Assembly (NCBI RefSeq): GCF_030697925.1
Contig: NZ_JAUYOJ010000006.1
Span: 1 to 64,000, forward strand
From: Phenylobacterium sp.
GTDB taxonomy: Bacteria > Pseudomonadota > Alphaproteobacteria > Caulobacterales > Caulobacteraceae
Length of the DNA stretch: 64,000 nt
Direction of reading: 5' to 3'
Shown here: one piece after another, positions 1 to 64,000 of the stretch
Layout: every line of letters starts with the position of its first letter
Position numbering within the stretch: the first letter of the stretch is position 1
Program-made: the position numbers and the translations under genes
Notes under the pieces: model-generated
The model's input: the letters and a program-made list of their open reading frames with translations, nothing else
Told to the model about the DNA's origin: nothing
The model's database searches: none

Positions 1-193
1 CGAAGTGCACTTGCCCACTGGGGCGAGCATCTTCCCGAAGGAGCTTAGCAGACCCCCGCGACACTGGGCGGAGCGCATCTTCAACAACATCGTCTATTGG
101 AACCAACCTGAGAGAGGCGGGCACTTCGCGGCATTTGAGCAGCCTGTACTCTTCGTGAACGAGCTAAGGAAGTGCTTCCGCCTAATGCGATGA
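1..193 (+). CDS. Epoxide hydrolase, C-terminal fragment (cut by window start)
   Basis: This is the last 63 residues of an alpha/beta-hydrolase of the epoxide hydrolase type; the frame is open to the left edge, so the start lies outside the window. The tail reads FPKELSRPPRHWAER, then NNIVYWNQPERGGHFAAFEQ and LFVNELRKCFR. That matches the conserved C-terminus of EHN-domain epoxide hydrolases, in which the GGHFAAFEQP histidine is the catalytic-triad base. Family knowledge says such enzymes open epoxides to diols through an Asp nucleophile, which is not visible here. It ends in TGA next to a region of decayed genes, but nothing in the visible part looks damaged. Confidence 0.8.
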   Translation, partial: EVHLPTGASIFPKELSRPPRHWAERIFNNIVYWNQPERGGHFAAFEQPVLFVNELRKCFRLMR

Positions 194-393
194 CTCCGCT
201 CGTTTGGCGGACGAGTAAGAACCGGGGCGAGGCTCGCCGTCACGATGATTTCGTCGACTTCCGTTGCTGCCGCGCGCGGCACTTCCGGACCTGTCGGAAT
301 GGGCTGTGCAGTCGCGTCCTGAGAGGTGGCCAGGATCAAACCCGCCGCACCCCACAACCATGAGGTTGTATTCATCCATGCTGTTGTATTCAT
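94..393 (-). pseudogene. Possible truncated TonB-dependent receptor start
   Basis: A 99-codon frame starts with a signal-peptide-like stretch (hydrophobic WLWGAAGLILA, then an Ala-x-Ala region). It continues with EVDEIIVTASLAP, which resembles the mature N-terminus leading into the plug of TonB-dependent receptors. After about residue 65 the similarity stops, and the frame runs antisense through the epoxide hydrolase tail, so no plug or barrel follows. The start is ambiguous because an 18-base unit (ATGAATACAACNNCATGG) is duplicated in tandem at the 5' end. The likely reading is a receptor gene truncated by rearrangement near position 190-200. A short independent exported peptide is the alternative. 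Confidence 0.3.
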
Positions 394-774
394 CGCCCCC
401 CTAATCTACAGCGTTCTCGTTGTTGTAGCGTCGTCACGAGTCGTTCTTCAGGTTGATTGTGTACCCGACACCAGTGGTTACCGTAGGTGATCGGCACCAC
501 GGTGTGTTTCCCGCTTCTCAGGTGCGAGGCGACGCCCTAGCCGACCGAACAAGATATTGGCACATTTAGAATCGATTTCGAAAAATGGCAATCCCGCCGG
601 CGCGGCCGTACCGATCGACTACATGCTCCGGCGTCGGGGCCGCGGGGCGTTCCTCCCATTCGAGCCGGGCCCCTGCCTCGCGCAAGACCATTGCCCGGTT
701 CACGGCGCTCTGTTCAGCCATCGTTCGCCTCCTGGGACAGGTTTCTTCGGCGCAGGCGTCAGCACGTCGCGCAC
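394..774. other. Low-coding interval with one fragment
   Basis: Apart from the alcohol-dehydrogenase-like fragment listed separately (566-721, minus strand), I see no credible gene here. Open frames are short and lack plausible composition, start sites or recognisable motifs. Confidence 0.4.
566..721 (-). pseudogene. Alcohol-dehydrogenase-like N-terminal fragment
   Basis: A 51-residue frame begins MAEQSAVNRAMVLREAGARL and continues EWEERPAAPTPEHVVDRYGR. This resembles the start of zinc-type medium-chain alcohol dehydrogenases (typically KAMVLREAGAPL, then VPGPGEVLVRVRACGVC). The expected GxGEVLV and zinc-cysteine segments are missing or scrambled, and the frame stops just where the catalytic domain should begin. 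It lies directly downstream of the DUF1330 remnant on the same strand. I infer a decayed fragment; chance similarity over this length is possible. Confidence 0.3.
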
Positions 775-1053
775 CTAAGGAGAGTCCGGTGTTTCAGTCA
801 GGATGACGCGGTAATCCGCGCCTCGAAAGCGGTGCTCCCGCGCCGCTTGATACTCCGGGCTGTTGTACCAGCGCCGCGCGTCGTCGGCGGTGGGGAACGT
901 CGTGATCAAGACGGTTTCGGCAGGCGGACCCTCGAGGACCTCCGTCGGCCCGTAGCGCCTCGCCCGGTCCTTCTGACGCTTGAGGCGGTCCGCATCGATT
1001 CATTCCGCCGCCAACGCGGCGTGATTTTCTAGCGAGAACCGCTTCCCCGTCAT
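775..1053 (-). pseudogene. DUF1330-family gene with internal stop
   Basis: Read on the minus strand from ATG at 1053, the frame gives MTGKRFSLENHAALAAE and then a TGA at 1000-1002. It continues in the same frame to TAG at 775-777 with YGPTEVLEGPPAETVLITTF, DDARRWYNSPEYQAAREHRF and a C-terminal RVILTE. The second part is a clear DUF1330 signature (a small ferredoxin-like-fold dimer family of unknown function): the LEG...VLI.FP block and the WYNSPEYQ motif. The normal N-terminal strand is replaced by unrelated residues, so the gene has lost its start as well as carrying the stop. Confidence 0.6.
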
Positions 1054-1288
1054 AAAGTCCGTCCTTCAAAGAGGTCGAACCTACCTCAGCCGCCTGTCCG
1101 ATTTTCCGGCGCCACCTCAGTCCGGCGCGGCACAGTTCCTCGCGACAATCGCTCTCCTCCGCAAGTGGCATGCGAGCGTCCTCACCGGCGTCCCGGGTGA
1201 CCGCAGATGTGCATGGCTGCGATCTGCCCGGGACTTGAAGCCCGAACGCAGCTGGAAGTTAGCTACTTTCGACGTCTCTCAGCTGAAA
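1054..1288. other. Gene-free interval downstream of katG
   Basis: These 235 bases lie between the DUF1330 remnant and the end of katG. No convincing coding frame, terminator with a T-run, or RNA gene is visible. Confidence 0.4.
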
Positions 1289-3541
<2,253 letters not shown>

Positions 3542-3550
3542 CTATTTAGA

Positions 3551-3967
3551 TCAAAGCGCGTCGAGCGCCTTTTGGAGGCGGTCCGCATGTGATTTCCCGG
3601 CCTTGGCGAGCGTCTCGAACCAGTCAGCGATCTCGCCGAAGCCTTCCTGGCGGGCGGCGCGGGCCATGCTTGGATACATGTCGATGTATTCGTGGGTCTC
3701 GCTGGCGATCGCGGCCTTGAGGTTGTCGCCGGTCGGACCGATCGGCTTGCCGCTCGCGGGGTCGCTCACTTCCTCGAGATATTCGAGATGACCGCGCGCG
3801 TGCCCAGTCTCGCCCTCGGCAGTCGAGCGGAACACGGCGGCGACATCGTTGAAGCCCTCGACGTCGGCCTTCTCGGCGAAATAGAGATAGCGGCGGTTCG
3901 CCTGGCTCTCGCCGGCAAATGCGTCCTTCAGATTCAGCTCGGTCTTGGTTCCCTTGAGAGGGGGCAT
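3551..3967 (-). CDS. Rubrerythrin-like ferritin-fold protein
   Basis: 138-residue four-helix diiron protein of the rubrerythrin/ferritin-like group. Metal-ligand-type motifs are visible: [16 protein letters not shown] near residue 20 and a second E-x6-H set in [10 protein letters not shown] near residue 55, followed by further Glu/His residues in ASETHEY. No CxxC rubredoxin tail is present, so this is the short single-domain form. The start at 3967 is chosen because GGAGGGGAC precedes it; an upstream in-frame ATG lacks a ribosome site. Family members reduce peroxide or protect against oxidative stress, which fits the position immediately upstream of katG. Confidence 0.88.
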
Positions 3968-4632
3968 GTCCCCTCCGGTGTTATCAAGGCAAAGAAATAT
4001 GGGCGATTTTGAGCGGCCTTGTGCGCACAAAAAAGTCCAGCGAAGTCCGTAGCAGCCTAGCACCTTCTGAGGGTGCTGTCAGGCAACCGGTAAGAAGAAG
4101 CCTCAACAGCGGACTCTCGGAACGGCCGCTATGGGTCCGGACCTTGCCGTTTGCTCCTGGCCGGATTACGGACGTTCCCAACGTCTCAGATGAGCCCAGC
4201 CCGGCCTCTTTTGGGGCACGTGTCAGCCAGTAGGTTCCCACTCCAAAAGTAGCGCCCGCTGATAGAGCCCGCCCAAGGCCAGCGGCTATTCGACCATAGT
4301 CTGGCGCTCTGCCTCGCTGCAGACGCGATTGACCAAGCCGAATTGGTTGGCGTCCATCGCCGGCCAAGAATTCTGCGCCTCATCACCCACCGGGGTGCTG
4401 CAAACGGCGCCCGGCGCCGGGCGACATTAGCCCGGCCAAGATGGCCCCTGGAGCGGCCTAGTCCCGTCTGCCAGTTCGAAGGCGGCCGGGCCTGTAGTCG
4501 TCGGTTGCTGGTCCGCCTGGCGTTGGGTTTGAAGGATTGGGAACGGCCAGGGCGGCGAGCTCCCCCGCCGGGCGAGTCCGCCTTGACTCGCTACCATTGG
4601 TCGCGAAGAGTTGGCGTCTGGGAGAGTTCCGG
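3968..4632. other. 665-bp gene-free interval
   Basis: No frame here has recognisable protein motifs, and frames on both strands are short or of implausible composition. It holds a perfect 16-bp palindrome at 4408-4423 (CGCCCGGCGCCGGGCG). The rubrerythrin promoter must lie at its left end and the PEPxxWA-CTERM operon promoter at its right end, but I could not pick a convincing -35/-10 pair for either. Confidence 0.4.
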
Positions 4633-5343
4633 ATGATCAAGTTTCTTGCATCGAGCCTGGCTGCGGCAACGCTTCTGTGGGCCGGCGCCGCTAACGCCAC
4701 TGTTATGATCGCCACGATAGCGGGTGACTACAATGACGACCCCGACTGGAACGGCTGGTCCATGGAGCTTCGATACAACACGAGTGGGCTCGAGTTTGAG
4801 CAAACTGGCCTCAAGAGAACCTACAGCTGGAACGCTTCATCAGGACTCCCATCTCCAATTCAATACGCGCGGGGTTCATTCACCGGGCAAGAGCCTTGCC
4901 CGCTACCAGACAGCTGGGATGGTTGCTTTTATTACGACGAGAACGATGAACTCGTGGAAATCTACCGCCCTCCGGTGGAGGTTGCGTTCGACCTCACGGA
5001 GTTTTATTCATTTTCAATAGAACAGGCCACGGACCCATACAGCGAATACTTCTACTACGTATTCAATTTTGAGGGTCCTGACGTTCGGATTAGGGGTCTC
5101 GGGGAGATCGATCGGGGACCGCTCCCATCCATCACCAAGCCCGTCGAAATCGTTCGCTATGGCGAGTACGGCGACGCGCTAATCCGGGGCATCAGCCCAG
5201 GCGGTCCCCATACGGAGTACCTATCCGTCGCGCCCAGCCCGGGCGGCATCCCGGAGCCGGCAACCTGGGCGATGATGATCGTCGGCCTCGGCATAGCGGG
5301 CCTGGAGCTTCGCCGCCAGCAAAGGAGCTTTCAAGGTGCTTAG
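4633..5343 (+). CDS. PEPxxWA-CTERM sorting domain protein (first of pair)
   Basis: 236-residue exported protein. It has an N-terminal signal peptide (MIKFLASSLAAATLLWAGAA, cut near ANA). The C-terminus has PEPATWAMMI, a hydrophobic span (VGLGIAGLELRR) and basic residues, which is the PEPxxWA variant of the PEP-CTERM sorting signal. In this system the tail holds the protein in the inner membrane until an exosortase-type enzyme processes it for the surface. No exosortase gene is in this window. The middle is rich in Tyr, Asp and Gly and I do not recognise a fold. The ATG at 4633 follows a GAGAG-type ribosome site. Its stop overlaps the next gene by 8 bp. Confidence 0.85.
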   Translation: MIKFLASSLAAATLLWAGAANATVMIATIAGDYNDDPDWNGWSMELRYNTSGLEFEQTGLKRTYSWNASSGLPSPIQYARGSFTGQEPCPLPDSWDGCFYYDENDELVEIYRPPVEVAFDLTEFYSFSIEQATDPYSEYFYYVFNFEGPDVRIRGLGEIDRGPLPSITKPVEIVRYGEYGDALIRGISPGGPHTEYLSVAPSPGGIPEPATWAMMIVGLGIAGLELRRQQRSFQGA

Positions 5344-5938
5344 GGTTCTCTCGCCGCTCATCGCCGCGCTCTCGTTGTCCTGGGTCGGATCAGCGACCGC
5401 GGCGACTATCGTGTTTCAGCAATCCGGACACACCGCCACGCTTGACCTGGGGCCGGTCGATCTAGCCGGGCCGGGGACTTACGAGTTTAGCTTCAGCAGC
5501 TCGATCCCGCTCTTCTATGACCTCTCCGCGAGCTACGAAAACCACTGGGACATCTTCGTCGCGCCGCCGCCGCGCCCACACGACGAGTTTATCGAAGGCA
5601 ACGAGTCGACCGTCGAAGACGGGACTGGCGGGTTCGCAACGGGCTTCTCGTGGCAATTCGTCGTGCCCAAGGCGACCTACCTGTTCTTTCCGGCCGGCGG
5701 TTATGCGGACCAGGGGATACCGGACGGCACGCCGCTCTATGAGATCACGCGGGCGGAGGGCCCCTATTTCAACTTCTATGCCGATTTCGAAGGTCTTGAG
5801 TTCGACTATACCTTGACCGCCGAGCAGCTGTCTGCGGTTCCGGAACCCTCGGCCTGGGCCATGATGATTGCAGGCTTCGGCATGGTCGGAGCGATCATCC
5901 GCCGGGGGTCGCGAGGCCGCGCCCAAGCCGTCGCTTAG
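5336..5938 (+). CDS. PEPxxWA-CTERM sorting domain protein (second of pair)
   Basis: 200-residue exported protein with signal peptide (LSPLIAALSLSWVGSATAA) and a C-terminal PEPSAWAMMIAGFGMVGA followed by IIRRGSRGR, the same sorting signal as its upstream neighbour. The central domain is a predicted beta-rich region (FEFSFSSSIPLFY-type strands) without a recognised family. It starts with GTG at 5336 inside the end of the preceding gene, with AAAGGAG nine bases upstream, so the two are translationally coupled. Outside the tail the two proteins share little visible similarity. They are more likely partners in one surface structure than a recent duplication. Confidence 0.85.
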   Translation: MLRVLSPLIAALSLSWVGSATAATIVFQQSGHTATLDLGPVDLAGPGTYEFSFSSSIPLFYDLSASYENHWDIFVAPPPRPHDEFIEGNESTVEDGTGGFATGFSWQFVVPKATYLFFPAGGYADQGIPDGTPLYEITRAEGPYFNFYADFEGLEFDYTLTAEQLSAVPEPSAWAMMIAGFGMVGAIIRRGSRGRAQAVA

Positions 5939-5984
5939 GCCGCTGCGGTTGTCCTCAATTCCCCGTCGGCCATGGACCAGGTCC

Positions 5985-6905
5985 TCAGATCAGCCGGTTG
6001 TGGACGTTGAACTTCCGCGCGCCCCTTAGTCGCTCCGCGACGAAGTCCAGGTCACGAACGTAGATGTGATTGGCCTTGCGCGTCGCCAGGTCACCGGGTG
6101 GGACGAGCGATCGGCTCCACGGATCGTACCAGAACGGCCCCAGCAGCCCGTGCGCCGTCAGCACGCCGTCGATCGCGTCGAGCCGGGCGCCGTAGGCTTC
6201 CACCTGGTAGGACATCTCGATGATCAACGCCTGGAAGTCCGGGGACCCGAGAGTGGCGGCGGCGCCCGCCACGACCTCCGCCTCGAAGCCCTCGACATCG
6301 ACCTTCATTGCGCGCGGGATCCGACCGTCCAAGATCATGTCCAGCGGCAGGACGTCGACCTCGACGACGCCCTCACCGGGCCCGCCCACGACGCGGTTGT
6401 AGCTCCAGTTCGTCGCCGTGAAATGCAGCCTTCCGCGCTCCCGGCCGACACCGCACCGGAGGGCGTCCACACGGTCCGAGATCCCGTTGGCGTGGACGTT
6501 CTGCATGAGCAGGTCATAGGTCGTCGGCACCGGCTCGGCGCTGACCACCTTCGCGCCGACCACTTTCGCCGCGAGCACGGTGTAGACGCCGGCGTTGGCC
6601 CCCACGTCGCAGAACAGGTCTTCGGACCGGAGGAAGTGCAGCACAAACGCCATGTCCTCGAACTCTCCGAGGCCGTAGCGCGCGCAGATCATCACGCTGG
6701 TCGCCTCCCGCCGCCAGACCAACACGGCGCCCTCGACATAGGGGATGACCTGGTGGCCAGGCGCCACCCAATCGGCGAACGTCAGCCTGAGCCAGCGCTT
6801 CGCGGCCTCGACCCGGCGCCCCTCGTGGATCGGATGGGCCAACACAGCCCGCAGGACGCGAACGCGACTGCGGATGTTGCGCGCGAATTGCCTGGGACCC
6901 TTCAT
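5985..6905 (-). CDS. FkbM family methyltransferase
   Basis: 306-residue SAM-dependent O-methyltransferase of the FkbM type. The SAM-binding core is LFCDVGANAGVYTVLAAKVV near residue 97, followed by the acidic strand end VSAEPVP. The MKVDVEGFEAEVVAGAA block near residue 199 is the family hallmark. The N-terminal 60 residues are basic and helical, and no transmembrane span is evident. Family members methylate sugars, lipids or polyketide hydroxyls; the substrate cannot be told from the sequence. It is convergent with the PEPxxWA-CTERM pair, so a link to surface polysaccharide is only a guess. Confidence 0.88.
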   Translation of the reverse strand: MKGPRQFARNIRSRVRVLRAVLAHPIHEGRRVEAAKRWLRLTFADWVAPGHQVIPYVEGAVLVWRREATSVMICARYGLGEFEDMAFVLHFLRSEDLFCDVGANAGVYTVLAAKVVGAKVVSAEPVPTTYDLLMQNVHANGISDRVDALRCGVGRERGRLHFTATNWSYNRVVGGPGEGVVEVDVLPLDMILDGRIPRAMKVDVEGFEAEVVAGAAATLGSPDFQALIIEMSYQVEAYGARLDAIDGVLTAHGLLGPFWYDPWSRSLVPPGDLATRKANHIYVRDLDFVAERLRGARKFNVHNRLI

Positions 6906-7100
6906 CCACTCCTCGCGCCGTGTTGCGGGCCGAATGCGGCCTCAACGCAAAATTGCTTATCGCTCCGACATTGGCGACCCAATTCGATCCAGTTGACGTC
7001 GCGCCGATGAACCCAGGGCCAGCGCCTTCCGGCAGATGGACTTCGGTCTATGGGACTTCGAATTGATCGCCGTCATGCAGGAGCGCGGGACAGGCCGAGA

Positions 7101-7493
7101 TCATTTTGGTCCTTGGGGGATAGCCTCCAATCGCGGCGCACCGGGATTTCCAGTGGCGGCGGTCGGATTTTTGGGTTCGGTCGCTGGGCGCTTGCCTGCG
7201 TCACCCGCATCGAGGCCGGTCGGCGCGGGATTATCTTGGCCGCCGCTCCGCTTCCCCCGCATGTTGCCCAGATTGTCGAACAGCAAAGGCACATCGGCTG
7301 TGGGAAGCGCCAAGGCCCCTGAGTTTGAGCCGAGGACCCCGAAAGCGCTGTTCGGACTGCCAGGTGCAGGGGCGCCGACCACCGCCGCCGCCGAGCTGGC
7401 GGCGCAACCCAGTACGCTCAAACATGTCTGCGCCGCCGCCTCGCCGGTCATCGTAACAACGACGGCGACGGTCAGAGTGGCCAATCGGATCAT
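7101..7493 (-). CDS. Small exported protein of unknown function
   Basis: 130 residues with an N-terminal signal peptide (MIRLATLTVAVVVTMTGEAA ending AQ). A short Cys pair follows (CLSVLGC), then a low-complexity Pro/Gly/Asn/Ala-rich tail. The ATG at 7493 is preceded by AGGAGAG; an in-frame ATG at 7514 lacks such a site. I recognise no family. The disordered composition and lack of further hydrophobic spans suggest a periplasmic or secreted peptide. Composition is less GC-biased at third positions than core genes here, and the gene stands alone. Confidence 0.55.
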   Translation of the reverse strand: MIRLATLTVAVVVTMTGEAAAQTCLSVLGCAASSAAAVVGAPAPGSPNSAFGVLGSNSGALALPTADVPLLFDNLGNMRGKRSGGQDNPAPTGLDAGDAGKRPATEPKNPTAATGNPGAPRLEAIPQGPK

Positions 7494-7878
7494 GACGCGC
7501 TCTCCTGTACTCAATACGACCCCCCCTATGCCGGACGGGCATGACGACTTTGGGGCGGTTATGAAGAATTAGAACTGACTCAACCTTAACTCGAGTCGAG
7601 TACGCCATGCTGACGGTTCAGCCGGCGTTCACCCAAGCTCACGTCATTAAGTGTCGGCTACCCGGCAGACGGCGCGAGGCGAGAACGACATCCAACGGTC
7701 CTATGCTTGCGCCACCCCCCTGATCGGTGGGGCGCCGGCAAGGAATGGATGGTCCGGAGGACGCCTTCAACGTCGGTCGGATGGTTCGCAACTTGCCTGT
7801 CGTCATGTGGAAGACGGCAGGCGTCCCATTCTGACCTGTCTTGACCGAAACCCTTGAACACAACACCGCAGCAAAACC
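7494..7878. other. Gene-free interval before XRE regulators
   Basis: These 385 bases separate two divergent genes and should hold both promoters. A GC-rich inverted repeat (GCGCC...GGCGC, around 7706-7735) is visible, and a TTGACC at about 7847 could serve as a -35 element for the downstream regulator, but without a clear -10. No coding frame is convincing. Confidence 0.35.
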
Positions 7879-8193
7879 ATGCGCGACAACATAGATCTTC
7901 ACCTGGCCAAACGCCTTTTCCATCGGCGGCGGGAATTGAACCTTACCCAGCGTCAGCTGGGACAGCTTTGCGGCGTGACCTTCCAGCAGGTCCAGAAGTA
8001 CGAGTGTGGCGCCAATCGAATCTCGGCCTCGATGATCTGGCGGCTGGCCGATGCGCTCGAGGTGCCGGTTCACTATTTTTACGACGGCCTTGAGAAACCC
8101 CACCTAAACGGGGCAGATGTCGCCGAGACGGCGCCAGGCGAGGCGAAGACTTCGTCGCTCTCGCTCGGGGGCAAGACGGCCACGTCCAGCTAG
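7879..8193 (+). CDS. XRE-family helix-turn-helix regulator (first of pair)
   Basis: 104-residue DNA-binding protein. A Cro/C1-type HTH covers about residues 8-64: LAKRLFHRRRELNLTQRQLG, then LCGVTFQQVQKYECGANRIS and MIWRLADALEVPVHYFYDGL. The Q-QKYE-GANRIS recognition helix is typical of short alphaproteobacterial regulators. The 35-residue tail is polar and probably disordered. A near neighbour at 8353 has the same HTH, and no toxin gene accompanies either, so I do not read this as an antitoxin. Target unknown. Confidence 0.85.
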   Translation: MRDNIDLHLAKRLFHRRRELNLTQRQLGQLCGVTFQQVQKYECGANRISASMIWRLADALEVPVHYFYDGLEKPHLNGADVAETAPGEAKTSSLSLGGKTATSS

Positions 8194-8352
8194 CCCAAGA
8201 AACATGTTCGCTGAACGTGCTCGTCTATGGTCAAGCCTGAGACGATGAGCACACTTTTCAAAGTTGAAATATGAGCCTTAACTTCATCGAATCCTAAGCG
8301 ATCCCCGGCGCGCTTCGTTCAGACCGCGGACGTTTCGGGTGAGGAGACGACG

Positions 8353-8781
8353 ATGAACGCGGAGCTCTCGAACAAGACACCAGACCCGATGGATGTGGCC
8401 CTCGGCGCCTCGGTTCGGATACGCCGTCGCACGATCGGGATGTCTCAGGAAGCCTTGGCCGAACAGTGCGGCGTCAGCTTTCAGCAGATCCAGAAGTACG
8501 AGAACGGCGCCAACCGCATCTCTTTCTCGCGCCTGGTCCAGATCGCGCGCGCCTTGCGCTGCCGCGTGGTCGACCTGATGGACGTGCTCGACACATCGGG
8601 CGCGGAGATCGGCGGCGATATCGACATGCTCAGCCGGATCCGGACGCCCGGCGCGCTGGAGCTGCTGACCGCCTTTGAACGCCTGCCGCAGGAGGCCCGC
8701 ACCTCGCTGGTCAACCTGTTGCGCACCCTGACCGAGACCGACGCCAGCGGCATGCGCGCCCGCCAGCGCGAACTGGCCTAG
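8353..8781 (+). CDS. XRE-family helix-turn-helix regulator (second of pair)
   Basis: 142-residue DNA-binding protein. The HTH covers about residues 15-72 with RRRTIGMSQEALAEQCGVSF then QQIQKYENGANRISFSRL, closely matching the regulator 160 bp upstream. Unlike that protein it has a C-terminal helical domain (LSRIRTPGALELLTAFERLP...LVNLLRTLTE) that could dimerise or bind a ligand. A GGTGAGGAGACG ribosome site precedes the ATG. The two genes look like old tandem duplicates. The histidine kinase that follows is on the opposite strand. Confidence 0.87.
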   Translation: MNAELSNKTPDPMDVALGASVRIRRRTIGMSQEALAEQCGVSFQQIQKYENGANRISFSRLVQIARALRCRVVDLMDVLDTSGAEIGGDIDMLSRIRTPGALELLTAFERLPQEARTSLVNLLRTLTETDASGMRARQRELA

Positions 8782-8884
8782 AGGGTGCCCAGTGGATGCT
8801 GGTTCAGGCGGCCGCCACGCTCTAAGCTTTTGAAGATAGACCATTTTCATCCGACCAAATGCTTCCATCTGGTCGGGAAAGGGC

Positions 8885-10762
<1,878 letters not shown>

Positions 10763-10908
10763 GGGCGCCCCGTTCCCCTTGCGGGGTCGTTTCTCGATCC
10801 CACGTGGCCATGACGCCGGAAAGCCGTAAACAGAGCCTTGCCGTAGAAGGCCTGGACGCTCGAAGGGGCGCGCCACAATGTCGCACTCCCGACATTCAAA
10901 CGCAGAAC

Positions 10909-10938
10909 GGACGCCGGCCCCTCGCGAGTCCGGCGTCC
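10909..10938 (-). terminator. Candidate terminator of the cold-shock gene
   Basis: A perfect 9-bp stem, GGACGCCGG at 10909-10917 and CCGGCGTCC at 10930-10938, has a 12-base loop that itself contains CTCGCGAG. It starts 28 bases downstream of the cold-shock stop on its strand. The following bases are only weakly T-rich, so intrinsic termination is plausible rather than certain. Confidence 0.45.
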
Positions 10939-10966
10939 GCCCGAATGCTCAAATCGTGGAGGCCGC

Positions 10967-11170
10967 CTAGACCGGCTTCAGGTCGACCGCCGCGGTCTTG
11001 CCGCGTTCTTCCTTCTCCTCGTAGCTGACCTTGTCGCCCTCGTTCAGGCTGCGCAGGCCCGCGCGCTCGACCGCGGAGATGTGGACGAAGACGTCCTTGC
11101 CGCCGTCGTCAGGTTGAATGAAGCCGAAGCCCTTGGTGGCGTTGAACCACTTGACCGTACCGGTGGCCAT
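10967..11170 (-). CDS. cspA: Cold-shock domain protein (CspA family)
   Basis: 67-residue single cold-shock domain, the normal family size. RNP1 (KGFGFI) and RNP2 (VFVHIS) nucleic-acid-binding motifs are intact, in [20 protein letters not shown] and [14 protein letters not shown]. Such proteins bind single-stranded RNA or DNA and melt secondary structure as RNA chaperones. It is monocistronic, with a candidate terminator behind it and a 202-bp upstream region before the thioredoxin gene. Whether it is cold-induced cannot be seen; many alphaproteobacterial copies are growth-phase regulated. Confidence 0.95.
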
Positions 11171-11372
11171 GTCCTTCTCGTCTCCCTGACTCAGTGTTCC
11201 ACACGGACTCGCGACGAGGATCGCCGGTCGCCCGGTCCATCTCAGTCGTCTGGGGAGCGGGCTGTTCGGTTCCGCGCGGAATGCGTGGGGAGAAGAACGT
11301 CAGCAGGCCCAAAGCGCCGATTGGGCCGAAGTCTGGCCATGGGCCAGGACGCCGGTCAACCGCAGCGCCTGT

Positions 11373-11999
11373 TCAACTTTCCGCCAACACCTTGTCGATC
11401 AGGGCCTTGGCCTCCTTGCCCGACCAGTCGGCGTCCCCGGCCAGCCGGCCCCGCTCCACCCCGTCGGCGCCATAGATCACCGTGGTCGGCATGCCCACGG
11501 CGGCGGGCTTGAAGGCGAACGGCAGGGCCATCTTGGGATCGTGGTAGAACTTGAGCGGCGCGTGCTTGGCGATGAACATCCGGGCCTTGGCTTCGTCGTC
11601 CGGGCGGTCGACGCTGATCGCGACCACCTCGACGTTCTTGCCCTCATAGCTCTTGGCCAGCTTGGCCAGGGTCGGCATCTCGATGACGCAGGGCGCGCAC
11701 CAGGTGGCCCTCAGATTGACCACCACGACCTTGCCCCGGAAATCGGCGATGCGCCGGGTCTCGCCCTTGGCGTCGAGGAAGCCCGCGGCCGGCGGCGGGG
11801 CCGCCTCGACCGGCAGGGCGAACTTGGCCATCTCCCCCTTGGCGAAGCCTTTCAGGCTCGTTTCCTGCTGGGGGTTTATGGAAGCCTGACCGATGATGTA
11901 GAGAACCGCGGCGGCGCCGAGAACGGCGACGCCCCCCAGCACCCACCGCAGCGGGATCTTGGGGCCGCCGGCCGCACCTTCATCCGAACGCTCGCTCAT
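11373..11999 (-). CDS. TlpA-like membrane-anchored thiol-disulfide oxidoreductase
   Basis: 208 residues. One N-terminal transmembrane anchor ([19 protein letters not shown], about residues 19-37) is followed by a thioredoxin-fold domain facing the periplasm. The active site is WCAPC with Cys101 and Cys104, and the cis-Pro loop is VGMPTTV. TlpA/ResA-type proteins keep cysteines reduced for cytochrome or copper-site assembly. The start codon at 11999 abuts the argH start codon on the other strand, so the promoter must lie in argH or the transcript is leaderless. No cytochrome biogenesis gene is adjacent. Confidence 0.9.
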
Positions 12000-13418
12000 A
12001 TGACCGACAACTCCTCGCCTGCTTCGAATAAGACCCAAGATGGCCAAGCCATGTGGGGCGGACGGTTTACGTCCAAACCGGCCGAACTGATGCAGGCGAT
12101 CAACGTCTCCATCGGCTTCGACAGGCGCCTGGCCGCCCAGGACCTGGCGGGGTCGCGGGCGCACGCGGCGATGTTGCGCAAGCAAGGCGTGATTTCAAGC
12201 GAGGACGAGGCGGCGATCCAGGGCGGTCTCCAGGCCATCGAGGCCGAGATGGACGCCGGGACCTTCCCGTTCCGCGACGAGTACGAAGACATCCACATGA
12301 ACGTGGAGGCGCGGCTGCGCGAGCTGATCGGCCCGGCGGCCGGCCGGCTGCACACCGCTCGCTCACGCAACGACCAGGTGGCGCTTGATTTCCGCCTGTG
12401 GGTCCGCGAGGCCTGTGACCGCACGGGCGCCCAGATTCGCGACCTGCAGGCCGCCCTTCTGGCCAAGGCCGAGCCGCACGCGGCGACCCTGATGCCCGGC
12501 TTCACCCACCTGCAGCCGGCCCAGCCGGTGACCTTCGGCCACCACCTGATGGCCTACGTCGAGATGTTCGGCCGCGACGCCTCGCGCTTCGCCGACGCCC
12601 GGGCGCGGATGAACGAATGCCCGCTGGGCGCCGCGGCCCTGGCGGGCTCGCCGTTCCCCATCGACCGCCACGCGACGGCCCAGGCCCTGGGCTTCGACGG
12701 TCCCACGGCCAACTCCCTGGACAGCGTCGCCGACCGCGACTTCGCGCTGGAAGCCCTGGCGGCGGCCACCATCTGCGCGGTCCACCTGTCGCGGCTGGCC
12801 GAGGAGATCGTCATCTGGATGACGCCGCAGTTCGGCTTCGTGAAGCTCTCCGACGCCTTCACCACCGGCTCGTCGATCATGCCGCAGAAGAAAAACCCCG
12901 ACGCCGCCGAACTGGTCCGGGCCAAGGTCGGGCGGCTGCTGGGCTCCTTCACCCAGCTCACCGTGGTGATGAAGGGCCTGCCGATGACCTATTCGAAGGA
13001 CATGCAGGAGGACAAGGTCCCCACCTTCGAGGCCTTCGACGCACTCGAACTCTCGCTGGCCGCCATGGCCGGCATGGTCGCCGACCTGGAGCCGGTGGCC
13101 GAGAAGATGGCCGCCGCGGCCGGCGCCGGCTATTCGACCGCGACGGATCTGGCCGACTGGCTGGTGCGCGAACTGGACATGCCGTTCCGCGACGCCCACC
13201 ACGTGACGGGCGCGGCGGTGAAAAAGGCCGAGTCGCTCGGCTGCGATCTGTCGTCCCTGCCCCTATCTGAGCTCCAGGCCCTGGAGTCGCGGATTACGGC
13301 TGGGGTTTTCGAGGTGCTGACGCCCGCCGCTTCGGTCGCCAGCCGCAAGAGCTACGGCGGCGCCTCGCCGGAACAGGTTCGCGCCCAGATCGCGCGTTGG
13401 AAGGAGAATTTGTCATGA
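12000..13418 (+). CDS. argH: Argininosuccinate lyase
   Basis: 472-residue cytosolic enzyme that splits argininosuccinate into arginine and fumarate, the last step of arginine synthesis. Family signatures are intact: the amino-terminal [20 protein letters not shown] block, [28 protein letters not shown]-type [15 protein letters not shown], and the mobile loop [20 protein letters not shown] with the catalytic serine at 291-292. The ATG at 12000 touches the divergent thioredoxin start; ATG 12051 (MWGGRF) is a possible shorter start. The stop overlaps lptM by 4 bp (ATGA), starting an argH-lptM-lysA operon. Confidence 0.97.
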
Positions 13419-13693
13419 CCCTTCGAGTCGCGGCGATCGCCGCCCTGACGGGCGCCCTGGCCCTGGCCGGCTGCGGCAAGATGGGCGCCCTGGAGCGTCC
13501 CGGACCGCTGATGGGCAAGGGCTCGGGCGCGGACGCCGGGTCCGATCCCGGTCGCGCCATCCGCACGGTCGACCCGCGCAACCGCGACGACGCGCCGGTT
13601 CCTCCGCGCACCCAGCCGATCGACTCCGCGCCCAGCGCCACGTCCAGCGCCCCGCAAGGCGCCCTGCCCGACCCCTACGCCCGGCCCAGATGA
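13415..13693 (+). CDS. lptM: LptM-like lipoprotein
   Basis: 92-residue lipoprotein: signal [20 protein letters not shown] with lipobox LAGC and lipidated Cys20, followed by [11 protein letters not shown]. That matches the CGKKGPL motif of the LptM (YifL) family. In Escherichia coli LptM helps assemble the LptD outer-membrane LPS translocon by assisting disulfide formation. The rest is a disordered Pro/Ser/Ala tail, longer than usual. It overlaps argH and lysA by 4 bp on each side (ATGA), with AAGGAG before the start. The same small lipoprotein beside lysA/dapF-type genes is a common proteobacterial arrangement. Confidence 0.82.
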
Positions 13694-14973
13694 ACCACTT
13701 CGAGCTCCACGGGGGCGAGCTCTTCTGTGAGGACGTATCCCTGAGCGCCCTGGCCGAGGCCGTGGGCACGCCAGTCTATGTCTATTCGACGGCCACCCTG
13801 GAACGGCACTACACGGTGCTGCGCGACGCCCTGGTCGCCGAGGGGATCCGGGGCGAGCACGGCGCCGATCCGCTGCTGGCCTTCGCGGTGAAGGCCAATT
13901 CCAACGTCGCCGTCCTCAAGACCCTGGCGAAGCTGGGCGCGGGCGCCGACACGGTCTCGGAGGGCGAGATCCGCCGGGCGCTGGCCGCCGGGGTCCCGCC
14001 CGAGAAGATCGTCTTCTCCGGCGTCGGTAAGACCGGGGGTGAGATCGCCTTCGCGCTCAAGGCCGGCGTATCGGAGATCAATGTCGAGTCCGAGCCGGAG
14101 ATGGAGTTGGCCAGCCGGGTCGCCCAGTCGCTGGGAACCCGCGCGGTGGTCGCCATCCGGGTCAATCCCGACGTCTCGGCCGGCGGCCACGCCAAGATCT
14201 CCACCGGCAAGGCCGACAACAAGTTCGGGGTCTCGTTCTCCGAGGCCGAGCGGCTCTACGCCAAGGCCTCCAACAACGCCGGCCTGAAGCCGGTGGGCGT
14301 CACCTGCCACATCGGCAGCCAGATCACCGACCTGGCGCCCATGGCCGAGGCCTTCGCCAAGATGCGCGGCCTGGTCGAGCGCCTGCGCGGCGAGGGGCTG
14401 GCGGTCGAGCGCCTCGACCTGGGCGGCGGCCTGGGCGTCCCTTATTTCAACCAACCGACCCCGCCCTCACCCGCCGACTATGCACGGATGATCGCCAAGA
14501 CCATGGACGGGCTGGACGTGGCCTATTCGTTCGAGCCCGGACGGATGATCGCCGCCAACGCCGGCGTGCTGCTGGCTCGCGTGCTGCACATCCACGAGCG
14601 CCCCGAGGGCCGGAAGTTCGCCGTACTGGACGCGGCGATGAACGACCTGATCCGGCCGGCCATGTACGACGCCTATCACGAGATCGTCCCGGTCAAGCCG
14701 CGCCCCGGCGCGCCGGTCGTCTATGACGTGGTGGGGCCGATCTGCGAGACCGGCGACACCTTCACCCGCGAGCGCGCCCTGCCCCCGCTTGAGGCCGGAG
14801 ACCTGGTGGCCTTCCTCAGCGCCGGCGCCTATGGGGCGGTGATGTCCAGCGAATATAACAGCCGTCTGCTGGCCCCCGAGGTGCTGGTGAAGGGATCGGA
14901 CTACGCGGTGATCCGGCCGCGGCCGACCTATGAGGACATGCTGGCCAAGGAGGCCGCCGCGCCCTGGCTCTAG
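13690..14973 (+). CDS. lysA: Diaminopimelate decarboxylase
   Basis: 427-residue PLP enzyme, a fold-type III decarboxylase, making lysine from meso-diaminopimelate. PLP binds Lys68 in LLAFAVKANSN. Other family marks are the TCHIGSQI block, GGGLGVPY phosphate loop, FEPGRMIAANAG, PICETGDTF with the active-site cysteine from the partner subunit, and the C-terminal GAYGAVMSSEYN. It overlaps lptM by 4 bp and is the last gene of the operon. All catalytic motifs are intact and the length is standard. Confidence 0.97.
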   Translation: MNHFELHGGELFCEDVSLSALAEAVGTPVYVYSTATLERHYTVLRDALVAEGIRGEHGADPLLAFAVKANSNVAVLKTLAKLGAGADTVSEGEIRRALAAGVPPEKIVFSGVGKTGGEIAFALKAGVSEINVESEPEMELASRVAQSLGTRAVVAIRVNPDVSAGGHAKISTGKADNKFGVSFSEAERLYAKASNNAGLKPVGVTCHIGSQITDLAPMAEAFAKMRGLVERLRGEGLAVERLDLGGGLGVPYFNQPTPPSPADYARMIAKTMDGLDVAYSFEPGRMIAANAGVLLARVLHIHERPEGRKFAVLDAAMNDLIRPAMYDAYHEIVPVKPRPGAPVVYDVVGPICETGDTFTRERALPPLEAGDLVAFLSAGAYGAVMSSEYNSRLLAPEVLVKGSDYAVIRPRPTYEDMLAKEAAAPWL

Positions 14974-15065
14974 CCGTCGCCCCTTGCCAAACCGGGCGAG
15001 GGCGCAGGAAGTAGGCCTCAACCAAACTGGCGCGGTCGCGCCGAGGGCGGACGGGAGGGTCGGCG

Positions 15066-16307
15066 ATGCGCTTCGGGATCTTTTACGAGCACCAGCTTCC
15101 CAAGCCCTGGAACGAGGGCGACGAGGCGCGGCTGTTCCACCAGGCCCTGGAGCAGGTCGTGCTCGCCGACAAGCTGGGCTTCGACTACGCCTGGGAGGTC
15201 GAGCACCACTTCCTCGAGGAATATTCCCATTCCTCCGCGCCTGAGGTGTTCTTGGCCGCCTGCGCGGCGCTCACCAAGACCATCCGGGTCGGCCACGGAA
15301 TCCGCCAGGTGATCCCCAACTACAACCACCCCGCCCGCACGGCGGAGGGCCTGGCGACCCTCGACATCATCTCCCACGGCCGGCTCGATTTCGGGATAGG
15401 CGAGGGCGCCACCCGGCTGGAGCTGGGCGGCTTCGGCATCCCAGCCAAGGAGAAGCGCGCGCTCGCCCTGGAGGCCGCCGAGCAGATCGCCAACATGATG
15501 GTGATGGACCCCTACCCCGGCTTCGAGGGCAAGGGCTTCTCCTTCCCCTGCCGCAACGTCGTGCCCAAGCCGATGCAGAAGCCGCATCCGCCCATGTGGA
15601 TGGCCTGCACCAACCGAGACACCATCAAGATCGCCGCCCAGAAGGGCCTGGGCGCCCTGGCCTTCTCCTTCGTCGATCCCGAGGAAGCCCGGAACTGGGC
15701 CGACATCTATTACGGGATCATCAAGTCCGATGAATGCGTCCCCATCGGCCACAGCGTGAACGCCAATATCGCCATGGTCTCGAACTTCTCGGTGCATCAC
15801 GACCGGGCCGAGGCGATCCGGCGCGGCCAGGAGGGCTTCGAGTTCTTCGGCTATGCGGTGAACGCCCTGGTGGCGCATGACGCCCTACCCGGCCGTTCGA
15901 CCCTGTTCGCCGACTTCCAGAAGTCGCGCGCCAACAGCGACGAGGAGATCATCGCCGCCCGGAGCATGGCCGAGCGCAACGCCAACGGCATCGGCACCCC
16001 CGACGACATCCGCGAGCACATCACGGCCTTTCAGGACGCCGGCGTCGACCAGGTGATCTTCCTGCAGCAGGCCGGCCGCAACCGCCACGACCACATCTGC
16101 CAGTCCCTGGAGCTGTTCGCCGCCGAGGTGATGGGGGGCTTCAAGGCGCAGGTCGCCGAGCGCGAGGCCCGGAAGGCCCAGGAACTCGCCCCCTATGTGG
16201 CCGCGGCCATGGCGCGCAAGGCCTGGATGAAGCCGCTGGCCGACCATGAGATCCCGGTCGTGCCCGCCTCGGTGGTCCGGGCGCAGATCAACGCCACGAC
16301 CCGTTAG
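15066..16307 (+). CDS. LLM-class flavin-dependent oxidoreductase
   Basis: 413-residue luciferase-like monooxygenase. The N-terminus MRFGIFYEHQLPKPW, the WEVEHHFLEEYSHSSAPEVF block and RVGHGIRQVIPNYNHPARTA are typical of the bacterial luciferase fold, with GRLDFGIGEGATRLE as the flavin-phosphate region. These enzymes use FMNH2 (or F420) to oxidise aldehydes, alkanes or sulfonates; the substrate is not evident. A GGAGGG site precedes the ATG. It converges on a TetR gene, sharing a TTAG stop overlap. The TetR regulator may control it or the divergent NmrA-like operon. Confidence 0.92.
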   Translation: MRFGIFYEHQLPKPWNEGDEARLFHQALEQVVLADKLGFDYAWEVEHHFLEEYSHSSAPEVFLAACAALTKTIRVGHGIRQVIPNYNHPARTAEGLATLDIISHGRLDFGIGEGATRLELGGFGIPAKEKRALALEAAEQIANMMVMDPYPGFEGKGFSFPCRNVVPKPMQKPHPPMWMACTNRDTIKIAAQKGLGALAFSFVDPEEARNWADIYYGIIKSDECVPIGHSVNANIAMVSNFSVHHDRAEAIRRGQEGFEFFGYAVNALVAHDALPGRSTLFADFQKSRANSDEEIIAARSMAERNANGIGTPDDIREHITAFQDAGVDQVIFLQQAGRNRHDHICQSLELFAAEVMGGFKAQVAEREARKAQELAPYVAAAMARKAWMKPLADHEIPVVPASVVRAQINATTR

Positions 16308-16936
16308 GGTTCGAGGATCTCGCGCAGCGTCATGCGCTTGTGGGCCTCCACCAGGGCGCGGCCCTGCTCGCGGTCGTGGGAGATGGCCAGGCGCATGGCC
16401 GCCTCGCCCAGGTGCCAGATCAGGAAGGCCGAGGTGGCGATCTTCTCGGGGTCGGCGTGCGGATGGACGCGCTGCATGGCCTCGGCGAGCATCGCCCCGG
16501 CGGCCCGGCTTTCGGCAAGCTCCAGCAGGACCAGGTGCTTGTCGGCCTGCATGCCCGACCAGATGTCGCGCATCGCCGGCTCGGCCAGCATGATCTCGTA
16601 ATAGAGGTCGATGAGGCCGAGATAGGCCGCCGTGAGCCCCTCAAGGTCCTGCACCCCCGCCAACGCCTCCTGGATGCACCGGCGGTTCTCGGCGTTGTAG
16701 CGCTCCGCCAGGGTGCGGATGATCGCGCTCTTGTCGGGGAAGTACTGGTAGAGCGAACCGATCGAAATCCCGGCCCGTTCCGCGACCTCGCTCATCTTCA
16801 GCTGGTCGCTGCCCTTGGCGGCGATCAGCTCGGTGGCCGCCGTCAGGATGCGCTCCAGCCGCTCGCGGCTGCGCTGCTGCGCGGGCGCCCGGCGCGCCGA
16901 GCGCGTCCCCCCGACCTCGCGATCCTCTTCCGCCAT
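16304..16936 (-). CDS. TetR-family transcriptional regulator
   Basis: 210-residue repressor-type protein. The N-terminal HTH (about residues 25-70) reads RILTAATELIAAKGSDQLKM, then SEVAERAGISIGSLYQYFPD and KSAIIRTL, a strong TetR signature. The helical C-terminal domain (TAAYLGLIDLYYEIMLAEPA) would bind a ligand. Its start faces the NmrA-like gene across 88 bp carrying two copies of an operator-like repeat, so autoregulation and control of that operon are likely. The stop overlaps the LLM oxidoreductase stop by 4 bp. Ligand unknown. Confidence 0.93.
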   Translation of the reverse strand: MAEEDREVGGTRSARRAPAQQRSRERLERILTAATELIAAKGSDQLKMSEVAERAGISIGSLYQYFPDKSAIIRTLAERYNAENRRCIQEALAGVQDLEGLTAAYLGLIDLYYEIMLAEPAMRDIWSGMQADKHLVLLELAESRAAGAMLAEAMQRVHPHADPEKIATSAFLIWHLGEAAMRLAISHDREQGRALVEAHKRMTLREILEP

Positions 16937-16952
16937 CGCCGCACAACTCCCC

Positions 16953-16980
16953 TTGACACTAAAATATGAGGGTTTATCAC
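16953..16980 (+). promoter_or_regulatory. Candidate promoter of the NmrA-like operon
   Basis: TTGACA at 16953-16958 and TATCAC at 16975-16980 are 16 bp apart, upstream of ATG 17025. The first operator repeat covers the spacer and the -10, so a bound TetR protein would block it. The -10 match is only partial. Confidence 0.4.
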
Positions 16981-17008
16981 ATTCTCAAATATGAGACTCC
17001 CTCACATT
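16962..17008. promoter_or_regulatory. Twofold repeated TetR operator candidate
   Basis: Two 22-bp direct repeats at 16962-16983 and 16987-17008 are each AAATATGAG, six variable bases, TCACATT, with a 25-bp period. Each unit is itself an imperfect inverted repeat (ATGAG facing TCACAT). They fill the gap between the tetR start (16936) and the NmrA-like start (17025), where a TetR dimer pair would be expected. Confidence 0.7.
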
Positions 17009-17024
17009 ACTGCGAGAGCGAGAT

Positions 17025-17867
17025 ATGACAACGGAAAACAACGACCTGACCCTGGTCACCAGCGGCAATGGCAAGACCGGCCGTCGCCTGGCCGACCGGC
17101 TGATCGCCGCCGGTCGTCCCGTGCGCATCGGCTCGCGCGCCGCCAGCCCGGCCTTCGACTGGGAGGACCGCTCCACCTGGGCCGGCGCGCTCGACGGCGT
17201 CAGCGCCGTCTATGTGGCCTTCCAGCCCGACCTGGCGGTTCCGGGGGCCCTGGAAACCGTGACGGCCTTCCACGTCCAGGCCGTGGCGGCCGGCGCCCGG
17301 AAACTGGTCCTGCTGTCGGGCCGCGGCGAGGCAGAGGCTGAAGAGGCCGAAAAGGCCTTGCGGGCGACCGACGCCGATTGGACGATCCTGCGCGCCAGCT
17401 GGTTCAGCCAAAATTTCAGCGAAGCCCACTTCCTCGAACCACTCCAGGAAGGCGAGCTGGCCCTGCCGGTCGGCCCCGTGCCCGAGCCCTTCATCGACGT
17501 CGAGGATATCGCCGACGTCGCGTTCGCGGCGCTGACCCGGCCAGGTCATTCGCACCGCCTCTATGAGCTGACCGGCCCGCGCGCGCTCACCTTCGCCCAG
17601 GCGGTCGCGGAGATCGCTGCGGCCACCGGGCGCGAGATCGCCTTCGCCGCCCCTCCCGCCGACGACTACCGCGTCGCCCTCCTGGAGGCCCAGGTTCCGG
17701 CCGATGTGAGCAGCCTCGTCCTCCACCTGCTCACCACCGTGCTCGACGGCCGCAACGCGAGAGTCGCCCATGGCGTGCGCGAGGCGCTGGGGCGCGAACC
17801 GCGCGACTTTTCCGAGTATGTGCGCCAGACTGCGGCCACCGGTGTGTGGGGAGGAACCCATGCTTGA
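17025..17867 (+). CDS. NmrA-like NAD(P)-binding protein
   Basis: 280-residue atypical short-chain dehydrogenase. It has a Rossmann start (LTLVTSGNGKTGRRLADRLI, with a GxGxTG-like SGNGKTG), VYVAFQPDL, and the RASWFSQNFSEAHFL block typical of NmrA/azoreductase-like proteins such as SDR family oxidoreductases. The catalytic Tyr-x3-Lys of classical SDRs is absent, as usual in this branch. It is the first gene of a two-gene operon with a DUF1772 membrane protein and is divergent from the TetR gene, so it is probably induced by the TetR ligand. Substrate unknown; quinone or redox-dye reduction is a family possibility. Confidence 0.85.
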   Translation: MTTENNDLTLVTSGNGKTGRRLADRLIAAGRPVRIGSRAASPAFDWEDRSTWAGALDGVSAVYVAFQPDLAVPGALETVTAFHVQAVAAGARKLVLLSGRGEAEAEEAEKALRATDADWTILRASWFSQNFSEAHFLEPLQEGELALPVGPVPEPFIDVEDIADVAFAALTRPGHSHRLYELTGPRALTFAQAVAEIAAATGREIAFAAPPADDYRVALLEAQVPADVSSLVLHLLTTVLDGRNARVAHGVREALGREPRDFSEYVRQTAATGVWGGTHA

Positions 17868-18339
17868 ACGTGTCCTGACCGCCGCGGTCGTCACCGCCGC
17901 GATCGGCAGCGGCGTGGTCGGCGGGATCTTCCACGCCTTCTCCACCTTCGTCATGCCGGCCCTGGCCCGGATACCAGCAGAGCAAGGGATCGCCGCCATG
18001 CGGATGATCAATGTCACGGTGATCAATCCGCTCTTCATGCTGGCCTGGATGGGCACGAGCCTGGTCTGCCTCATCCTGGCAGGCGGGGCGCTGTTCTGGT
18101 GGCAGGGGGCCGGCAGCTGGCTGATCCTGGCCGCCAGCCTGCTCTACCTGCTCGGCTGCTTCGCCTCGACCGTGATCTTCAACGTGCCGCTGAACAACCA
18201 GCTGGCCACCGCCGACGCCGCCCAGTTGGCGACCCTGTGGCCGCGCTATCTCCGCGTCTGGACGATGTGGAACCACGTTCGCTCGGTCGCCCCGATCCTC
18301 TCGGCGATCCTGTTCATCCTCGCCATGGTGCTGAAGTGA
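17860..18339 (+). CDS. DUF1772 (anthrone oxygenase-like) membrane protein
   Basis: 159 residues with four predicted membrane spans: LTAAVVTAAIGSGVVGGIF, NPLFMLAWMGTSLVCLILAG, LILAASLLYLLGCFASTVIF and SVAPILSAILFILAMVL. The FNVPLNNQLA motif and the WNHVR segment mark the DUF1772 family, which includes fungal anthrone oxygenases. The ATG at 17860 has GGGGAGG upstream and overlaps the NmrA-like gene by 8 bp, so the two are coupled. An NmrA-like reductase with a DUF1772 protein suggests detoxification of a hydrophobic aromatic compound under TetR control, an inference from context. Confidence 0.85.
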   Translation: MLERVLTAAVVTAAIGSGVVGGIFHAFSTFVMPALARIPAEQGIAAMRMINVTVINPLFMLAWMGTSLVCLILAGGALFWWQGAGSWLILAASLLYLLGCFASTVIFNVPLNNQLATADAAQLATLWPRYLRVWTMWNHVRSVAPILSAILFILAMVLK

Positions 18340-18419
18340 GGGCCTCTCGACACCGCCCTAACGCTTCGTGAACCTAAGCTTCACCATGATCGGCGGCGAT
18401 CGGACGTGGGGGGCAAGGC

Positions 18420-20129
18420 GTGCGTTGGGACGAGGTGCTCGATGAAGGCCTCGATGGCGCGACGCTCAAGATGAGCAGGCGCGGATCGGCGGTCCGCCTG
18501 CTGGTGTCCGGCCTCGCCGGCATCCTGCTGTGGGTCAGTTTCGACTGGCGTGCGGCAGCGGCCTGGTTGGCCGTGAACCTGGCGCTCGAAGCGACCCTGC
18601 TGTTCAGCTACGCAAGGTTCGCCCGCCGCGGCGGCGCCCGTCGCGCGCCCCGCCTGGAGCGTTTCGGGCCGCCAGTAATGTTCAGCGCGAGTTGGTCGGC
18701 CATGGCGGGCCTGAGCTGGATCTATGGCGACGGACCGATGCGCCTCGCGGCCATCATCCTGCTGTTTGGCATACTGATCGAGGCGCTGAAGTACGCCGTC
18801 CATAGCCGCGCGGCCTTTCTCTGCATCGTTCCGTTTCCCCTCGTCGCGCTGACGGTCGCACCGATGATCTTCGGAGGCCTGAAAGGCTGGGACCTGGCCT
18901 TCGTCGGCCTCGCCCTGTTCGGCCTCGTCGCCTATGTGGTCGACGCCGCCCAGGCCGTCCGGGCCAACGCCAGCGCCCTGGAGAAAGCCCAGGCCGAAGC
19001 CCTGGAGGCCAGTCGCGCCAAGTCGGCCTTCCTGGCGATGATGAGCCACGAGCTGCGCACGCCGATGAACGGCGTCCTCGGCATGGCCCACGCGCTTGCG
19101 GCCACGAAGCTCAGCCGCCAGCAGGCGGACTATCTCGAGATGATCGTCCAGTCGGGTGACGGCCTGCTGGCGATTCTCAACGACATCCTCGATCTGTCGA
19201 AGATCGAGGCCGGCAAGCTGGAATTGGAATGCGTCGGTTTCGACGTGGGCAAGATTGGCCGTCAGCTCTACATGCTATGGAGCGAGACGGCGCGACAGAA
19301 GGGCGTCGAACTCGTGCTCTACGTGGACCCGAGGACGCCCGCCTGGTTGGCCGGGGACCCGGTCCGCGTACGCCAGATCCTGCTCAACCTGATTTCCAAC
19401 GCCCTGAAGTTCACCGAGAGCGGAACGGTCGATATCCGGATCGCGCCGCACGCCGACGGGGGTGTCGCCCTCACGGTGGCCGACACGGGGATCGGCATGA
19501 CCCAGGAGCAGCAGGATCGGCTGTTCCTGGCCTTCTCGCAGGGCGAAACCTCGACCACCCGGCGCTTCGGCGGCACTGGCTTGGGCTTGTCGATCTGCCG
19601 CCAGCTCGCGGGCATGATGAATGGGGAGATCACCGTGGAGAGCCGGCCGGGCCACGGCTCGACCTTCCGCGTCCGCCTGCCCCTGGCTGCGGCAGAGGCG
19701 CCCGCCGTCGGCGAGGCCAGGACCCAGCTCGTCGGCCTGCACGGCCGTCAAATCCTCGTCGTCGACGACAACAAGGTCAATCAGGCCGTGGCGCGCGCAA
19801 TCCTGGAGGCGACCGGCGCACGGGTCTCGATGGCCGATGACGGCCTGGAGGCGCTCGCGGCCCTGCGCGAGGGCCGATTCGACGTGGTGCTGATGGACGT
19901 GCACATGCCGCGCATGGACGGGATCGAGGCGCTACGGCGCATCCGGGCCGGTGAGGCCGGACGCGCCGACACCCCGGTGATCGCCTTGACGGCCGACGCC
20001 ATGTCCGGCGAGGGCGAGCGGCTGATCGGCCTCGGCTTCGATGACGCCCACCCCAAGCCGATCCAGCCGGCGAGCTTGATGCTGGCCGTCGCCGCCCGAT
20101 GCGAAGCTCAAGCGCCCGAGCTCGTCTAG
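18420..20129 (+). CDS. Membrane-bound hybrid sensor histidine kinase
   Basis: 569 residues. The N-terminal half has about five or six hydrophobic segments (about residues 25-175) and no recognised extracellular sensor. HisKA follows with phospho-acceptor His210 in [20 protein letters not shown]. The HATPase has [19 protein letters not shown] and [15 protein letters not shown], and a C-terminal receiver has [11 protein letters not shown] and the acceptor Asp in [13 protein letters not shown]. The GTG start at 18420 follows GGGGGCAAGG. It has no adjacent response regulator or phosphotransfer gene, so its output partner lies elsewhere. Confidence 0.92.
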
Positions 20130-20139
20130 GCTCGTCGGA

Positions 20140-20673
20140 TCAATCCAGCGCCCCGATGAACGGCAGGCCGCGATAGGCTCCGGCGGCATCCATGCCATAG
20201 CCCACCAGGAAGCGGGCCGGGGCGTGCCAGGCCACGAAGTCCGGGATGATCGCGCGCTGGGTGGGCCACGGCTTGCTGGCGAAGACGGCGGTGAGCGCGC
20301 GGCTCGCGCCGGCGTCGGTGACCAGGCGCTGGGCCTCGGAGAGCGACAGGCCGGTGTCAATGACATCGTCGATGATCAGGGCCGTGCGGCCCGCCAGCGG
20401 GCGCTGCAGGTCGGCGCGGACCTCGCAACGGCCGAGGCTGGCGCGCTCGTCGCCATAGGAGGCCAGCCACAGGGCGTCGAATCGCACATTTCGCCCGGCC
20501 CGCGACAGGGCGCGCGTGAGGTCCGAGGCGAACCAGAGACCGCCGGTCAGGAGGCACACGGCGACGGTGTCGTCGTCGATCCGCGGCGCGATCTCGGCCG
20601 CCAGGGCTTCCACCCGCGTCGCGACCTCGGCCTCGCTCATCAGGACCACCGGTTCCGATAGAAGCTCACTCAT
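20140..20673 (-). CDS. hpt: Hypoxanthine/purine phosphoribosyltransferase
   Basis: 177-residue type I phosphoribosyltransferase that joins a purine base to PRPP for salvage. The PRPP loop is ALIIDDVIDTGLSLSEAQRL, the pyrophosphate-binding loop region is VCLLTGGLWFASDL, and the base-binding segment near the end is VAWHAPARFLVGYGMD. Length and motif order fit hypoxanthine phosphoribosyltransferase. Its start overlaps the end of the upstream zinc-ribbon gene by 8 bp, so the two are co-translated. Exact base preference (hypoxanthine, guanine or xanthine) is not decidable here. Confidence 0.9.
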   Translation of the reverse strand: MSELLSEPVVLMSEAEVATRVEALAAEIAPRIDDDTVAVCLLTGGLWFASDLTRALSRAGRNVRFDALWLASYGDERASLGRCEVRADLQRPLAGRTALIIDDVIDTGLSLSEAQRLVTDAGASRALTAVFASKPWPTQRAIIPDFVAWHAPARFLVGYGMDAAGAYRGLPFIGALD

Positions 20674-21559
20674 GGGTTTGCAGGGCGTCCGGCGAACCAG
20701 GCGGCAGGGGCTGGGCCTCGACCGGCGCGGGCGTCAGGCTCCGGGTCACCGCCGGCGGGTCGGCCGCATGGCGCAGGGCCGGCGCCGCATGGGGGGCCGC
20801 CGCTTTCGGAGGATCGCCCTGGTTGACCTTCACCTTCTTCAGCGGCTCGGGTGGGGCGAAGGCCACTTCCAGGACGCGGGCCGTGACCGGCGGGTCCAGC
20901 AGGGCGATGGCGAAATGGCGGGTCTCGCCGGGCGGGATCTTGGCGTCGGCGGGCCGGGCGATCTTGGTCACCACCGCCTTGCCGTGCTCGTCCAGCAGGC
21001 TGATGCGCATGGGCGGTGAGACCACCGGCCCGTCCTGGATGTTGCGGATCATGCCCGAGACCGACAGCGCCGCGTGACCCTCCTGCAGCGAGGGTTCGAA
21101 CCGCACGCCCTCGATCACAAGGCCAAGGCTGTTCACCGGCTGGCCGACGAAGGCGTAGGCGCTGGCCGTGCGCGGCCAGATGCGCACCACGTCGACCCGG
21201 AACACGAAGGCGACCGCCAGCAGCACCAGCAGGGCCGCGGCCAGGCCCGCCCAGATGATCCCCGTGGCGGCGGCCTCGCGAATCCGGCGTTCGGTGTCGG
21301 CCTTGGCGCGGAACACCTTGGGCAGCACCTCGCCCGGCAGTTCGCTGATCGGCGTCTCGTCCGCCGGGATCGTCGGGGACGCCGGTTCGCGGGCGACCGC
21401 GCCCTCGTCGCCGGAGATTTCCAGGTCGAGCGCCGCCGGCTCCGGCTGCGCGGTCCAACGTGCGCCGCAGTTGGCGCATTTCACGGTGCGGCCGGCTTCG
21501 GGGATCTTGGAATCATCCACGAAATAGCTGGTGGCGCACTCTGGACAGGTCAGTATCAT
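20666..21559 (-). CDS. MJ0042 zinc-ribbon and DUF3426 membrane protein
   Basis: 297 residues. An N-terminal MJ0042-type zinc ribbon has Cys5, Cys8, Cys28 and Cys31 (TCPECATSYFVDD and VKCANCGARW). An acidic linker is followed by one transmembrane helix (IIWAGLAAALLVLLAVAFVF, about residue 104-123), then a DUF3426-like periplasmic beta domain (LVIEGVRFEPSLQEGHAALS, VSGMIRNIQDG). The C-terminal 60 residues are Pro/Ala-rich. Function is not known for the family. In alphaproteobacteria it often sits beside ftsE/ftsX, as here, divergent with a 56-bp gap, which hints at an envelope role. Confidence 0.85.
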   Translation of the reverse strand: MILTCPECATSYFVDDSKIPEAGRTVKCANCGARWTAQPEPAALDLEISGDEGAVAREPASPTIPADETPISELPGEVLPKVFRAKADTERRIREAAATGIIWAGLAAALLVLLAVAFVFRVDVVRIWPRTASAYAFVGQPVNSLGLVIEGVRFEPSLQEGHAALSVSGMIRNIQDGPVVSPPMRISLLDEHGKAVVTKIARPADAKIPPGETRHFAIALLDPPVTARVLEVAFAPPEPLKKVKVNQGDPPKAAAPHAAPALRHAADPPAVTRSLTPAPVEAQPLPPGSPDALQTHE

Positions 21560-21615
21560 GACGGCCGAATCGGACGCTCCAGCAACCTCAACCGAGGTCG
21601 CCGATTTCGGTCTTC

Positions 21616-22338
21616 ATGTCCAGAAACACGCATGCCGCCGGCGCGTTCGACGCCGATCCCGCCGTGGTCCGCTTCGATGATGTTTCGATGCGATATGGTC
21701 GTGCCCCCGAGACGCTGAAGGACCTTACCTTCTCATTGGCGCCCGGGTCTTTCCATTTCGTCACTGGAGCCTCCGGCGCGGGCAAGACATCGCTGCTGAA
21801 GCTCATCTTCCTGGCCGCCCGCCCCTCGAAGGGCCTACTGCACCTGTTCGGCCAGGACGTGTCGGCCATCGCGCCCAGGGAGCAGCCGTTCCTGCGCCGC
21901 CGGATCGGGGTGGTCTACCAGGAGTTCAAGCTGCTGGAGCACCTGTCGGCCTTCGACAACACCGCCCTGCCGCTACGCATCGCCGGCCGTAAGCCCGAGA
22001 GCTACCGCCAGGACGTCGCCGAACTGCTGGCCTGGGTGGGCCTGCGCTCGCGCATGCACGCCATGCCCGCGACCCTGGCCGGCGGCGAGAAGCAGCGCTT
22101 GGCCATCGCCCGCGCGGTGGTCAATCGCCCCGACATCTTGCTGGCCGACGAACCCACCGGCAATGTCGACCACGAAATGGGCCTGCGCATCCTGCGGCTG
22201 TTCGTCGAGCTGAACCGCCTGGGGACCACAATCCTCATCGCCACCCACGACCAGGACCTGGTGGCGGCGTCCGGCATGCCGGTGCTGCATCTGGACGAGG
22301 GCCGCCTGACCCAGCTCGGGGCCGGGGGCGAGGCGTGA
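21616..22338 (+). CDS. ftsE: Cell division ABC transporter ATPase FtsE
   Basis: 240-residue ABC ATPase. Walker A is GASGAGKTS, the Q-loop is VVYQEFKLLEHLSAFDN, the signature is LAGGEKQRLAIARAV (a variant of LSGGE), Walker B is ILLADEPTGNVD and the H-loop is IATHD. These, with the FtsE-typical GNVD and the following ftsX, identify it. With FtsX it controls peptidoglycan hydrolases at the septum. The N-terminus has about 16 extra residues (MSRNTHAAGAFDADPAVVRF). The stop overlaps ftsX by 4 bp (GTGA). Confidence 0.95.
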   Translation: MSRNTHAAGAFDADPAVVRFDDVSMRYGRAPETLKDLTFSLAPGSFHFVTGASGAGKTSLLKLIFLAARPSKGLLHLFGQDVSAIAPREQPFLRRRIGVVYQEFKLLEHLSAFDNTALPLRIAGRKPESYRQDVAELLAWVGLRSRMHAMPATLAGGEKQRLAIARAVVNRPDILLADEPTGNVDHEMGLRILRLFVELNRLGTTILIATHDQDLVAASGMPVLHLDEGRLTQLGAGGEA

Positions 22339-23225
22339 GCGAGTTCGACGCCGAACGCTGGCGCCCGGCGCCCTTCCTGCCCGAGGCCGACGCCAAGGAC
22401 GGCTCGCTGATCTTCGTGGTCGCCACCCTGTGCTTCCTGGCCTGCCTGACCTTGCTGGCGGTGCTGGCCGCCGACCGCGCCGCCCGCGGCTGGACCGGGC
22501 ATCTGACCAACGAGGCGACGATCATCGTCCGGCCCAAGGCCAACGAGACCCCCGACGGCGCCGCGGCCCGCGCCGCTGAAGCCCTCGCCGGCGTGCCCGG
22601 CGTGGTCGAGGCCCGCGCCCTGGAGAAGGAAAAGGCCGAGGCGCTCATCGCCCCCTGGCTGGGCGACGCGGCCGATCTGGAGGACCTGCCGATCCCGCGC
22701 CTGGTCTCGGTGCTGCTCGACCCGGAGACGCCGGCTACGGGCGAAGCCCTGGACCGCGCCCTCAAGGCCCAGGGGTTGGACGCCATCGTCGACGACCATT
22801 CGGTCTGGATGAAGGATATCGAACGTGCGGCCGGGACGGCGCGGGTCATCGGCGGAGCGGTGTTCGCCCTGATCGCCATAGCCGCCGGGGCCGTCGTGGC
22901 CTTCGCGACCCGGGCGGGCCTGGCCGCGCGCCGCGAGGTGGTGGAGGTGCTGCACCTTTCCGGGGCCGAGGACGGGTTCATCGCTGGGCTGTTCCAGATC
23001 CGCTTCGCGCGCATGGCCGCGACGGCGGGCTTGTTCGGAGCGGGCGCGGCGGCGATCATGGGAGCGGTGCTGCGTTTCGCGGGGGGAGGCGACGGCTTGA
23101 CGCCCGTATTGCCCATCGCCTGGATCGATCTGCTGGCCGTCGCGCCGGCGCCCCTGGCCGCGGCCGCCGTGGCGGCGGTCTCCGCGCGCCTGACCGCCCT
23201 GGCGCTGATCCGGGACATGATGTGA
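22335..23225 (+). CDS. ftsX: Cell division protein FtsX
   Basis: 296-residue permease-like partner of FtsE. Membrane span 1 is at about residues 30-50 (VATLCFLACLTLLAVLAADR). A periplasmic loop follows (about 55-170, starting TNEATIIVRPKANETPDG), then three more spans: VIGGAVFALIAIAAGAVVAF, AGLFGAGAAAIMGAVL and LLAVAPAPLAAAAVAAVSAR. The loop would contact a cell-wall hydrolase or its activator. GTG start and stop both form 4-bp overlaps with neighbours, so ftsE, ftsX and the ydcF-like gene are one transcript. Confidence 0.93.
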   Translation: MSEFDAERWRPAPFLPEADAKDGSLIFVVATLCFLACLTLLAVLAADRAARGWTGHLTNEATIIVRPKANETPDGAAARAAEALAGVPGVVEARALEKEKAEALIAPWLGDAADLEDLPIPRLVSVLLDPETPATGEALDRALKAQGLDAIVDDHSVWMKDIERAAGTARVIGGAVFALIAIAAGAVVAFATRAGLAARREVVEVLHLSGAEDGFIAGLFQIRFARMAATAGLFGAGAAAIMGAVLRFAGGGDGLTPVLPIAWIDLLAVAPAPLAAAAVAAVSARLTALALIRDMM

Positions 23226-23836
23226 AACCGCTGGCCGCCCTCTTGGTGCTGGCGCTCATCTGGGCGGTGGGGCTGTTCGCCTTCACCGAGCGGGTAGCGC
23301 GTTCGACCCCGGCCCGCGAGCCCGCGCGCGCCGACGGGGTCGTGGCCCTGACCGGCGCCGGCTCCAACGAGCGGATCGGGGCGGCCATGGGGCTGCTACA
23401 GGATGGCAAGGCCAAGCGCATGCTGGTTTCCGGCGTCAGCCGCCAGGCCAGCCGCGAGGACATCCGCACCGTCAGCCGCGCCGTGCGGCGGCTGTACGAC
23501 TGCTGTGTCGACCTGGGCTTCAACGCCGCCGACACGGTGGGCAATGCGCGGGAGACCCAGGAATGGGCCCGGTCGCTGCGCTATGACAGCCTGATTGTGG
23601 TCACCGCCGACTACCACATGCCCCGCGCCATGCTGGAACTGCGCGGCGCCATGCCCGATGTCAGCCTGACCGCCTACCCGGTGGCGACCTCGGTGATCGA
23701 CGCGGACCGTTGGTGGCGCACCTCGGGCGGGGTGCGCTTGATGGTGGGGGAGTATACCAAGTATCTGGCGATCCTGGGCCGCGAGGCGATCCTGGGACTG
23801 GGCGACAAGCCCGCCGCCGGGCCGAAGAAAGGCTGA
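23222..23836 (+). CDS. YdcF/SanA-like DUF218 protein
   Basis: 204 residues with an N-terminal membrane anchor (LAALLVLALIWAVGLFAF) and a DUF218 domain. Motifs are ADGVVALTGAGSNERIGAAM near residue 38, MLVSGVSRQASRED, GNARETQEWARSLRYDSLIV and VTADYHMPRAMLELR. The family has a Rossmann-like fold and is tied to envelope integrity (SanA, ElyC) in gammaproteobacteria; the biochemical role is unclear. A GTG start inside the ftsX stop couples it to the ftsEX transcript, and an acyltransferase follows 5 bp after its stop. Confidence 0.88.
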   Translation: MKPLAALLVLALIWAVGLFAFTERVARSTPAREPARADGVVALTGAGSNERIGAAMGLLQDGKAKRMLVSGVSRQASREDIRTVSRAVRRLYDCCVDLGFNAADTVGNARETQEWARSLRYDSLIVVTADYHMPRAMLELRGAMPDVSLTAYPVATSVIDADRWWRTSGGVRLMVGEYTKYLAILGREAILGLGDKPAAGPKKG

Positions 23837-23841
23837 TCCAG

Positions 23842-24549
23842 TTGATCGCTCTGCGCTCCTTCGTCTTCGTGGCCCTGTTCTATCTGTGGTCCGTCTTCGT
23901 GGCGGTCGGCCTGTCGCCCGTCCTGTTCGGCCCGCGCCGCTGGACGATGGCGCTGATCGGCATGTGGGGAAAAGGCATCGTCTGGCTGCTTGAGGTCTGC
24001 TGCGATGTGAGGGTCGACGTGCGCGGCAAGGAACACATGCCCAAGGGCGCGGCCCTGGTGGCCTCGAAGCACCAGTGCATGTTCGACGTCTTCGCCCAGT
24101 TCGCCTGGCTCCCGGACGCCTGCTTCGTGACCAAGAAGGAGCTCATGTGGATCCCCTTCTTCAGCTGGTGGGCGCGGCGGGCTCAGATGATCGTCGTCAA
24201 CCGCGAGGGCCACGCCACCGCCCTGCGCAAGCTGATGCGCGACTCCAAGGAGCGCTTCGTCGACGACCGGCAGCTGCTGATCTTCCCGGAAGGCACCCGC
24301 ATGGCGCCGGGCGCGCCGCCCGACTACAAGCCCGGCGTCGCCGCGCTTTATCGCGAACTCGACGTTCCGGTGCATCCGGTCGCCACCAATTCCGGGGTCC
24401 ACTGGCCCAAGCACGGCTTCATCCGCCGGCCGGGGACCATCGTCTTCGAATATCTCGAACCCATCATGCCGGGCCTGAAACGCGCGGAGTTCATGCGCCT
24501 GCTGCAGGACCGGATCGAGACCGCCTCGAACGGGCTGCTGGACCTCTAG
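23842..24549 (+). CDS. plsC: 1-acyl-sn-glycerol-3-phosphate acyltransferase (PlsC family)
   Basis: 235-residue membrane acyltransferase that makes phosphatidic acid from lysophosphatidic acid. The catalytic HX4D motif is KHQCMFD and the acceptor site is LIFPEGTRMAPG. Two hydrophobic N-terminal segments are SFVFVALFYLWSVFVAVGL and GMWGKGIVWLLEV. I choose a TTG start at 23842 (MIALRSFVFVAL) because it lies 5 bp after the upstream stop with an AAAGG-type site, and an open frame further left has no such context. It shares a CTAG stop overlap with the convergent ChaC gene. Confidence 0.9.
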   Translation: MIALRSFVFVALFYLWSVFVAVGLSPVLFGPRRWTMALIGMWGKGIVWLLEVCCDVRVDVRGKEHMPKGAALVASKHQCMFDVFAQFAWLPDACFVTKKELMWIPFFSWWARRAQMIVVNREGHATALRKLMRDSKERFVDDRQLLIFPEGTRMAPGAPPDYKPGVAALYRELDVPVHPVATNSGVHWPKHGFIRRPGTIVFEYLEPIMPGLKRAEFMRLLQDRIETASNGLLDL

Positions 24550-25082
24550 GCCGCCAGTTCGCGCGCCTCGACCATGCCCAGCAGGGACTCCATGGCGTGG
24601 TCGCGCACGCCCTCCTCCCGCAGGTGTTCGATCAGGTCGCGCAGATATTCGACATTGCGTCCCGACAGCCCCCTCGCCCCGGCGATCAGGTCGGCCTGTC
24701 GCTCCAGGCTGAGCACGCCGGCCCATTGCGGGTGATGGACGTCGGAGAAGAACACCAGGGTCTCCACCCGCCGCCCGTCGGCCAGGCGGATGTTGGCGGC
24801 GCCCTCCACATAGGTCTCGGTGGGCTGTTCGCGCTCGCGCAGGTAGGCATAGACCTCCGGCCAGTCGGCCTCGGCGATCCGATAGGCCGCGCCGCGCACC
24901 GCGCCGCCGGGCGCGAGGCCCAACACCAGGCCCGGCCGATCATAGGTGCCGCGGTGATGCACCGAATAGATGCAGAAGGCGCGCCGTCGCCCGTGTAGGG
25001 TCGCAGGCTGGCGCTCCTGGAACGCGAAACCCGGCCGCCACATCAGTGATCCGTAACCGAAGACCCAACGCTCGATCGACAT
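24546..25082 (-). CDS. ChaC-like gamma-glutamylcyclotransferase
   Basis: 178 residues of the ChaC/GGCT fold. The substrate-binding loop WVFGYGSLMWRPGF starts at residue 6, GRRRAFCIYSVHHRGTYDRP and GLVLGLAPGGAVRGAAYRIA follow, and the LREREQPTETY segment holds the catalytic-type glutamate. ChaC enzymes cleave glutathione to 5-oxoproline and Cys-Gly. The start at 25082 (MSIERWVFGYGSLMW) matches the family start and overlaps the ATG of the divergent DUF2125 gene. The end shares a CTAG overlap with plsC. Confidence 0.9.
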   Translation of the reverse strand: MSIERWVFGYGSLMWRPGFAFQERQPATLHGRRRAFCIYSVHHRGTYDRPGLVLGLAPGGAVRGAAYRIAEADWPEVYAYLREREQPTETYVEGAANIRLADGRRVETLVFFSDVHHPQWAGVLSLERQADLIAGARGLSGRNVEYLRDLIEHLREEGVRDHAMESLLGMVEARELAA

Positions 25083-26148
25083 GGCCCGCCGCGCAAAACC
25101 CATCCCACCTCCCGCACCTCTGCCCGATCTGGACCCGCCCCGCAAACGCGGACGCATGGGGCTATACCTGCCGTTCATCGTGGCCCTGCTGGCGGCGGTG
25201 GTCTGGAGCGGGTTCTGGCTCTACCTGCATCGCGAGACGCGCCTGCGGATGGACGCCGGCGCCGAAAGCCTGCGCAACGCCGGCTACCAGGTCGCCTGGA
25301 AGGAACGGCGGATCACCGGCTATCCGTTCCGGCTCAACGTCACCCTGCTTGAGGCCAGCATCCGCGAGCCGTCCGGCTGGGCGCTCGCCGCGCCGCGCCT
25401 GGAGACCCAGGCCTATGTGCACGGGCTCGGGACCTGGGTGCTGGCCACGCCCGAGGGTTTCATCTTCGTCCGCCCCATCGGCGGGCCGGTGGCGGTGAAG
25501 GGCGAACTGCTGCACGCCAGCCTTTCCCACCTCGACAACACCCCGCCCAACTTCTCCTTCGAGGGTCGCAAGCTGACCTTCGCGCCCGGCGCCGGCGCCC
25601 AGCCCTTTGCTTTGACGGCCGCCGACAAGGTCGAGACCCACCTGCGCGCCGGCCCCGATGACCAGGCCGCGGTGCTGTTCCGGGTCGACAACGGCGCCGC
25701 CCGGCTCTCGGGCCTGTTCGCGCGGATCGCCGGCGACAAGCCGATCTCCATGGTCTGGGACTCCACCCTCTCCAAGATCAGCGCCTTCAAGGGGTCTGAC
25801 TGGCCCTCGGCGGTGAAGTCCTGGACCGCGGCCGGCGGCGCCATGACCGTGCGCCAGGCGGGACTGACGGCCGGGCCCGCGGTAGTCGGCTCCCAGTCGG
25901 GAACACTCGGGGTCAGCTATGAGGGGCGGTTGTCCGGTTCCCTGCAGGTGAACTTGCGCGAGGCGCCCCAGGCCCTTTCGGCCATGGCCCAGACCGGGGT
26001 GATCCGGCCCGAAGCGGCGCTCGCCGCCGCCGCCGTGGCCGCCGCCCGCCAAGGCTCGGGCGAGGTCGCCCAGGCGACGATCACCTTCCAGGCCGGCCAG
26101 ACGACCCTGGGCCCGGTGGCGATCGGACCGGCTCCCAAGGTCTACTGA
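25081..26148 (+). CDS. DUF2125 membrane-anchored protein
   Basis: 355 residues. A basic, Pro-rich cytoplasmic N-terminus is followed by one membrane span (MGLYLPFIVALLAAVVWSGF, about residues 26-48). A large periplasmic domain follows with GYPFRLNVTLLEASIREPSG and WALAAPRLETQAYVHG, the DUF2125 hallmark. Its C-terminus repeats beta strands like those of AsmA-like lipid-binding proteins. Function is not established. The ATG at 25081 overlaps the divergent ChaC start; ATG 25156 just before the membrane span is an alternative. It ends 5 bp from the convergent peptidase gene. Confidence 0.85.
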   Translation: MARRAKPIPPPAPLPDLDPPRKRGRMGLYLPFIVALLAAVVWSGFWLYLHRETRLRMDAGAESLRNAGYQVAWKERRITGYPFRLNVTLLEASIREPSGWALAAPRLETQAYVHGLGTWVLATPEGFIFVRPIGGPVAVKGELLHASLSHLDNTPPNFSFEGRKLTFAPGAGAQPFALTAADKVETHLRAGPDDQAAVLFRVDNGAARLSGLFARIAGDKPISMVWDSTLSKISAFKGSDWPSAVKSWTAAGGAMTVRQAGLTAGPAVVGSQSGTLGVSYEGRLSGSLQVNLREAPQALSAMAQTGVIRPEAALAAAAVAAARQGSGEVAQATITFQAGQTTLGPVAIGPAPKVY

Positions 26149-26153
26149 CCCAC

Positions 26154-27410
26154 TCAGCCGAAGGGCTTGTCTAGCGACGGCGGCGGGACGGAGAACCATT
26201 TCGGACCGCTCGCGGTCACGTGCAGGCAGTCCTCCAGCCGCACCCCGAACTCGCCCGGGATATAGAGGCCGGGCTCGTCGGAGAGGCACATGCCCGGGGC
26301 CAGCTTCGTCGCCTCGCCATGCACGAAATTCACCGGCTCGTGGCCATCCAGGCCGATGCCGTGGCCGGTGCGGTGCGACAGGCCCGGCAGCCGGTAACGC
26401 GGCCCGTAGCCCAAGGGCTCGTAATAGGCCCGCACCGCATCGTCGACGGCGCCGGCGGCCACACCCACCTGAGCGGTCTCGAAGGCGATCTGCTGGCCGC
26501 GATGGACCTGGTCCCAGACCAGCCGCTGTTTCTTGGTCGGTTCACCGAACACGAAGGTCCGCGAGATGTCGGACTGGTAGCCCTCCACCGTGCAGCCGCA
26601 GTCCATCAGCACCACCTCGCCGTCGCGCACCCCCTGGGGCTTGCCCGAGCCGTGCGGATAGGCGCTGGCCTCGCCCAGTAGGATCAGTTCGAACTCCGGC
26701 TTGCCGCCGAGGGAGGCGGTGGCGCGGTTCATGATCGCTCCGATGTCCCCGGGGGTCATGCCTCTCTCGATCTTGGGCCAGGTGTGGCGGTAGGCGGCGA
26801 TGGTGATGTCGCTGGCCGTCTGCATCAGAGCAATCTCGGCCGGCGACTTGATCATCCGGCAGCCGCGCACGACACGTGCGCCGGAGACGATCGTCGCGTC
26901 TGGCGCTAGGCGCGCCAGGCCGTCGCTGACGAAGAACCGCACCGTCTCCTCCACCGCGATCTTGCCGGCGGCAAGCTTGCGTTCCTTCAGCCAGGCGGCG
27001 ACCACCGCGGCAGGGTTCTCATCCTCCTGCCAGACGCGGACCTCGCCGGGAACGGCGAGGGTCTCTCGCACCGACGGCTCTTCGAAGTGCGGCGTGACGA
27101 TCAGGGCTTCGCCCTCGACCGGGATGATCGCGGCGGTGACCCGCTCGCTGCGGTTCCAGCGCACGCCGGTGAAATAGGTCAGCGTGGCGCCCGGCTCCAC
27201 CACCAGGGCCGACAGCCCCTGGGCCTTCATCAGGCCCTGGGCCTTGGCTATCCGCGCCAGGCGCTCGGCTTTGGAGATGGGCACGACCCCGCCGGTCATG
27301 GGCGTCAGGCCCTGGGCCAGGCTCGGAAGACCCGTGGCCAGGGTCAGTCCGGCCCCGCCAGCCAGGCTCAGGAACTGTCTGCGATCTGCGCGCACGAAGG
27401 GCCTCCCCAT
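26154..27410 (-). CDS. Tat-exported M24-family aminopeptidase P-like protein
   Basis: 418 residues. A twin-arginine signal (RADRRQFLSLAGGAG then LTLATGLPSLAQG) gives periplasmic export. An N-terminal creatinase-type domain (about residues 45-190) precedes the M24 metallopeptidase domain. All five metal ligands are present: Asp270 and Asp281 (VLMDCGCTVEGYQSDISRTF), His350 (SHRTGHG), Glu379 (LSDEPGLY) and Glu393 (RLEDC). It likely removes N-terminal X-Pro residues or dipeptides. The ATG at 27410 is chosen because it precedes the signal by a few residues. Confidence 0.9.
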   Translation of the reverse strand: MGRPFVRADRRQFLSLAGGAGLTLATGLPSLAQGLTPMTGGVVPISKAERLARIAKAQGLMKAQGLSALVVEPGATLTYFTGVRWNRSERVTAAIIPVEGEALIVTPHFEEPSVRETLAVPGEVRVWQEDENPAAVVAAWLKERKLAAGKIAVEETVRFFVSDGLARLAPDATIVSGARVVRGCRMIKSPAEIALMQTASDITIAAYRHTWPKIERGMTPGDIGAIMNRATASLGGKPEFELILLGEASAYPHGSGKPQGVRDGEVVLMDCGCTVEGYQSDISRTFVFGEPTKKQRLVWDQVHRGQQIAFETAQVGVAAGAVDDAVRAYYEPLGYGPRYRLPGLSHRTGHGIGLDGHEPVNFVHGEATKLAPGMCLSDEPGLYIPGEFGVRLEDCLHVTASGPKWFSVPPPSLDKPFG

Positions 27411-27587
27411 TGTCGGACGCGAAGTGCTGGCATGGGCCGCGAACCTCGTCCAGGCGGGCGAACGCGCAGCCCGTCGGAGGCGCCGGACGGCAACCGGTTT
27501 CTGCTGCAACTTTTTTGCGGCGTTCGGGCCTATTGCACCCTTCCTCGCAATGACCTAAGCGCCGAAACTTCGTTTTCAGGGGACAAA

Positions 27588-28394
27588 ATGGCCGACGCCG
27601 ATCCCAAGCCCGCTGCGCCGTCGCTGGACGTTGTCCGCGCGCGCATCGACGCGATCGACGCCGCCCTGCTGGCCCTGGTCGACGAACGCGCCGCCCTGGC
27701 CGTCCAGGTGGCCGCCGCCAAGGCCGCCGCGGGCGACGGCGACAAGTTCGGCCTGCGCCCCGGCCGCGAGACCCAATTGCTGCGCAAGCTGCTGGACACC
27801 CCGCGCGACGCGGCGCGGCCCAGCCTGGTGGTGCGCATCTGGCGCGAGCTGATCGGCGACAGCCTCTCGCGCCAGGGACCGTTCCACCTCTCGGTCTGGG
27901 GCGGGCGCGATCCGTCCCGCATCGTGGAGGCCGCCCGCCTGCGGTTCGGCGCGGCGCCGCTGCTCAAGGTCACGGCCAAGGCCGAGGACGCCCTGGCCGC
28001 GGCCCGCTCCCAGGGCGGCGTGGCGATCCTGGCCCTGGCTGGCGACACCCCCTGGTGGGGCCGCCTTCTGGCCGAGCCGAAGCTGAAGGTGTTCGCCGCC
28101 CTCCCCTGCCTGATGGCCTGGGGCGCGCAATCGAGCCTGGCGGTCGCCGAGGTCGAGGTCGAGCCCACGGGCGACGACCGCACCTTCTGGGTCACCGACG
28201 CGCCCGGAAGCAGCGCCGCCATCGAGGACGCCCTGGGCCGCGACGGCGTGGCCGGCGACCTGATCGCCGAGGCCGGCGGCCTCAAGCTCTTCGCCCTGAT
28301 GGGCTTCTACCAGGCCGACGACGAACGCCTGGCCCGGGCGCCGGGCCGACTTTCCGGAGTCATCGGGGCTGCGCCTGCGCCCTTCGACGTGTAA
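27588..28394 (+). CDS. Chorismate mutase with extra C-terminal domain
   Basis: 268 residues. The first 90 form an AroQ-type chorismate mutase (RARIDAIDAALLALVDERAA, LAVQVAAAK, RPGRETQLLRKLL). It rearranges chorismate to prephenate for Phe and Tyr synthesis. The remaining 170 residues (PFHLSVWGGRDPSRIVEAAR onward) are not a prephenate dehydratase or dehydrogenase domain I recognise, though they resemble a regulatory region used in alphaproteobacterial versions. AGGGGA precedes ATG 27588. It is followed by hisC and a prephenate dehydrogenase, so it supplies prephenate to them. Confidence 0.85.
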   Translation: MADADPKPAAPSLDVVRARIDAIDAALLALVDERAALAVQVAAAKAAAGDGDKFGLRPGRETQLLRKLLDTPRDAARPSLVVRIWRELIGDSLSRQGPFHLSVWGGRDPSRIVEAARLRFGAAPLLKVTAKAEDALAAARSQGGVAILALAGDTPWWGRLLAEPKLKVFAALPCLMAWGAQSSLAVAEVEVEPTGDDRTFWVTDAPGSSAAIEDALGRDGVAGDLIAEAGGLKLFALMGFYQADDERLARAPGRLSGVIGAAPAPFDV

Positions 28395-28430
28395 GAGCGG
28401 GCCAAGCTTCGTCCGCCACCGTTGAGCCCC

Positions 28431-29552
28431 ATGTCCGATATCGTCATCGACCGCGCCGCCGCGCCCCGGCCCACGCCCAAGCCCGGCATCCTCGACATCG
28501 CCCCCTATGTGCCGGGCAAGTCGAAGGTCGACGGCGTCGAACATCCCCTCAAGTTATCGGCCAACGAGAACATCCTGGGCTCCAGCCCCAAGGCCCGCGA
28601 GGCCTTCGGCTCGGCCATCGACCAGCTGCACATGTATCCGGATGGGCGCGCGCCGGTCCTGCGCGACGCCCTGTGCGAGACCTACGGCCTGGAGCCGGAA
28701 CGGCTGCTGTTCGGCTGCGGCTCGGACGAGATCTTCCAGCTCCTGAACCAGACATTCCTCGAGCCCGGCGACAACATCGTCCAGGGCGAGTTCGGCTTCG
28801 GCGCCTACGCCATCGGCGCGCGCGCCTGCCAGGCGGAGGTCCGCACCGCCCGCGAGCCCGACTACCGCATCGATGTCGACGAACTGCTGAAGCAGGTCGA
28901 TAATCGCACCCGGCTGGTGTTCATCGCCAACCCGGCCAACCCCACCGGCACCTGGATCCCGGGCTCGGAAGTCCGCCGCCTGCACGCGGGCCTGCCGCCC
29001 AGCGTGGTGCTGGTGCTGGACGGCGCCTATGCCGAGTTCGCCACCGACCCGGCCTTCGAGGACGGGATGAGCATGGTGCGCGAATTCGACAATGTCGTGG
29101 TCACCCGCACCTTCTCCAAGCTGCACGGCCTGGCCGCCCTGCGGGTGGGCTGGGCCTATATGCCGCCCGAGATGGCGGCCGCCCTCGACCGCATCCGCCT
29201 GCCGTTCAACGTCAATATCCCGGCCCAGCTCGCGGCCGTCGCGGCCCTGGGCGATATCGAGTTCCAGGAGCGTTCGCTGGCCCTGGTCGAGCGCTGGCGT
29301 CCCTACCTCGTGCAGCAGCTCGGCGGCCTGGGTCTCGAACCCGTGCCCTCGGCGGCGAACTTCGTCCTGGTGGGCTTCCCCAAGACCCCGGGCAGGACCG
29401 CCAAGGAGGCCGAGGCCTTCCTGGCCTCCCGCGGCCTGATCGTCCGCGGGGTCGGCGGCTATGGCCTGCCCGACCACCTGCGCGTGACCATCGGCCTGGA
29501 GGAGCACAACCGCGCCGTGGTCGAGGCGCTGTCCGACTTCATGAAGGGCTGA
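28431..29552 (+). CDS. hisC: Histidinol-phosphate/aromatic aminotransferase
   Basis: 373-residue fold-type I PLP aminotransferase. Key parts: the substrate arm KLSANENILGSSPKAREAFG, LFGCGSDEIFQLLNQTFL, the ANPANPTGT loop, VLVLDGAYAEFA, and the PLP lysine in VVTRTFSKLHGLAALRVGW. HisC acts on histidinol phosphate; this family also transaminates aromatic keto acids. Its place between a chorismate mutase and a prephenate dehydrogenase suggests it works on prephenate or 4-hydroxyphenylpyruvate here. I choose ATG 28431; a TTG at 28422 is possible. The ribosome site is weak. Confidence 0.92.
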   Translation: MSDIVIDRAAAPRPTPKPGILDIAPYVPGKSKVDGVEHPLKLSANENILGSSPKAREAFGSAIDQLHMYPDGRAPVLRDALCETYGLEPERLLFGCGSDEIFQLLNQTFLEPGDNIVQGEFGFGAYAIGARACQAEVRTAREPDYRIDVDELLKQVDNRTRLVFIANPANPTGTWIPGSEVRRLHAGLPPSVVLVLDGAYAEFATDPAFEDGMSMVREFDNVVVTRTFSKLHGLAALRVGWAYMPPEMAAALDRIRLPFNVNIPAQLAAVAALGDIEFQERSLALVERWRPYLVQQLGGLGLEPVPSAANFVLVGFPKTPGRTAKEAEAFLASRGLIVRGVGGYGLPDHLRVTIGLEEHNRAVVEALSDFMKG

Positions 29553-29557
29553 TCGGC

Positions 29558-30490
29558 GTGACGGGCGTGGTCTATCCGAGGATTGCGGTGATCGGCTGCG
29601 GCCTGATCGGCTCGTCGGTGATCCGCGCCGCCCGGGAGCGCGGGGTGGTCGATCAGGTCGCCGTCGCCGACGCCAGCGCGGCCCACCGCGAGCGCATCGT
29701 CGAGCTGGGCTTCGCCGACCTGGTGACGGGGGACATCGCCGAGGCGGTGGCCGACGCCGACCTGGTGATCTTCGCCGTCCCGGTCCTGGCCATGGGCGAG
29801 GCCGCCAGGGCCGCCGCCCCCGCCATGAAGCCCTGCGCCACGGCCACCGACGTCGGCTCCGTGAAAGGCTCGGTCGCCGAGGCCCTGGCCGCCGCCCTGC
29901 CCGCCAACGTGTTCATCATTCCCGGCCACCCCATCGCCGGCACCGAGCATTCCGGCCCCGACGCCGGCCTGGCCGAGCTGTTCGAGAACCGCTGGGTGAT
30001 CCTGACCCCGCAGCCGCGCCAGGACGAGGCCTATCTGGAGGCCACCAGTCAGCTCGCCGAGTTCTGGCGGAGCCTGGGCGCCAATGTCGAACAGATGGAC
30101 GACCGCCATCACGACCTGGTCCTGGCCGTCACCAGCCACCTGCCCCACCTGATCGCCTACAACATCGTCGGCACCGCCGCCGACATGGAGGAGGTCACCC
30201 AGGCCGAGGTGATGAAGTACTCCGCCGGCGGCTTCCGCGACTTCACCCGCATCGCCGCCTCGGATCCGACCATGTGGCGCGACGTGTTCGTGGCCAACAA
30301 GGACGCGGTCCTGGAGATCCTCGGCCGGTTCACCGAGGACCTGCAGGCCCTGTCGCGGGCCATCCGCTGGGGCGAGGCCGACAAGCTGCACGAGCTGTTC
30401 ACCCGCACCCGCGAGATCCGCCGCGGCATCATCGCCGCCGGCCAGGAAAGCGCCGAACCCAATTTCGGCCGCGACCGCGGCAAACACTAA
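29558..30490 (+). CDS. tyrC: Prephenate/arogenate dehydrogenase
   Basis: 310-residue NAD-dependent enzyme of tyrosine synthesis. The Rossmann glycine loop is RIAVIGCGLIGSSVIRAARE near residue 8. The substrate-binding HPIAGTEHSGPDAG loop and the helical part ending LAVTSHLPHLIAYNIV and SAGGFRDFTRIAASDPTMWR are typical of TyrA-type cyclohexadienyl dehydrogenases. No ACT or chorismate mutase domain is fused, and the mutase is the separate first gene of the cluster. GTG start 5 bp after hisC. Prephenate versus arogenate preference cannot be read from sequence. Confidence 0.93.
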   Translation: MTGVVYPRIAVIGCGLIGSSVIRAARERGVVDQVAVADASAAHRERIVELGFADLVTGDIAEAVADADLVIFAVPVLAMGEAARAAAPAMKPCATATDVGSVKGSVAEALAAALPANVFIIPGHPIAGTEHSGPDAGLAELFENRWVILTPQPRQDEAYLEATSQLAEFWRSLGANVEQMDDRHHDLVLAVTSHLPHLIAYNIVGTAADMEEVTQAEVMKYSAGGFRDFTRIAASDPTMWRDVFVANKDAVLEILGRFTEDLQALSRAIRWGEADKLHELFTRTREIRRGIIAAGQESAEPNFGRDRGKH

Positions 30491-30569
30491 CCGACCGGCG
30501 GTCGGATGCTTGACGGCCTTCCGCGTTTCCAATACTTAAGCAATCGCTTACGTGAACGCGGGCCGAGGC

Positions 30570-31817
30570 ATGTTCGAATTGAAGCCTGACAGGCGGAGAG
30601 CAATGGTCGGCGTTGCGGCGCTTGGCGGGCTGTGGGGCGGTAAGACCTTTGCCCAGAGTGGCCGTCAACCAAGGGAAGGACGTCCTCGAATGCGCGAAGA
30701 CCTGGCCAAACACATTTCCAGCGGCGAGGTCACCGGACTGGTCGCCCTGCTCAACCGTCGCGGCGAGACCCAGGTCGAGGCGCTTGGTGCAATGGCGACC
30801 GGCGGCGCCCCACCCATGGCCCGCGACACGCTCTTCCGCATCGCCTCGGTCACCAAGCCGGTGACCGCCGTGGCGGCCATGGCTCTGGTCGACGATGGCA
30901 AGCTGGCCCTTGACGAACCGTTGGACAAGTGGTTGCCCGAACTCGCCGGAAGCAGGGTGCTGAGGCGCCTGGACGGTCCGCTGGACGACACGGTTCCCGC
31001 CCACAGGCCGATCTCGGTCCGCGACCTGATGACCCTGCGTTTCGGCCTGGGCTTCATCATGGCCCAGGACGCCCCCATCCAGCAGGCCTTCGCCGAACGC
31101 GGACTCGCGCCCGGCCCCGATCAGCCGGGCTTCCCCGACGCTGACGCCTATATGGCCGCCTTCGCGGACCTGCCTCTGGCGTATCAGCCGGGCGAGGCCT
31201 GGCTCTACCACACCGGCCTGGACGTCCTGGGCGTGCTGGTCGCGCGCGTCTCGGGCCAGTCCCTGGAGGCCCATATGCGCCGGCGCATCTTCGAGCCGCT
31301 GGGCATGAAGGACACCGGCTTCAGCGTGCCGGCCGACAAGCTCGACCGCCTGCCGCCCTGCTACACGAACGACGAGAACGGGCGCGCACTCTACGACGCC
31401 GGCGGCGCGAGCAGCCGGTTCAGCGAACCGCGAGGGTTCCAGGCTGGCGGCAGCGGCCTGGTCTCGACGGCCGGCGATGTCGCCGCCTTTGGCCAGATGA
31501 TGCTGGCCGGGGGCGCGGGCGTACTCTCGCCGGCCTCGGTCGAGGCCATGACCACCGACCAGCTCACCACCGCCCAACGTCAAGCCTCGGAAATCTTCCT
31601 GGACGGCGCCGGCTGGGGGCTAGGCATGGCCGTAGCCGCCGCCGACAGCCAAGCCGTCCCGGGCGGCTTCGGTTGGGACGGCGGCTACGGGACCTCCTGG
31701 CGCTCCGACCCGAAGGCAGGGTTGGTCGGCGTGCTGCTGACCCAACAGCTCTGGACCTCTCCCGAGCCGCCGCGCGTCCTGCGCGACTTCTGGACCGCGG
31801 CCTATAGGGGCGCCTAG
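30570..31817 (+). CDS. Exported beta-lactamase-fold serine hydrolase
   Basis: 415 residues of the class C beta-lactamase/esterase clan. The catalytic SxxK is Ser93-Val-Thr-Lys96 (LFRIASVTKPVTAVAAMAL), and the second-motif tyrosine is Tyr213 in AWLYHTGLDVLGVL, where the YxN of true beta-lactamases is YHT. The N-terminus has DRRRAMVGVAALGGLWGG and then FAQ, a Tat-like signal. That substitution and the lack of a clear KTG motif argue for an esterase or peptidase rather than antibiotic resistance. ATG 30570 is chosen; a GTG at 30552 is upstream. The stop shares CTAG with the convergent EF-G-like gene. Confidence 0.85.
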   Translation: MFELKPDRRRAMVGVAALGGLWGGKTFAQSGRQPREGRPRMREDLAKHISSGEVTGLVALLNRRGETQVEALGAMATGGAPPMARDTLFRIASVTKPVTAVAAMALVDDGKLALDEPLDKWLPELAGSRVLRRLDGPLDDTVPAHRPISVRDLMTLRFGLGFIMAQDAPIQQAFAERGLAPGPDQPGFPDADAYMAAFADLPLAYQPGEAWLYHTGLDVLGVLVARVSGQSLEAHMRRRIFEPLGMKDTGFSVPADKLDRLPPCYTNDENGRALYDAGGASSRFSEPRGFQAGGSGLVSTAGDVAAFGQMMLAGGAGVLSPASVEAMTTDQLTTAQRQASEIFLDGAGWGLGMAVAAADSQAVPGGFGWDGGYGTSWRSDPKAGLVGVLLTQQLWTSPEPPRVLRDFWTAAYRGA

Positions 31818-33838
31818 GCCGCGGCGCTGCGGCTGACCTCCTCGGCCAACCGTCCGGTGAGCTCGGCCATGTGGTCGAACTCGGCGGTGAAGTCGCCCAG
31901 GCCCTGGGTGAGGCCGCGCAGTTCGGCGATCAGCTCCTGGCGCTCGTGGCGCGGCAGGCAGACCTCGATCTCGTCCCAGCCGGACCAGCCCTCACGCGGT
32001 GCGAAGCCGAGGATCTGGCCGCGCCGGGCGGAGATCGCCTGGGTGATCTTGGACGTGCTGGAGGACGGGGCGTTGATGTGCAGCTTCTCCACCGGCTCCA
32101 GCAGATAGGCCCCGCAGACGGCCAGGCCCTCGCTCATGGCCAGGCGGCCGGCCTGGCGGAAGGCCATCTCGGAGGAGTCGACGCTGTGATAGGAGCCGTC
32201 GGTCAGCACCACCTCCACATCGGTCACCGGGAAGCCCAGCGGCCCCTTCTGCATGGCGTCGCGGACCCCCTGCTCGACGGCCGGGATCCACTGCTTGGGC
32301 ACCACCCCGCCGGTGATCTTCTGTGAGAAGGCGAAGCCCGAGCCGCGCGGCAGCGGCTTGATCTCGATGACCACGTCGCCGAACTGGCCGTGGCCGCCGG
32401 TCTGCTTCTTGTGCCGGCCGCGCTGGGTGACGCCTTTGCGGATGGATTCCCGGTAGGAGATCTTGGGCGGGCTGACGGCCGCCTCGACATTGAACCGCCG
32501 GCGCAGGCGATCCAGGGTCACCTGCACGTGGGCCTCGCCCTGGCCGAAGATCAGGGTCTCCTGCGTCTCGGGATCCAGCACCACGCGCAGGGTCGGGTCC
32601 TCCTCGGCGAGCTTGGTGAGCGCCGCCGACATCCGCACATCGTCCTTGCGGTCCTTGGCCGCCACGGCCATGGCGTAGAGGTGCAGCGGTTCACGGAAGT
32701 TGAGTTGCGGCGTGCGCGCCTTGCCGTCGAAGGACAGCACCTGGCCCGCCCGGGCGGCCTCGATCTTGGCGATGGCCACCACATCCCCGGCCGCGGCGTG
32801 GTCGACCTTCTTGGTCGCGCCGCCGCTGACGATGAACAGGCCCCCTGCCCGGCTACGCTCGCCGTTCGAGGCGGTCAGCTCCTCGCCGTCCTTCAGCGCC
32901 CCGCCCAGGATGCGAGCGTAGGAGAGCTTGCCCGCCTGGCCGGCGTAGGAGGTCTTGAAGACATAGGCGCAGGGTCCGTCCAGCCCCAGCCGCGCGGCGG
33001 CCTGGGAGACCTCCGGCGTCTCGTGGCGCAAGGCCTTCAGCAGCCGGCGCACCCCGAAGCCGTTGGACGCCGAGCCGAAGAACACCGGCACGATCTGGCC
33101 CTGGTTCATCTCGGCCACCAGGTCGGCGAAGACCAGGTCGCGGCTGGGGGTCAGGTCGGAGAGCAGCTGCTCCATGAGGGCGTCGTCGTAGTCGGCCATC
33201 TGTTCCAGCATGTGGAACCGGGCCTGCGCCTCCAGCTCGGCCACGTCCTGCGGCAGGTCGACGATCTGCGAGGGCTGGCCGGGCCGGTAGATGTAGGCGC
33301 GCTCCAGGGCCAGATCGACGAAGCCGGTCACGTGCTCCTTATCGATCAACGGGATCTGCCGGGCCACCACGGGAGAGGCGCTCGCCGGCGCCAGGGCGGC
33401 CATGAATTCGTCCAGGGGGCCTCGGGCCTGGTCGATCTTGTTGACGAACACGGCGCGGGGCACGCCCAGGCGCTCCAGTTCCTTGAAGATCGGCTGCAGC
33501 AGCGCCGCGCGGCCCGGATGCGGGTCGGCCACCACCACCACCAGGTCGACGGCGGGAAGGACCAGGTCTTCTGCGGCGGCGAACTCCGTCGAGCCGGGAC
33601 AGTCGACCACCGCGTAGCGGTCGCCCATGAACTCGAAGCCCGCCAGGTTCAGCTCCACCGACTGGCCGCGCGCTCGCGCCTCGGGGGTCGCGTCGCCGAC
33701 GCTGGAGGCGCCGACCTCGCCCTGACGGGGAATGGCGCCGCTCGCAAACAGCATGGCTTCGAGAAGAGTCGTCTTGCCGGCTCCGGCCGCTCCCACAAGA
33801 GCGATGGTGCGTACCGAGCCAGGATCACGCCTACCCAT
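31814..33838 (-). CDS. EF-G-like translational GTPase paralog
   Basis: 674 residues with the EF-G domain order. G1 is ALVGAAGAGKTTLLEAMLFA and the G3-like motif is VVDCPGSTEF, where normal EF-G has DTPGHVDF; G4 is FVNKID. The usual switch-I RGITI block is replaced by EARARGQSVELNLAGFEF. Later domains are present: RGRHKKQTGGHGQFGDVVIE, GVVPKQWIPAVEQGV, and a C-terminal domain V with SARRGQILGF. This is the EF-G-like group that is not the main elongation factor. Its role is uncertain; ribosome rescue or tetracycline-type protection are possibilities. Start 33838 has GGAGGACAG. Confidence 0.88.
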   Translation of the reverse strand: MGRRDPGSVRTIALVGAAGAGKTTLLEAMLFASGAIPRQGEVGASSVGDATPEARARGQSVELNLAGFEFMGDRYAVVDCPGSTEFAAAEDLVLPAVDLVVVVADPHPGRAALLQPIFKELERLGVPRAVFVNKIDQARGPLDEFMAALAPASASPVVARQIPLIDKEHVTGFVDLALERAYIYRPGQPSQIVDLPQDVAELEAQARFHMLEQMADYDDALMEQLLSDLTPSRDLVFADLVAEMNQGQIVPVFFGSASNGFGVRRLLKALRHETPEVSQAAARLGLDGPCAYVFKTSYAGQAGKLSYARILGGALKDGEELTASNGERSRAGGLFIVSGGATKKVDHAAAGDVVAIAKIEAARAGQVLSFDGKARTPQLNFREPLHLYAMAVAAKDRKDDVRMSAALTKLAEEDPTLRVVLDPETQETLIFGQGEAHVQVTLDRLRRRFNVEAAVSPPKISYRESIRKGVTQRGRHKKQTGGHGQFGDVVIEIKPLPRGSGFAFSQKITGGVVPKQWIPAVEQGVRDAMQKGPLGFPVTDVEVVLTDGSYHSVDSSEMAFRQAGRLAMSEGLAVCGAYLLEPVEKLHINAPSSSTSKITQAISARRGQILGFAPREGWSGWDEIEVCLPRHERQELIAELRGLTQGLGDFTAEFDHMAELTGRLAEEVSRSAAA

Positions 33839-33997
33839 GATCTGTCCTCCGTGAACGGGGCGTCCGCACGGAAGCCGACGCCTCCAGGCCCGATGCAACG
33901 CCCCCTTCGGAGCCGATGCAAGGCGCCTAAACGTGAAGGCGAGTTGGCGGAACCGAACGAAGCGCTCCGCCTGGGAGATTCCATCGCCGACGGCGCG

Positions 33998-34471
33998 TCA
34001 GCCGCGCCGGGCCGCCTCGATGGCCGCGACGTCGATCTTCTTCATGGTCATCATGGCGTCGAACGCGCGCTTGGCCTCGGCGCCGCCCACCGCCATCGCC
34101 TCGGTCAAGACGCGCGGCGTGATCTGCCAGGAGATCCCCCACCGGTCCTTGCACCAGCCGCATTCGCTCTCCTGGCCGCCATTGCCGACGATGGCGTTCC
34201 AATAGCGGTCGGTCTCGGCCTGATCGTCGGTGGCGATCTGGAACGAGAAGGCTTCGTCGGGCTTGAAAGCCGGCCCGCCGTTCAGGCCAAGGCAGGTGAC
34301 GCCCGCGACGGTGAACTCCACGACCAGCACATCGCCTTCCTTGCCGGATGGGAAATCGCCGGGCGCCCGGCGCACGGCGATCACCGCGCTGTCGGGAAAG
34401 GTCTCGGCGTAGAAGCGGGCGGCCGCCTCGGCGTCCTTATCGTACCAGAGGCAAATCGTGTTCTTCGCCAT
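33998..34471 (-). CDS. VOC/PhnB-like protein
   Basis: 157 residues with a glyoxalase-fold PhnB domain: NTICLWYDKDAEAAARFYAE, then FSFQIATDDQAETDRYWNAI, and GWCKDRWGISWQITPRVLTE near the end. This subgroup is often labelled 3-demethylubiquinone methyltransferase-like, but no methyltransferase motif is present and the activity is unknown. GAAGGGACC precedes the ATG. The gene is separate from its neighbours by over 80 bp on both sides. Confidence 0.85.
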   Translation of the reverse strand: MAKNTICLWYDKDAEAAARFYAETFPDSAVIAVRRAPGDFPSGKEGDVLVVEFTVAGVTCLGLNGGPAFKPDEAFSFQIATDDQAETDRYWNAIVGNGGQESECGWCKDRWGISWQITPRVLTEAMAVGGAEAKRAFDAMMTMKKIDVAAIEAARRG

Positions 34472-34555
34472 TGGATGGTCCCTTCGCTTTGAAGTCTTCC
34501 TAACGAGGTGGCCAACGACTTTGCTCCACGCGGAGGCATCGTCCGTGGCGCCAGC

Positions 34556-35437
34556 CTATTGCGACGCGATCTCCGCGAGGCGCCGGGCGTCGGCCTCGGT
34601 TAGGCCCGGCGGTCTGTAGGTGGACTGGGCGGCGCTTTGGCCGGTGAAGAAGCGATAGAAGCTGGCGGCGGAGAGGTAGGCCCCCGACACGCTCGGGTGA
34701 TGTCGATCGGCGGCGAACAGGTCCTGCGAAAGCGCATCCTGGGCACGGGAGAAGCGCTGACCCACGGCCACAACGGACATGGATTGCGCCCGCGCGAGGT
34801 CGGCTGTCTCTTCGGTTATCTTCGTCTGGCACATGGCCGGCGTGACATTCTGCAACACGCCGCCAGCGGCATAGACGGAACTGCCGACGCCGTCGGACCA
34901 AGTCTCGTACAGGACGGGCTGCGCGCCATTGCGCCGGATCAATTCGGCCCAGTAGGCGACATCCTGGCTTGTTTCGGAGACCCAATCCGGGCGGTAGGCC
35001 CAGAAGCTCTGCTGGTTAAGCACCACGTAGTCGAAAGACCGGGCCGCAAGCACCTTCGCGGCCTTCCCGGACGCACGATGATCGGCGAGCGATGCCCCGC
35101 CGCGGGTCACGGTCCAAACCCTGAGCCGGACCGGATTGGCGGGATCGGTCGAGGCCAGGTTGACCAGCATGGCGGGCATCGCGTGGCTGGAGGTGAAGCT
35201 GTTGCCTATGAAGAGGACGTCGACCGTCCGCTCCGTCGCCGGAACCGGGCGCGAAACCAGCCCCAGCGCACGGTCCCATGGCTCGAGGCGATAGATCCCG
35301 GTCAAGCTGGGATAGGCGAGCCACCCGACAAGCGCCGCGAGAACGAGGCTGAGGAAAACAAGTCTCGGGCGCATCAGGCCGCGTGGGCCAGCGTGAAGTT
35401 CAGTTTCCCGAAGGCGGTCATCCCCAAGGTCGGACAT
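34556..35437 (-). CDS. SGNH-like hydrolase, membrane-anchored
   Basis: 293 residues, with a basic N-terminus and one hydrophobic segment (MRPRLVFLSLVLAALVGWLA). The domain begins with VDVLFIGNSFTSSHAMPAML, a GDSL-like block I with Ser in GNSF. Near the end is DRHHPSVSGAYLSAASFY, a DxxH block V. These support a catalytic Ser-His pair of the SGNH esterase type. The substrate is unknown; related proteins deacylate or deacetylate polymers. The start is uncertain: ATG 35437 gives a long leader, ATG 35374 begins at the hydrophobic segment; neither has a strong ribosome site. Confidence 0.75.
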   Translation of the reverse strand: MSDLGDDRLRETELHAGPRGLMRPRLVFLSLVLAALVGWLAYPSLTGIYRLEPWDRALGLVSRPVPATERTVDVLFIGNSFTSSHAMPAMLVNLASTDPANPVRLRVWTVTRGGASLADHRASGKAAKVLAARSFDYVVLNQQSFWAYRPDWVSETSQDVAYWAELIRRNGAQPVLYETWSDGVGSSVYAAGGVLQNVTPAMCQTKITEETADLARAQSMSVVAVGQRFSRAQDALSQDLFAADRHHPSVSGAYLSAASFYRFFTGQSAAQSTYRPPGLTEADARRLAEIASQ

Positions 35438-35497
35438 GGGTGGTGGGCGGTCGTTCAGCTCCCGGCCCGACGGCGGGCAGCCGACGCTTACGGAGGT

Positions 35498-36142
35498 TCA
35501 TGTCAGCAAGATGATGTCCCACCGGAACGCGGTTACGCCGGGTTCGCTGGTCGTCGCCGGTTGACAGATGGCGGCGTTGGGATCGCGACGTCGTGACGCC
35601 AGGGTCGATAGAAGCAGGTCCTTCGCGTTCAGATCCTCGCCTGGGAAGTACATCTGCGTCACCAGCCGATAGTCTGAGTTTGTCACATCGAAATGGATGT
35701 GCGGCGTGCGCAGCGTGCCCGACGGCTCAGGATATGCGCCGGGCTTCACGGTCCGCAGCCGGAAGGCGCCATCACGCGCCACGCCGAACGACGCCACCCC
35801 GAGGAAATTCGGGTCCAGCGGCGCAGTGTTCTTGTCGAGCGGGTTCGTGTAGCGCCCAGCCGCATTCGCCTGCCAGATCACCAGTTCGGCCTGCGGAAGC
35901 GGCCGGCCTGCGGTGTCCAGCACCCGTCCTGTGATCTCGATGATCTGGCCCTGGGCGTGGCCCTTGCGCCCAGGAAAGTGGGTGAGGTCGGGATCATGCG
36001 AAGCCGGCGCCCGAACCGGGTAGTATGGGCCCAGGGTTTCCTGACCCGTGGGCTTCAGCACGCCCTGCGCTCGAGCCGCACCTGCGGCGCTCGGCAGCAC
36101 CAATGCGGCTGCCGCCGCCAAGCCTCGCCGCGATATTTCCAT
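35498..36142 (-). CDS. Exported intradiol ring-cleavage dioxygenase
   Basis: 214 residues. The start MEISRRGLAAAAALVLPSAA is a twin-arginine-like signal, followed by a protocatechuate 3,4-dioxygenase-type beta fold. The family metal set is suggested by TLGPYYPVRAP, a tyrosine in AAGRYTNP, and the TPHIHFDV histidine pair. This protein is therefore periplasmic, unlike the cytoplasmic aromatic-ring dioxygenases. Exported copies are common in soil alphaproteobacteria and their substrates are unclear. ATG 36142 is preferred because it begins the signal. Confidence 0.83.
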   Translation of the reverse strand: MEISRRGLAAAAALVLPSAAGAARAQGVLKPTGQETLGPYYPVRAPASHDPDLTHFPGRKGHAQGQIIEITGRVLDTAGRPLPQAELVIWQANAAGRYTNPLDKNTAPLDPNFLGVASFGVARDGAFRLRTVKPGAYPEPSGTLRTPHIHFDVTNSDYRLVTQMYFPGEDLNAKDLLLSTLASRRRDPNAAICQPATTSEPGVTAFRWDIILLT

Positions 36143-36369
36143 CGGCCCCGCCCTCTGCTGACAGCCTTGACCATAGCTCCGACGGGTCGTGCGGCAAGCT
36201 TGAACTTGCCAAGAAGCCGACCTGTGGCAACGTCTGCAACGGGTCCGAAAGCCGCCTCGGGCGATCCCGAGGCTCGCGGATCTCACGACGCGCTCAGGCG
36301 GAGCCTTAGCCGCCCGCGTCCACCTGCCCGATCAACAGGCCCTCTCGATGAAGGCCGAGGCCGAGAACG

Positions 36370-38511
36370 CTAGAACGAATACCGCAAAGTCACCCGCGCG
36401 TTCCGCGGCTCGCCGTAGACGTAACCCGCGAACCAGGCGTTGTTGTTGAAGTAGGTCTTGTCGAATAGGTTGTTGACGTTGACCTGCGCCGACACCTGCT
36501 CAGTGATCTGATACTCCGCCATCAGGTTCACGACCGTATAGGCCGGCTGCCCCACGCGCTCGGTGACGCCGGAGCTGGGGTTGACCGCCGTCTGCGGCGG
36601 CTGGCTCTCCCAACGCAGCGACCCGCCGACACGCAGGCCCTCGATCCAGTCGTGCAGGTCGTAGACCGTGGCCAGCTTCAGCATCCGCCGCGGGTGGTGC
36701 GCCACCACGTCGGCGCCCTGGGCGTCGCGGGCCGAGTAGTCGGTCCAGCCGAGGTTGACGTCCCAGTTCGGCGTGATCTTGCCGGACACCTCGAGCTCGT
36801 AGCCCTTGGCGACCGTGCCCTTGGCAGGGCGGGACGCCGGATCCAGCGTGCCGGGGACGAGGAAACCGGGGTCGGGCTCGGCGACATTGTCCTGCTCGAC
36901 GCGGAACACGGCGAGCGACGCGAACAGCCGCCCGTCCAGGAAATCGGCCTTCAGGCCGGCCTCGTAGGCGTCGCCGGTGACCGGGTCCAGATAGTCGCCG
37001 TACCGGTCGCGCGAGGTCTGCGGCTGGAAGATGCTGGTGTAGCTGGCATAGGCCGACAGGTTGGCCGTGATGTCGTAGATCGCGCCCGCATAGGGCGTCA
37101 AGATCTTGTCGTGCTTGATGGTGTAGGCCACGGGCGTATAGGTCGCGACCTGCTCGTTGCGTTCCCAATAGCTCAGGCGCCCGCCGAGGATCACCTTCAG
37201 ATTGTCGGCGAGATTCAGCCGCGCCGCGGCGTAGCCCGCATATTGCTCCGTCACGCCCTGGTCCGACAGGTCGTAGCGCGGACCCCAGGTCGGTTCGGGA
37301 TAGGAGCCGTCCCAGTCGAAGAAGTCGCCCACGGCCGCCACGGGCGAGATGGGATCCCTGTTGGTCCAGCCCCCTTTCAGGTGGTTGTACATCGCCCCCA
37401 CGACCAGCTCGTGCTCGCGCCCGAACAGGTTGAACGGTCCCTGCGCCATCAGGCCGGCGTTCCACTGCTGGGGCCGGGAGTCGTACCAGTAGGGATAGGC
37501 GGACATGCCCTGGCCGGTGACCGGGTCGGGCAGATCGTAGGTCCAGATCAGCTTCGAGTTCTCGACCTGCCGATGATAGCCGAGGTCGCCCCTGAGTTTC
37601 CAACCGCTCTCGAACTCATGATTGAGCATGACGAAGGCGGTCTGGTCGGACGTGTCCCACTGGTTCCACTTGGCCGCGGTGGTGGTCGACCGGCCCCAGT
37701 TCGTGCGGCTGCCGTCGCTGAACCAGTAGGGCAGCTGGCCCCAAAGCACGCCGCTGCGCTCGTCCTTCTGGTACGCGCCGCCGACGCTCAGCCGCGTCCG
37801 CTCTCCCAGGTCCGCGTCCACGATGCCGTAAAGGACATAGCCTTGCGTCTCTTCCAAGGCGACGAAGGCGTCCTGGCGGTAGGCCTGGGCGACCACACGG
37901 CCGCGGACCGAACCGTCCGCGTTGAGCGGGGTCGAGAAATCCAGGGTCCCGGCCAGACGGTTCCAAGTCCCGCCTTCCAGGCTCAACTCACCGCTTCTCA
38001 CCATGCTGTCCGCATGCTTGCGGATCAGATTGACCGACGCCGACGGTTGGCCCGCGCCGTTGAGCAGGCCCGTCGAGCCGCGCACGATCTCGACCCGCTC
38101 ATAGATCGCGGTCGAGGTCTCGTCGAAGCCAATGTTCCCAGTCTGAAACGGGGCGCCGTCGATCTGGAAGTTGGTGATCTCGAACCCGCGCGCCGAGAGC
38201 GTGTTGCGTCCCCGATCCACCGCCTTGGCCGAAATGCCCGTGGCGAACGCCAGGACGTCGGAGACGTTGGACAGCGCCTGGTCCTCGATCTGCTGCTCGG
38301 TGATGGCGGTGATCGACTGCGGCGTCTCGCGGGGGGTCAGGTCAAGGCCGATGGCCGCGTTGGTCGGCTTGTCGGCGTGGCCATAGATGACCAGCTCCTC
38401 GACCGCGGCGGCCTGATCATCCGTCTCGGACGGCGGGGCCATTTGCGCGGCGGACGGTGAAGCAAGAGCCACGCAGAAGCCGCTCGCGAGCAACCAAGCC
38501 TTGAATGTCAT
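36370..38511 (-). CDS. TonB-dependent siderophore receptor
   Basis: 713 residues with a signal peptide (MTFKAWLLASGFCVALASPS ending AQ). A TonB-box-like EELVIYG is followed by the plug (TPQSITAITEQQIEDQALSN, ARGFEITNFQIDGAPF, ERVEIVRGSTGLLNGAGQPS) and a 22-strand barrel ending in NARVTLRYSF with a terminal aromatic. The plug and ARGF/RGSTGLL blocks are typical of ferric-siderophore receptors such as FhuE/FpvA. It is divergent from a PepSY protein with a Fur-like box between them, so iron control is likely. The ligand is unknown. Confidence 0.95.
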   Translation of the reverse strand: MTFKAWLLASGFCVALASPSAAQMAPPSETDDQAAAVEELVIYGHADKPTNAAIGLDLTPRETPQSITAITEQQIEDQALSNVSDVLAFATGISAKAVDRGRNTLSARGFEITNFQIDGAPFQTGNIGFDETSTAIYERVEIVRGSTGLLNGAGQPSASVNLIRKHADSMVRSGELSLEGGTWNRLAGTLDFSTPLNADGSVRGRVVAQAYRQDAFVALEETQGYVLYGIVDADLGERTRLSVGGAYQKDERSGVLWGQLPYWFSDGSRTNWGRSTTTAAKWNQWDTSDQTAFVMLNHEFESGWKLRGDLGYHRQVENSKLIWTYDLPDPVTGQGMSAYPYWYDSRPQQWNAGLMAQGPFNLFGREHELVVGAMYNHLKGGWTNRDPISPVAAVGDFFDWDGSYPEPTWGPRYDLSDQGVTEQYAGYAAARLNLADNLKVILGGRLSYWERNEQVATYTPVAYTIKHDKILTPYAGAIYDITANLSAYASYTSIFQPQTSRDRYGDYLDPVTGDAYEAGLKADFLDGRLFASLAVFRVEQDNVAEPDPGFLVPGTLDPASRPAKGTVAKGYELEVSGKITPNWDVNLGWTDYSARDAQGADVVAHHPRRMLKLATVYDLHDWIEGLRVGGSLRWESQPPQTAVNPSSGVTERVGQPAYTVVNLMAEYQITEQVSAQVNVNNLFDKTYFNNNAWFAGYVYGEPRNARVTLRYSF

Positions 38512-38572
38512 AGCGATATCCCCAACGCCGAACCACCCGGCGAACGGGCGGATAACAACCCCTCCGGTTATT

Positions 38573-38593
38573 TGCAAATAATTTTCAATCGCA
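38573..38593. promoter_or_regulatory. Fur-like box between receptor and PepSY gene
   Basis: A 21-bp imperfect palindrome with arms TGCAAAT (38573-38579) and AATCGCA (38587-38593) resembles alphaproteobacterial Fur operators. It is 62 bp upstream of the receptor start and 66 bp upstream of the PepSY start, so one repressor could silence both when iron is plentiful. Confidence 0.55.
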
Positions 38594-38658
38594 CTAGAAA
38601 AGCCTCAACCTGGCGAGCTGAAGCCCCGCACTGTCTTGCAAACCTGAGGCCCCGACGC

Positions 38659-39945
38659 ATGAGCCTGCGCCCCTTCTTCGGCTTTCTTCACCGTTGGGTC
38701 GGCCTAACCATTGCGGGTTTCATCGTCATGTCGGGCCTGACCGGGGCGGTGATCTCCTGGGACCACGAGCTCGACGACCTGCTCAATCCGCACCTGATGC
38801 AAGCGCAGTCGCAGCGGCCCGCCCTGCCGCCTTTGGAGCTGGCGCAGAAGGTGGAGGCGCGGGATCCCAGGGTGCTGGTCACCTTCGTCCCGCTTGTGAC
38901 GGAGCCCGGCGGATCCGCCGCCCTCGGCGTCACGGGGCGAGTGGATCCGAAGACCGCGCGGCAGATCGAACCGGGCTACAATCAGGTCTTCCTCGATCCC
39001 GCGACCGGCGAGGAGCTTGGCCGGCGCGACTGGGGCGCGGTCTGGCCGATCACCACCGAAAACTTCGTCTCATTCCTCTATGTGCTGCACTACAGCCTGC
39101 ACATCCCGGAGATGTGGGGAATTGACCGGTGGGGGGTCTGGCTGATGGGCGTCATCGCCCTGGCCTGGACCATCGACTGCTTCGTCGGCTTCTACCTCAC
39201 CCTACCGTCGCGCGGCGCCGACGGCGCCAAGGGCAAGGGACTCGGCGGCTTCTGGAACCGCTGGAAGCCGGCCTGGAAGATCAAGACCAAGGGCAGCCCT
39301 TACCGGATCAACCTCGACATCCACCGCGCCTTCAGCCTGTGGCTCTGGGGCGTGCTGTTCACCGTGGCCTTCACGGCCTTCTCGCTGAACCTCTACAGCG
39401 AGGTCTTCTTCCCGGCGATGTCGAAGGTCAGCCAGGTCACGCCCACACCCTTCGACCAGCGAACGCCGCGGAGCGACGACGAGCCGGTGATCGCCAAGGT
39501 CGGCTACGCCCAGGTCATAGAGACAGCCACGGCAGAGGCGCGGCGGCGCGGCTGGACGGATCCTGCCGGCGGAGTCTTCTACTCCCCCACATTCGGCATC
39601 TACGGCGTGGCCTTTCATCAGCCGGGCGGCGACCACGGCGCAGGCGGCGTGGGTGTTCCCGAGCTTTACTATGATGGCCTGGACGGCCGGCTGCTCGGGG
39701 ATCGTCAGCCCTGGAAGGGCACGGCGGCCGACATCTTCGTCCAGGCCCAGTTCCCGCTGCACTCCGGTCGCATCCTCGGCATTCCAGGGCGCATCCTGAT
39801 GTCGGTCACGGGCCTGGTGGTCGCGACGCTCAGCGTCACCGGCGTCGTCATCTGGCTGAAGAAGCGCAAGGCGCGGGTTCACCGCCGGCGTCGCGCCGTC
39901 GGCTCGCCTGCTCCCGGCTCCCGAGCGCCCCTGCCCGCCGAATAG
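38659..39945 (+). CDS. PepSY-domain membrane protein, iron-uptake reductase type
   Basis: 428 residues with about four membrane spans: WVGLTIAGFIVMSGLTGAVI near the start, WLMGVIALAWTIDCFVGFYL, LWLWGVLFTVAFTAFSLNLY and, near the end, MSVTGLVVATLSVTGVVIWL. The large periplasmic part has the LHRWVGL, LHYSLHIPE and FPLHSGRILGIPGRI histidine-bearing motifs typical of PepSY-TM proteins. Members next to siderophore receptors are thought to reduce the ferric siderophore or move electrons. It is divergent from the receptor with a shared Fur-like box, which supports that role. GAGG lies nine bases before ATG 38659. Confidence 0.88.
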   Translation: MSLRPFFGFLHRWVGLTIAGFIVMSGLTGAVISWDHELDDLLNPHLMQAQSQRPALPPLELAQKVEARDPRVLVTFVPLVTEPGGSAALGVTGRVDPKTARQIEPGYNQVFLDPATGEELGRRDWGAVWPITTENFVSFLYVLHYSLHIPEMWGIDRWGVWLMGVIALAWTIDCFVGFYLTLPSRGADGAKGKGLGGFWNRWKPAWKIKTKGSPYRINLDIHRAFSLWLWGVLFTVAFTAFSLNLYSEVFFPAMSKVSQVTPTPFDQRTPRSDDEPVIAKVGYAQVIETATAEARRRGWTDPAGGVFYSPTFGIYGVAFHQPGGDHGAGGVGVPELYYDGLDGRLLGDRQPWKGTAADIFVQAQFPLHSGRILGIPGRILMSVTGLVVATLSVTGVVIWLKKRKARVHRRRRAVGSPAPGSRAPLPAE

Positions 39946-39973
39946 CCTTCACGCGCAGTCTCTAACGCCGGCC

Positions 39974-41572
39974 TCAGCCGCCCGCGTCCAGCTGGCCGAT
40001 CAGCAGGCCCATGTTCTTGATGAAGGCCGAGGTCGAGATGCCCATGACCGGCGCAGCGGTGGGATAGGGCGAGGTGTCGTAGGCGTCGCCCACATGGGTG
40101 GTCGCATAGTCGCCCGGCGTCGGGCTGGCGGGTCCCGGGCCCTTGTAGGGATGGCTGGTGGCTGTCAGCGGCGTTGGCCACCAGCCCTCGGGGTTGAGTT
40201 CGGCCACCAGCCGCGCGGCCTGCTCCGGCGAGGCCTTCAGCGGGGCCAGGGACTGGCCGCCGTTAAGGTCGGAGGTCGCCAGGTCCCGGTTGGCGAAATA
40301 GCGCGGCAGGGGGCCCTTGTGGACCAGAGGCGAGTTCGCCGCGACCTTGTCCGGCGGCGTGGCCTTGAGCGTCTCGTAGCGCTTGCGCAGGGCCTCGACC
40401 TTCACTGCCCGGAAGGCGCCGTAGTGGCCCAGCGTCTTCTCGGGACTGCCGTCCACATAGTAGGCGCCGTTGACGACGTTGGCGCCGCGGCGGTGGACAT
40501 AGAGCGGCCGGTCGGTCCCGATCTCGATGAAGGTCGGATGGGTGCGGCCGTTCCTCGGCTCCGGCAAGGCGACCCTGGCCAGCCAGTCCAGGGCCTCGGG
40601 CACGCGGGCCAGGTATTTCGGATCGCCAGTCAGCTCATAGAAGTTCATCAGCTGCTCGACATTGGTCGCCGTGGTGTGGGTGGCGAGCGCCCTGGGCTCG
40701 TAGCTGCGCGCCGCGACAGGCTTGAGGTCGGCCAGGCTGTGCTGCAGGCCCCATCCGGCCTGGGGGGCGGGCTGCTGGGTGATCAGGAAGACATCCATGG
40801 CCCGGCGGATGGCGTCGGCCGCCCGCGGATCGCCCAGGGTCTGGTTCAGCATGACCAGGAACTTGATGTTCTCCCCGGCCACGTCGTCATTGAAGGTGAT
40901 GTGCCCCGTATAGTCCGCGCTATGGGCGGTGAACGGCCGCCCGGCCGGCCAGCGCTGGGGCCAACCGCCGTTGGGATACTGGCTGTTGAGGACGAAGCCG
41001 GCGGCCCGGTCCAGGGCCGGCTTGAAGCGGGGGTCGCGCTTCTCGAGATAGAGCCGCAGCAGGAACTGCATGGCCTCCGAGGTCCCGGCGTCGTCGAATG
41101 TGGCGTTGCCCCAGTCGTGCTGGAATTCCTCCATCCGCCAGGCGTTGGCGCCGACGGTGGCGTACCAGTCGGCCTTGGACGCCTCGCCGCCGAAATCGAT
41201 CAGGTAGTTCCAGCCGCCGGAGGGAAGCTGGCCGTCCATCAGGGCCTGGGCCGCCTGGGTCGCGGCGGCGTAGTAAAGCTCGTCGCCGGTGGCGTGGTAG
41301 GCGTCGAGGAACAGGTGTCCCATGGTCCCGGTGCCCGGCGGCTGGACCCAGACCATGGTCGGCTTGGCCTCCAGCTCCCCCCAGCGGCGCGAGAAGTCCG
41401 GCAGGTAGGACCACACATAGCCGCCATGGACGGCGGCCTTCTCAGTCATGAATGCGGTCGCCCGCCTCATGGTCGCCACCACCTGCGCGCGGGAGGGGCC
41501 GTCGGCGGCTCGCGCCGGAACCGCCAGGCTGGCGGCCATGGACGCGAGGATGAGCCGTCTGGTCGCGAGCAT
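39974..41572 (-). CDS. Pectate lyase, PL10-like
   Basis: 532 residues with signal LATRRLILASMAASLAVPAR ending ARA. The catalytic domain has the PL10-like block SQYPNGGWPQRWP followed by ITFNDDVAGENIKFL, where NDD/N residues bind calcium. Further features are EWxGTEG-like FDDAGTSEAMQF and repeated (alpha/alpha) helices through LATHTTATNVEQLMNFYELT. PL10 lyases cleave polygalacturonate by beta-elimination outside the cell. The C-terminal 150 residues are an extra region not typical of the core lyase. GGGAGGC precedes ATG 41572. No other pectin gene is near, so the substrate is an inference from family. Confidence 0.75.
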   Translation of the reverse strand: MLATRRLILASMAASLAVPARAADGPSRAQVVATMRRATAFMTEKAAVHGGYVWSYLPDFSRRWGELEAKPTMVWVQPPGTGTMGHLFLDAYHATGDELYYAAATQAAQALMDGQLPSGGWNYLIDFGGEASKADWYATVGANAWRMEEFQHDWGNATFDDAGTSEAMQFLLRLYLEKRDPRFKPALDRAAGFVLNSQYPNGGWPQRWPAGRPFTAHSADYTGHITFNDDVAGENIKFLVMLNQTLGDPRAADAIRRAMDVFLITQQPAPQAGWGLQHSLADLKPVAARSYEPRALATHTTATNVEQLMNFYELTGDPKYLARVPEALDWLARVALPEPRNGRTHPTFIEIGTDRPLYVHRRGANVVNGAYYVDGSPEKTLGHYGAFRAVKVEALRKRYETLKATPPDKVAANSPLVHKGPLPRYFANRDLATSDLNGGQSLAPLKASPEQAARLVAELNPEGWWPTPLTATSHPYKGPGPASPTPGDYATTHVGDAYDTSPYPTAAPVMGISTSAFIKNMGLLIGQLDAGG

Positions 41573-41698
41573 GGAGCCTCCCTGGCCTCTTGATTGACCA
41601 CATAATGACACCGGTGTCAGGTCTGGCAAGCGCGGCAACTTGATTTACCCCTGGGAATTATAGGCTCTTCCTCGAGAGAGTTCGTCAGGGAGGCGGCC

Positions 41699-42655
41699 AT
41701 GATCGACCCGCAGGCGCGAGAGCGCTTCGAGGACCAGGCCGTCCGGGGCGGCGACGCCGCCGAGGCCCAACGCCTGGCGGCCTGCCTGAAGGGCGGCGAG
41801 GGCCCGGCCGGCCTGCAGCTCGCCGCCCTGTTCGTGCATGTCGCCGCCGTGGCGCCGGAGCACCTGGCCGCGGTCTATGACGGGGCGGCCGAGGGCTGGC
41901 TGGGCTGGCAGCCCCGCGGCCTGATCGTCGAGGGGGCGACCGGGACCGAGGCGCCGCCTGCTGGGTTCTGGACCGAGTTCTGGGCCCTGGCGCTCGAGCC
42001 CGTTTCCGGCCAGAGCGCGCTCGAGGTCACCGCCCGCACCGCCGCCCTGGCGGGCCAGCTGGCGCCGGAATTCAAGCTGCGCGTCGCCGCCATGGCCGGC
42101 GCCTATCCGGGCGTCGCCCAGGCCGCGGCGGCGGGCTATCCCAGCAAGTTCAGCCTGGAGCGCCTGGCGCTCTGTCCGCCCGAGTCGCTCGGCGGCGCGT
42201 TCCATGCGCTGATCGTCGACAACGGCTTCGACCTGGAGGTGTTGGACCGCGACGCCCTGGGCCTGGCCGACCTGCCCGCCCCGCTCGACTATCTCAACGC
42301 CCGCATCCTGCAGTGCCACGACCTCTGGCACCTGCTGGCCGGCTACCGCACCACCGCCCTGCACGAGGTGGCGATCTCCGCATTCCAGATGGCCCAGTTC
42401 GGGCACCATTATTCCTCGATGTTCCTGGGCATGGTCCTGACCAAGACCGCCGTGACCCAGGCTGAGGCCCTGCCCCTGTTCCTCGACACCATCCTCACCG
42501 CCTGGACCCACGGCCGCGAGACCCCGCCGCTGATCGGCCTGGACTGGGAAGCCATCTGGGACCGGCCGTTGGAGGTGCTGCGCGCGGAGTTGGGCGTCAC
42601 GGCCTATAGCTCGCCCTACCCCGCCGACCTGTTCGAGCAACTGCGGGCGGCTTGA
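41699..42655 (+). CDS. coq4: Ubiquinone biosynthesis protein Coq4
   Basis: 318 residues. The Coq4 zinc motif HDxxH-x11-E is exact: CHDLWHLLAGYRTTALHE with His207, Asp208, His211 and Glu223. The downstream AISAFQMAQFGHHYSSMFLG also fits. Coq4 carries out the C1 oxidative decarboxylation or scaffolds the complex in ubiquinone synthesis. The first 90 residues are an extra N-terminal region rich in Ala and Gly. It stands alone, converging on the DinG-like helicase across a hairpin. No other ubiquinone gene is near. Confidence 0.88.
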   Translation: MIDPQARERFEDQAVRGGDAAEAQRLAACLKGGEGPAGLQLAALFVHVAAVAPEHLAAVYDGAAEGWLGWQPRGLIVEGATGTEAPPAGFWTEFWALALEPVSGQSALEVTARTAALAGQLAPEFKLRVAAMAGAYPGVAQAAAAGYPSKFSLERLALCPPESLGGAFHALIVDNGFDLEVLDRDALGLADLPAPLDYLNARILQCHDLWHLLAGYRTTALHEVAISAFQMAQFGHHYSSMFLGMVLTKTAVTQAEALPLFLDTILTAWTHGRETPPLIGLDWEAIWDRPLEVLRAELGVTAYSSPYPADLFEQLRAA

Positions 42656-42692
42656 GCGCGGACATAGGTTGTGCGCAGCCCGATCAAGCCGC

Positions 42693-42717
42693 TCCTTCTC
42701 CCGCGAGGGGAGAAGGA
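42693..42717. terminator. Hairpin between coq4 and the DinG-like helicase
   Basis: A perfect 10-bp inverted repeat, TCCTTCTCCC at 42693-42702 and GGGAGAAGGA at 42708-42717, has a 5-base loop. It lies between two convergent genes, so it could end transcription in both directions. A closely related hairpin is at 58695-58721, again at a convergent junction. Confidence 0.55.
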
Positions 42718-42727
42718 ACAGGAGTCC

Positions 42728-45529
42728 TCAGCTTTCGGGCGTCCCCAGGAACTCGGTGATCGCCTCGATTGTCTCGACCAGGCCCAGCCGGTCCACCCGA
42801 ACGCCATCCGGCAGGCCGGTGAACAGCCGGCTGGGCGAGGAGGCGTCCAGCATCACGAAGACGCCCTTGTCGTCGGCGCGGCGGATCAGGCGGCCGAAGG
42901 CCTGGCTGATGCGGTTGCGGGCGACGCTGTCATCATAGGTCTTGCCGCCGAACCGCACGCGGCGGGCCTTGTGCAGGATGTCGGGCCGGGGCCATGGCAC
43001 GCGGTCGAAGACCAGCAGGCGCAGGGAGCGGCCGGGCACATCGACGCCGTCGCGCACCGCATCGGTGCCCAGCAGGCAGGAGTCCTGCTCGGCCCGGAAG
43101 ATGTCGACCAGGGCGCCGACCTCCAGCGGGTCCACATGCTGGGCGTAGAGGGCCAGGCCCTTGTCGGCGAGGGGCGCTGCGATCCGTTCATGCACCGCGC
43201 GCAGCCGGCGGATGGCGGTGAACAGGCCCACGCCCCCGCCGCCTGCCGCCAGGAACAGCTCGCGCATGGCCGCGGCCACCTGGCGCGGGTCGTCGCGGCC
43301 GACGTCGGTGACCACATAGGCCCGGCTGTTGGCGGCATAGTCGAAGGGCGAGGCGAGCTTCAGGGTCTTGGGCCGGTCGGGAAGCCGCGCGGCGCCGGTG
43401 CGCATCTCCGCCAGCGCGAAGGGGTCGTCCAGGGCCGAGTCCGACAGGGTGGCGCTGGTCACCAGCACCCCGTGGGCCGGGGCGATGACGGCGTTGGTCA
43501 GGGGCTCGGTGGGGTCGACCCAGTGGCGGCGGCAAGCGGCGTCCACCACCCGGCCATAGAGGAAGGTGGCGTCGAACCAGTCGACGAAATCGGGATCGTC
43601 GTCGCTGTTCTCGTCGATGGCCTGCAGCATGGAACGCCAGGCCGGCAGGGTCATGCGACAGCGGCGGTCCAGGCCCCGCAGGGCGCCTTCGATCCGGCCG
43701 CGGTCGCTGGTGACGATCTGGGCGGCCTCCTCGTCCAGCAGGTCCTCCAGGTGACGGGCGAGCGCCAGCAGGGGCGCCTCGAGCTTGGCCAGAGCCACGG
43801 CGGCGTCGCGGGCGGTGACCCGCACCAGGTCCAGGGCCGGGCGCGCGGCGCACTCCATGCCGATCTCCGAGGCCGCCGAACGCGCGCGCAGCTGCTCGAT
43901 CATCGCCACCAGGAAAGACTCGATCGGCCCGATGGGATTGACCTCGCCATTCGGCGGGGCGATGCGGCCCGACCAGCCCTCGCCCGGCAGGGCGGCGGCG
44001 GCGTTCAAGGCGTCGGTCAGGGCCCGGCGGGCGTCCTCGCGATCGCCCAGCATGTCCATCAGCCGCGCCTCCAGCCCCCGGCCGCGGCGGCCGCGCCCCT
44101 CCGGCCCGCGGATCCAGCGGCGCATCTCGGCCGACTCCGCGCCGGAGAGCGCGGCGGAGAAGGCCGCGTCGGCGGCGTCGAACAGGTGGTGGCCCTCGTC
44201 GAAGACGATACGCTTGAGCTGGGTGGTCTCGCCGTCGGCCTTGGAGCCACGCGCCGCGCGGGCGCCGTCGAAGGCGGCCTGGGTCAGGACCAAGGCGTGG
44301 TTGGCGATCACCAGGTCGGCCTTGCGCGAGCCGCGGATCGCCTTTTCCACGAAGCAGGTGCGGTAGTGCGAGCAGCCGGCATGGATGCACTCGCCGCGCC
44401 GGTCCACGAGGTTGGCGGCGCTGGCCTGGGCGGCGGGCGGCACGGCGAACAGGGTCGGCAGCCAGGCCGGGAAGTCGCCGCCGGTCATATCGCCGTCGCG
44501 GGTGGCGCGCGCCCAGCGGGCGGCCAGGCCCATGCCGATCAGGTCGGCCCCGCCCATCTGGGCGGTGTTGGCCACGTCCTGGAAGTTCAGCAGGCAGAGA
44601 TAGTTCTCCCGCCCCTTGCGGACCACCGCCTTCTTGGCGCGGATCTTGGGGTCCGGATAGATGGCGTGGCTCTCGCGCTCGATCTGCCGCTGCAGGGCGC
44701 GGGTATAGGTCGAGACCCAGACCGCCGGCCCGTTGGCCTCGGCCCAGAGCGAGGCCGGCGCCAGGTAGCCCAGGGTCTTGCCGATGCCGGTGCCGGCCTC
44801 GGCCAGCATCATCCGCGGCTCCCCCTCCCGCTCGCGGGGCTGGAAGGCGAAGGCGGCCTCGGCGGCGAATTCGGACTGGGCGGGTCGGGCCTCGTCCAGG
44901 CCCGCGCGCTGCAGCAGCTCGGCCAGGCGGGCGGAGGACTGCTCAGGCGTGAAGGGTTTGGAGGTCGCCTCGCCGGGCGGGGCGGAGTCCTCCCACTCGG
45001 CGATCCGGCTCCAGACGTCGAGGCCGGAGGTGCGGAACTGGTTGCCCACCGGCGCCGAGCGCAGCGCCGCGACCACCGCCGGGCCCCAGGCCCAGCCGGC
45101 GCGCGCCAGGGTCTCGGCCACGGCCAGGGCCTCCTCGCGGCTGGGCTCGGGCGAAACGGCAAGCTCGGCCAGCAACAGGCGGCAGGTCTCCAGCAACGCC
45201 CCGGCTTGGGCCGCCGCGCCCTTGGGTTCGGGCAAGCCCAGCGCCAGGGCCAGCCCGGCCGCCGAGGGCGCGCAGAACCTGGCCGGCCGGGTGAAGGCGA
45301 ACAGCTCCAGGGCGTCGAACAGGCCGGGCGATCGTCCCGGCGCATGCAGCCCCAGCCGCTTGGCGGTCATCGAGGCGTGGGCCACCAGCACCGGCCCGTG
45401 CTCGAACAGGTCGCGGGCCTCCGGCGCCCGGATCATCTCCGCCCGCGTGGCGTCGGCCGCCGCGGCGCGGGGGCCGGGCAGGACCACGAGAGCGGGGGCC
45501 AGGTCGAGACTCGGGGAGAGAGCGTTCAC
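42728..45529 (-). CDS. DinG/XPD-like ATP-dependent DNA helicase
   Basis: 933-residue superfamily 2 helicase. Walker A is AEAGTGIGKTLGYLAP near residue 244; the DEAH box is FDEGHHLFDAADAAF near 444. Iron-sulfur cysteines are in RKGRENYLCLLNF and GECIHAGCSHYRTCFVEKAI. The late motifs include LVTSATLS, LLGTDAVRDGVDVPG and ISQAFGRLIRR. The N-terminal 230 residues are degenerate and Ala/Leu-rich, with no exonuclease motif that I can see. DinG-type helicases resolve R-loops and G-quadruplexes during stress. It is slightly longer than the E. coli enzyme owing to that N-terminal region. Confidence 0.92.
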   Translation of the reverse strand: MNALSPSLDLAPALVVLPGPRAAAADATRAEMIRAPEARDLFEHGPVLVAHASMTAKRLGLHAPGRSPGLFDALELFAFTRPARFCAPSAAGLALALGLPEPKGAAAQAGALLETCRLLLAELAVSPEPSREEALAVAETLARAGWAWGPAVVAALRSAPVGNQFRTSGLDVWSRIAEWEDSAPPGEATSKPFTPEQSSARLAELLQRAGLDEARPAQSEFAAEAAFAFQPREREGEPRMMLAEAGTGIGKTLGYLAPASLWAEANGPAVWVSTYTRALQRQIERESHAIYPDPKIRAKKAVVRKGRENYLCLLNFQDVANTAQMGGADLIGMGLAARWARATRDGDMTGGDFPAWLPTLFAVPPAAQASAANLVDRRGECIHAGCSHYRTCFVEKAIRGSRKADLVIANHALVLTQAAFDGARAARGSKADGETTQLKRIVFDEGHHLFDAADAAFSAALSGAESAEMRRWIRGPEGRGRRGRGLEARLMDMLGDREDARRALTDALNAAAALPGEGWSGRIAPPNGEVNPIGPIESFLVAMIEQLRARSAASEIGMECAARPALDLVRVTARDAAVALAKLEAPLLALARHLEDLLDEEAAQIVTSDRGRIEGALRGLDRRCRMTLPAWRSMLQAIDENSDDDPDFVDWFDATFLYGRVVDAACRRHWVDPTEPLTNAVIAPAHGVLVTSATLSDSALDDPFALAEMRTGAARLPDRPKTLKLASPFDYAANSRAYVVTDVGRDDPRQVAAAMRELFLAAGGGGVGLFTAIRRLRAVHERIAAPLADKGLALYAQHVDPLEVGALVDIFRAEQDSCLLGTDAVRDGVDVPGRSLRLLVFDRVPWPRPDILHKARRVRFGGKTYDDSVARNRISQAFGRLIRRADDKGVFVMLDASSPSRLFTGLPDGVRVDRLGLVETIEAITEFLGTPES

Positions 45530-45538
45530 CCGGCAGGA

Positions 45539-46612
45539 TTAGCCGGTTTGGACGGGGGAGTCAGCGGCCCGTTCTGGTTTTGATCCCACATGTCGCGCCA
45601 GCCGCCGCGCCATGGTCCTGGCCAGTTCCTCAGGCGCCTCGTCAGGGATGGGGAACACCGAGCTGACATTGATCTCGCACAGCACATAGGTGTCCTCACC
45701 GTTCGGGTCCTTCGGCCCATAAAGGAAATCCGCGTCCCAGATCACCGGCAGGGCGTCGATCTCCAGCAGCCGGGCCATGGCAGGGGTCCAGTCGCCCTCC
45801 ATCTTGGCGCGCAGGGCCTGGAACGGCGGATGGTCGGGGCCCGACATGATGCGCGGTCCGGGAGGGCCGGCCTCGGCGGGCATCAGGCCGCGAATGATCT
45901 GGCGTCCGAAGCCGACCACGCGCCCTTCGGACATGTAGCAGCGGATCATCCCCTCCGGCAGGCGGGGCTGGAAGGCCTGGTCGATCAGCTTCCCGCCGCC
46001 GTCGAAATAGGCCCGGCATTCGTAGAGGAAGGCTCGGAGCGGCAGGACGCGAGGCTCGGCCTCGCCCCTAGCCTCCCGCACGCGGACCATCCCGGCGTCG
46101 AGGGCTTCGACCTTCCACACCCCGATACCGCCATTGCCTCGGTTCTGCTTCAGCACCCGCGGGCCGCAGGCCTCCAATCGCCCAGCGAACTTGGCCTCGA
46201 AGGCGGCACGGGTCGCGTAGAGGTGGGTGTCGGCGCCCCAGCCCAGGTCGCGGGTCGCGTAGAGCACCTCCTTGACCCCCATCTTGAGGATGACATCGGG
46301 ATGGGTGCTGACCACAACGCCGGCCGCCGCGACGGCGCGAAGGATCTCGTCCAGCGTATCGCGCCGCTGGCCGGCCGAAATCGGATCGACCCAGACCAGG
46401 ACTCCGTCCACCAGTAGCAGTTGTTCGCGAACCTCCTTGGCTAGGTCCTCGGAAAAGACGCAGGGTTCTGCGGCCACGCCTTGGCGGGCCAGGGCCTCGA
46501 ACACCGCCTTCTGGCGACTGGCCTCGGCCGTGGCGTCGCGCCGGGCCTGGGCGTCGCCGCGCCAGACGATCGCCACCTTGGGGGCCATCTTGGGGGATCT
46601 GGCATTCGCCAT
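45539..46612 (-). CDS. Cj0069-family ATP-grasp-like protein
   Basis: 357 residues in an ATP-grasp-type arrangement: PKVAIVWRGDAQARRDATAE at the start, MGVKEVLYATRDLGWGADTH, the P-loop-like GNGGIGVWKVEAL region, LYECRAYFDGG and the metal-binding end PNGEDTYVLCEINVSSVFPI. The DxNVSS motif fits ATP-grasp enzymes that join a carboxylate to an amine. The Cj0069 family name is widespread but no reaction is known. It follows a 120-bp structured gap and precedes the DinG-like gene by 9 bp. An in-frame ATG at 46588 is a possible later start. Confidence 0.82.
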   Translation of the reverse strand: MANARSPKMAPKVAIVWRGDAQARRDATAEASRQKAVFEALARQGVAAEPCVFSEDLAKEVREQLLLVDGVLVWVDPISAGQRRDTLDEILRAVAAAGVVVSTHPDVILKMGVKEVLYATRDLGWGADTHLYATRAAFEAKFAGRLEACGPRVLKQNRGNGGIGVWKVEALDAGMVRVREARGEAEPRVLPLRAFLYECRAYFDGGGKLIDQAFQPRLPEGMIRCYMSEGRVVGFGRQIIRGLMPAEAGPPGPRIMSGPDHPPFQALRAKMEGDWTPAMARLLEIDALPVIWDADFLYGPKDPNGEDTYVLCEINVSSVFPIPDEAPEELARTMARRLARHVGSKPERAADSPVQTG

Positions 46613-46732
46613 CTCACGCGCTCCCGCCCGGCGCGGAGCCGGGCCTTCAGGAGCGGGTCTTGGACGGCGAGCCGTCTGCCCGGGCGCCCGCGTCGGCCCG
46701 GAGCCCCCAGGATAGTCCCTCGGCCGCCCGGT
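46613..46732. other. Structured GC-rich gap upstream of the ATP-grasp gene
   Basis: Two clear stems are present: CCCGGC at 46627-46632 with GCCGGG at 46638-46643, and GACGGC at 46663-46668 with GCCGTC at 46671-46676. The rest is unusually G/C rich. It lies between two genes of the same strand, so it may hold a terminator for the membrane-protein gene and the promoter of the ATP-grasp gene. Confidence 0.35.
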
Positions 46733-47476
46733 TCAAGCCTTGCGACGATTGGCGAGGGAGTCCGCCACGGTCCAGGCCGCTCCAGTCAGGCTAAGGGCGA
46801 TGGCGAGCATGGTCCATTCCAGCCGGCTGTCGGGATCGGCGAAGACCCGGGGCGCGTGCAGCAGGATCACGAAGCCGGCGAACATCACGCTGAGCAGCCG
46901 CGCGGCGAGCCTGGCCTGGACGCCGGAGAGGATGCCGAGCCCCGCCGCCACATGGCAGGCGCCGGTGGCGTAGGCCCAGAACAGCTGGTTCGGCGGGATC
47001 CAGGCGGGCGCCATCGAAGCCGTGAAGTCGGCATAGGTGAAGTGGGCCAGGCCGAACACCAGCGGGCAGAGGCCGAAGATCAGCTGTCCGGCGCGGGAAA
47101 GCCCGGCTGCGCGCGAGTGGCTCGAGAGCGAGGCGAAGCCGACCAGTCCCGCCGCGGCGAGCGCAGAGATCTCGGCCACCCCGTTCCAGGCGCCGATATT
47201 GGTGGGATGGCCCGCCACGCGCGGGGCATGCAGCAGGACCACCCAGGTGAGGTACATGATCGTCAGGGCCGCGGCGCCGAACACCGCCGAGCGGCGCGCC
47301 TGGACCGCCGCCCCTGCCACGAGCAGGGCGGCGGCGCTGAGATGGGCCAGCGGCAGTCGCAGGGGGATGTCCTTGGGGACCGGCTGCCATTGCATGAGGA
47401 AGTCGGCCCAGACGAGTCCGACCACCCCCAGGAGAATGGCTCCCAGACCGTAGATGCGAACGCCGAACTTTCCCAT
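46733..47476 (-). CDS. DoxX-like integral membrane protein
   Basis: 247 residues with about seven hydrophobic segments, starting GVRIYGLGAILLGVVGLVWA and including AVFGAAALTIMYLTWVVLLH and LFWAYATGACHVAAGLGILS. The repeated VVLLHAPRV/VILLHAPRV motif indicates internal duplication. DoxX-like proteins are a broad group with proposed roles in redox and membrane stress; the function here is unknown. It is followed on the same strand, after the structured gap, by the ATP-grasp gene, with a CBS-pair gene upstream. Confidence 0.75.
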   Translation of the reverse strand: MGKFGVRIYGLGAILLGVVGLVWADFLMQWQPVPKDIPLRLPLAHLSAAALLVAGAAVQARRSAVFGAAALTIMYLTWVVLLHAPRVAGHPTNIGAWNGVAEISALAAAGLVGFASLSSHSRAAGLSRAGQLIFGLCPLVFGLAHFTYADFTASMAPAWIPPNQLFWAYATGACHVAAGLGILSGVQARLAARLLSVMFAGFVILLHAPRVFADPDSRLEWTMLAIALSLTGAAWTVADSLANRRKA

Positions 47477-47569
47477 GGCCTGCCCCCCAGACGCCGCGCA
47501 CGACGCGCCGGAGCAAGCTTCAGGACGATTGCGGTGCGATCGTGGCCGTTACTCAATCATTACTTGGGC

Positions 47570-47998
47570 TTAGTGGGTGGCTTCCGAGGTCGGCTCGCTG
47601 ATCTCCTCGAGGGTCTTGCCGACCTGCTTGGCGCCGTAGTCCAGGGCGATGTCGCCCAGGGACAGGATGCCGACCAGCTTGCCCTTGTCGCCGGTGACCA
47701 CCAGGCGGCGGATCTGATGGCTGGCCATCTGGGCCGCGGCGTCGGCGACATTGTCCTCTTCGCTGCACGACTGGACGTCCGGGGTCATCACCTCGGATAT
47801 CGGAGTGTCGAGGTCGCCCCCGGCGGCGATCACCCGCAGCACGATGTCTCGGTCGGTGACCAGGCCGATCACCCGGTCTTCCTCGACCACCGGCACGGCG
47901 CCGGAATCGACATTGGCCATCACGCCGGCGACCTTGCGCACCGTGTCGGTGGGGTGGGCGGTTGCGACCTGAGCAGTCATGACATCGGCGACTTTCAT
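47570..47998 (-). CDS. CBS-domain pair protein
   Basis: 142 residues made of two CBS domains: MKVADVMTAQVATAHPTDTV with VIGLVTDRDIVLRVIAAGGD, and PISEVMTPDVQSCSEEDNVA with GKLVGILSLGDIALDYGAKQ. CBS pairs bind adenine nucleotides and usually regulate a partner, but this one is free-standing. The start follows a well-placed GAGGACGC sequence. The divergent 258-bp gap to the DUF1971 gene holds both promoters. Confidence 0.92.
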   Translation of the reverse strand: MKVADVMTAQVATAHPTDTVRKVAGVMANVDSGAVPVVEEDRVIGLVTDRDIVLRVIAAGGDLDTPISEVMTPDVQSCSEEDNVADAAAQMASHQIRRLVVTGDKGKLVGILSLGDIALDYGAKQVGKTLEEISEPTSEATH

Positions 47999-48256
47999 GG
48001 GGCGTCCTCACGGTTGGAGAGCCCCTTTAACCCCCCGCCGCAGGTCTCGTTCCGGCCATCGCCCCCGGCGCAACCCGATGTCGCTGGGAACAGGCGCATT
48101 CGCCGCGAATTGCTCTATGAGTCGCTATCCGCCGATGCCGCCGTCCGGAGACAGCCCGCATCGCCGAGACCTTCAAGCTCGATTGGCATCTCCACCGTGC
48201 GGCGGCCTACGGGGTTCCCCGGACCGACGGACGGCGTCCTGAAAGGACTGAACAAG

Positions 48257-48559
48257 ATGAAACCCAGCGCCGCCCCCGAGCCCTATCGCTCCACCCCGGT
48301 CTTCGATGAGGCCACCCTACCGGCCGCCCTGCGCCGCGCCCATCGCACCAAGGCCGGCGTCTGGGGGGTCATCCGCGTATTGCAGGGTGAGTTGAAGCTC
48401 TGCTTCACCGAACCGCCGGAGACCAAGCTGCTATCACCGGGCGCGGACGGCGTGCTGGAGCCGGACCAGTCCCACTTCGTGGAGACCGAAGGACCGATGC
48501 GGATGCAGATCGACTTCTACACCCAGGCCCCGCAGCTGGCCGCGTCGGAAGAGGCCTAG
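48257..48559 (+). CDS. DUF1971 protein (tellurite-resistance-like cupin)
   Basis: 100 residues matching the DUF1971 family: PYRSTPVFDEATLPAALRRA, HRTKAGVWGVIRVLQGELKL, and DQSHFVETEGPMRMQIDFYT. The WG..RV..GEL and PxxxHxVE pattern is a small cupin-like fold found next to or fused with TehB-type proteins, with no tellurite gene here. The ATG at 48257 has GAAAGGAC upstream. It shares a CTAG stop overlap with the convergent exported-protein gene. Confidence 0.85.
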   Translation: MKPSAAPEPYRSTPVFDEATLPAALRRAHRTKAGVWGVIRVLQGELKLCFTEPPETKLLSPGADGVLEPDQSHFVETEGPMRMQIDFYTQAPQLAASEEA

Positions 48560-48999
48560 TACCGCGGGATCGGCTTGCAGATGGTGACGTCGCGGTCGTC
48601 GACGCAGGCCATGCCACGGTCCCGGCGGCCGCGGCCGTCGCGGAACAGCAGCACCCGCGGCGGACTGGCCTTGGCCACAGGAACCGCCGGACGCTCCGGC
48701 GCCGCATAGGGCGCCCTGGGCGCGGCGGCGAGGACGGCAGCCTCTGAGCGGCAGCGCGCGCCATCGTACAACTTGCCCGCCGGGCACTCGCCGGCCGGTG
48801 TCGGTCGCGAGCTCTGCTGCAGGGTGCGGCCGGTGGCCCGCGCCCGGCCGTCGTCGCCCCGGCACCAGAGCTCCAGGGTCGCCGGCGCCTCGGGCATGGC
48901 GACCCAGTGGCAGTTGGGCGGGGTCTCGACCTGCGCCATCGCGCCGCCTCCGCCGCAGACCGCCAAGGTCAGGACCGCCAATCCCAGGGCATGTCGCAT
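48556..48999 (-). CDS. Exported protein with cysteine pattern, unknown function
   Basis: 147 residues with a signal peptide (MRHALGLAVLTLAVCGGGGA ending AMA). Six cysteines sit in the mature part, spaced as CHWVAMP, WCRGDD, ECPAGKLYDGARC, ACVDDRDV and TICKP, which suggests disulfides. The CPAG..YDGARC motif resembles small secreted binding modules but no family is clear. The ATG at 48999 has GGAGGC upstream. It shares CTAG stops with the DUF1971 gene. Confidence 0.6.
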   Translation of the reverse strand: MRHALGLAVLTLAVCGGGGAMAQVETPPNCHWVAMPEAPATLELWCRGDDGRARATGRTLQQSSRPTPAGECPAGKLYDGARCRSEAAVLAAAPRAPYAAPERPAVPVAKASPPRVLLFRDGRGRRDRGMACVDDRDVTICKPIPRY

Positions 49000-49027
49000 C
49001 GCCGCCTCCATCGATCAGACTGAGTTC

Positions 49028-49450
49028 CTACTCCGGAATCGCCTCGCCGGAACCTCCGAACTCCGCGGGGAAGTCCTTCAGCTTGGGTAGGCCGTCCTTC
49101 ATCGGCAGGACGGTCTCGGCATAGTTCACGTGCACGCCCGGCTTGAAGTCCAGGCCCGGCAGGGTGGCGACGAACACGTCGATCAGGCTGAGCGGCGGAT
49201 GGTTGGTCATCAGGTGCCCGCCGCACTTGGAACAGTACTGCCGCTGGCTAAGGTCGGTCTTCGAATAGGTCGCCACATATTCCGCGCCTGAGGTCACCTT
49301 GACCGCCTCGGGCTTCCACAGGCTGAAGGCGTTGACCGGTCCGCCGGACCAGGAACGGCACGATCGGCAATGGCAGTAGCCCATGGCTTCGGGCTCCCCC
49401 GTCGCCTCGATCTTCACCGCGCCGCAAAAGCACTCGCCCATCTGGGTCAT
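49028..49450 (-). CDS. GFA-family (CENP-V fold) protein
   Basis: 140 residues of the glutathione-dependent formaldehyde-activating enzyme-like family. The zinc cysteines are in GECFCGAVKI, MGYCHCRSCRSWSG and QYCSKCGGHL. Domain and length are typical. Few members have a proven activity, so this is a family label, not a formaldehyde enzyme call. ATG 49450 is chosen because GGGAGGC precedes it. Confidence 0.88.
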   Translation of the reverse strand: MTQMGECFCGAVKIEATGEPEAMGYCHCRSCRSWSGGPVNAFSLWKPEAVKVTSGAEYVATYSKTDLSQRQYCSKCGGHLMTNHPPLSLIDVFVATLPGLDFKPGVHVNYAETVLPMKDGLPKLKDFPAEFGGSGEAIPE

Positions 49451-49553
49451 GGCCAGCCTCCCTATGTGTCTCCGCACTCTACCCCTGGGCGGGCTGGTGG
49501 CCATTAGGTAGTGTTCGAGTGAAACGTAACGGGAACATGTTATAGGCGACGGG

Positions 49554-52160
49554 ATGGCTGACGCAGCGGCGACCGCGCCGGATCTCCTGCCCGAACGTTT
49601 CGCCGGCTGGTTCGAGGACCGGGGCTGGAGCCCGCGCGCCCATCAGCTCGACATGGTGGCCAAGGCTCGCGAGGGCCGCGACGCCCTGCTGATCGCCCCC
49701 ACCGGCGGCGGCAAGACCCTGGCCGGCTTTCTGCCAAGCCTGATCGAGCTGTCCGAGCGGCCGCCGCCCAACACGCCCCAGGGCATCCACACCCTCTACA
49801 TCTCGCCGCTGAAGGCGCTGGCCGTCGATGTCGAGCGCAACCTCATGGCGCCGATCCTCCAGATGGGCCTGCCCATCGTCGCCGAGAGCCGCACCGGCGA
49901 CACCGGCCAGGCGCGCAAGCAGCGCCAGCGGGTCAAGCCCCCCGACATCCTGCTGACCACCCCCGAACAGCTCGCCCTGTTCTGCGCCTGGGAGGGGGCC
50001 CGGCTCTATTTCGAGAACCTGAAGTGCGTGATCGTCGACGAGATCCACGCCATCCACGCTTCCAAGCGCGGCGACCTGCTAGCGCTGGACCTGGCGCGCC
50101 TGCAGCGCTTCGCGCCCGGCCTGCGCCGGGTGGGGCTGTCGGCCACGGTGGACGATCCCGACGTGATCCGCCGCTGGCTGGCCTGCGCGTCGCCCGCCGG
50201 ACAGCAAGATCCTCCCCCTCCGGGGGAGGGGGACCGCGAAGCGGTGGAGGGGGTTGAAGCGCGCAAGAAGACGTCAAAGTCCCCCTCGGTCGGCTTCGCC
50301 CACAGCTCCCCCAGAGGGGGAGCATCTGGGCGTCCCGAAGACACCATCGACCTGGTTCGCGGTCCGCCCGGGGCCGCGCCCATCGTCGACATGCTGCTGT
50401 CGGAGGGCCGGGTGCCCTGGGCGGGCCACACCGCCCAGCACGCCATGGAAGAAGTCTATGAGACCATCAAGACGGCCAAGACCGCCCTGGTCTTCGTCAA
50501 CACCCGCTTCCAGGCCGAGTTCGCGTTCCAAGAGCTCTGGGGGCTCAACGACGACAATTTGCCCATCGCCCTCCACCACGGCTCGCTCGCCGCCGAGCAA
50601 CGCCGCAAGGTCGAGGCGGCCATGGCGCGCGGCGAGCTGAAGGCGGTGGTCTGCACCTCCACCCTCGACCTGGGCATCGACTGGGGCGACGTGGACCTGG
50701 TGATCCAACTCGCCTCGCCCAAGGGCGCCAGCCGCATGGTCCAGCGGATCGGCCGGGCCAACCACCGGCTGGACGAGCCCTCACGGGCTCTCTTCGTGCC
50801 AGCCAACCGCTTCGAGATGCTGGAATGCCAAGCCGCCCGGGAGGCCATCGCCGAGAACCGCTTCGACGGCGACCCTGCCCGGGTCGGCGCCCTGGACGTC
50901 CTGGCCCAGCACGTCATGGGCTGCGCCTGCTCCGAGCCCTTCGACCTGCTCGCCCTCTATGACGAGGTCCGCCGCTCCGGGCCCTATCGCGACCTGCCTT
51001 GGGAGGATTTCGAGCAGGTCGTCGATTTCGTCTCCACCGGCGGCTATGCGCTGAAGACCTACGACCGGTTCCGGCGGATCGTGAAGGGGTTGGACGGCCT
51101 GTGGCGGGTGCGCAATCCCCAGACCGCCCAGCGCCATCGACTGAACGTCGGCGCCATCCTCTCGCCCGCCATGCTCACGGTGAGGATCGCCATGGGTAAG
51201 TCCCTGCGCGGCGGACGCAAGGTCGGCGAAGTCGAGGAGGGCATGCTGGAGATGCTGGATCCCGGCGACACCTTCGTCTTCGCCGGCCAGGTCTGGTCGC
51301 TGGTGGCTGTGACCGGCATGGAGGTCCTGGTCCGGCCGGCCACGCACAAGGATCCCAAGATGCCTTCCTGGGGCGGCTCGAAGTTCGCCCTCTCCACCTT
51401 CCTGGCCAAGCGGGTGCGCGAGTTGATGTTCGACCAGGAGCACTGGAAGGTCCTGCCCGCCGACGTGCGCGAATGGCTGGAGATCCAGCGCGACCGCTCC
51501 CTGATCCCAAAGGACGAGGAGATGCTGCTGGAGACCTTCCCGCGCGGAAAGCGTCACTTCCTGGTGGTCTATCCGTTCGAGGGGCGTCTGGCGCACACCA
51601 CCCTGGCCATGCTGCTGACCCGGCGGCTGGAGCGGCTGGGCGCCGAGCCGCTGGGCTTCGTCTGCAACGACTATGCGATGGCGGTCTGGGCGCAGCAGCC
51701 GCTGGACGGACTCGATTTCGACGAACTCTTCGACCAGGACATGCTGGGCGACGATCTGGAATCCTGGCTCGCCGAGAGCTTCATGATGAAGCGCGCCTTC
51801 AAGGGCTGTGCGATCATCTCCGGGCTTATCGAGCGGCGATTCCCGGGCGAGGAGAAAACCGGGCGCCAGATAACCTTCTCAACGGACCTGATCTACGACG
51901 TGCTCCGCCGCCACCAGCCCGACCACCTGCTGCTCCGCTGCGCGCGGGATGACGCCGCCACCGGCCTGATCGACGTGGCGCGCCTGGGCCTGATGCTGGC
52001 GCGGATCAAGGGCCGCATCCGTCACGCCGCCCTCGACCACCTGTCCCCCTTCTCGGTGCCGATCCTGCTGGAGATCGGCAAGGAGCGCTCTCCCGGCCAG
52101 ACCGGCGAGCGGATCCTGGCCGAGGCCGAGGGCGACCTGATCGCCGAGGCCCTGGCATGA
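49554..52160 (+). CDS. Ligase-associated DNA damage response DEXH-box helicase
   Basis: 868 residues, Lhr-like. Motif I is LLIAPTGGGKTLAGFLPSL, motif II is VIVDEIHAIHASKRGD, motif III is GLSATV, motif V/VI is STLDLGIDWGDVDLVIQLAS then MVQRIGRANHRLDEPS. The C-terminal part (LVRPATHKDPKMPSW, HFLVVYPFEGRLAHTT, GFVCNDYAMAVWAQ) is specific to helicases linked to an ATP-dependent ligase and PdeM. About 43 residues after RRWLACASPAG (about 217-260) are translated from a palindromic repeat, absent from the helicase core in relatives as far as I recall. Stop overlaps pdeM by 4 bp. The ligase itself is outside the window. Confidence 0.92.
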   Translation: MADAAATAPDLLPERFAGWFEDRGWSPRAHQLDMVAKAREGRDALLIAPTGGGKTLAGFLPSLIELSERPPPNTPQGIHTLYISPLKALAVDVERNLMAPILQMGLPIVAESRTGDTGQARKQRQRVKPPDILLTTPEQLALFCAWEGARLYFENLKCVIVDEIHAIHASKRGDLLALDLARLQRFAPGLRRVGLSATVDDPDVIRRWLACASPAGQQDPPPPGEGDREAVEGVEARKKTSKSPSVGFAHSSPRGGASGRPEDTIDLVRGPPGAAPIVDMLLSEGRVPWAGHTAQHAMEEVYETIKTAKTALVFVNTRFQAEFAFQELWGLNDDNLPIALHHGSLAAEQRRKVEAAMARGELKAVVCTSTLDLGIDWGDVDLVIQLASPKGASRMVQRIGRANHRLDEPSRALFVPANRFEMLECQAAREAIAENRFDGDPARVGALDVLAQHVMGCACSEPFDLLALYDEVRRSGPYRDLPWEDFEQVVDFVSTGGYALKTYDRFRRIVKGLDGLWRVRNPQTAQRHRLNVGAILSPAMLTVRIAMGKSLRGGRKVGEVEEGMLEMLDPGDTFVFAGQVWSLVAVTGMEVLVRPATHKDPKMPSWGGSKFALSTFLAKRVRELMFDQEHWKVLPADVREWLEIQRDRSLIPKDEEMLLETFPRGKRHFLVVYPFEGRLAHTTLAMLLTRRLERLGAEPLGFVCNDYAMAVWAQQPLDGLDFDELFDQDMLGDDLESWLAESFMMKRAFKGCAIISGLIERRFPGEEKTGRQITFSTDLIYDVLRRHQPDHLLLRCARDDAATGLIDVARLGLMLARIKGRIRHAALDHLSPFSVPILLEIGKERSPGQTGERILAEAEGDLIAEALA
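50207..50327. repeat. Palindromic repeat inserted in the helicase gene
   Basis: A 121-bp element with inverted ends, AGATCCTCCCCCTC at 50207-50220 and its partner at 50314-50327, matching at 13 of 14 positions. Inside are three hairpins: CCTCCCCC/GGGGGAGG (50211-50229), ACCGC/GCGGT (50233-50245) and GCTCCCCC/GGGGGAGC (50305-50323). It has the look of intergenic REP-type elements of this clade but sits inside a coding region and keeps the frame open. Confidence 0.8.
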
Positions 52161-52888
52161 GCGCGCTCGCCCAGCCCCGTCAGCCTTACGCCTTCGGGGC
52201 CAGCCCCTGCGGCGGCCTGCGCACCACCCTGCTCGGCGCCGATGTGATCCTGCGCACCAGCGGGGCCCTATGGATCGAGCAGGCCCGCATGCTGGTGGTG
52301 GCCGACCTGCACCTGGAAAAGGGTTCGTCCTTCGCCATGCGCGGCCAGATGCTGCCGCCCTACGACACCCGCGACACCCTCGCGCGCCTGGCCGCCGAGG
52401 TCGCCGCGGCCGCGCCTCAGGCCGTGGTCCTGCTTGGCGACACCTTCCATGACCGCACCTCCGAGGCGCGGCTGGCGGAGGACGACGCCCAGCGCCTGCG
52501 CGACCTGGCGGGGCTGACCCGGCTGATCTGGGTGATCGGCAATCATGACGCCGACGGTCCCCAGACCCTGCCCGGCGAGGTGGCCGACGAACTCACGGTC
52601 GCCGGGCTGACCTTGCGCCACGAACCACAGGCCGGCCTGCAGCCCGGCGAGGTCGCAGGTCACCTCCACCCCTGCGCCCGGGTGACAGCCTCCCGCGGCA
52701 GCGTGCGGCGGCGGTGCTTCGTCACGGATGGCGAGCGGATGGTGGTCCCGGCCTTCGGCGCCTATGCCGGCGGTCTCAGCGTCCGCGACCAGGCCTTCGC
52801 GGGCTTCTTCTCGCGCGACCCGCTCTGCGGCGCGCTCGGCGCTGACCGGGTCCACGCGGTCGGCTGGCGATCAGTCGCCGGCGACTAG
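52157..52888 (+). CDS. pdeM: Ligase-associated DNA damage response endonuclease PdeM
   Basis: 243-residue calcineurin-like phosphoesterase. The metal motifs are VVADLHLEKGSSFAMRG, VVLLGDTFHD, IGNHD and GHLHPC, in the usual order. ATGA overlap with the helicase gene puts both in one operon. In this system the endonuclease, helicase, a ligase and an exonuclease act together in DNA repair. The ligase and exonuclease genes are not visible here. It shares a CTAG stop overlap with the convergent DUF3429 gene. Confidence 0.93.
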   Translation: MSALAQPRQPYAFGASPCGGLRTTLLGADVILRTSGALWIEQARMLVVADLHLEKGSSFAMRGQMLPPYDTRDTLARLAAEVAAAAPQAVVLLGDTFHDRTSEARLAEDDAQRLRDLAGLTRLIWVIGNHDADGPQTLPGEVADELTVAGLTLRHEPQAGLQPGEVAGHLHPCARVTASRGSVRRRCFVTDGERMVVPAFGAYAGGLSVRDQAFAGFFSRDPLCGALGADRVHAVGWRSVAGD

Positions 52889-53355
52889 AGCGTCAGGGCC
52901 TTTTCCAGGGCCACGGCCAGGGAGAGGCCCGCCCCCAGGGTCAGGACCGTCATGAGCTTCGGATAGCGGGCCGGCACGTCGGGGGCGGTGTGGTCGAACA
53001 GCCATTGCAGAATGAAGGCGACCAGGAAGCCGCACAGCAGCCAGGGCGTGTCGATGGTCCCGCGGGTGAACAGCAACGCCCAACCGGCTATGGGCGAGAT
53101 CAGCGAATGGACCAGCCGCGTCCAGCGCGGCTCAGTCCGCGCACTCTCCAGGCCCCAGCGGATGCCGCCCAGGAACCCCATCACCACCGCCGACCAGGTC
53201 AGGATCACCGTCAGGGCCGGCCCCGCGACGTCCGCCGGCCCATAGGCGTAGGCCAGGGCAGAGGCCGGAAACGGGACCATGCAGAGCAGGGCGATGATCC
53301 AGAGCGGAAGCGGCGCGGCGGCCGCTTCGAGCTCGACTTCGGCGCGAATGTCCAA
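52885..53355 (-). CDS. DUF3429 membrane protein
   Basis: 156 residues with about five hydrophobic segments (LPLWIIALLCMVPFPASALA, VILTWSAVVMGFLGGIRWGL, PWLLCGFLVAFILQWLFDHT). The FLGGIRWGLE motif marks DUF3429. The start is a TTG at 53355 with GGAGGAAC nine bases upstream; upstream ATG frames overlap the neighbouring gene and look non-coding. It lies 4 bp after the TIGR02186 stop, so it completes the TauE-TIGR02186-DUF3429 operon. No function is known. Confidence 0.78.
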   Translation of the reverse strand: MDIRAEVELEAAAAPLPLWIIALLCMVPFPASALAYAYGPADVAGPALTVILTWSAVVMGFLGGIRWGLESARTEPRWTRLVHSLISPIAGWALLFTRGTIDTPWLLCGFLVAFILQWLFDHTAPDVPARYPKLMTVLTLGAGLSLAVALEKALTL

Positions 53356-53359
53356 GCGG

Positions 53360-54136
53360 TCAGTTCCTCCGGAAGGCGACCGAGGCGGCCCAGCCAGCCG
53401 CCAAGGCGATGACGACCGACGCCAAGCCGTATGACCATGGCCTCTGGTGGGCGAAAAGGTAAAGAGCCCGCTCGACACCGACCTTTTCCACCGTCAGGCC
53501 GCGCAGGCGCCGCGAGACGGGGTGGCCGTCCTGGAAGAGGATGATCTCGGCGGTGTAGACCCCGATCGGGGCGGCGGTCGGCAGATCGATCTCAGCCTTG
53601 AACAGGCCCCGATCGACGAAGGTCACGCCGCGGTCGTCGGCGGCGTAGAGGCCGGCGTTCTGCTTCAGCCGCACGACGGCGCGACGCCAGTCGAGATAGT
53701 CGGCGCCCAGGCGGCTGACCACCACGTCGCGGACCCCATAGCGGGTCTCCACCCGCTGCTCGAAGGGGGCGTTGATGGCCAGGTGGTCGATGCCCGCCCC
53801 CAGCCGCCGCAGCGGGCCGAAGCCCGCGATCTGGTCCAGCGGCCGGGTCGAGGCGGTCATGTAGAATCCGGGCGCGCCCTCGAACACCACCGGCCGGGAA
53901 TTGACCCAGATGCCGGCCACCTTGGTCTTGCGCGCGATGCGCAGCGGGGCGTCGGGACCGCGCACGATCACCACCACGTCGCTAGGTCGGGCGGCCGGAT
54001 CGAACACCGCGCCATAGAGCACGATGCGCGCGCCGCGGAAGCTGGAGGTGACCTTGACGCTGGTCGTGGTCAGGGCGGCCGAGACAGCGGCGGCCGGAGC
54101 CTGGGATGGAGTTGGCGGTGGAAGGGCGTCGACCAT
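53360..54136 (-). CDS. TIGR02186-family periplasmic protein
   Basis: 258 residues. A Pro/Ala-rich N-terminus with no strong signal leads to a mostly beta domain (KVTSSFRGARIVLYGAVFDP, VVVIVRGPDAPLRIARKTKV) and ends with a membrane anchor (YGLASVVIALAAGWAASVAF). TIGR02186 proteins almost always accompany a TauE/SafE permease, as here, where the start overlaps the permease stop by 1 bp (TGATG). That suggests an accessory or regulatory part of the transporter. Substrate unknown. Confidence 0.85.
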   Translation of the reverse strand: MVDALPPPTPSQAPAAAVSAALTTTSVKVTSSFRGARIVLYGAVFDPAARPSDVVVIVRGPDAPLRIARKTKVAGIWVNSRPVVFEGAPGFYMTASTRPLDQIAGFGPLRRLGAGIDHLAINAPFEQRVETRYGVRDVVVSRLGADYLDWRRAVVRLKQNAGLYAADDRGVTFVDRGLFKAEIDLPTAAPIGVYTAEIILFQDGHPVSRRLRGLTVEKVGVERALYLFAHQRPWSYGLASVVIALAAGWAASVAFRRN

Positions 54137-55056
54137 CAGCCGTTCCCCGCCATCAGGACGAAGGGCTCATCGGGGGTGAAGAATAGGCCGAGTCCCATGC
54201 GCAGACCCACCGCCAGGACGATGATCGCCAGCAGGGCGCGCAGCTCCTCGGCCCGGAAGCGTGAGGAGGCCCGCGCCCCGACCTGGGCTCCCAGAACGCC
54301 GCCGATCAGCAGCAGGGTGGCCAGCACCACGTCGACGGTCTGGTTGCGGCCGGCCTGCAGGACGCTGGTGAGCGAGGTGGTGATGATGATCTGGAACAGG
54401 CTGGTGCCGACCACCACCCCGGCCGGCATGCGCAGCACATAGACCATGGCCGGCACCAGGATGAAGCCGCCGCCCACCCCCATGATCGCCGACAGCACGC
54501 CCACGAAGACCCCCAGCAGGACCGGGGGGATGACGCTGATATAGAGCCGCGAGCGCGGGAATCGCATCTTCAGCGGCAGGCCGTAGAGCCAGGGCGGGCG
54601 GCGGTCGCGACGGGGACCGGCGCCGCCGCCACGCCGGCGTCGCAGGATCGACCCCAGCGACTCCCACAGCATCAGGGCGCCGATGACGCCCAGGAAGACC
54701 AGATAGGACAGCGACACCACCAGGTCGGCCTGGCCCAGCAGCCGCAGCCAGCGGAACACCTCGACGCCCAGGAAGGACCCCACGGCCCCGCCCGCGGCCA
54801 GCACCCCGCCCATCCGGAAATCCACCGCCTTGCGCCGGGTGTAGGAGATGACGCTGGAGGTCGAGGAGGCGGCGACGTGGTTGGCCTCGCTGGCCACCGC
54901 CACGACGGGCGGAATGCCGAGGAAGACCAGGATCGGGGTCATCAGGAAGCCGCCGCCGATGCCGAACAGGCCCGAGATGAACCCCACCGCGGCGCCGAGC
55001 GCCACTAGCAGGGGGGCGTTTACCGAGACCTCGGCTATCGGTAGGTAAAGGTCCAA
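54136..55056 (-). CDS. TauE/SafE-family permease
   Basis: 306 residues with eight or so membrane spans in two similar halves: ALGAAVGFISGLFGIGGGFL, VSLSYLVFLGVIGALMLWES, PPVLLGVFVGVLSAIMGVGG, GVVVGTSLFQIIITTSLTSV and LATLLLIGGVLGAQVGA. The GIGGGFLMTP/GVGGGFILVP pair marks the two repeats of the sulfite/taurine exporter family. It heads a three-gene operon with TIGR02186 and DUF3429 genes. The transported ion is not known. Confidence 0.9.
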   Translation of the reverse strand: MDLYLPIAEVSVNAPLLVALGAAVGFISGLFGIGGGFLMTPILVFLGIPPVVAVASEANHVAASSTSSVISYTRRKAVDFRMGGVLAAGGAVGSFLGVEVFRWLRLLGQADLVVSLSYLVFLGVIGALMLWESLGSILRRRRGGGAGPRRDRRPPWLYGLPLKMRFPRSRLYISVIPPVLLGVFVGVLSAIMGVGGGFILVPAMVYVLRMPAGVVVGTSLFQIIITTSLTSVLQAGRNQTVDVVLATLLLIGGVLGAQVGARASSRFRAEELRALLAIIVLAVGLRMGLGLFFTPDEPFVLMAGNG

Positions 55057-55112
55057 ACAGTCACGCCTTCGGGCGGAGTTGGTTGCGGCCCGACCGCCTT
55101 ACGCGGCCAGGG

Positions 55113-58100
55113 TCACCGCGTGAAGACCTGCAGGCGCGAGACAGTCGTCTGGTCGAGCGTTCCGGTCGGCGGCAGGGTCTCGTTCCGCTGATAGGCCACG
55201 ATCGCCATCTTCAACGCCGGGGAAGGCACGCCATCGACGGGGCCTTCGTAATAGCCGAGCTTCGACAACGCCCGCTGTGCGGTGGCCACCGTCGGCGCCG
55301 GCGACATGACCGTCGAGGCCAGGGACGGGTTCGGCGTCGCGGCGCGATAGCTGCGGGCGGCGTTCTCGGCGATGCTGCGCGCCTCACCCGACAGGTCGGA
55401 GCGGACCCGGGCGGCGCTCTTCAGCGCGCCCTCGTCGCCGGCCTTCGCAGCGATCAGGTACCACTTGTAGGCCTCGGCGGCGTTCTGGCTGACGCCCAGG
55501 CCCTGTTCGTAGAGGGCGCCCAGATTGAACTGGCTGTCGACCAGGCCGAGGTCGGCCGCGCGGCGGAACCACTGGGCCGCGGTGGTCGAGTTCTTCGGCC
55601 CGCCGTCGCCGTTTATGAAGGCGATGCCCAGATTGTGCATGGCGTGACGGTTGCCGCCCTGGGCCGCGCGTTCGGTCCAGCGCCGCGCCTCGGCCGGATC
55701 GGCCTTCAAGCCTGCCTCGCCCTTCTCATAGAGCTTGGCGAGATAGAACTGGGCCGGCGAGTGGCCGAGATTGGCGGCCTTGCGCAGGTTTTCCAGACCG
55801 CCGGCCTGCTTGGTCTCGATGGCGCTGACCGCGTCGGCGTAAAGCGTGGCCAGTTCAGCGCTTACCTCCGGCGTAGCCGGCAGGGCGGTGATCGCCATAG
55901 GCGCCAGGGCGACCGCGGCGCGGCTGTCCGGGAATGGGGTGGTGTCGGCTTCGGCGCCGGTGATCTCGCCGTTCTGGCCCTTCAGGGTGGCCAGGGCGTC
56001 GGCCACGCGCTGGGGCGGGTCGCCGCCGGGCTGGCCATCCATGACGATGATGCCGGCCGCGCCCAGGCTGAGGAAGGCCGCGCCACCGGCGACCAGCAGG
56101 GCGCTATAGAGGGCCGAGCCGGCCGCCCGCTTGGGGGGGCGGGCGCCGAAGCCGGAGAACAGCGACTTGCCCGTGGGCTTGCCAGCCTTGTCCGGCTTGG
56201 CAAGCTTGTCCGAGGGCTTGAGGAACTTCTCGAGCCGGCCCTTGGCTTTTTTGGCGTCGCCGGGGCTCGCCGCCGCGCGGGCCGCGGCGCGGGCCTGCTC
56301 GATGACTTCGCGGGTGGACAGCGGCCGGGGCGGCTCGTCTTCCTGGGCGGCTTCCGGTTCCTGGGCCTGGAGCGGCGGGTCGTGGAGGGTCTCGTCCTCC
56401 AACTCCGGGAAGTCGTGCTGGGTGGCGTCGAGGTCGATTTCCTCGGCGGCCGAAGCGGTCGGCGCGGTGTCGAACACAAGTTGCTCGGGCTCGGGCTCGA
56501 TCGTGGGCTCCGGCTGCAGGCCCTCGACCTGCTCGGTGGGGGCCTCAACTTCTTCAGAGACGGTCTCGATGGGGGCGAAGCCGTCGGCGGCCTCGAAATC
56601 GGCGGCGTCGAAGGCCGGGCGCTCCGGCTCGCTGGGGAACGGGGCGGCGGGCTCGCTGCGCGCCTCGGATGCCGCGCCTGGCGCCGCGAAGGCCTGCAGG
56701 GCGAGGGGATCGGCCACCGGCTCGGCCGGACCGAAGTCGGCGAAGGGATCGGAGTCGAAGGGTGAAGGCGGTTCGGCGGCGCGCGGCGGTGTGGCGGCGG
56801 CCATCTGTTCGGCCAGCCGGCGCTGGGACTCGGCCAGGCTGCGGTCGATCTTCTCGCGGGCCTCGTCCAGCAGGCGCGCCGTGCGCTCCTCGCTGAGGCG
56901 GATGCGCTCGGACAGGTCCTCGGAGCTGCGGTCGTGGCGCTGCTGGATCCGCTCGCTGACGCGGGCGACCTGTTCGCCGACGTCGTCGATGGCCTGGGCC
57001 GCGCGGCGCTCGGAGCTGCCGATCCGTTCGGCCAGCCGCTCGGTGATCTTGCCGATTTCCGAGCCCAGCCGCTCCAGCGCCTCGGCGTGGACGCCCTCGC
57101 TGCGGCCCAGCCGAGTCTCCATGGCCTGGGCGATGCGGGCGACCTCGCCGCCGACCTGGTCGATGGCGTCGGCGCTGCGTTGTTCGGTGGCCTGGACGCG
57201 CCGGTTCAGCGTGTCGGCCATGGTCAGGACCTCGCGGCCCATCTTCTCGATGGCCTGGCCGGAGGCGGTCTCAGCCTTGCGCACGGTCTCGGCCATTTCG
57301 CCGAGCTTGGACTCCATGCGGTCGAAGCGGCCGTCGGCGGCGGCCTGCAGCTTCTGGGCGATCTCGCCGCGAACCTGCTCCACGCGCTGCGATAGGGTGG
57401 TCGAGAGGGCGGTCAGCCGCTCCTCGATCGCCGGGCCAGCGCCCTTCTCGATGGTCTCGACCCGGTCGTCCAGATTCGCGAAGGCCTTGCCGAGGTCGAT
57501 CAGGGCCTCGGCCGTGCGGGTCTCTGCGTCGCTCAGCCGGGCGTCGACCCGGGAAGCGACCTCCTCGATCAGGGTGGCTGGGTCGCCCCAGCCGCTGTTC
57601 GAGAGCTCCTCGATCCGCTGCTCCATGACCTCAAGGGTCTCGCGGGTGCGGCCCTCGCCCTCATAGAGGTGGGTGGCGACCTTGCCCAAGGCGGCTTCCA
57701 GGGAGCGCAGGGCTTCGGCCGAGCGGGGTCCGGAGGCCTCCAGCTCGATCCGGCGCAGGCGTTCGGCCAGGCGCGCCTGCTCGCCGCGGGCTTCCTGGAC
57801 CGCGCCCTCGAAGCGGGCGGCCACGGCGATGTTCTCACGCTCGGCGACTTCCAGGCGGACCAGGGCTTCACGTACCGCGAGCTCGGTGGCGGTCGGCGCC
57901 GGGTCGATCCGGGGGTGACCCGCGCCCTGCTCGATCTTGCCCGATAGGCGATCCAGCGCCATGCCGATGCGGCCGATCTCGTCGGCGGGGTGCTGAGGGG
58001 CCTCAAAGCGGCTCGGCGGCGTCCGCGGCGCGGGCTCCGGCGCCCTCGGGGTCTCGATATAGGCCCGTTCCGGGCGCTGGGTGAAATAGGCCTGGGAGGT

Positions 58101-58253
58101 GATCTCCTCGGGACCGCCGTCCTCGACGTCCTCGAGGATCATGCGGTTGAGCCACTCACCGAGCGTCATTCCGGAGCGACGGGCCAGGTCCTTTGCGACC
58201 TCCCGAGCCTTGGGATCGATCCCCTTGACGCTCCAGGGCGTCGCCGACGTCAT
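55113..58253 (-). CDS. podJ: PodJ-type polar localization factor
   Basis: 1046 residues. The N-terminus MTSATPWSVKGIDPKAREVA is characteristic of PodJ. Long coiled-coil repeats follow (about 90-520, with ETRTAEALIDLGKAFANLDD and many Glu/Arg-rich heptads), then an acidic Pro-rich linker. A single membrane span lies at about 708-735 (SALYSALLVAGGAAFLSLGA), with periplasmic Sel1-like repeats at about 800-940 (GLENLRKAANLGHSPAQFYL) and a peptidoglycan-binding domain at 986-1046. PodJ recruits polar pilus, holdfast and PleC factors at the new pole in Caulobacter. The upstream gap carries a CtrA box and two GANTC sites, consistent with cell-cycle control. Confidence 0.9.
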   Translation of the reverse strand: MTSATPWSVKGIDPKAREVAKDLARRSGMTLGEWLNRMILEDVEDGGPEEITSQAYFTQRPERAYIETPRAPEPAPRTPPSRFEAPQHPADEIGRIGMALDRLSGKIEQGAGHPRIDPAPTATELAVREALVRLEVAERENIAVAARFEGAVQEARGEQARLAERLRRIELEASGPRSAEALRSLEAALGKVATHLYEGEGRTRETLEVMEQRIEELSNSGWGDPATLIEEVASRVDARLSDAETRTAEALIDLGKAFANLDDRVETIEKGAGPAIEERLTALSTTLSQRVEQVRGEIAQKLQAAADGRFDRMESKLGEMAETVRKAETASGQAIEKMGREVLTMADTLNRRVQATEQRSADAIDQVGGEVARIAQAMETRLGRSEGVHAEALERLGSEIGKITERLAERIGSSERRAAQAIDDVGEQVARVSERIQQRHDRSSEDLSERIRLSEERTARLLDEAREKIDRSLAESQRRLAEQMAAATPPRAAEPPSPFDSDPFADFGPAEPVADPLALQAFAAPGAASEARSEPAAPFPSEPERPAFDAADFEAADGFAPIETVSEEVEAPTEQVEGLQPEPTIEPEPEQLVFDTAPTASAAEEIDLDATQHDFPELEDETLHDPPLQAQEPEAAQEDEPPRPLSTREVIEQARAAARAAASPGDAKKAKGRLEKFLKPSDKLAKPDKAGKPTGKSLFSGFGARPPKRAAGSALYSALLVAGGAAFLSLGAAGIIVMDGQPGGDPPQRVADALATLKGQNGEITGAEADTTPFPDSRAAVALAPMAITALPATPEVSAELATLYADAVSAIETKQAGGLENLRKAANLGHSPAQFYLAKLYEKGEAGLKADPAEARRWTERAAQGGNRHAMHNLGIAFINGDGGPKNSTTAAQWFRRAADLGLVDSQFNLGALYEQGLGVSQNAAEAYKWYLIAAKAGDEGALKSAARVRSDLSGEARSIAENAARSYRAATPNPSLASTVMSPAPTVATAQRALSKLGYYEGPVDGVPSPALKMAIVAYQRNETLPPTGTLDQTTVSRLQVFTR

Positions 58254-58255
58254 CG

Positions 58256-58386
58256 AATCGTTCTCCCCGCCTAACCCTGACGCTAACTACCGATCCTTGG
58301 GGTGTAAACGCGCCGAGGCCACTATATGTAGCGTACGGCGCGATTGCCTGTGGACGACGGCAGAAGGTCGCGGGCCTGTGGGAATC
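58256..58386. promoter_or_regulatory. GANTC methylation sites upstream of podJ
   Basis: Two GAATC sites, at 58256-58260 and 58382-58386, match the CcrM methyltransferase target GANTC. The first overlaps the podJ leader. Methylation-dependent GcrA control of podJ is established in Caulobacter; whether it applies here is inference. Confidence 0.4.
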
Positions 58387-58401
58387 CAAGCCCGCCTTGG
58401 G

Positions 58402-58416
58402 TTAAGATGTCATTAA
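58402..58416. promoter_or_regulatory. CtrA box (TTAA-N7-TTAA)
   Basis: TTAA, seven bases, TTAA matches the full CtrA consensus. It lies 149 bp upstream of podJ and 58 bp upstream of the small membrane-protein start at 58474, so it may control either; the spacing to the latter is closer to that of CtrA-activated promoters. Confidence 0.65.
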
Positions 58417-58473
58417 GGGTTTAGGTTTGGTTCATCTTTGCCGAAACCTCGCGGCTGCGCTACGCGGTCGCAG

Positions 58474-58677
58474 ATGACCTTGACGCTCTCCGCGGTGCTC
58501 TGCGCCGCCCTGCTGGCCCTGGCGGCTTTCGCCGGCTGGCGCGGCGCCCGGCCCCCGAACTTCGCCAAGGGCCCGCGCCTGGCGCCCTGGCGCTTCATCA
58601 TGGTCACCGCCTCTGCGCTCGCCCTGTTCCTCATGGTGCACATCGTCAACCTGCTGGGCGTGACGACGGGCCGCTAG
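58474..58677 (+). CDS. Small two-span membrane protein
   Basis: 67 residues with two hydrophobic spans (LSAVLCAALLALAAFAGWRG and FIMVTASALALFLMVHIVNL) joined by a basic loop with RLAPWRF. The end HIVNLLGVTTGR resembles small proteins seen widely in Caulobacteraceae beside podJ-like genes. No function is known. An in-frame ATG at 58438 would add 12 basic residues; 58474 is preferred because it begins at the membrane span. The CtrA box upstream suggests cell-cycle expression. Confidence 0.6.
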   Translation: MTLTLSAVLCAALLALAAFAGWRGARPPNFAKGPRLAPWRFIMVTASALALFLMVHIVNLLGVTTGR

Positions 58678-58694
58678 GCGCTCGTCGGTTGCGT

Positions 58695-58721
58695 GTCCTT
58701 CTCCCACAAGGGGCGAAGGAC
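58695..58721. terminator. Hairpin between the small membrane protein and the MprF-like gene
   Basis: GTCCTTCTCCC at 58695-58705 faces GGGCGAAGGAC at 58711-58721 with one mismatch. It is nearly the same stem as at 42693-42717 and again lies between convergent genes. Confidence 0.5.
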
Positions 58722-58736
58722 GAATTGAGCACTTCA

Positions 58737-60404
58737 TTAGGCCGCCACGGCCTGGGCTTCTTCGGCCCGCCTCGGACGCTTGGCGAGGCTGGCCATGCCG
58801 CCCGAGGTGAGCAGCCCCATGTCGGCCAGGATCAACGGAATCGCCCACTTGTTGGGGGCTGCGATGTAGCGGGGCCGCCAGACCGGGTCGTACTTCCCCT
58901 TGTAGGAACGCACGCCTTGGAAGTTGTAGATGTCCTCGCCGCGCTCGAAGATCAGCGCGCCCACCCGCGACAGCACCGGGGCCAGCGGCCGGTCGTCCAG
59001 GCCCGACAGGGGCGCCATGCCGAAGTCGATGGCCTGATAGCCCTGCTCCCGGCCCCACTCGATCAACTCGACGAACAGATAGTCCATGATCCGCTTGGGG
59101 CCGTCCTCGACGTAGCGCATCAGGTCCATGGAGAACGAGCTCTTGTGGGCGGTCACCCATAGGGTGGCGAAGGCGACGATCCGTCCCTCGAAACGCACGA
59201 TTCCCACCGGGAACTCCGCCACGTAGTTGGGATAGAAGCCGCCCATGGAGAAGCTCTTGTCGCCGCCGGCGTGGTGGACCAGCCAGGCGTCGGAGATCGC
59301 CTGCAACTGCGGCATGATCTCCCAGACGCCCCGCGGCGGCACGACCTCGAAGCTGGCTCCGGCCTCGCAGGCCTGACGCCAGGCCCGCCGCAGGTTGCCG
59401 CGCTTGGTGCCCTCGATCGAGAAGCTGTCCAGGGCGACGGCCGCGGACTCGCCGACCTTGGAGATCGAGAAGCCCAGCTCGACGATGTCGGGCAGATCCT
59501 CGGCGTCCAGGCCGTAGAAGCCCGGGCGGGCGGCATGGGCGTCGGCCAGTTCGCGGAACCGCCAGAACAGCTCCATACGCTCGTCCGGGTTTCCGACCGG
59601 CGCGCCCAGGGCGATCCAGGAGCGGCCGCGCACGCCGAACATCAGGAAGCTCTCGCCCGTGGCGGAGAAGATGAAGCGCTTGTCCCCCAGCAGGGCGAGG
59701 TTGGAACCTGGCTCGGCCTCCCGCGCCTTGGCCAGGATGGCGCGCACCCGGGCGAGTTCAGGGTCGGATTCCCCCACCACCTTGGGCGTGGCCGCCGAAG
59801 CGATCAGCCGCCAGATTCCGAAGGCGAACAGCAACACCGCCGCCCCGGCCCAGGCACGGGCCGCGCGCGCGGCGTCGGCGTCGGCCATCAGCTTCCAGAA
59901 CGGCATGTCGCCATAGTCGGCGTGCTGGAACGACCAGAGGCCCAGCAGGCCCGCCCCCGCGACCACGGCGAAGGCCGAGAACAGCCAGCCCGGCGTCACC
60001 TCCATGCTGGAGAGCCGCGCCTTGCGTGGGAAGGCGCCGTGCAGCGGGATCAGGACCGTCGCCATCACCGCCAGGGTCGCGGCTTCCTCCCAGGCGAAGG
60101 CCTTGAGCAGGGCCAGCGGAGCCGCGATCAGCAGGGCGGCCACCGCCGCGGCCCAGGCCGCGTCCAGCCGCGCCTTCAGGCCGAAGGCCAGCAAGACGAG
60201 CATCAGGCCGACGATGCTGGAGAGGAAGTGGCTCACCTCGATCAGCACCACCGGCGTGACCTTGTAGAGCGCCACGAAGCGGTCAGGGATGGAGGGCGTG
60301 GCCCCGGAGGCCAGGAGCATGATCCCGGCGGTGAGGCTGAGCGCCGCCGCCGCGATCGGGGCCGCGGCATACACCGTCGGCTTCAGTTCCTGCCAAAATC
60401 GCAT
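58737..60404 (-). CDS. MprF-like phosphatidylglycerol lysyltransferase-domain protein
   Basis: 555 residues with about six membrane spans in the first 210 residues (IAAAALSLTAGIMLLASGAT, ALLIAAPLALLKAFAWEEAA, WLFSAFAVVAGAGLLGLWSF). A C-terminal DUF2156/GNAT-like synthase domain follows (LALLGDKRFIFSATGESFLM, FYGLDAEDLPDIVELGFSIS, RRAWRQACEAGASFEV, DLMRYVEDGPKRIMDYLFVE). That is the lysyl-tRNA-dependent phosphatidylglycerol modifier fold, but the flippase half is shorter than in bifunctional MprF. The acyl or amino-acid donor is unknown. Its 3' end converges on a hairpin next to the small membrane-protein gene. Confidence 0.83.
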   Translation of the reverse strand: MRFWQELKPTVYAAAPIAAAALSLTAGIMLLASGATPSIPDRFVALYKVTPVVLIEVSHFLSSIVGLMLVLLAFGLKARLDAAWAAAVAALLIAAPLALLKAFAWEEAATLAVMATVLIPLHGAFPRKARLSSMEVTPGWLFSAFAVVAGAGLLGLWSFQHADYGDMPFWKLMADADAARAARAWAGAAVLLFAFGIWRLIASAATPKVVGESDPELARVRAILAKAREAEPGSNLALLGDKRFIFSATGESFLMFGVRGRSWIALGAPVGNPDERMELFWRFRELADAHAARPGFYGLDAEDLPDIVELGFSISKVGESAAVALDSFSIEGTKRGNLRRAWRQACEAGASFEVVPPRGVWEIMPQLQAISDAWLVHHAGGDKSFSMGGFYPNYVAEFPVGIVRFEGRIVAFATLWVTAHKSSFSMDLMRYVEDGPKRIMDYLFVELIEWGREQGYQAIDFGMAPLSGLDDRPLAPVLSRVGALIFERGEDIYNFQGVRSYKGKYDPVWRPRYIAAPNKWAIPLILADMGLLTSGGMASLAKRPRRAEEAQAVAA

Positions 60405-60551
60405 ACGCCCGCCAGAGATCGCCTCGGTCGCGCGAACCTATAGCGCGATTTGCCCGCGACGCAGCCCGCCGCAAGATCAAACAACTGTTTCGTCTCGCTT
60501 GCTCCCGCCGGTCCCGACGCTAATGTGGCCTGGAAAAACCAGGAGGGTCCC

Positions 60552-61775
60552 ATGGCCGATTTCGGCGTCGGCGAACTTGACGCATTCCGCGCCGAAGTTC
60601 GTGAATGGCTGGAAGCCAACTATCCGGCCGAGCTGCGCGGTCCCGAGGCCAGGACCGATCCGGAGGCCGTCTGGGGCGGTCGCGCCTTCGCCGGCTCCAC
60701 CGATCCGCAGCGCGTCTGGATGACCCGCATGGCGCAGAAGGGCTGGACGGCGCCCGCCTGGCCCGCGGCCTATGGCGGCGGCGGTCTGACCCCCGCCCAG
60801 GCCCGCGTGCTGGACCAGGAGATGTCCGCCGGACGCTACCGCGCCCCGCTGGCCTCCTTCGGCGTCTGGATGCTGGGTCCGGTCCTGCTGGAATACGCGA
60901 CCGAAGAGCAGAAAAATGAACACCTTCCCAAGATCATCAATGGCGATATCCGTTGGTGCCAGGGATACTCCGAACCGGGCGCAGGTTCGGATCTGGCGGC
61001 TCTAGCAACTCGCTGTGAAGACAAGGGTGATCACTGGCTGATTAACGGCCAAAAAATCTGGACATCTTACGCCAACGAGGCGGACTGGTGCTTCTGCTTG
61101 GTTCGTACGGATACAACCAAGAAGCACGAGGGCATTTCCTTCGTGCTGATCGACATGACCACACCGGGCGTCGAAACCCGGCCGATCCAGCTGATCTCCG
61201 GCGAGAGCCCGTTCTGCGAGACCTTCTTCACCGACGTGAAGATCCCGAAGAACCATCTGGTGGGCAAGGTCAACGGCGGCTGGGAGATCGCCAAGCGGCT
61301 CCTCCAATACGAGCGGCAGAATATCTCGGGCGGCTTCGGCAGCGGCGGCGGGGCCGGCGGCTCGGCTGGGGACCTCGGCCAGATCGCCAAGACCCATCTC
61401 GGCCAGGACGCCACCGGCGCGGTGGCCGACCGCGACCTGCGCATGCGCATCACCAAGAACAAGATGGATTTCGACTGCCTTTACAAGACGATCGCGCGGA
61501 CGGCGGCCGAGGCGCGGGCCTCCAACGGTCCGTCGGCGGCGACCTCGATCATCAAGTATGCGGCGGCCACCTTCGCCCAGGAGCGCTCCGAGCTCATGGT
61601 CGAGACCCTGGGCCATCAGGGCCTAGGCTGGGAGGGCGAGGGTTTCAGTCCCGCCGAGCTGGTCGCCACCCACGGCTGGCTTCGCTCGAAGGGCAATTCC
61701 ATCGAGGGCGGCACCTCCGAGGTCAACTTGAACGTGGTGGCCAAGCGGGTTCTGGGCCTGCCCGATCCGAAATAG
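60552..61775 (+). CDS. Acyl-CoA dehydrogenase (first of three)
   Basis: 407-residue FAD enzyme starting MADFGVGELDAFRAEVREWL. The signature WCQGYSEPGAGSDLAALATR and the C-terminal IEGGTSEVNLNVVAKRVLGL are clear. It catalyses alpha,beta-dehydrogenation of an acyl-CoA thioester. AGGAGGG precedes ATG 60552. It begins a tandem set of three close paralogs. A stretch at about 60895-61125 uses codons unlike the rest (CTA, GCA, ACA, TCT, AAA). Substrate chain length or ring type is not decidable. Confidence 0.93.
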   Translation: MADFGVGELDAFRAEVREWLEANYPAELRGPEARTDPEAVWGGRAFAGSTDPQRVWMTRMAQKGWTAPAWPAAYGGGGLTPAQARVLDQEMSAGRYRAPLASFGVWMLGPVLLEYATEEQKNEHLPKIINGDIRWCQGYSEPGAGSDLAALATRCEDKGDHWLINGQKIWTSYANEADWCFCLVRTDTTKKHEGISFVLIDMTTPGVETRPIQLISGESPFCETFFTDVKIPKNHLVGKVNGGWEIAKRLLQYERQNISGGFGSGGGAGGSAGDLGQIAKTHLGQDATGAVADRDLRMRITKNKMDFDCLYKTIARTAAEARASNGPSAATSIIKYAAATFAQERSELMVETLGHQGLGWEGEGFSPAELVATHGWLRSKGNSIEGGTSEVNLNVVAKRVLGLPDPK

Positions 61776-61848
61776 CCTTTCCGGCGGCGTCCTATTTTTC
61801 GGATGGCGACGATCTTTTCGAACGACCATTTTTTGAAGGCGAATTTCC

Positions 61849-63060
61849 ATGGCTGACTTCGGCGGCGACGACACGCAAGCCTTCCGCGCGGAGGCTCGGA
61901 CTTGGCTCGAGGCGAACTTCCCGGCCGAGTTGAAGGCCGATCCGGCCGCCCAGCTGGCCGCGGCCCAGGGCGGCAAGGAAACGCCCGCCGCCAAGCAGTG
62001 GCGCGAAGCCATGGGCTCGCGCGGCTGGGGCACGCCCACCTGGCCGGCCCAATACGGCGGCGGCGGCCTCTCCCGCGCCGAGGCCCGGGCCCTCGCCGAG
62101 GAGATGGCCAGGATCGGCGCCCGCAACCCGATCGGCGGCATGGGCGTGATGATGTTCGGGCCGACCCTGATCGAATACGGGACCGAGGAGCTGAAGCGCC
62201 AGCACCTGCCCGGGATCGTCACCGGCTCGGTCCGCTGGTGCCAAGGCTATTCGGAGCCGGGCGCCGGGTCTGACCTGGCGGGGCTGCAGACGCGCGCCGA
62301 GGATAAGGGCGACCACTACCTCGTCACGGGCTCAAAAATTTGGACGAGCGGAGCCAACCTCGCCGACTGGTGCTTCTGCCTAGTGCGCACCGACACCGCC
62401 AAGAAGCACGAGGGCATCTCCTTCCTGCTGATCGACATGCGGTCGCCGGGGGTCGAGGTGCGGCCGATCCCCCTGATCAACGGGACCTCGCCGTTCTGCG
62501 AGACCTTCTTCACCGAGGTGAAGGTCCCGAAGGACCAGCTGTTCGGGCCGCTGAACGGCGGCTGGACTGTGGCCAAGCGGCTGCTGCAGTTCGAGCGCGA
62601 CAATATCTCGGCGGGCCTGGGCGGCGGTTCGATCGGGGCGCCGGTGGCCGCGCTGACCGTGCTGCACGCCGCCAAGGACTATGTAGGGGTCGACGAGGCC
62701 GGGCGGCTTGCCGACCCCGACCTGCGCCGGCGGGTGACCGAACACCTGATGGAGGTCAGGGCCTTTCAGCTCACCGTGCGCCGCGCCGCCGACGAGTCGA
62801 AGGCGGGCAATGGACCTTCGGCCGCCACTTCGATCATGAAGTATGCCGGCGCCAAGGTCGCCATGGACCGCAACGAGCTGATCGTCGAGGCCCTGGGCTC
62901 CAGTGGCTTGGGCTGGGAGGGCGAGGGATTCGACGGGCCGGAGCTGGCCGCGGTGCGCACCTGGCTGCGCTCCAAGGGCAACTCCATCGAGGGCGGCACC
63001 TCGGAGATCAACCTCAACGTGGTGGCCAAGCGGGTGCTCGGCCTACCCGATCCGAAGTAG
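61849..63060 (+). CDS. Acyl-CoA dehydrogenase (second of three)
   Basis: 403 residues starting MADFGGDDTQAFRAEARTWL. It has the same signature WCQGYSEPGAGSDLAGLQTR and the same C-terminal IEGGTSEINLNVVAKRVLGL. It is closest in sequence to the third gene, especially GWGTPTWPAQYGGGGLS. The 73-bp gap to the first gene is fairly AT-rich and has no terminator. Likely one transcript with its neighbours, with different substrate ranges. Confidence 0.93.
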   Translation: MADFGGDDTQAFRAEARTWLEANFPAELKADPAAQLAAAQGGKETPAAKQWREAMGSRGWGTPTWPAQYGGGGLSRAEARALAEEMARIGARNPIGGMGVMMFGPTLIEYGTEELKRQHLPGIVTGSVRWCQGYSEPGAGSDLAGLQTRAEDKGDHYLVTGSKIWTSGANLADWCFCLVRTDTAKKHEGISFLLIDMRSPGVEVRPIPLINGTSPFCETFFTEVKVPKDQLFGPLNGGWTVAKRLLQFERDNISAGLGGGSIGAPVAALTVLHAAKDYVGVDEAGRLADPDLRRRVTEHLMEVRAFQLTVRRAADESKAGNGPSAATSIMKYAGAKVAMDRNELIVEALGSSGLGWEGEGFDGPELAAVRTWLRSKGNSIEGGTSEINLNVVAKRVLGLPDPK

Positions 63061-63134
63061 ACGGAGGCCCACCCGGGGGTCTAGGCTTCATGCTATAGTG
63101 ATTGCTAAGATAATGAATATTAGGGAGAATTTTC

Positions 63135-64000
63135 ATGGCTGACTTTGGCGACTCCGATTTGGAAGCCTTCCGCGCCGACGCGCGCGCCTGGCTCGAGGCC
63201 AATTTTCCGAATTCCCTGCGCGGCGATCCCGAGGCGCTGCAGGCCCTGGCCATGAGCCCGGCCGAGGCGACTGGCGACTGGGCGGTCTGGAAGGAGCGCA
63301 TGGGCGCGCGGGGCTGGGGCACGCCCACCTGGCCGGCCCAGTATGGCGGCGGCGGGCTGTCGCCTGCCGAGGCTCGGGTATTGCAGCAGGAGATGGCCGC
63401 CATCGGCGCCGTCAACCCGATCGGCGGCATGGGCGTGGGCATGTTCGGCCCCACCCTGCTGGAATACGGCACCGAAGAGCAGAAGCAGAAGTGGATCCCC
63501 GACATCGTCGCCGCCAAGGTCCGCTGGTGCCAGGGCTTCTCCGAGCCGGGCGCCGGATCGGACCTGGCAAGTCTTCAGACCCGCGCTGAAGACAAGGGCG
63601 ACCACTTCCTCGTCAACGGATCCAAGATTTGGACGAGCGGCGCCCAGTACGCCGACATGATCTTCTGCCTGGTCCGCACCGATACGACCAAGAAGCATGA
63701 AGGCATTTCCTTCGTCGTCTTCGAAATGCATCAGCCGGGCGTTGAAGTCCGCCCCATCCTGCTGATCGCCGGCAACTCGCCGTTCTGCGAAACCTTCATC
63801 ACCGATGTGAAGGTGCCTAAGGAGAACCTGATCGGCCCGCTGAATGGCGGCTGGAGCGTGGCTAAGCGCCTGCTGCAGCATGAGCGTTCGGGGATGAACG
63901 GCTCGCGCGGCGCCGGTGTGAAGCCCGACGCGCTGGGGGCCATCGCCAAGAAGTATGTGGGCGCCGACGACCAGGGCCGGCTGGCCGACTCCGACCTGCG
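63135..64000 (+). CDS. Acyl-CoA dehydrogenase (third of three, cut by window end)
   Basis: 288 codons are visible before the window ends. It starts MADFGDSDLEAFRADARAWL after a GGGAGAA ribosome site, and has WCQGFSEPGAGSDLASLQTR and GWGTPTWPAQYGGGGLS. The remainder of the C-terminal helical domain is beyond the edge. The gap of 74 bp to the second gene mirrors the preceding gap. Likely a paralog of the same family. Confidence 0.92.
   Translation, partial: MADFGDSDLEAFRADARAWLEANFPNSLRGDPEALQALAMSPAEATGDWAVWKERMGARGWGTPTWPAQYGGGGLSPAEARVLQQEMAAIGAVNPIGGMGVGMFGPTLLEYGTEEQKQKWIPDIVAAKVRWCQGFSEPGAGSDLASLQTRAEDKGDHFLVNGSKIWTSGAQYADMIFCLVRTDTTKKHEGISFVVFEMHQPGVEVRPILLIAGNSPFCETFITDVKVPKENLIGPLNGGWSVAKRLLQHERSGMNGSRGAGVKPDALGAIAKKYVGADDQGRLADSDL

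Follow-up and report, generated by a model that had tools for sequence, protein, structure and literature searches.

The gene for a DNA repair helicase in the window, that is, in the whole 64,000-nucleotide stretch of DNA that was analysed, carries a palindrome of 121 bp within its reading frame, and the question raised by this locus is whether a dispersed repeat has been taken up into the protein and what such an insert would mean for the enzyme. The host gene (49554..52160, + strand) encodes a ligase-associated DEXH-box (Lhr-type) DNA repair helicase of 868 residues, and its frame stays open through the insert. The product scored 1071.4 bits against TIGR04121 (cut-off 850), and its Pfam domains are DEAD (residues 29-200), Helicase_C (302-402), WH_Lhr (431-602), and DEAD_assoc (651-834); the next gene on the + strand encodes the ligase-associated endonuclease PdeM (52157..52888; TIGR04123, 218.1 bits at a cut-off of 150) and overlaps the helicase stop. 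The curated score, the Lhr winged helix, and the PdeM neighbour identify the protein as a ligase-associated DEXH-box helicase, for a relative of which a structure has been solved (5v9x).

Comparison with homologues places the palindrome in the linker between the two RecA domains, as the original prediction had it when it put the insert between the first RecA-like domain and the rest of the helicase. This linker runs from Trp208 to the first strand of RecA domain 2 (residues 209-264; 50178..50345, + strand) and comprises 56 residues, compared with 57 in the sister genome G024, 8 in the close relative G111, and 6-20 in insert-free congeners generally. In an AlphaFold2 model built from 14 sequences, residues 213-263 had pLDDT values below 50, in a model that is weak overall (mean pLDDT 60.6, with 270 residues below 50, including 741-868), such that low confidence extends beyond the insert; from it we took the RecA part and the location of the linker, nothing else. 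The linker with its insert is disordered by prediction only.

The element itself (50207..50327, + strand) is a BIME-like palindromic repeat copy, delimited by arm comparison, folding, genome copies, and copy alignment. It begins with AGATCCTCCCCC and ends with GGGGGAGCATCT, termini that match the ends of aligned full-length copies in G024. The outer arms (50199-50228 and 50306-50335) are 83% complementary and have shorter hairpins nested within them. From left to right on the + strand these are an outer hairpin, CTCCCCCTCCGGGGGAG (50212..50228), which by arm comparison pairs also with the right end; an inner hairpin, ACCGCGAAGCGGT (50233..50245), read directly from the letters; a right inner arm, TCCCCCTC, with its hairpin, GTCGGCTTCGCCCAC (50280..50303), assigned from the letters together with arm comparison; and a right outer hairpin, CTCCCCCAGAGGGGGAG (50306..50322), which arm comparison shows to be the inverted partner of the left end. 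The RNA fold of the element has an energy of -73.5 kcal/mol (z-score of -5.07) and its DNA fold a z-score of -4.15, values that none of 200 shuffled sequences equalled in either case. Four of the six frames through the element are open, the helicase frame among them. Coordinates, arms, and folds thus all agree with the 121-bp palindrome with inverted ends and hairpins that had been described, and the in-frame reading stands as well, with a small adjustment to its size: instead of about 43 extra residues, the element alone accounts for approximately 41, and the gain of the linker relative to that of G111 is 48. At gathering scores the element had no match in Rfam. The sole Rfam match in the window was a chrB-b RNA (46653-46701, - strand; 47.5 bits versus a gathering score of 36.5).

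A dispersed repeat family

The genome to which the window belongs (G000; 4.81 Mb in 251 contigs, with the window on contig C245) gave at least 42 BLAST matches to the element, itself included, when 40 of 74 candidates were scored. The best other copy is 90% identical over 108 bases, and many of the matches span one half only; full copies consist of two hairpin arms with a variable spacer between them. The sister genome G024 gave 46 matches and G111 gave 44, and at least one match was present in 40 of the 60 genomes searched, the own genome included. A plasmid collection contributed three matches, all in Sphingomonas parapaucimobilis and 72-75% identical. When the flanks of 10 G024 copies were sought in G000, four sites were contiguous without the element, three were occupied, and three were undecidable; on the basis of the element-free and occupied sites, copies of the family have been gained or lost since the sister species separated.

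Top-scoring copies from four genomes were then classified by a coding test that asked for a spanning frame and for coding-like base composition on both sides. Among the 116 copies examined (the best-scoring 30 of G000, 30 of G024, 26 of G009, and 30 of G111), four were coding, namely three in helicases and one in a hydantoinase A/B open frame of G024, and 29 of the 30 copies examined in the own genome failed the test. Excluding the helicases, one of 113 best-scoring copies in these genomes lies in a gene by the reading-frame test. Because three of the four coding copies are at the helicase, its linker is strongly over-represented, an estimate that applies to top-scoring copies in four genomes, three of which were picked for carrying the helicase insert. 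The mean number of open frames per palindrome of these GC-rich types ranged from 3.1 of six (15 copies, G024) to 4.8 of six (26 copies, G009). We conclude that the window element belongs to a dispersed family of palindromic repeats with the traits of REP/BIME-type repeats: many copies, mostly outside genes, palindromic, and paired in inverted orientation. The search for the same unit elsewhere in this and related genomes, proposed along with the original prediction, was thus answered positively. The hydantoinase A/B copy (G024 C1:3160069-3160197, L148) occupies a site that in G000 is contiguous and lacks the element, and the same frame contains a second stretch (AHPGEGRDP...) with the look of another translated repeat.

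The linker across the genus and beyond

The helicase of G111 is approximately 96% identical to that of the window, yet its linker has 8 residues versus 56, and in the gene tree it branches beside the pair formed by the window and G024 (SH-aLRT 100 and 97). Given the 44 repeat matches in G111, the absence of the insert there does not stem from a lack of the family. The helicase is present in 95 of the 101 genomes of the genus, taken to be Phenylobacterium because most of the closest named loci with the gene belong to it, and the site was read across in 91 of them (85 loci and six genomes read later; G079 was left out, its match starting beyond the site). Linkers of about 45-76 residues were found in 24 genomes and linkers of 0-20 residues in 67, where two of the short-linker rows (0 and 19 nt) have truncated N-terminal matches. 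In this comparison of homologous helicases, a check proposed along with the original prediction, insert-free relatives exist and long linkers are not confined to this lineage. All but one of the 24 long linkers are multiples of three without stops, the exception being that of G074 (134 nt), which contains an ambiguous base. One of the carriers is a cultured species, P. aquaticum (L031). The six genomes read later comprise the carriers G102 (195 nt) and G117 (180 nt) and the non-carriers G006 (51 nt) and G007, G035, and G030 (21 nt); the tree, the fold scoring, and the measurement of arm positions were done without them. No internal insert of more than 19 residues was present elsewhere in the helicase protein.

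Several types of palindromic repeat make up the inserts. In 20 of 22 rows their first arm begins 12-52 nt past the Trp codon, and all three phases are represented. The fold z-scores of 21 inserts (G074 was excluded because of its ambiguous base) extended from -1.4 to -12.6, with 18 of the 21 below -3 and weak scores for G004, G112, and G063, versus values between -1.3 and +1.1 for 17 of 18 short linkers (G019, -4.1). In pairwise blastn comparisons the G015 and G032 inserts had no similarity to any other insert, those of G100 and G063 had 49 bases in common and little with the others, and that of G087 resembled the G097 insert mainly in reverse orientation; the G102 insert looks like the one in G081 and G091. 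Opposite orientation was considered as proof of independence and is weak in that role, as some inserts (G009, G125) align well with their own reverse strand; for G087 versus G097 the opposite orientation is clear. A joined query of seven inserts against their own genomes gave 50-116 matches each, and further copies of the own insert are visible in G009, G031, G032, G033, and the genome of L032. The matches of the G090 insert in its own genome are pieces of 30-58 bases. The G015 insert, with one 33-base match in its genome besides the site and a 110-base match at 82% in G032, is the weakest case for an insert being a repeat. Target-site duplications could not be read because the linker ends have diverged.

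A gene tree was made without the linker to count the changes (85 rows, after removal of G080 [L108], which had a length of 0 by the method used and a truncated match, and addition of Peiella [L040] as the outgroup). The Fitch minimum for the 22 carriers was 16 changes, whereas 17 gains are needed without loss, and one gain would entail 22 losses, in what is a quick tree with 19 weak forks. Shuffled labels gave a mean of 19.7 changes and a minimum of 15; the count is near that of shuffled labels, and the presence of an insert is therefore nearly unlinked to ancestry. Long linkers extend beyond the genus, to four loci of a second genus of the same family (G286, G412, G455, and G237; 129-168 nt) and to one locus (G048; 177 nt) from a different family in the same order, and by eye and fold four of these five contain clear palindromes, G286 being less clear. 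Five other loci outside the genus included four short linkers (24-63 nt) and one, G052, that aligned poorly. Most of these loci were selected because their matches were broken or fused at the linker, and they do not estimate a frequency. Many times over, this one linker has acquired different palindromes, a pattern that was not visible to the earlier reader of the single sequence.

Selection on the linker was compared with that on the rest of the gene. For the close pairs G000/G024, G004/G112, and G081/G091, dN/dS was 0.60, 1.62, and 0.59 in the linker with its insert versus 0.06, 0.02, and 0.10 in the rest of the gene, and two wider pairs gave 1.21 and 0.71 in the linker versus 0.12 and 0.10. 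The insert residues are nearly free to change, on the basis of small numbers of sites. The DNA of the element behaved differently in two of three pairs, in which it differed less than the fourfold sites of the same gene (9.1% versus 19.9%, p = 0.005; 7.3% versus 24.3%, p = 5e-6), and had no deficit in the third (11.0% versus 13.1%, p = 0.64). In view of the two pairs with a deficit, constraint on the DNA or RNA, or gene conversion between copies, may be at work. The original prediction had left a choice between a neutral surface loop and a change in helicase function; the linker dN/dS values of 0.6-1.6 in five pairs and the pLDDT values below 50 fit the loop better than altered function. Its central claim, a mobile-type repeat placed in frame in a repair helicase, is supported by the genome copies, the insert-free relatives, and this codon analysis.

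Known repeats and competing explanations

BIMEs are paired REP elements that occur with RAYT transposases. The window family resembles them in its paired inverted hairpins, its dozens of copies, and their location mostly outside genes by the frame test. Among the Y1 loci examined, no RAYT-like gene was flanked by the window repeat; a RAYT was sought as the mover and was not linked to the family at these loci. A second likeness is to CIR, reportedly the CcrM-associated intergenic repeats of Caulobacter (Chen and Shapiro, 2003). GANTC sites occur in 55 of 74 copies of the window family from three genomes (14 of 23 in G000, 23 of 29 in G024, and 18 of 22 in G111) and in 1 of 25 in G009, where the counts leave out helicase copies and loci below 3 kb (6 in G000, 8 in G111); the window copy has none, and the G074 helicase copy retains one by eye. 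PMC2229807 and PMC10969869 describe CIR as alphaproteobacterial repeats of about 110 bp with two hairpin arms, a linker, and a GANTC site, strictly intergenic and with stops in all frames. By that description, the window family is like CIR in size, in two-arm form, and, for most copies in three of the four genomes counted, in GANTC, and the window copy is unlike CIR in being coding, without GANTC, and open in four frames. The same two reviews describe the Rickettsia palindromic elements (RPE), the classic case of this kind, as insertions of about 105-150 bp in frame in conserved proteins, with a neutral or slightly detrimental effect reported for one in guanylate kinase (PMC2229807, PMC10969869). 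The window element shares the in-frame insertion in an open reading frame; unlike RPE, which as described there have entered many genes, the window family has 4 coding copies among the 116 top-scoring ones examined, three of them at one linker, and a spread over diverse genes was not found in this set. The likeness to Rickettsia elements drawn in the original prediction holds in effect and does not imply family membership.

The nearest precedent for the host comes from intragenic REPs of the GTAG and CGTC superfamilies, described by Di Nocera et al. 2013 (PMC3733652). They are read in frame and often lie in genes for replication or repair; in two Xanthomonas species, recB carries different REPs at nearly the same position. 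The window family is similar as a set of dispersed palindromes read in frame in a repair gene, and it differs in its Lhr-type helicase host, in having no conserved tags, and in recurring at least 16-fold in one genus as well as in another genus and family. The window element contains no GTAG, and its single CGTC, at 50272 in the spacer, is not conserved in 15 aligned G024 copies. Our literature search found no report of palindromes in a ligase-associated Lhr-type helicase, which does not show that none exists, and no paper on palindromic intergenic repeats in Phenylobacterium. In-frame repeats in repair genes are known in kind; the strong recurrence at one linker and a coding CIR-like copy are new. 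One linker, in a gene carried by nearly the whole genus, took unrelated palindromes many times, and the approximately seventeen carrier clades, most with insert-free sisters, are natural replicates that make "tolerated or favoured" directly testable. They also exemplify how dispersed non-coding repeats can give rise to new protein segments, which here are probably disordered.

Our preferred reading, which we consider likely, is that dispersed palindromic repeats have repeatedly been inserted in frame in an unusually tolerant helicase linker, where they serve as a near-neutral spacer. Repeats of several families would be spread through the genomes by some mover, and the scarcity of coding copies suggests that palindromes at other coding places are nearly always purged by selection. 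The linker, lying between two rigid domains, would accept 45-76 residues of varied sequence in any open frame, such that several repeat types may have been gained, and some perhaps lost, independently, with insertion rather than loss probably behind most of the changes. In the window, a REP/BIME- or CIR-like repeat of two arms and a short spacer would have entered the linker of RecA domains 1 and 2, most simply before the split of the window's species and G024, and its translation would yield a disordered spacer that is near-neutral for the enzyme. Tolerance of the linker would account for the neutrality, the scatter of arms, and the possible losses. It should also leave repeats in many other linkers, and the single gene copy outside the helicases asks for something more; tolerance alone leaves the low hit rate of other genes unaccounted, and there is therefore room for benefit or insertion bias.

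Benefit would mean that the insert is favoured, a disordered spacer or a DNA or mRNA hairpin tuning the helicase, for example by a translation pause between the RecA domains. At least 16 changes at one linker against the rarity of other coding copies, the strong folds, and the lower divergence of the element DNA relative to fourfold sites in two of the three pairs are consistent with it, and Di Nocera et al. 2013 (PMC3733652) speculate alike for repair genes. We nevertheless regard it as rather unlikely, in that 67 of 91 genomes lack an insert, residue dN/dS is near 1, sequence, length, and phase vary freely, and the fourfold comparison fails in one pair. A broader version, in which the linker is an order-wide acceptor and selection repeatedly recruits palindromes whose DNA or mRNA hairpin, lying exactly at the junction of two domains, tunes the enzyme (for example by ribosome pausing) as interchangeable modules turned on or off from species to species, seems improbable to us. 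Insertion bias would instead make the site a preferred target of a repeat-moving enzyme or of recombination, whatever the protein tolerates. Several repeat types at one linker would fit such a bias, as would the gene for a Y1-type transposase (PF01797), which the own genome contains along with 4 of the 20 further genomes of the genus in which it was sought (35 genomes were searched in all, G024 not among them). Site-specific insertion is disfavoured because the first arms scatter in position and phase, and by eye no common target sequence is visible. The match of the window element to five same-genus PF01797 loci was at best 19 bases (E = 0.001, at L076), nothing longer than 29 bases linked the 22 linker inserts to six PF01797 loci, and of four carriers searched two have a Y1 gene and two (G004, G015) gave no hit. 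The own Y1 gene (G000 C59:11986-12309, L077) is flanked by 23-nt inverted repeats, near TTCGGGGACACTATACTAATTT, that do not belong to the window repeat family. On this evidence we judge insertion bias unlikely.

The changes might also trace to one ancient insertion, repeatedly lost and replaced by local repeats through gene conversion. The carriers G000/G024 and G004/G112/G074 have a single repeat type in common, in one orientation, short linkers such as that of G114 may retain remnants, and conversion could have reshaped a single old insert within a carrier clade. A single gain requires 22 separate losses, however, and the dissimilar G015 and G032 inserts and the mainly reversed likeness of G087 and G097 also speak against a common origin, which we think quite unlikely. 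High-GC genomes commonly encode linkers with much Pro, Gly, and Ser, and the insert could on that ground be ordinary low-complexity coding sequence merely resembling a palindrome, with no mobile repeat involved. This reading is ruled out for practical purposes, its chance being negligible, by the copies in the own genome and their failure in the coding test, by the fold z-scores, and by the nearly identical relative that lacks the insert. The observations that might have overturned the original prediction were likewise not made: other copies exist, relatives without the insert exist, and loops of similar length are mostly palindromic repeats too.

Contig ends and possible remnants at the linker

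Stretches rich in C and in G within the short linkers of G114 (L116) and G107 (L096) may be what is left of palindromes since deleted. In the draft genome G102, a TAG is flagged inside the helicase match (C130, L237). Three further genomes (G106, G075, and G021) have contigs that end at the linker and contributed five partial rows outside the tree (two, two, and one, respectively). These metagenome contig ends (L099, L100, L129, L130, and L057) contain clear repeat sequence in G106 and G075, the G021 contig begins with only GGGGGAGG, and one G106 contig end crosses a short hairpin out of frame, like a misassembly. Assembly gaps at the helicase linker can thus mark inserts, which explains contig breaks there in some metagenome assemblies.
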